Assembly: GCA_021156245.1 (NCBI GenBank)
Contig: JAJNBO010000027.1
Coordinates: forward strand, 1 to 11,980
DNA length: 11,980 nt
Direction: 5' to 3'
Origin: Ramlibacter sp.
GTDB taxonomy: Bacteria; Pseudomonadota; Gammaproteobacteria; Burkholderiales; Burkholderiaceae_C
The notes under the pieces are model-generated. The model was not told where the DNA came from. It was given only the letters and a program-made list of their open reading frames with translations, and did no database searches. Both the position numbers and the translations under genes were made by a program. Of the stretch, positions 1 through 11,980 are shown piece by piece (within the stretch, counting starts at the first letter, position 1; each line of letters opens with the position of its first letter).

Positions 1-161
1 GACTCCTGCTTCGACTTGCGGATGTCCCCGATGCTCGGGGTGAACGGGTAGAGCGCGGCCACGTAGAGCAGGCCCGCCAGGGGCACGGCGGCGATCGCCT
101 CGGCCGGGTGGCGCCGGATCCAGGCGCCCACGCGGCGCGCACGCTCCAATGCGCGCGCCAT
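1..161 (-). CDS. Penicillin-binding protein / peptidoglycan transglycosylase, N-terminal part (runs off left edge)
   Basis: Only the first 53 codons are present. The protein begins MARALERARR, has a basic cytoplasmic head, one hydrophobic membrane segment at about residues 22-39 (AIAAVPLAGLLYVAALYPF), and then enters the periplasmic part with PFTPSIGDIRKSKQE. This signal-anchor layout followed by a SIGDIRKSKQ-like stretch is what I recognise from the membrane-anchored transglycosylase/penicillin-binding protein 1 family of Comamonadaceae, which polymerises glycan strands at the inner membrane. The catalytic glycosyltransferase and transpeptidase domains lie outside the window, so the family call rests on the N-terminus alone. 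I chose the ATG at 161 because GAGGGA sits just upstream of it (165-170 on the complement). An in-frame ATG at 185 adds eight residues but has no ribosome binding site. A TGTAGGA box lies about 80 bp upstream. Confidence 0.6.
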   Translation of the reverse strand, partial: MARALERARRVGAWIRRHPAEAIAAVPLAGLLYVAALYPFTPSIGDIRKSKQE

Positions 162-164
162 CGT

Positions 165-170
165 TCCCTC
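165..170 (-). promoter_or_regulatory. Ribosome binding site choosing the start at 161
   Basis: GAGGGA on the minus strand, with the GAGG core 5 nt from the ATG at 161. The alternative upstream ATG at 185 has no purine-rich tract before it, so this site decides the start. Confidence 0.55.
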
Positions 171-185
171 GTTCAGTACCTTCAT

Positions 186-216
186 GATTCGTGTGTCCGT
201 GGCTGGTGCACGAATC
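186..216. repeat. Perfect 8-bp inverted repeat GATTCGTG / CACGAATC
   Basis: GATTCGTG at 186-193 is the exact reverse complement of CACGAATC at 209-216, separated by 15 bp. It lies 25-55 bp upstream of the penicillin-binding protein start at 161, so it could be an operator dyad or a stem in that gene's 5' leader. No run of T follows on either strand, so an intrinsic terminator is unlikely. The function is unknown. Confidence 0.5.
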
Positions 217-240
217 TAGGTGGCCCGGCCGTGGCGCGAC

Positions 241-247
241 TGTAGGA
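241..247 (+). promoter_or_regulatory. TGTAGGA box, copy 1
   Basis: TGTAGGA lies in the 134-158 bp gap between the penicillin-binding protein gene and the end of the response regulator gene, about 80 bp upstream of the former. It reads TGTAGGACGGCTGCGCGA, so only one half of the longer dyad seen elsewhere in the window is recognisable. It is called a regulatory site because the same heptamer recurs in all four intergenic regions. Confidence 0.35.
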
Positions 248-266
248 CGGCTGCGCGACGGAAGGG

Positions 267-293
267 CGGCTTTGCTCCGAACCTGTAAAGCCG
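267..293 (-). terminator. Possible weak hairpin terminator after the response regulator gene
   Basis: CGGCTTT (267-273) pairs with AAAGCCG (287-293) around a 13-nt loop, about 27 bp beyond the stop of the response regulator gene as read on the minus strand. A GGGC/GCCC extension is possible with a small bulge. There is no U-tract after the stem, so it would be at best a weak or factor-assisted terminator. Confidence 0.25.
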
Positions 294-319
294 TTGCCCG
301 AGCGACCGATGTAAAGCCG
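284..319 (+). repeat. Direct repeat TGTAAAGCCG x2
   Basis: The 10-mer TGTAAAGCCG occurs at 284-293 and again at 310-319, 26 bp apart start to start, directly beyond the 3' end of the response regulator gene. The first copy also forms the right arm of the hairpin at 267-293. The pair could bind a protein or be a tandem duplication relic. Nothing else supports a function. Confidence 0.4.
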
Positions 320-964
320 CTATTCGAACGGATCGGCGAGCCCGTGCTTCAGGGCGTAGCGCAGCATCTCGGTCGCATTGGAAAGGCCCAGCTTCTGCAT
401 GAGGTTCGCCTTGTGCGTGCTGACCGTCTTGACCGACAGGTTCAGTTTCTGGGCGATGTCGGACACCGCTTCGCCCGCCACCAGCAGCCGCAACACCTGG
501 AATTCCCGGTCCGACAGGCTCTCGTGCGGCAGCGCGCCGCCACCGCCCGGCATGGCGCCCAGCGCGAGCTGCTCGGCCACTTCCGAGGAGATGTACGCGC
601 CGCCGGCCGCGATCTTGCGGATCGCCTGCTCCAGTTGCGCGGGCGCGCTTTCCTTCGTCAGGTAGCCGCTGGCGCCCGACTTGATCGCCCGCACGGCGTA
701 CTGCGTCTCCTGGTGCATGCTCAGGACCAGGATGCGCAGCCTGGGCTTCTCCGCCTTCACCAGCTTGATCAGCTCCATGCCGCTGCGCCCGGGCATCGAG
801 AGGTCCAGCACCAGCACGTCGAACTCGGTCTCGCGCACGACGCGCATCACCTCGGTGCCGTCCGCGGCTTCCCCGGCGACGGTGAAGTCGGCGGCGTCCC
901 CGACGATGCGCTTGAGGCCTTCCCGCACGATGGCGTGGTCGTCCGCCAGGACGATGCGGATCAT
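320..964 (-). CDS. NarL/FixJ-family response regulator (receiver + LuxR-type HTH)
   Basis: This 214-residue DNA-binding response regulator has a receiver at about 1-120 and a LuxR-type helix-turn-helix at about 148-210. The receiver is complete: acidic pair D8-D9 in VLADDH, phospho-acceptor D54 in VLDLSMPG, S82 and K104 in YLTKES. The output domain has the usual LSDREFQVLRLLVAG and VKTVSTHKANLMQKLGL recognition helix. The start is the ATG at 964, which overlaps the stop of the upstream kinase gene as ATGA and has AGGGAG 8 nt upstream, so the two genes are translationally coupled. The kinase is the cytoplasmic HisKA_3 type that normally pairs with this family. Once phosphorylated, it is expected to bind DNA as a dimer. 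Target genes are not known; the TGTAGGA boxes in this window are candidates. The role is secure, the pathway is not. Confidence 0.93.
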   Translation of the reverse strand: MIRIVLADDHAIVREGLKRIVGDAADFTVAGEAADGTEVMRVVRETEFDVLVLDLSMPGRSGMELIKLVKAEKPRLRILVLSMHQETQYAVRAIKSGASGYLTKESAPAQLEQAIRKIAAGGAYISSEVAEQLALGAMPGGGGALPHESLSDREFQVLRLLVAGEAVSDIAQKLNLSVKTVSTHKANLMQKLGLSNATEMLRYALKHGLADPFE

Positions 965-2016
965 GCGCCGGCTCCCTGGAAGGGGAGACGGGCCTCGACG
1001 CGGGTGCCGGCGCCGGGGTTGCTCTCGATGCGCAATTCGCCGTGCATCAGCTGGGCGCGCTCGCGCAGTCCGACCAGGCCGAGCGACTGCGGCTTGCGCG
1101 GCCCGCCCGGGTGGAACCCCACGCCGTCGTCCTGCACGCTGAGCACCAGCTGGTCGCCCTGCCGGTGCACCGCGACCCGGGCCCGGTCCGCGCGCGCGTG
1201 CTTGCCCACATTGGCCAGCGACTCCTGGACGATGCGGAAGACGCCGGTTGCCATCGGTTCCTCCAGCTCCAGCGACTCGTCGATGTCCAGTTCGCACGGC
1301 ACCCCGGTGCGTTGCGTGAAGCTCTGCACCACCCACTCGATCGCGGCGACCAGTCCCAGGTCGTCCAGCACCAGCGGCCGCAGGTCCGCGGCGATGCGCC
1401 GCACGGAGGCCACGGCCCCGTCCAGCAGGGCGAGCATCTGGGCGACCTTGGCCTGCGCCTGCGCGTCGGCGGCCGCGTGGTCGCGCAGCCAGATCGTGTC
1501 CATCTTCAAGGCCGTCAGCGACTGCGCAAGCTCGTCGTGCAGTTCGCGGGCGATGCGGGACTTCTCCTGTTCGCGCACGCCGGAAGATTCCGCCGCGAAC
1601 GACGCCAGCTCCTGGCGCGCTCGCACGCGCTCGGTGACGTCGCGCAGGATCACGGTGTACAGCTTGCCCTCCGGCGCATTCAGCTGCGAGATCGACGCGT
1701 CGATCGGGAACTCCTCGCCGTCCTTGCGCAGCGCGTACAGGACCGTGTTGTCGCCCATCCGCCGGGACGTCGTGCCGGTGGCGCCGAAGCGGCGCACCTG
1801 CCGCCCGTGGCCCGCGCGGTACCGTTGCGGGATCAGCACGTCGAGCGGCTTGCCCTGGATCTCCTCCGCGGTCCAGCCGAACATCTTCTGCGCGGCGCGG
1901 TTGAACAGGATGACGCGCTGTTCGTCGTCGACGCTGATGATCCCGTCCATCGCGGAATCGAGCAGCCCCGCGAGGCGAGCCGCGGCGGTGCCATCAGGCG
2001 TGGAAGAAAAGGTCAA
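961..2016 (-). CDS. PAS-domain sensor histidine kinase, HisKA_3/NarX type, cytoplasmic
   Basis: This 351-residue kinase partners the adjacent response regulator gene (ATGA overlap). A PAS domain covers about 14-130 (SAMDGIISVDDEQRVILFN, ending in the usual TVILRDVTER). A HisKA_3 dimerisation domain follows, with the phospho-His at H160 in IARELHDELAQSL. The HATPase domain is intact: N box QESLANVGKHA (N269), G1 box DDGVGF (297-301) and G2 region GLVGLRERAQLMHGEL. No signal peptide or membrane segment is seen, so it probably senses a cytoplasmic ligand or redox state through PAS; the ligand is unknown. There is no good ATG. I favour the TTG at 2016 because GAGGGAC lies 11 nt before it. The reading frame also extends to a TTG at 2058, which would add 14 residues but has no ribosome binding site. 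The start is the least certain part. Confidence 0.9.
   Translation of the reverse strand: MTFSSTPDGTAAARLAGLLDSAMDGIISVDDEQRVILFNRAAQKMFGWTAEEIQGKPLDVLIPQRYRAGHGRQVRRFGATGTTSRRMGDNTVLYALRKDGEEFPIDASISQLNAPEGKLYTVILRDVTERVRARQELASFAAESSGVREQEKSRIARELHDELAQSLTALKMDTIWLRDHAAADAQAQAKVAQMLALLDGAVASVRRIAADLRPLVLDDLGLVAAIEWVVQSFTQRTGVPCELDIDESLELEEPMATGVFRIVQESLANVGKHARADRARVAVHRQGDQLVLSVQDDGVGFHPGGPRKPQSLGLVGLRERAQLMHGELRIESNPGAGTRVEARLPFQGAGA
972..977 (-). promoter_or_regulatory. Ribosome binding site inside the kinase 3' end for the response regulator
   Basis: AGGGAG on the minus strand, 7-8 nt before the ATG at 964, lies inside the last codons of the kinase gene. It supports coupled translation across the ATGA overlap. 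Confidence 0.6.
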
Positions 2017-2089
2017 TGCGCGCTCGTCCCTCTGGTGCTGGCGCAAATTACAGCACAAGCGCCCGCGCGCACTCGCGCCGCCGTCCGCG

Positions 2090-2096
2090 TCCTACA
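2090..2096 (-). promoter_or_regulatory. TGTAGGA box, copy 2
   Basis: TGTAGGA on the minus strand (TCCTACA as written), in the divergent gap between the kinase gene (start 2016) and the kinase-like gene (start 2178). It is followed by CG, as in copy 1 at 241 (both TGTAGGACG). The partner half-site is not obvious. The position suits control of either divergent gene. I could not assign -35/-10 hexamers with confidence in this gap. Confidence 0.35.
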
Positions 2097-2177
2097 CCTC
2101 GCCCCGGGACGTCCTGACATTCGATACGGAACTGACGGCCCAGACTCGCTTCCAACCTGATCATCAAGAACCAAGAA

Positions 2178-2924
2178 GTGTTGGCCATCGACCCCATCCT
2201 CACCACGCCCGCCGGCGCCACGCCGCCGGTCGCGGATGCGTCGCCGCAGCGCCTGCGCAGCCTCGCGCGGGCCGCGCAGCACGACATCCTGCGCCGGCTG
2301 ACGCCGCCGCTGAGGCACGACATGGTGGTCCACCTGCAGTCGCTGGGCATGATGGCCGAAGCGCTGAGCGCGCGCATGGAGCGCGGCACGGTCGACTCCG
2401 ACGACCTGCAAGGTTCGATGTCCAAGCTCAACCGCCTCTCGCGGCAGGCCGTGTCCCGCTGCCTGGAGGTCTGCACCTGGATGGAGCCTGGCGAGGACGA
2501 CGGCGCCACGCTGCGCGAGGGCGTGTCGGAAGTGGTCCGCCTGCTCTCGACCAGCCTCAACTTCCGCGGATTCGACCTGCGCACGGAGCTGGGTGACGGC
2601 GACTTCGCCGTCTCTCGCAGCGCCGTGCGTTTCCTGCTGGCCGCCGCGATCCTCACGCTCGCCGATTCGGCCACGGCGCCCGGTGACATCGTGGTGCGCA
2701 CGGAGCTGTCCTCGTCGTTCGGGGTTATCGCGATCGAGTACCAGGCCCAGCCCGAAGGCACCTTCACGCAGATGCACGAACAGGGAGAGGCGCCGCTCGC
2801 CTGGGCCGAGGTGCAGGCGCTGGCCGTTCAGCACGACGCCGAGTTGCTGCGCAACGGCAATGCCATCATCCTGCGCCTGCCGCGCGCCGTGGTCACGACA
2901 CCTCTGAAGATGGTTCCGGTGTGA
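2178..2924 (+). CDS. Histidine-kinase-like protein without ATP-binding motifs (possible phosphotransfer protein)
   Basis: A 248-residue soluble protein of no named family that I can assign. A helical region at about 24-100 contains PLRHDMVVHLQSLGMMAEAL, which resembles a kinase H-box with a candidate phospho-His at H47; a second His-Asp pair lies at H35. A region at about 110-236 has the order of an HATPase fold (RFLLAAAILTLADSA where an N box would lie; a final strand NGNAIILRLPRA), but the N-box Asn and the DxGxG motif are missing, so ATP binding looks unlikely. This combination recalls phosphotransferases such as ChpT, though I cannot show homology. It is divergent from the kinase/response regulator operon. 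The start is GTG 2178 or TTG 2181, each with only a weak AAGAA before it. Its last 32 bp overlap the convergent GGDEF-EAL gene. Confidence 0.7.
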   Translation: MLAIDPILTTPAGATPPVADASPQRLRSLARAAQHDILRRLTPPLRHDMVVHLQSLGMMAEALSARMERGTVDSDDLQGSMSKLNRLSRQAVSRCLEVCTWMEPGEDDGATLREGVSEVVRLLSTSLNFRGFDLRTELGDGDFAVSRSAVRFLLAAAILTLADSATAPGDIVVRTELSSSFGVIAIEYQAQPEGTFTQMHEQGEAPLAWAEVQALAVQHDAELLRNGNAIILRLPRAVVTTPLKMVPV

Positions 2925-5373
2925 GCGCGGCGCCCGGCCCCCGCTGGGCATCCAGGAAGGCTTCCAGGCTGGCGATGGGCAACGGGCGGCAGTACAGGTA
3001 GCCCTGGTACCGTTCGCAGCCCTGGCGTGCCAGGAACGCGCGCTGCTCCTCGGTCTCCACGCCCTCGGCGATCACGTCCAGATTCAGGCTGCGGCACAGG
3101 CCGATGATCGTGCCGGCGATCGCGGCATCGTTGCTGTCCACCAGGATGTCCTTGACGAACGCGCGGTCGATCTTCAGCTCGTCGATGGGCAGCCGCTTGA
3201 GGTATGACAGCGACGAGTAGCCGATGCCGAAGTCGTCCACCGAAAGGCGCACCCCCATGTCCTTGAGGTTGCGCATCTTGGCGATCGCGGCGTCCAGGTT
3301 GTCTGCGAGAAGGCTTTCCGTGACCTCCAGCTTGAGCCGATCCGGGCGGATGCCGGCGCGGCGCACGCAGGTCACCACCTCGTCGATGAAGTCGGGATGG
3401 CGGAACTGGCGCACGCTGACGTTGACCGCGATGGTCAGGTGGCTGCGGTCCGGGCGCTTGCCCCATTCCGCGAGCTGCGCGCACGCCGCTTCGAGCACCC
3501 AATGGCCGATGGGGATGATCAGCGAGGTCTCCTCCGCCGTGGGGATGAACTCGTCCGGCCCGACGATCCCGCGGGTCGGATGCTCCCAGCGCAGCAGGGC
3601 CTCGACACCGGCCATGCGGCCGTCCATGCCCACCTGCGGCTGGTATTCGATCTTCAGCTGGTTCTCCCGCCAGCCCTGGCGCAGGTCCGCGGCCAGCGCC
3701 GCATTCGCGGTCGCCACCTCCTGCATCTCCGGGTCGAAGAAGCGCACCGCGTTGCGGCCGGCGGCCTTGGCCTGGTACATCGCGAGGTCCGCCTGCTTGA
3801 GCAGCTCGCTGACGCTGGATGGCGCCTTGCCGAACAGCGTCACGCCGATGCTGCAGGTGCTGTGGTGCAGGTAGCCGGGCAGCACGTAAGGCTCGCCGAG
3901 GCCTTCCAGGATCCGCTGGCTGACCTTCTCGGCGGCGGTGAGCGGGTCCAGCGGCTTGTCGGGCCGGTTCTCCAGCAGCACCACGAACTCGTCGCCACCG
4001 AGCCGCGCCACCAGGTCGCCCTTCGCCACGCAGTTGCGCAACCGGCGCGCCACCTGTTGCAGCAGCAGGTCGCCCTTCTGGTGGCCCAGGGTGTCGTTGA
4101 GCACCTTGAAGTTGTCGAGGTCGATGAACATCAGCGCGCCTTCGCACGCGTGCCCGCTCTCCCCCACCGCTTCGTGCAGCCGGTCGAGCAGCATCTGGCG
4201 ATTGGGCAGCTGGGTCAGCGGATCGTAGAAGGCCAGGTACTGGATCTTCTCCTCGTCCCGCTTGCGCTCCGTGATGTCGCGGCCCACCGCCACCCAGTGC
4301 GTGAGGCGGCGCGCGTCGTCCCACACCGGCGACACATCCAGGTCCACCCAGTACGGCTCGCCCGCCTTGGTGTAGTTGATCAGGTCGACCCGCACGCGCT
4401 CCCATTGCTCCAGGGCGGCGCGGATGCGATCGAGCTGGGCGCGTTGCGTATCCGGCCCTTGCAGGATGCGCGGCGAACGGCCGATCACCTCGTCGCGGGT
4501 GTAGCCGGTGCGGCGCTCGAACGCTTCGTTCACGAACACGATGCGCGGACCGGGCGCCCGGAAGGGAGCAGCCTCCGTGATGATGACGATGTCGTTCAGG
4601 CGGGCGATGCTGCCTTCCAGCAGCACCAGGTGCTGCTGCGCGCGCCGCCGCGCGCTGACGTCGCGCAGGTGGAGCGCGAGGCCGGCGCCGAAGGGGAAGC
4701 CGCGCAGCTCCAGCCAGTGGCTGACTTGCGCGTCCAGTTCCTCCAGCTCGATCGCCTCGCGATGTTCCAGCGCGTGCATGAAGCGCTCCTCCAGCACGAG
4801 GCGGGCCCGCTTCTGGAAGAAGCTCCAGATCTTGCGTCCCAGGATGGCCTCGCCCGCGGCGAGCATCTGCTCGGCCTGGTCGTTCGCGTAGCTGATGCGT
4901 CCCTGGCGGTCGATGGTGACGAAGGCCTCGCCGCTGCCCAGCGCGCCGCCCATGCTGACGGTGTGCCGCATGAGCGTTCCGGGGGCATGGCCGGGTGGTG
5001 CGATCTCCTGCACCAGCCCCTCGGCACCGGAGAGGCTGCCGTCCGCGGCGCGCAGCGGCTGGCCCACGCAGCGCACCCACACGCGCCGGCCCTGCATGGA
5101 ATGCAGCTGCACCTCGACGTCGAATGGGACGCCCTGCTCCCGGCACGCGCGCATGCGCGACTCGAGCTCGGCGCGGTGTTCTTCCGCGTAGTGGCCCAAT
5201 GCGTTGTCGAAAGCAGGCGTGTAGCCGGGGGGGGCGCCGTGCAGGCGCGCGAGCTGCTCCGACCAGTACAGGCTGCCCTGCTGCGCGTCGAGCCGCCAGA
5301 AGCCGATGAAGGCGCTGCGCTCCACAAGCTGCAGCAGGCGGGCGGCGTGGTTGTCTGTCGTCACGGAGTCCAT
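2893..5373 (-). CDS. PAS-PAS-PAS(LOV-like)-GGDEF-EAL cyclic-di-GMP synthase/phosphodiesterase
   Basis: An 826-residue cytoplasmic protein that probably makes and degrades c-di-GMP. PAS-like sensory regions lie at about 12-126, 140-245 and 255-370. The third reads like a LOV domain (GRSPRILQGPDT, INYTKAGEPYWVDLDVSPV) but has Pro301 where the photoactive Cys should be. GGDEF at about 378-548 carries an intact GGDEF motif at 459-463 and the usual DLDNFKVLND. The inhibitory I-site RxxD is lost, with Ala450 where Arg is expected. EAL at about 558-810 keeps E591-A-L, N651, E683, D713-D714 (SVDDFGIGYSS), K734 and E770 (AEGVETE), so phosphodiesterase activity is expected. The start is ATG 5373, preceded by GGGGA. 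It diverges from the receiver gene at 5525 across a gap with a TGTAGGA dyad. Which activity dominates cannot be read from sequence. Confidence 0.93.
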   Translation of the reverse strand: MDSVTTDNHAARLLQLVERSAFIGFWRLDAQQGSLYWSEQLARLHGAPPGYTPAFDNALGHYAEEHRAELESRMRACREQGVPFDVEVQLHSMQGRRVWVRCVGQPLRAADGSLSGAEGLVQEIAPPGHAPGTLMRHTVSMGGALGSGEAFVTIDRQGRISYANDQAEQMLAAGEAILGRKIWSFFQKRARLVLEERFMHALEHREAIELEELDAQVSHWLELRGFPFGAGLALHLRDVSARRRAQQHLVLLEGSIARLNDIVIITEAAPFRAPGPRIVFVNEAFERRTGYTRDEVIGRSPRILQGPDTQRAQLDRIRAALEQWERVRVDLINYTKAGEPYWVDLDVSPVWDDARRLTHWVAVGRDITERKRDEEKIQYLAFYDPLTQLPNRQMLLDRLHEAVGESGHACEGALMFIDLDNFKVLNDTLGHQKGDLLLQQVARRLRNCVAKGDLVARLGGDEFVVLLENRPDKPLDPLTAAEKVSQRILEGLGEPYVLPGYLHHSTCSIGVTLFGKAPSSVSELLKQADLAMYQAKAAGRNAVRFFDPEMQEVATANAALAADLRQGWRENQLKIEYQPQVGMDGRMAGVEALLRWEHPTRGIVGPDEFIPTAEETSLIIPIGHWVLEAACAQLAEWGKRPDRSHLTIAVNVSVRQFRHPDFIDEVVTCVRRAGIRPDRLKLEVTESLLADNLDAAIAKMRNLKDMGVRLSVDDFGIGYSSLSYLKRLPIDELKIDRAFVKDILVDSNDAAIAGTIIGLCRSLNLDVIAEGVETEEQRAFLARQGCERYQGYLYCRPLPIASLEAFLDAQRGPGAALTPEPSSEVS

Positions 5374-5419
5374 GTCGGGTTCCCCATCTTACGGTCGCCA
5401 TGCGCGGGCCGGGAAAACC

Positions 5420-5435
5420 GTAGGCAGCTTCCTAC
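5420..5435. promoter_or_regulatory. TGTAGGA dyad, copy 3: GTAGG-N6-CCTAC operator candidate
   Basis: GTAGGCAGCTTCCTAC is a perfect 5-bp inverted repeat with a 6-bp spacer. Its right arm completes TCCTACA (5430-5436), the minus-strand TGTAGGA. The outer 18-mer read on the minus strand, TGTAGGAAGCTGCCTACG, matches the dyad at 11051-11068 at 15 of 18 positions. It lies 47 bp upstream of the GGDEF-EAL start and about 90 bp upstream of the receiver start, so it could control both. The geometry resembles NarL/FixJ-family boxes such as the GacA box TGTAAG-N6-CTTACA. Confidence 0.5.
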
Positions 5436-5461
5436 ATGCAAACGCGTAGCCGTCCGAGAAG

Positions 5462-5499
5462 TTCAGCAGTAAGCAGGCTTAGAGTGCCTTACGGCTGAA
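5462..5499. repeat. 38-bp imperfect palindrome upstream of the receiver gene
   Basis: TTCAGCAGTAAGCA (5462-5475) pairs with TGCCTTACGGCTGAA (5485-5499), giving 13 base pairs with one A/G mismatch and one bulged C around a 9-nt loop. A smaller perfect palindrome, TAAGC-AG-GCTTA (5470-5481), is nested in its left half. It ends 25 bp before the GTG of the receiver gene, so it may be an operator dyad or a 5'-leader hairpin. No T-run follows, which argues against a terminator. Confidence 0.45.
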
Positions 5500-5524
5500 A
5501 CCGAACATTACCGACTGGGCTTCC

Positions 5525-5947
5525 GTGCAACTCGCAGTATTCGTGGTGGAGGACAACGCGGAGATCCAAGAGAACCTCGTGGGTGCCCTGGAGGAACTGA
5601 CCTGCGTGCGCGTGGTCGGCGCCAGCGCCACCGAAGACGACGCCCTGGACTGGATCGCGCGCCACGCCGACTGGGACATGCTGATCGTCGACCTGTTCCT
5701 CAAGGGCGGCAGCGGGATGCGGCTGGTGCAGCGCGTGCAGCGCGCACGGCCCGACCAGAAGATCATCGTCTTCAGCAACTACGTGAATTCCAGCGTGCGC
5801 AAGCGGTGCGCGCAGCTTGGCGTGGACGCCGTGTTCGACAAGTCCACCGAAATCGACGCACTGGTGGACTATTGCTCCCACCAGTGCACCCAGCTGGGCG
5901 CGCAGGCCGCGCTCGGCACCGCACACCCTCCCGGAGGACCCGCATGA
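5525..5947 (+). CDS. Receiver-only (CheY-like) response regulator
   Basis: A 140-residue single receiver domain with all phosphorylation residues: acidic pair E9-D10 in VVEDN, phospho-acceptor D56 in LIVDLFLKGGSGM, S84 in VFSNYV and K106 in FDKSTE. No output domain follows; the tail after about 120 is short and low-complexity (GTAHPPGGPA). It should therefore act by protein contact or as a phosphate shuttle. The receiver looks closer to NarL-type receivers (KGGSGM loop) than to chemotaxis CheY. The start is GTG 5525, because the first strand begins right after it (QLAVFVVED); no strong Shine-Dalgarno is seen. The stop overlaps the next start as ATGA, and the two products are presumably made together. 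A TGTAGGA dyad and a 38-bp palindrome lie upstream. Its kinase is not obvious; the degenerate downstream partner is unlikely to phosphorylate it. Confidence 0.9.
   Translation: MQLAVFVVEDNAEIQENLVGALEELTCVRVVGASATEDDALDWIARHADWDMLIVDLFLKGGSGMRLVQRVQRARPDQKIIVFSNYVNSSVRKRCAQLGVDAVFDKSTEIDALVDYCSHQCTQLGAQAALGTAHPPGGPA
5933..5938 (+). promoter_or_regulatory. Strong ribosome binding site for the pseudo-kinase gene
   Basis: GGAGGA ends 5 nt before the ATG at 5944 and lies inside the last codons of the receiver gene. It fixes the start at 5944 rather than at in-frame upstream codons and fits coupled translation across the ATGA overlap. Confidence 0.75.
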
Positions 5948-7170
5948 ACAAGACCGCCGAAGCCCCCAGCCCGTCGCTGGCCCTGCCCGAAACGAGCGCG
6001 CCCGCCGACGCGGCGCCTGTCCTGGGCCGTCGCTGGTCCGACAGCGCCGGCGCCTACGTTCCCACCGATCCGAACGCGGCCTGGTCCATGTCGCAGCAGT
6101 GGCCGAACCTGGTCGCCGCGCTGTCGGAGCAGGCCGTCGAAAGCAGCAACCTGCTGCTGCGGGCGTTGAACTACCTGGTGGGCGCCGGACGCCTGCGCCG
6201 CAGCGAAGCCAAGGCGCTTTCGGACGCGATGCACCAGCTGCGCGGCACGAGCCTGCGCGCGCAGCAGATCACGCGCCTGGCCAGCGGTCGGGTCCGGCAG
6301 GCGCGCGAACGCGTCGACCTGGCCGAACTGGTGCGCCACGTCCTGGAAGACCGGGCCGGCGAACTCGAGACGGCCGGCGTCGGCATCACGAGCGACCTCG
6401 AGGGCGTCGACGTGCTGCTCGACCCGCCGGTGGCGATCAGCCTGATCAACAGCATCGTCGACTGGGCCATGAGCTTCAGCAAGCAGGTGCACCTCTCCCT
6501 CGCGCAGGCAGAGTGGCCGAGGCCGGCGCAGCTGAAGGTGCGCGTGACGACCCCGCCGCCTGCGCAGCCAGCCCATCCCGGTGGCGTCGGCTGGACGGTC
6601 CGGCAGCGCGGCCGGCGCCTCAACGACGGCCTGCACTGGATGCTGCTGCGGCAGATCGCCGCGTCCTCTGCGCTGGCGGTGGTGCGCTCCCGCGAGGAAG
6701 GCGCCGCCGTGCTGACCATCGACTTCCCCAAGACCTTCGTCAGCACCGAGGGCGTGGCGTGCCTCGAGCTCACCGACAGCAACGGCAACGCGTCGGCGCC
6801 GCTGCGGGACACGTGGGTCCTGGTGGTCGCCAGGGACGAACGCATCCGCACGGAAGCGCTCGATGCATTGCGCAAGATGGGCATCCAGGCCGTGGCCGAA
6901 AAGGACATGGAACGCGCGCGCGCGGCCATCGTCGACACGCGGCCGAACGTGCTGGTCACCGGCTATGACGTGCCGGCCGACGAAGTCGCGGCCTTCCGCC
7001 GCGACGTCCTGGGAGGCGAGGAGCGGTGCCCGCTGGTCGAGATCACGCGGGAGATGCCCTCCTTCCACCTGAACGGCTTCGACCGCTTCGAAACGCCGAA
7101 GGTGGGCCGCGAGCAGTTGACGGCGGAACTGCCGCCGACGGTGCTGTTCGAGCTCGTGAAGGTGGTCTAG
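5944..7170 (+). CDS. Pseudo-histidine kinase fused to a pseudo-receiver domain
   Basis: A 408-residue soluble protein in which every catalytic landmark of a hybrid kinase seems lost. After a disordered head (1-50), a dimerisation-like helical region (about 56-135) ends in RERVDLAELVRHVLED, typical of the DHp-to-ATPase junction, but no H-box His is seen. The HATPase-like part (about 136-265) has SIVDWAMSFSK where an N box is expected, with Trp for Asn, lacks DxGxG, and ends GLHWMLLRQIAASSALAVV ... AAVLTIDFP, mirroring a G2 box without its glycines. The C-terminal part (about 289-408) resembles a receiver: VLVVARDER has A-R for the acidic pair, NVLVTGYDVP has Gly340 at the phospho-Asp position, and FETPK replaces the TKP lysine region. 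It is probably a scaffold or allosteric partner of the receiver at 5525. I know no named family for it. Confidence 0.75.
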   Translation: MNKTAEAPSPSLALPETSAPADAAPVLGRRWSDSAGAYVPTDPNAAWSMSQQWPNLVAALSEQAVESSNLLLRALNYLVGAGRLRRSEAKALSDAMHQLRGTSLRAQQITRLASGRVRQARERVDLAELVRHVLEDRAGELETAGVGITSDLEGVDVLLDPPVAISLINSIVDWAMSFSKQVHLSLAQAEWPRPAQLKVRVTTPPPAQPAHPGGVGWTVRQRGRRLNDGLHWMLLRQIAASSALAVVRSREEGAAVLTIDFPKTFVSTEGVACLELTDSNGNASAPLRDTWVLVVARDERIRTEALDALRKMGIQAVAEKDMERARAAIVDTRPNVLVTGYDVPADEVAAFRRDVLGGEERCPLVEITREMPSFHLNGFDRFETPKVGREQLTAELPPTVLFELVKVV

Positions 7171-7185
7171 GAGACGCGGCCGGGG

Positions 7186-9075
7186 TCAGGGTCCGAGCGG
7201 TCCCGCCGCCAGCATCCGCGCCAGGGCATCGGCCGGAACGGGCGGGCTGTACAGGAAGCCCTGCGCCAGGTCGCACCCGAGCGCGCGCAGGGCGGCAGCC
7301 TGCGCCTCGGTCTCCACCCCCTCCGCCACCACCGACAGGCTCAGGCCGCGCGCGAGCGACACGCAGGTGCGCACGATGCCTTCATAGGCGGCGCCGGCGG
7401 TGATCTTGCGGACGAACGCGCGGTCGATCTTCAGCTCGTCGACCGGCAGCGTGACGATGTACGCCAGCGAGGAATAGCCCGTCCCGAAATCGTCGATGGC
7501 CACGGGAACGCCGAGCGCCCGCACCTGCGTGAGCACGTCGATCGCCCGTTCCATGTTGCCGATCAGGACGCTCTCCGTGATCTCGATGCCCAGCGCCGAC
7601 GGGTCGCCCTGCAACGCAGCGAGCGCGCGTCGCAGCGCGGGCACGAAGTCGTCGTTGCGCAGCTGCGCGGCCGCGACGTTGACCGCGATGCGGGGCGCGG
7701 CCAGTCCCGCGTCGCGCCAGCCTTGCCAGTCGTCGATCGCGCGTTCCATGATCTTCTGCGCCACGGCGCCGATCAGCCCCGTCGTCTCCAGCGCGGGCAC
7801 GAACTCGTTCGGGGGCACGAGGCCGCGCTGCGGGTGCATCCAGCGGACCAGCGCCTCCACGCCGACGATGCGGCCGGTGGCGAGCTCCACCTTGGGCTGG
7901 TAGTAGTTGACGAACTCCGATCGCTCCAGCGCGCGACGCAGCTGCGGCTCGAGCCGGAAGTGCATGCTGAGCACGTTGTCCACGCTGCGGTCGAAGAACG
8001 CCATCGGCTGCTCGCGCTCGATCGCGACCTGCAGCGCCGCGTCCGCCGCGTTGACGACCTCGTCGAGCGTGCGGCCATCGTCCGGGAACGACGCGAAGCC
8101 CAGGTTGACCGGACATGCGAGGGACAGCGCGTTCACCTGGTAGGGGCGCGCCAGGCTGCTGGCGATCTCCAGCGCCTCGGCGCGCGCGAACTCCTCCGGG
8201 CGTGCCTGCGGGAAGAACAGGATGAACAGGCCGCGCTTGACGCGGCCGACCAGGGTGCCGCGCTGCCCGAACACGCGCAGCCGGTCGGCCGCCTGCTGGA
8301 TCAACGCGTCGGCCACTCGAAATCCGTGCGCGGAATTGATCTGGTTGATGGTCTTCAGCCGGATGAAGCAGGCCATGCCCCGGTCCGCCTTGTGCTGCTC
8401 GAACGTGGACTCGAAGTGGAACCAGTTCGACAGGCCGGTCAGCCGGTCCGTTTCGGTGGCGATGCGCAGCTGGCGCCGCAGCAGCAGGTGGCTGGACACG
8501 GCCCGCGCCAGCGTGACCAGCGCGTCGCGCTGCATCGCATCGAGCTTGCGGGCCACGTGGTCCATCACGCACAGCGTGCCGATCGCGCTGCCGTCGCGGG
8601 TGCGCAGCGGCACGCCAGCGTAGAAGCCGAGCGTCGGGCCGTTCGTGCCCCAGGGTTGTGCATCGGCCCATCCAAGCCGCGCGACGTCCGGGATCTCCAG
8701 CAAGCGCCCCGGCTCGAGGATGGCATGCGCGCAGAAGGATTTGTCGCGGCCCACCTCCGGCACCGGCAGGCCGATGCGGGACTTGTACCACTGGCGCTCG
8801 CCGTCCACGAGCGTCAGCGCCGCCATCGGCGTTCCGCACAGCGACACGGCCAGCTGCACGAACCGGTCGCAGTCTTCGTCAGGGCCGGAATCGAGGACGC
8901 CGAAGGCGTGCAGGTCCGCGATGCGCTGCGGCTCGTCGGCGGGCGGCAGGGCGGCCGTGTACAGCCAGGCGGATCGCATGCTCGTGCGCGCTTTGCCGCG
9001 TGGGCGCCCGTCCCGCTCGAACACCAGCGCCGGTTGACTGCCGGCGGATGCGCTTCGGGAATGGACGGCGGACAT
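7186..9075 (-). CDS. GAF - degenerate GGDEF - EAL cyclic-di-GMP phosphodiesterase
   Basis: A 629-residue cytoplasmic protein. A GAF sensor domain spans about 50-200 (FGVLDSGPDEDCDRF, DKSFCAHAIL, GFYAGVPLRT, GTLCVMD). A GGDEF-fold domain at about 205-365 is degenerate: KRGLF (280-284) replaces GGDEF, and the metal-binding DxD region reads FIRLKTINQIN, so cyclase activity should be absent. The EAL domain (about 372-622) looks active: E407-A-L, N466, E498, D528-D529 in AIDDFGTGYSS, K549 and E585 in AEGVETE are all present. Prediction: a c-di-GMP phosphodiesterase tuned by a GAF ligand and perhaps by nucleotide bound to the dead GGDEF. The start is ATG 9075, because GGGAG lies 5 nt upstream. A later ATG at about 8976 would still keep GAF. 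It follows the FimV-like gene by 14 bp (one operon) and ends 15 bp from the convergent pseudo-kinase gene. Confidence 0.92.
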   Translation of the reverse strand: MSAVHSRSASAGSQPALVFERDGRPRGKARTSMRSAWLYTAALPPADEPQRIADLHAFGVLDSGPDEDCDRFVQLAVSLCGTPMAALTLVDGERQWYKSRIGLPVPEVGRDKSFCAHAILEPGRLLEIPDVARLGWADAQPWGTNGPTLGFYAGVPLRTRDGSAIGTLCVMDHVARKLDAMQRDALVTLARAVSSHLLLRRQLRIATETDRLTGLSNWFHFESTFEQHKADRGMACFIRLKTINQINSAHGFRVADALIQQAADRLRVFGQRGTLVGRVKRGLFILFFPQARPEEFARAEALEIASSLARPYQVNALSLACPVNLGFASFPDDGRTLDEVVNAADAALQVAIEREQPMAFFDRSVDNVLSMHFRLEPQLRRALERSEFVNYYQPKVELATGRIVGVEALVRWMHPQRGLVPPNEFVPALETTGLIGAVAQKIMERAIDDWQGWRDAGLAAPRIAVNVAAAQLRNDDFVPALRRALAALQGDPSALGIEITESVLIGNMERAIDVLTQVRALGVPVAIDDFGTGYSSLAYIVTLPVDELKIDRAFVRKITAGAAYEGIVRTCVSLARGLSLSVVAEGVETEAQAAALRALGCDLAQGFLYSPPVPADALARMLAAGPLGP

Positions 9076-9080
9076 GGATG

Positions 9081-9085
9081 CTCCC
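9081..9085 (-). promoter_or_regulatory. Ribosome binding site for the GAF-EAL gene
   Basis: GGGAG on the minus strand, 5 nt before the ATG at 9075, fills the 14-bp gap after the FimV-like gene. It supports the 9075 start over downstream ATGs. Confidence 0.6.
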
Positions 9086-9089
9086 GCCG

Positions 9090-10988
9090 TCACCGGCGCG
9101 CGGTCGGCATGCGCTCGTACGCCATCACCGCGCTGAACCTCTCCTCTTCCTCCTGTTGGCGGCGTTGCCGGGCGGCGCGCTCCTGCGCTTCCCGGGCGGC
9201 AGCGTGGATCTCGGCGATCAGCGGAGCGACGTGCCGCTGCGGCGGAGCCCACCCAAGGTCGATATCGACGCCGGGGAGGCTGCCCTCATCGACGTCCGCG
9301 GCGGGCGCCATTCCGCACCCCGCGCCGGCCGCATCCCCGCCATGGGCCCATGGTGCGATCGCGTGGCCCTCGCCGTCCACCGGAGTGGACGCTTCGGCGC
9401 CCGCCAGCTCCAGGGCCAGGCCGTGCAGGCACAGCAGGTCGCGCCCGGCCTGCAGCGTCAGTGAGCCGGCCGCCGGCATGGAGAAGAGCGCGTGCTCGAT
9501 CTCCTGCGCCACGCCCGGCGTGTTCCATGCGGTGACGATGCGCTTGCTGAGCACGCCCAGACTTTCCAGCGGGACGGACGCCGTCACCTCGTCCAGCCGC
9601 GGCGCTTCCACCCCGAACAGCTGCGCATAGCGCCGGCGCACCGCGGCATCGGCGACGGCGTCCTGCGCCTGTTCGCACAGGCGCATCAGTTCGAAGAAGG
9701 CGAGCGGCGCCGGGCTCGCGCTGTCCTGCACGTAGCGCTGCAGCAGGTCCGCGGCATCCGCCGAGAGCCCGAGCGACGAGAGGAATTCCACCTGCTCGAA
9801 AACGGCGGCAAGCGTCTCCACGCGCAAGGCGGGCGTATCCGCGGACGCCGTGACGGCACTCTCCGCTACCGGCACCGCGACATGGCTTGGCGGCGACTCG
9901 GCTGACGGTGCGGGTGCCGGCGAGGATCCGGCCACGCGCTGCGGTGGCACGGACGGCGTGTCGTCGTGCGCATGGGGTTCTGCCGGGAGAACCGGCGCCT
10001 GCGCGTACCAGCGCTCGGACTCGCTGCGGCGCGTCCGCGTCCAGAGCACCCCGGCGGCCGCGAACGATGCCAGCAGGAACACGGCCAGCGCCTGCAGCGT
10101 ACCGGTGGAGTCGTACCAGGGCTGGGCGGAATCCAGCCGCTGCCGCAGCGCCGCGATCTGGGCGCGCGTCTGGCCGTCGTTCTGCCGCAATTGCGCCAGC
10201 TCGCGCTCCACGTTCTGCAACAGCACCGTGGTCCGCAGCACTTCCTGCGGATCCGCGTTGATCGCCTGCCAGAGCAACGCGGCGGTCGCTCGCCGCGCGA
10301 CGTCCCCCGCCGGGGCGGCGAGCTGGGCGCTCGCCCGGAGCAGCGTGCTGCCGTCCACCTCGATCGGCTCCAGCCGAAGCCGCGGCCGCGCCTGGACAGG
10401 CGCAGCCGGCAACGCCTGCCTGGGAGCGGCGCGCGCCGGCCTGACGCGCGGAGCGGCTGGGGCAGTGGGCGCGGCGGCCCCGGGCGCCGCGGTGAGCCGC
10501 AGCGGCGACGCGGCAGGAGCAGCGGCCGCGACGGCGGCCATTGCCAATGACAGCGGCGGCGCAGGGGGTGTGGCCCACGGGCGCTGCGCGGCCAGGACGG
10601 CGACGACCTGCTCCGAAGGGAGTTCGGGCAGCAGGGTGTAACTGCGGGTGATCGCGCCATGGCAGCCCGCCCGCACGGAAACCCTCACGATGGGTTCGTC
10701 GATCAAGGCGTCCGTCTCGATGCGCACCCGCTTCTGCAACGGATCGCTGCCGAGGATGGTCGCCCGGACACGGTGGGGCGGCAACCTCGCATCGCCGAAG
10801 AACACGTCGGCCTGCACGCACTCGTCGCGCACGTCCGCGGAGGCGAACCGCGCCGGCACCGTCATTTCGAGCGGGCGTCCGATCCAGGCGCTTGCGGAAG
10901 GGGTTCCGAGCGACTGGGCGTACGCCCCGCCGCACGCTCCCAACAGCAGGAGTAGCAGGATGTGGCGGGACGTAAGCAACTTTTTCAT
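9090..10988 (-). CDS. FimV-like single-pass inner-membrane protein with TPR-like C-terminal region
   Basis: A 632-residue protein laid out like FimV/HubP polar hub proteins. It has an N-terminal signal sequence (MKKLLTSRHILLLLLLGAC) with possible cleavage after AYA at 24; LGAC at 16-19 could alternatively be a lipobox. A periplasmic domain (about 26-120) starts SLGTPSASAWIGRPLEMTVP, like the FimV N-terminal domain. An Ala/Pro-rich linker covers about 138-205, a coiled coil about 245-290, one membrane helix about 297-316 (TLQALAVFLLASFAAAGVLW), and a cytoplasmic linker is followed by a TPR-like helical region at about 388-490. A charged helix (AREAQERAARQRRQQEEEER) sits near the C-terminus. 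The LysM domain of true FimV is missing. Start: ATG 10988; an in-frame TTG 30 bp upstream looks false. It is upstream of, and 14 bp from, the GAF-EAL phosphodiesterase gene, suggesting a membrane-localised link to c-di-GMP. The FimV assignment is by layout, not certain homology. Confidence 0.65.
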   Translation of the reverse strand: MKKLLTSRHILLLLLLGACGGAYAQSLGTPSASAWIGRPLEMTVPARFASADVRDECVQADVFFGDARLPPHRVRATILGSDPLQKRVRIETDALIDEPIVRVSVRAGCHGAITRSYTLLPELPSEQVVAVLAAQRPWATPPAPPLSLAMAAVAAAAPAASPLRLTAAPGAAAPTAPAAPRVRPARAAPRQALPAAPVQARPRLRLEPIEVDGSTLLRASAQLAAPAGDVARRATAALLWQAINADPQEVLRTTVLLQNVERELAQLRQNDGQTRAQIAALRQRLDSAQPWYDSTGTLQALAVFLLASFAAAGVLWTRTRRSESERWYAQAPVLPAEPHAHDDTPSVPPQRVAGSSPAPAPSAESPPSHVAVPVAESAVTASADTPALRVETLAAVFEQVEFLSSLGLSADAADLLQRYVQDSASPAPLAFFELMRLCEQAQDAVADAAVRRRYAQLFGVEAPRLDEVTASVPLESLGVLSKRIVTAWNTPGVAQEIEHALFSMPAAGSLTLQAGRDLLCLHGLALELAGAEASTPVDGEGHAIAPWAHGGDAAGAGCGMAPAADVDEGSLPGVDIDLGWAPPQRHVAPLIAEIHAAAREAQERAARQRRQQEEEERFSAVMAYERMPTARR

Positions 10989-11001
10989 GGCGCTTACAGA
11001 C

Positions 11002-11008
11002 TGTAGGA
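11002..11008 (+). promoter_or_regulatory. TGTAGGA box, copy 4
   Basis: TGTAGGAAGCT, 14 bp upstream of the FimV-like start. It shares 11 consecutive bases with the minus-strand reading of the 5420-5435 dyad (TGTAGGAAGCT). A related half-site, CTTACA (10993-10998), lies 3 bp to its left in inverted orientation, giving CTTACA-GAC-TGTAGG. Being so close to the start codon, it would overlap the leader or repress initiation. Confidence 0.4.
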
Positions 11009-11028
11009 AGCTCTGCAAGGCCGAAGGG

Positions 11029-11037
11029 GTAGGAATC
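11029..11037 (+). promoter_or_regulatory. Variant box GGTAGGAATC between copies 4 and 5
   Basis: GTAGGAATC here is repeated exactly at 11052-11060. Together with 11003-11009 it forms a row of three GTAGGAA elements in the same orientation, with start-to-start spacings of 26 and 23 bp. On the minus strand these read as GATTCCTAC, GATTCCTAC and GCTTCCTAC leading toward the FimV-like gene. The first base of the TGTAGGA heptamer is G instead of T here. Confidence 0.35.
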
Positions 11038-11050
11038 GCTGCGCTTCCCT

Positions 11051-11068
11051 TGTAGGAATCCGACTACG
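11051..11068. promoter_or_regulatory. TGTAGGA dyad, copy 5: GTAG-N8-CTAC operator candidate
   Basis: TGTAGGAATCCGACTACG contains GTAG (11052-11055) and CTAC (11064-11067) with the same 16-bp overall length as the dyad at 5420-5435, and matches that site at 15 of 18 positions in the appropriate orientation. It lies 63-80 bp upstream of the FimV-like start and about 165-180 bp upstream of the universal stress protein gene. A promoter in this gap serving the FimV/phosphodiesterase operon is the simplest reading. Confidence 0.5.
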
Positions 11069-11110
11069 ATTTTCTGTGGAGCTCGATGCGGTGCTGCCAG
11101 ACGCTGGAGG

Positions 11111-11199
11111 CGAAGCGGTCAAGGCCGACACCTGCTGCTGGGCAGCGAACCCAGCATGTCCTGACCCATGGCAACATCCCGGTGCTGGTCCTGCGCTGA
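11111..11199 (+). pseudogene. Decayed 3' end of a universal stress protein gene (frameshifted remnant)
   Basis: Reading from 11111 gives RSGQGRHLLLGSE, and after a shift of one base near 11148 the frame continues TQHVLTHGNIPVLVLR and stops at TGA 11197-11199. This is the C-terminal signature of UspA-family proteins: the RSG-x-GR-x-LLLGS nucleotide-binding loop followed by HVLxxxxIPVLVL. It parallels the end of the intact gene just downstream (LLGSVAQNVLTTCDIPVLLVK). The rest of the gene is missing; the bases before 11111 show no clear Usp sequence. So this is a truncated and frameshifted relic, probably from an ancestral tandem usp pair. The perfect hairpin TGCTGGG/CCCAGCA (11136-11156) spans the shift point. 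A single-base error in the assembly could create the frameshift but not the missing 5' part. Confidence 0.6.
11136..11156. repeat. 7-bp perfect inverted repeat TGCTGGG / CCCAGCA
   Basis: TGCTGGG (11136-11142) and CCCAGCA (11150-11156) form a GC-rich stem around the 7-nt loop CAGCGAA. It coincides with the frameshift of the usp remnant. There is no T-run, so it is not a typical terminator. It may only be what remains of a coding sequence. Confidence 0.35.
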
Positions 11200-11232
11200 C
11201 CGGCTTTCCGCAACCAGAAGAAAGAGCCCCCC

Positions 11233-11655
11233 ATGAAGATCGTCTTGGCCGCCGATGGCAGCAGCTACACCAAGAAGGCCCTCGCCTATCTCGTCACGCA
11301 TGAGGAATTCGCCGGCGCCGACGCCGAGATCGTCGTCGTCAACGTGCAGCCGGCGGTGCCACCCCGCGTCCGGAGCATGGTCGGCGCGGGGGCGGTGAAC
11401 GACTACCACCGCGAGGAATCCGAGAAGGTCCTCAAGCCGATCGAGAAGTTCCTCGCGCGCCACGACCTGCGCTACACCTCGCGATCCGCCGTGGGCTCGC
11501 CCGGCACCGAGATCGTGAAGGTGGCGAACAAGGAGAAGGCGCACCTGATCGTCATGGGCACGCACGGCCACGGCATCCTGGGCCGCGCCCTGCTCGGCAG
11601 CGTGGCGCAGAACGTCCTGACCACCTGCGACATCCCGGTGCTGCTGGTGAAGTAA
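11233..11655 (+). CDS. Universal stress protein, UspA family, ATP-binding type
   Basis: A 140-residue single Usp domain, a typical full length. It starts MKIVLAADGSSYTKKAL with the conserved first strand and Asp8. It carries the nucleotide-binding pattern G-2x-G-9x-G-S as G109-TH-G112-HGILGRALL-G122-S123, and ends NVLTTCDIPVLLVK. Usp proteins of this type are small cytoplasmic dimers that bind ATP and raise survival under starvation, redox or other stress; the exact role here is unknown. The start is ATG 11233 with a purine-rich AGAAGAAAGAG tract just upstream. A broken paralogue lies immediately before it, and the ribonucleotide reductase gene follows after 10 bp, so these two may be co-transcribed. 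Regulation by the distant TGTAGGA boxes is possible, but they are closer to the divergent FimV-like gene. Confidence 0.93.
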   Translation: MKIVLAADGSSYTKKALAYLVTHEEFAGADAEIVVVNVQPAVPPRVRSMVGAGAVNDYHREESEKVLKPIEKFLARHDLRYTSRSAVGSPGTEIVKVANKEKAHLIVMGTHGHGILGRALLGSVAQNVLTTCDIPVLLVK

Positions 11656-11665
11656 CGGCCACGCC

Positions 11666-11980
11666 ATGAAGCGCGATCCCGCGTCCACCCGGCTGCCCGC
11701 GCTGGCGCCGCAGCCGATCAGCCAGGACGTGCTGCGCGAGAAGTACCTCAAGCCCGGGGAAGCGAACGAGGCCGACCTGCTGCGCCGCGTCGCGCGTGCT
11801 TTCGCTTCCGTCGAAGCGGAGCCGGTGCGCGCCGAGTGGGAGCGGACGTTCTTCGACAACCTGCAGGCAGGCGCCATCGGGGCCGGCCGCATCATGAGCG
11901 CCGCCGGCACCGACCTGCAGGCGACGCTGATCAACTGCTTCGTGCAGCCGGTGGGCGACGCCATCCAGGGCCGCGACGAC
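11666..11980 (+). CDS. Adenosylcobalamin-dependent (class II) ribonucleotide reductase, N-terminal part (runs off right edge)
   Basis: The first 105 codons of a long gene that continues past the window. The protein reads QPISQDVLREKYLKPGEANE at 17-36, then FFDNLQAGAIGAGRIMSAAG (62-81) and LQATLINCFVQPVGDAIQG. This closely fits the N-terminus of the B12-dependent ribonucleoside-diphosphate reductases of Burkholderiales, which convert ribonucleotides to deoxyribonucleotides with or without oxygen. Cys91 in the NCFVQP motif is the expected N-terminal redox cysteine of the active-site pair. The radical-bearing Cys and the B12-binding region lie beyond the window. The start is ATG 11666, 10 bp after the universal stress protein stop; the ribosome binding site is weak. 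A B12 riboswitch is not visible upstream; the nearest gap before the usp gene is too short and shows no such structure. Confidence 0.85.
   Translation, partial: MKRDPASTRLPALAPQPISQDVLREKYLKPGEANEADLLRRVARAFASVEAEPVRAEWERTFFDNLQAGAIGAGRIMSAAGTDLQATLINCFVQPVGDAIQGRDD

Follow-up and report, generated by a model that had tools for sequence, protein, structure and literature searches.

The window analyzed here, an 11,980-nt stretch of a Ramlibacter contig taken at its full length, carries a cluster of signaling genes whose long gaps share the heptamer TGTAGGA (Table 1). Genes were called with our own codon-usage caller; some of its starts are late, and false genes may be among its calls. Exact TGTAGGA occurs five times in the whole window (at 241, 2090, 5430, 11002, and 11051), and, as the initial annotation had stated, all five copies lie between the called genes and none within them. 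Its estimate of fewer than one copy by chance agrees with shuffled versions of the window, which held a mean of 0.10 copies and never reached five or more in 200 shuffles, and the two 16-bp dyads that it described are both present and identical at 15 of 18 positions. Relative to the heptamer density elsewhere in the genome, the window counts as a hot spot (five copies versus 0.37 expected, Poisson P = 4e-5), a post hoc value because the heptamer was chosen from this same window.

Table 1. Coordinates of genes and putative regulatory sites in the window
Feature	Position	Strand	Description
TGTAGGA of the left gene	241–247	+	TCCTACA on left-gene strand, 55 nt upstream of left-gene ATG at 185
TCCTACA-N22-TAGATT	213–247	−	Left-gene heptamer plus TAGATT
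RR1	320–964	−	NarL-type response regulator; Response_reg and GerE
PAS-HisKA_3 histidine kinase	961–2046	−	Adjoins RR1; 5′ end uncertain, ORF opens at 2058
TGTAGGA half-site	2090–2096	−	81 nt upstream of HKl (2178)
HKl	2178–2924	+	Kinase-like by eye; no Pfam match; gene behind box
GE1	2893–5373	−	PAS-GGDEF-EAL; gene behind box
16-bp palindromic putative operator GTAGGCAGCTTCCTAC	5420–5435		GE1/REC gap
Heptamer of GE1/REC operator	5430–5436	−	56 nt upstream of GE1
REC	5525–5947	+	Receiver-only protein; box upstream
FimV-like gene	9090–10988	−	Name from earlier reading; no Pfam match; gene behind box
ATG-proximal TGTAGGA of FimV-like gene	11002–11008	+
GTAGGA, third half-site	11029–11034	+	FimV gap, flanked by its two heptamers
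16-bp dyad GTAGGAATCCGACTAC	11052–11067		Promoter-distal site of FimV-like gene
Heptamer of this dyad	11051–11057	+
Universal stress protein	11233–11655	+	Borders FimV gap; box at 179 nt

Two of the gaps hold further elements. On the HKl strand, the half-site at 2090 is followed by a conserved CCTGACA and then by a −10-like CAGACT. In the FimV gap, the third half-site reads ATTCCTACC or CTTCCTACC on the gene strand across three loci, and the ATG-proximal heptamer lies 13 nt upstream of the FimV-like ATG. This heptamer also falls within a longer, TTG-started version of the reading frame in the open-reading-frame list, a start that is disfavored because the window and the syntenic loci L009 and L013 have an MKK-type ATG start in common.

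Conservation, orientation, and promoter phasing of the heptamer

Examination of the orthologous gaps, a check named beforehand, revealed that the sites are kept in the syntenic Ramlibacter clusters. TGTAGGA is found in both the GE1/REC gap and the HKl gap of all nine loci (the window and L009–L016), in the left-gene gap of all eight loci available (L012 stops short of it), and, as the promoter-distal copy, in the FimV gap of all three available (the window, L009, and L013). The ATG-proximal FimV copy is exact in the window only and reads TTCTTACA in L009 and L013. The distance from heptamer to start codon is near constant across these clusters, at 53–56 nt for the left gene, 55–62 nt for GE1, 78–85 nt for HKl, and 61–62 nt for the FimV-like gene. 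The best-conserved sites are 16-bp palindromes of the form GTAGKM-N4-KMCTAC, and the GE1/REC palindrome has a near-identical counterpart, GTAGGCAGTTTCCTAC, in a second genome (G191).

The motif extends far beyond the cluster. The draft source genome (3.31 Mb) holds 106 copies, and 75 of the 97 outside the window are intergenic, so that the small self-contained regulon first envisaged had to be abandoned. This intergenic fraction compares with 9.6% expected (2.4e-56), and TGTAGGA ranks first for intergenic bias among the heptamers tested in the source-genome contigs; since these contigs were sampled for containing TGTAGGA, the densities and the ranking are biased, and the coding/intergenic split is not. 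In an unbiased 800 kb of G191 (one fifth of that genome), 45 of 53 copies are intergenic (6.6e-33), placing the heptamer seventh of 5,635. The genome-wide comparison of copies upstream of and within genes thus came out in favor of the motif in both genomes. Its orientation is likewise biased (33:12 in the source genome and 20:2 in G191).

The heptamer is also phased to the promoter. In 25 of 118 sites, a −10-like hexamer starts exactly 28 nt from the first base of the heptamer, forming a sharp peak composed of 17 TAnnnT (mean 0.51 per offset) and 8 CAnnAT (mean 0.29) hexamers; the other 93 sites have no such hexamer at exactly this offset. A TGACA element at offset 25 in 6 of the 118 sites was initially read as a −35 hexamer; because it stands 21 nt from the CAGACT that is conserved among HKl promoters, TGACA is more likely a variant half-site. 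As predicted for an operator, the heptamer therefore combines intergenic position, a fixed distance to the −10 hexamer, and conservation at orthologous promoters.

A directional box in phase with a −10 hexamer might instead be the promoter element of an alternative sigma factor. A C precedes 13 of the 21 TAnnnT hexamers at offsets 27–29, sigma-S promoters likewise have a C before the −10 hexamer, and RpoS was detected above the family cut-off in G000, G191, G146, and G145. Against this, the 21 bases from TCCTACA to the −10 hexamer are too long for a −35 hexamer, the usual −35/−10 spacing being about 17, and the best-conserved sites are palindromic. RpoS itself was rejected as the explanation since it is also present in G181 and G190, which are poor in the motif, and we regard a sigma-factor element as highly unlikely. 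A mobile or REP-like repeat spread through intergenic regions would account for the numerous copies; however, the shared part comprises the heptamer and a weak dyad only, the flanks differ, and the sites occupy orthologous promoters at a fixed distance and in phase with the −10 hexamer, which in our view refutes this explanation and leaves it a negligible probability.

Candidate binding proteins

The initial annotation assigned the motif to RR1 as a NarL/FixJ-like box. Its geometry, intergenic position, and conservation in orthologous gaps were borne out, whereas the need for RR1 was not. That RR1 binds TGTAGGA and runs a small private regulon within the cluster has some appeal, as RR1 is a NarL-type regulator encoded there, its gene and that of its kinase sit between two boxes, and copies of the heptamer are concentrated in the window. 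The motif is, however, genome-wide and does not follow RR1 among genomes. RR1 is not encoded by R. tataouinensis, and among the genomes compared it is missing from five of 99% completeness or more (G146, G163, G164, G187, and G191) and from G179 (85%), where the best match is at the level of RR2, and these six genomes nonetheless have 15, 20, 17, 7, 18, and 20 box-promoters, respectively. Conversely, G181 encodes RR1 at 90% identity and has no box-promoter. In the absence of RR1, G191 retains HKl, GE1, REC, GE2, and a FimV-like piece of reduced length, and the three cluster gaps that correspond each contain a TGTAGGA. Of the 72 further RR1/HK-type loci (L017–L088), 51 are devoid of the heptamer. 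RR1 is therefore dispensable for the motif; as sole regulator it is strongly disfavored, and the private regulon is very improbable.

The most probable binder belongs to the NarL/FixJ response regulators, and among these to the RR2 family, whose recognition helix we take to be GacA/UvrY-like. Full-length RR2 at 94% or above is encoded by 50 of 59 genomes of the genus; other matches are at 90% in G147 and 84% in G190, or partial at 98–99% in G149, G160, G172, G182, and G195, and none is among the matches listed for the drafts G169 (80% complete) and G179. A receiver gene stands beside RR2 in 13 of 20 loci chosen by RR2 alone, 11 of these 13 having a dyad upstream, and a dyad also precedes the gene in four additional loci, including one from Polaromonas, to which the motif itself had led. 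The gap next to RR2 was at first suspected of encoding a small RNA; it instead holds this receiver gene in antisense. Three RR2-family paralogs (L119, L133, and L331) have the box upstream of their own genes. Of the 34 genomes that have a second RR2-family copy, none is motif-poor (three or fewer box-promoters), whereas 7 of the 25 that lack one are (Fisher 0.0014, with no correction for kinship). Counting against the RR2 family, the other 18 genomes lacking a second copy have more than three box-promoters, and G147 (100% complete), with only its 90% RR2-family copy, has 5 versus 13 in the control.

RR2 alone fails to explain the occurrence of the motif, because all seven motif-poor genomes keep it (at 94–99% in G181, G183, G185, G188, G189, and G171, and at 84% in G190, which has one box-promoter). 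The box may instead be read by another DNA-binding protein, whether a NarL-type one such as RR4 (L321) or a member of a different family (CRP/FNR, for example). Motif loss is tracked better by RR4 than by RR2: 46 of the 52 genomes that are not motif-poor have RR4, as against one of the seven that are, the other six giving no match or, in G181, one at 60% (Fisher 1.3e-4). The receiver gene beside RR2 is also lost in five motif-poor genomes, which makes some co-lost factor plausible, and GTAGG-N6-CCTAC would fit other dimeric helix-turn-helix proteins as well. However, the complete, motif-rich G193 and G155 lack RR4, motif-poor G190 has it, and no box was found in the stretches examined around RR4 (L321 and L347), which counts against it. 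Half-site arrays of variable make-up are typical of NarL-family regulators, which speaks against a binder from outside this family. The survey of DNA-binding families covered GerE, and in G191 compared 11 of 14 matches, L306 and L333 having been removed by a filter and one more falling below the cut-off. We consider a different binder possible but somewhat doubtful. None of RR1, RR3, RR4, or a second RR2 copy was accepted as sole binder, since each is missing from motif-rich genomes. RR2 and its paralogs are the leading candidates, though unproven.

Relation to known boxes

The half-sites of the NarL-family activators EvgA (TTCYTACA) and BvgA (TTTCCTA) resemble the Ramlibacter box in their letters, TTCCTAC(A); unlike in the Ramlibacter box, they face the opposite way within the dyad. 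In comparison with the solved EvgA, RR2 matches at 1.5e-22 and RR1 at 6.2e-18. The GacA box, or rsmY upstream activating sequence, of Pseudomonas is given as TGTAAGCATTCTCTTACA in the available part of its description (PMC4353343). As far as this part extends, it shares with the Ramlibacter box an 18-bp inverted repeat, TGTARG-N6-CYTACA, with a 6-bp spacer, and is bound by a NarL-family regulator; it differs in that the fifth base of either half is A/T rather than G/C, and in occurring in few copies at small-RNA genes rather than in about a hundred, with the genes examined behind them protein-coding. The predicted class II position would be a further difference. The GacA sequence TGTAAG-N6-CTTACA itself is not matched, the Ramlibacter box having GTAGG and not GTAAG, and TGTAAG occurs in 9 intergenic versus 10 coding copies in the source-genome sample.

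The enterobacterial RcsAB box, reported in the available part of its source as the 14-bp TaAGaatatTCcta, has by eye the same geometry as the inner 14 bp of the Ramlibacter box, TAgGA-N4-TCcTA, and the same text describes a half-site repeated at one promoter, as in Ramlibacter, and biofilm targets, as proposed for Ramlibacter (PMC4325325). Judged from that text, its third base is A, where the Ramlibacter box has G or T and flanking G and C that extend it to 16–18 bp.

Beyond the genus, a family-wide search with GTAGGMNNNNKCCTAC matched in 50 of 120 genomes and gave no excess (95 matches versus 126 for the reversed pattern), the reversed control being a poor one, as reversed GTAGN8CTAC was 14 to 135 times commoner in 19 genomes. 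The genomes G078 (5:0), G123 (6:2), G071 (4:1), and G065 (3:0) from other genera may nevertheless have GTAGGMNNNNKCCTAC. An order-wide search for box-promoters matched in 203 of 300 genomes, with more than five in 32 of the 300; in the top two, G235 and G279, the matches listed are AT-rich and not above control (28:28 and 26:30). In Polaromonas, 8 of 17 dyads in G016 and 1 of 15 in G017 fit GTAGKM-N4-KMCTAC by eye.

The proposed operator and its regulon

We propose that TGTAGGA/TCCTACA is the strong half-site of a putative 18-bp operator, TGTAGG-N6-CCTACA (core GTAGKM-N4-KMCTAC), whose second half-site would be degenerate at many promoters and to which extra half-sites would be added at some, including those of the receiver gene beside RR2, RR3, and the FimV-like gene. 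With its start 28 nt ahead of the −10 hexamer, the heptamer would stand against the usual −35 place, so that a dimeric activator bound there is predicted to recruit RNA polymerase from a class II position. The operator would mark a large regulon of the genus, comprising stress, storage, envelope, exopolysaccharide, c-di-GMP, and phosphorelay genes, of which the window may be one dense node, and some RR2 paralogs would carry the box in their own promoters. Taken as a whole, the model toward which we lean is that of a large regulon whose class II activator operator is read by an RR2-family binder. The stress reading is suggested by 20 chosen targets without a control set, whose Pfam matches include CsbD, hemerythrin, FIST, MEDS, DUF883, cyclopropane synthetase, and a GlgC-like transferase, with 7 of the 20 having no Pfam match. 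Three receiver-only genes with a box upstream were seen in the source genome, REC among them.

The genome paper of R. tataouinensis calls its two-component network highly complex in the part available, and neither "promoter" nor "RpoS" turned up when its main text was searched for these words (PMC3164672). No earlier description of a TGTAGGA box was found in the literature searched, of which most subscription journals were not part, and this is weak evidence that the box is undescribed. More tentatively, Ramlibacter may run a stress and biofilm program of about 100 promoters through one new class II box, TCCTACA-N21-TAnnnT, with expanding GacA-like regulators and three receiver-only proteins within their own regulon, as a counterpart of or partner to sigma-S. 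If so, one short box would predict a large part of the regulon for stress, storage, and biofilm in this soil and desert genus, and its seven nearly motif-free genomes, all of which keep an RR2, would constitute a natural experiment in regulon loss.

Heptamer copies in the window and in syntenic clusters

An exact search recovered the five TGTAGGA copies listed by the initial annotation, all of them intergenic by gene calls as it had claimed, and its estimate of fewer than one chance copy was borne out by dinucleotide shuffles (mean 0.10; five copies reached in 0/200). Among the best 80 loci kept as kinase relatives, eight Ramlibacter-type loci (L009-L016) showed the same gene order as the window cluster, as far as each locus extends. 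With the window included, the heptamer was conserved in the orthologous gaps, namely that between the PAS-GGDEF-EAL gene GE1 and the receiver-only gene REC (9/9), that of the kinase-like gene HKl (9/9), the left-gene gap (8/8 covered loci) and the FimV gap (3/3 covered loci). Its spacing to the start codon was nearly constant across the syntenic loci: 53-56 bases (left gene), 55-62 (GE1), 78-85 (HKl) and, in covered loci, 61-62 (promoter-distal FimV copy). No TGTAGGA was found in 51 of 72 other RR1/HK-type loci (L017-L088).

Features of the window and of a Polaromonas locus
Feature	Position	Strand	Observation
TGTAGGA	241-247	+	
TGTAGGA	2090-2096	-	
TGTAGGA	5430-5436	-	
TGTAGGA	11002-11008	+	
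TGTAGGA	11051-11057	+	
RR1, NarL-type regulator	320-964	-	
HKl promoter	2090-2150		TCCTACA, then conserved CCTGACA, then CAGACT-like letters 21 nt on; likewise in L009-L016 (nine loci)
FimV/Usp gap segment	11152-11187		81% identical to 11608-11643, the 3' end of the downstream universal stress (usp) gene; TGA soon after
Putative gene remnant	11152-11200		
L111 (Polaromonas eurypsychrophila) dyads	1996, 2098, 2153		three GTAG-N8-CTAC in a 175-bp stretch ahead of an exopolysaccharide-like gene (judged by eye)

The segment in the FimV/Usp gap appears to be what is left of another universal stress gene. L034, L083 and L051, on contigs titled Bordetella parapertussis and Gemmatimonadetes, carry kinase genes with 54-64% identity to that of Ramlibacter; these record names may be wrong.

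Genome-wide distribution and anatomy of the probable operator

The draft genome of the window's own organism (3.31 Mb, 69% complete) contains 106 TGTAGGA copies. Genes were called on the contigs bearing any of 100 listed copies (102 copies in this sample), and outside the window 75 of 97 copies were intergenic versus 9.6% expected, which contradicts the small self-contained regulon proposed earlier. TGTAGGA ranked first among heptamers with at least 8 intergenic copies, a ranking that, like the density, is biased because the contigs were picked for holding it; the coding/intergenic split is unaffected. In an unbiased check on 40 evenly spaced 20-kb pieces of genome G191, 45 copies were intergenic and 8 coding; TGTAGGA ranked seventh of 5,635 heptamers, and the six ahead of it fit one other long repeat. 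The top intergenic heptamers of these pieces (L348-L387), GTTTCAA, GTTGAAA, AACCCAC and CCCCACG, match a long GTTTCAACCCACGCGCCCC-like repeat. Present in the sample at ~75-85 intergenic copies, this repeat may be a CRISPR array.

At single-target sites, TCCTACA lay on the gene strand in 33/45 cases in the own genome and 20/22 in the G191 pieces. Of 118 sites, 17 had TAnnnT and 8 had CAnnAT on that strand as a -10-like hexamer whose start lies precisely 28 nt from the leading T of TCCTACA, compared with means per offset of 0.51 and 0.29, respectively; the other 93 sites had no such hexamer at this offset. A TAnnnT peak at offset 3 is the TA of the heptamer itself and was disregarded, and no offset exceeded 4 on the opposite strand. 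TGACA occurred at offset 25 in 6/118 sites, including the window site. With the hexamer at offset 28, the heptamer would span roughly -40 to -34, most probably a class II activator position. Weakly conserved C, A and A at +13, +15 and +17, counted from the T of TGTAGGA, are the second half of TGTAGG-N6-CCTACA. We consider it very likely that the box is a real activator operator. It shares its frame with the GacA upstream activating sequence, TGTAAGCATTCTCTTACA (PMC4353343), and, compared by eye, with the RcsAB box, TaAGaatatTCcta (PMC4325325), and has its own letters, GTAGG. Identity with the GacA box was rejected, as the sequence differs and TGTAAG is rare (9 intergenic, 10 coding copies in the own-genome sample).

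The best footprint of the operator is at the receiver gene beside RR2, a GacA/UvrY-like regulator of 210 aa (receiver + GerE). In a set of 20 loci selected only for RR2, this gene was present in 13, of which 11 carried a GTAGKM-N4-KMCTAC dyad upstream; the left half reads GTAGGG in L284, and L291 has just one half-site. The dyad also occurs in L112 (Polaromonas), L123, L129 and L265, which are no independent tests because they were found through the motif. By eye, an extra GCCTAC half-site lies further upstream at several receiver-gene loci, and a CAnAAT hexamer follows the dyad at most.

A family of ~310-aa proteins (MWEVLWHQSGT; L118, L144, L147, L141) is preceded at short distance by a dyad in three genomes of Ramlibacter; one of them is R. 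aurantiacus, where this is the sole such dyad of the genome.

Candidate regulators

Box-promoters (heptamer plus -10 pattern; reversed control in parentheses) were counted per genome. RR1, previously proposed as the binder, is excluded as a necessary factor by genomes that do not have it and yet carry box-promoters: G146 15 (5), G163 20 (4), G164 17 (8), G187 7 (3), G191 18 (4) and G179 20 (14). G181 has RR1 at 90% identity and 0 box-promoters. RR1 was not found in the whole of G191, where most of the cluster is kept (HKl 45%, GE1 67%, REC 72% and GE2 63% identity; also a short gene weakly similar to FimV, at 41% identity across 73 residues, E 3e-6) with heptamers in the three matching gaps, one a near-identical dyad, GTAGGCAGTTTCCTAC; the kinase of RR1 was not found in that cluster stretch. 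RR1 is thus a most improbable binder. Overall, the earlier observation stood, and more strongly than claimed, while its interpretation was half right, the private regulon and RR1 having failed.

A binder of the NarL family is fairly likely. RR1 and RR2 each match solved VraR, NarL, EvgA and RcsB. RR2 was full length at 94% or more identity (94-100%) in 50/59 genus genomes, a constancy unusual for a response regulator (noted at L265 (G000:C485), L129 and L112); it is ~90% identical in Polaromonas L112. The box lies upstream of its paralogues RR3 (L119, L133) and RR2b (L331). A second RR2-family copy was absent in 25 genomes, including all seven motif-poor ones (at most 3 box-promoters), and present in 34, none motif-poor (Fisher 0.0014, kinship uncorrected). 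Against RR2, all seven motif-poor genomes keep it (84% in G190). The adjacent receiver gene was not found in motif-poor G183, G185, G188, G189 and G190; it is also absent in G154 and G144, which have 17 (4) and 12 (7) box-promoters, respectively, whereas G181, though motif-poor, possesses the gene together with a perfect dyad.

Eleven of the 14 GerE matches in G191 were compared with three motif-poor genomes, in which no close orthologue of the NarL-type candidate RR4 (L321), L328, L331 or L332 was found. RR4 fits the motif loss well (6/7 motif-poor genomes), but G193 and G155, both motif-rich, do not have it, and G190, which is motif-poor, does. RpoS exceeded the family cut-off in the own genome, G191, G146, G145, G181 and G190, and not in G183, G188 and G189. 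On this mixed evidence, the RR2 family is the leading candidate binder, to which we give an even chance.

Spread of the box and the genes behind it

The median number of box-promoters was 14 versus 5 for the reversed control in 59 genus genomes, and mostly 0-5 per genome in 300 genomes of the order. The box is thus an operator of a common kind that has been put to lineage-specific use. Signs of it were seen in one Polaromonas, and it is perhaps present in a few other genera.

In the own genome, 98 genes lie within 250 nt of a box. Pfam matches among 20 chosen targets include CsbD, hemerythrin, FIST, MEDS, DUF883, cyclopropane-fatty-acid synthetase, GlgC-like nucleotidyl transferase, GAF histidine kinase, receiver and SIS; seven of the 20 had no Pfam match. 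Ku, UDP-GlcNAc epimerase and UDP-glucose dehydrogenase (L122, L137, L120) were tentatively recognized by eye. From their predicted products, these chosen and by-eye targets may be read as a general-stress and biofilm set.
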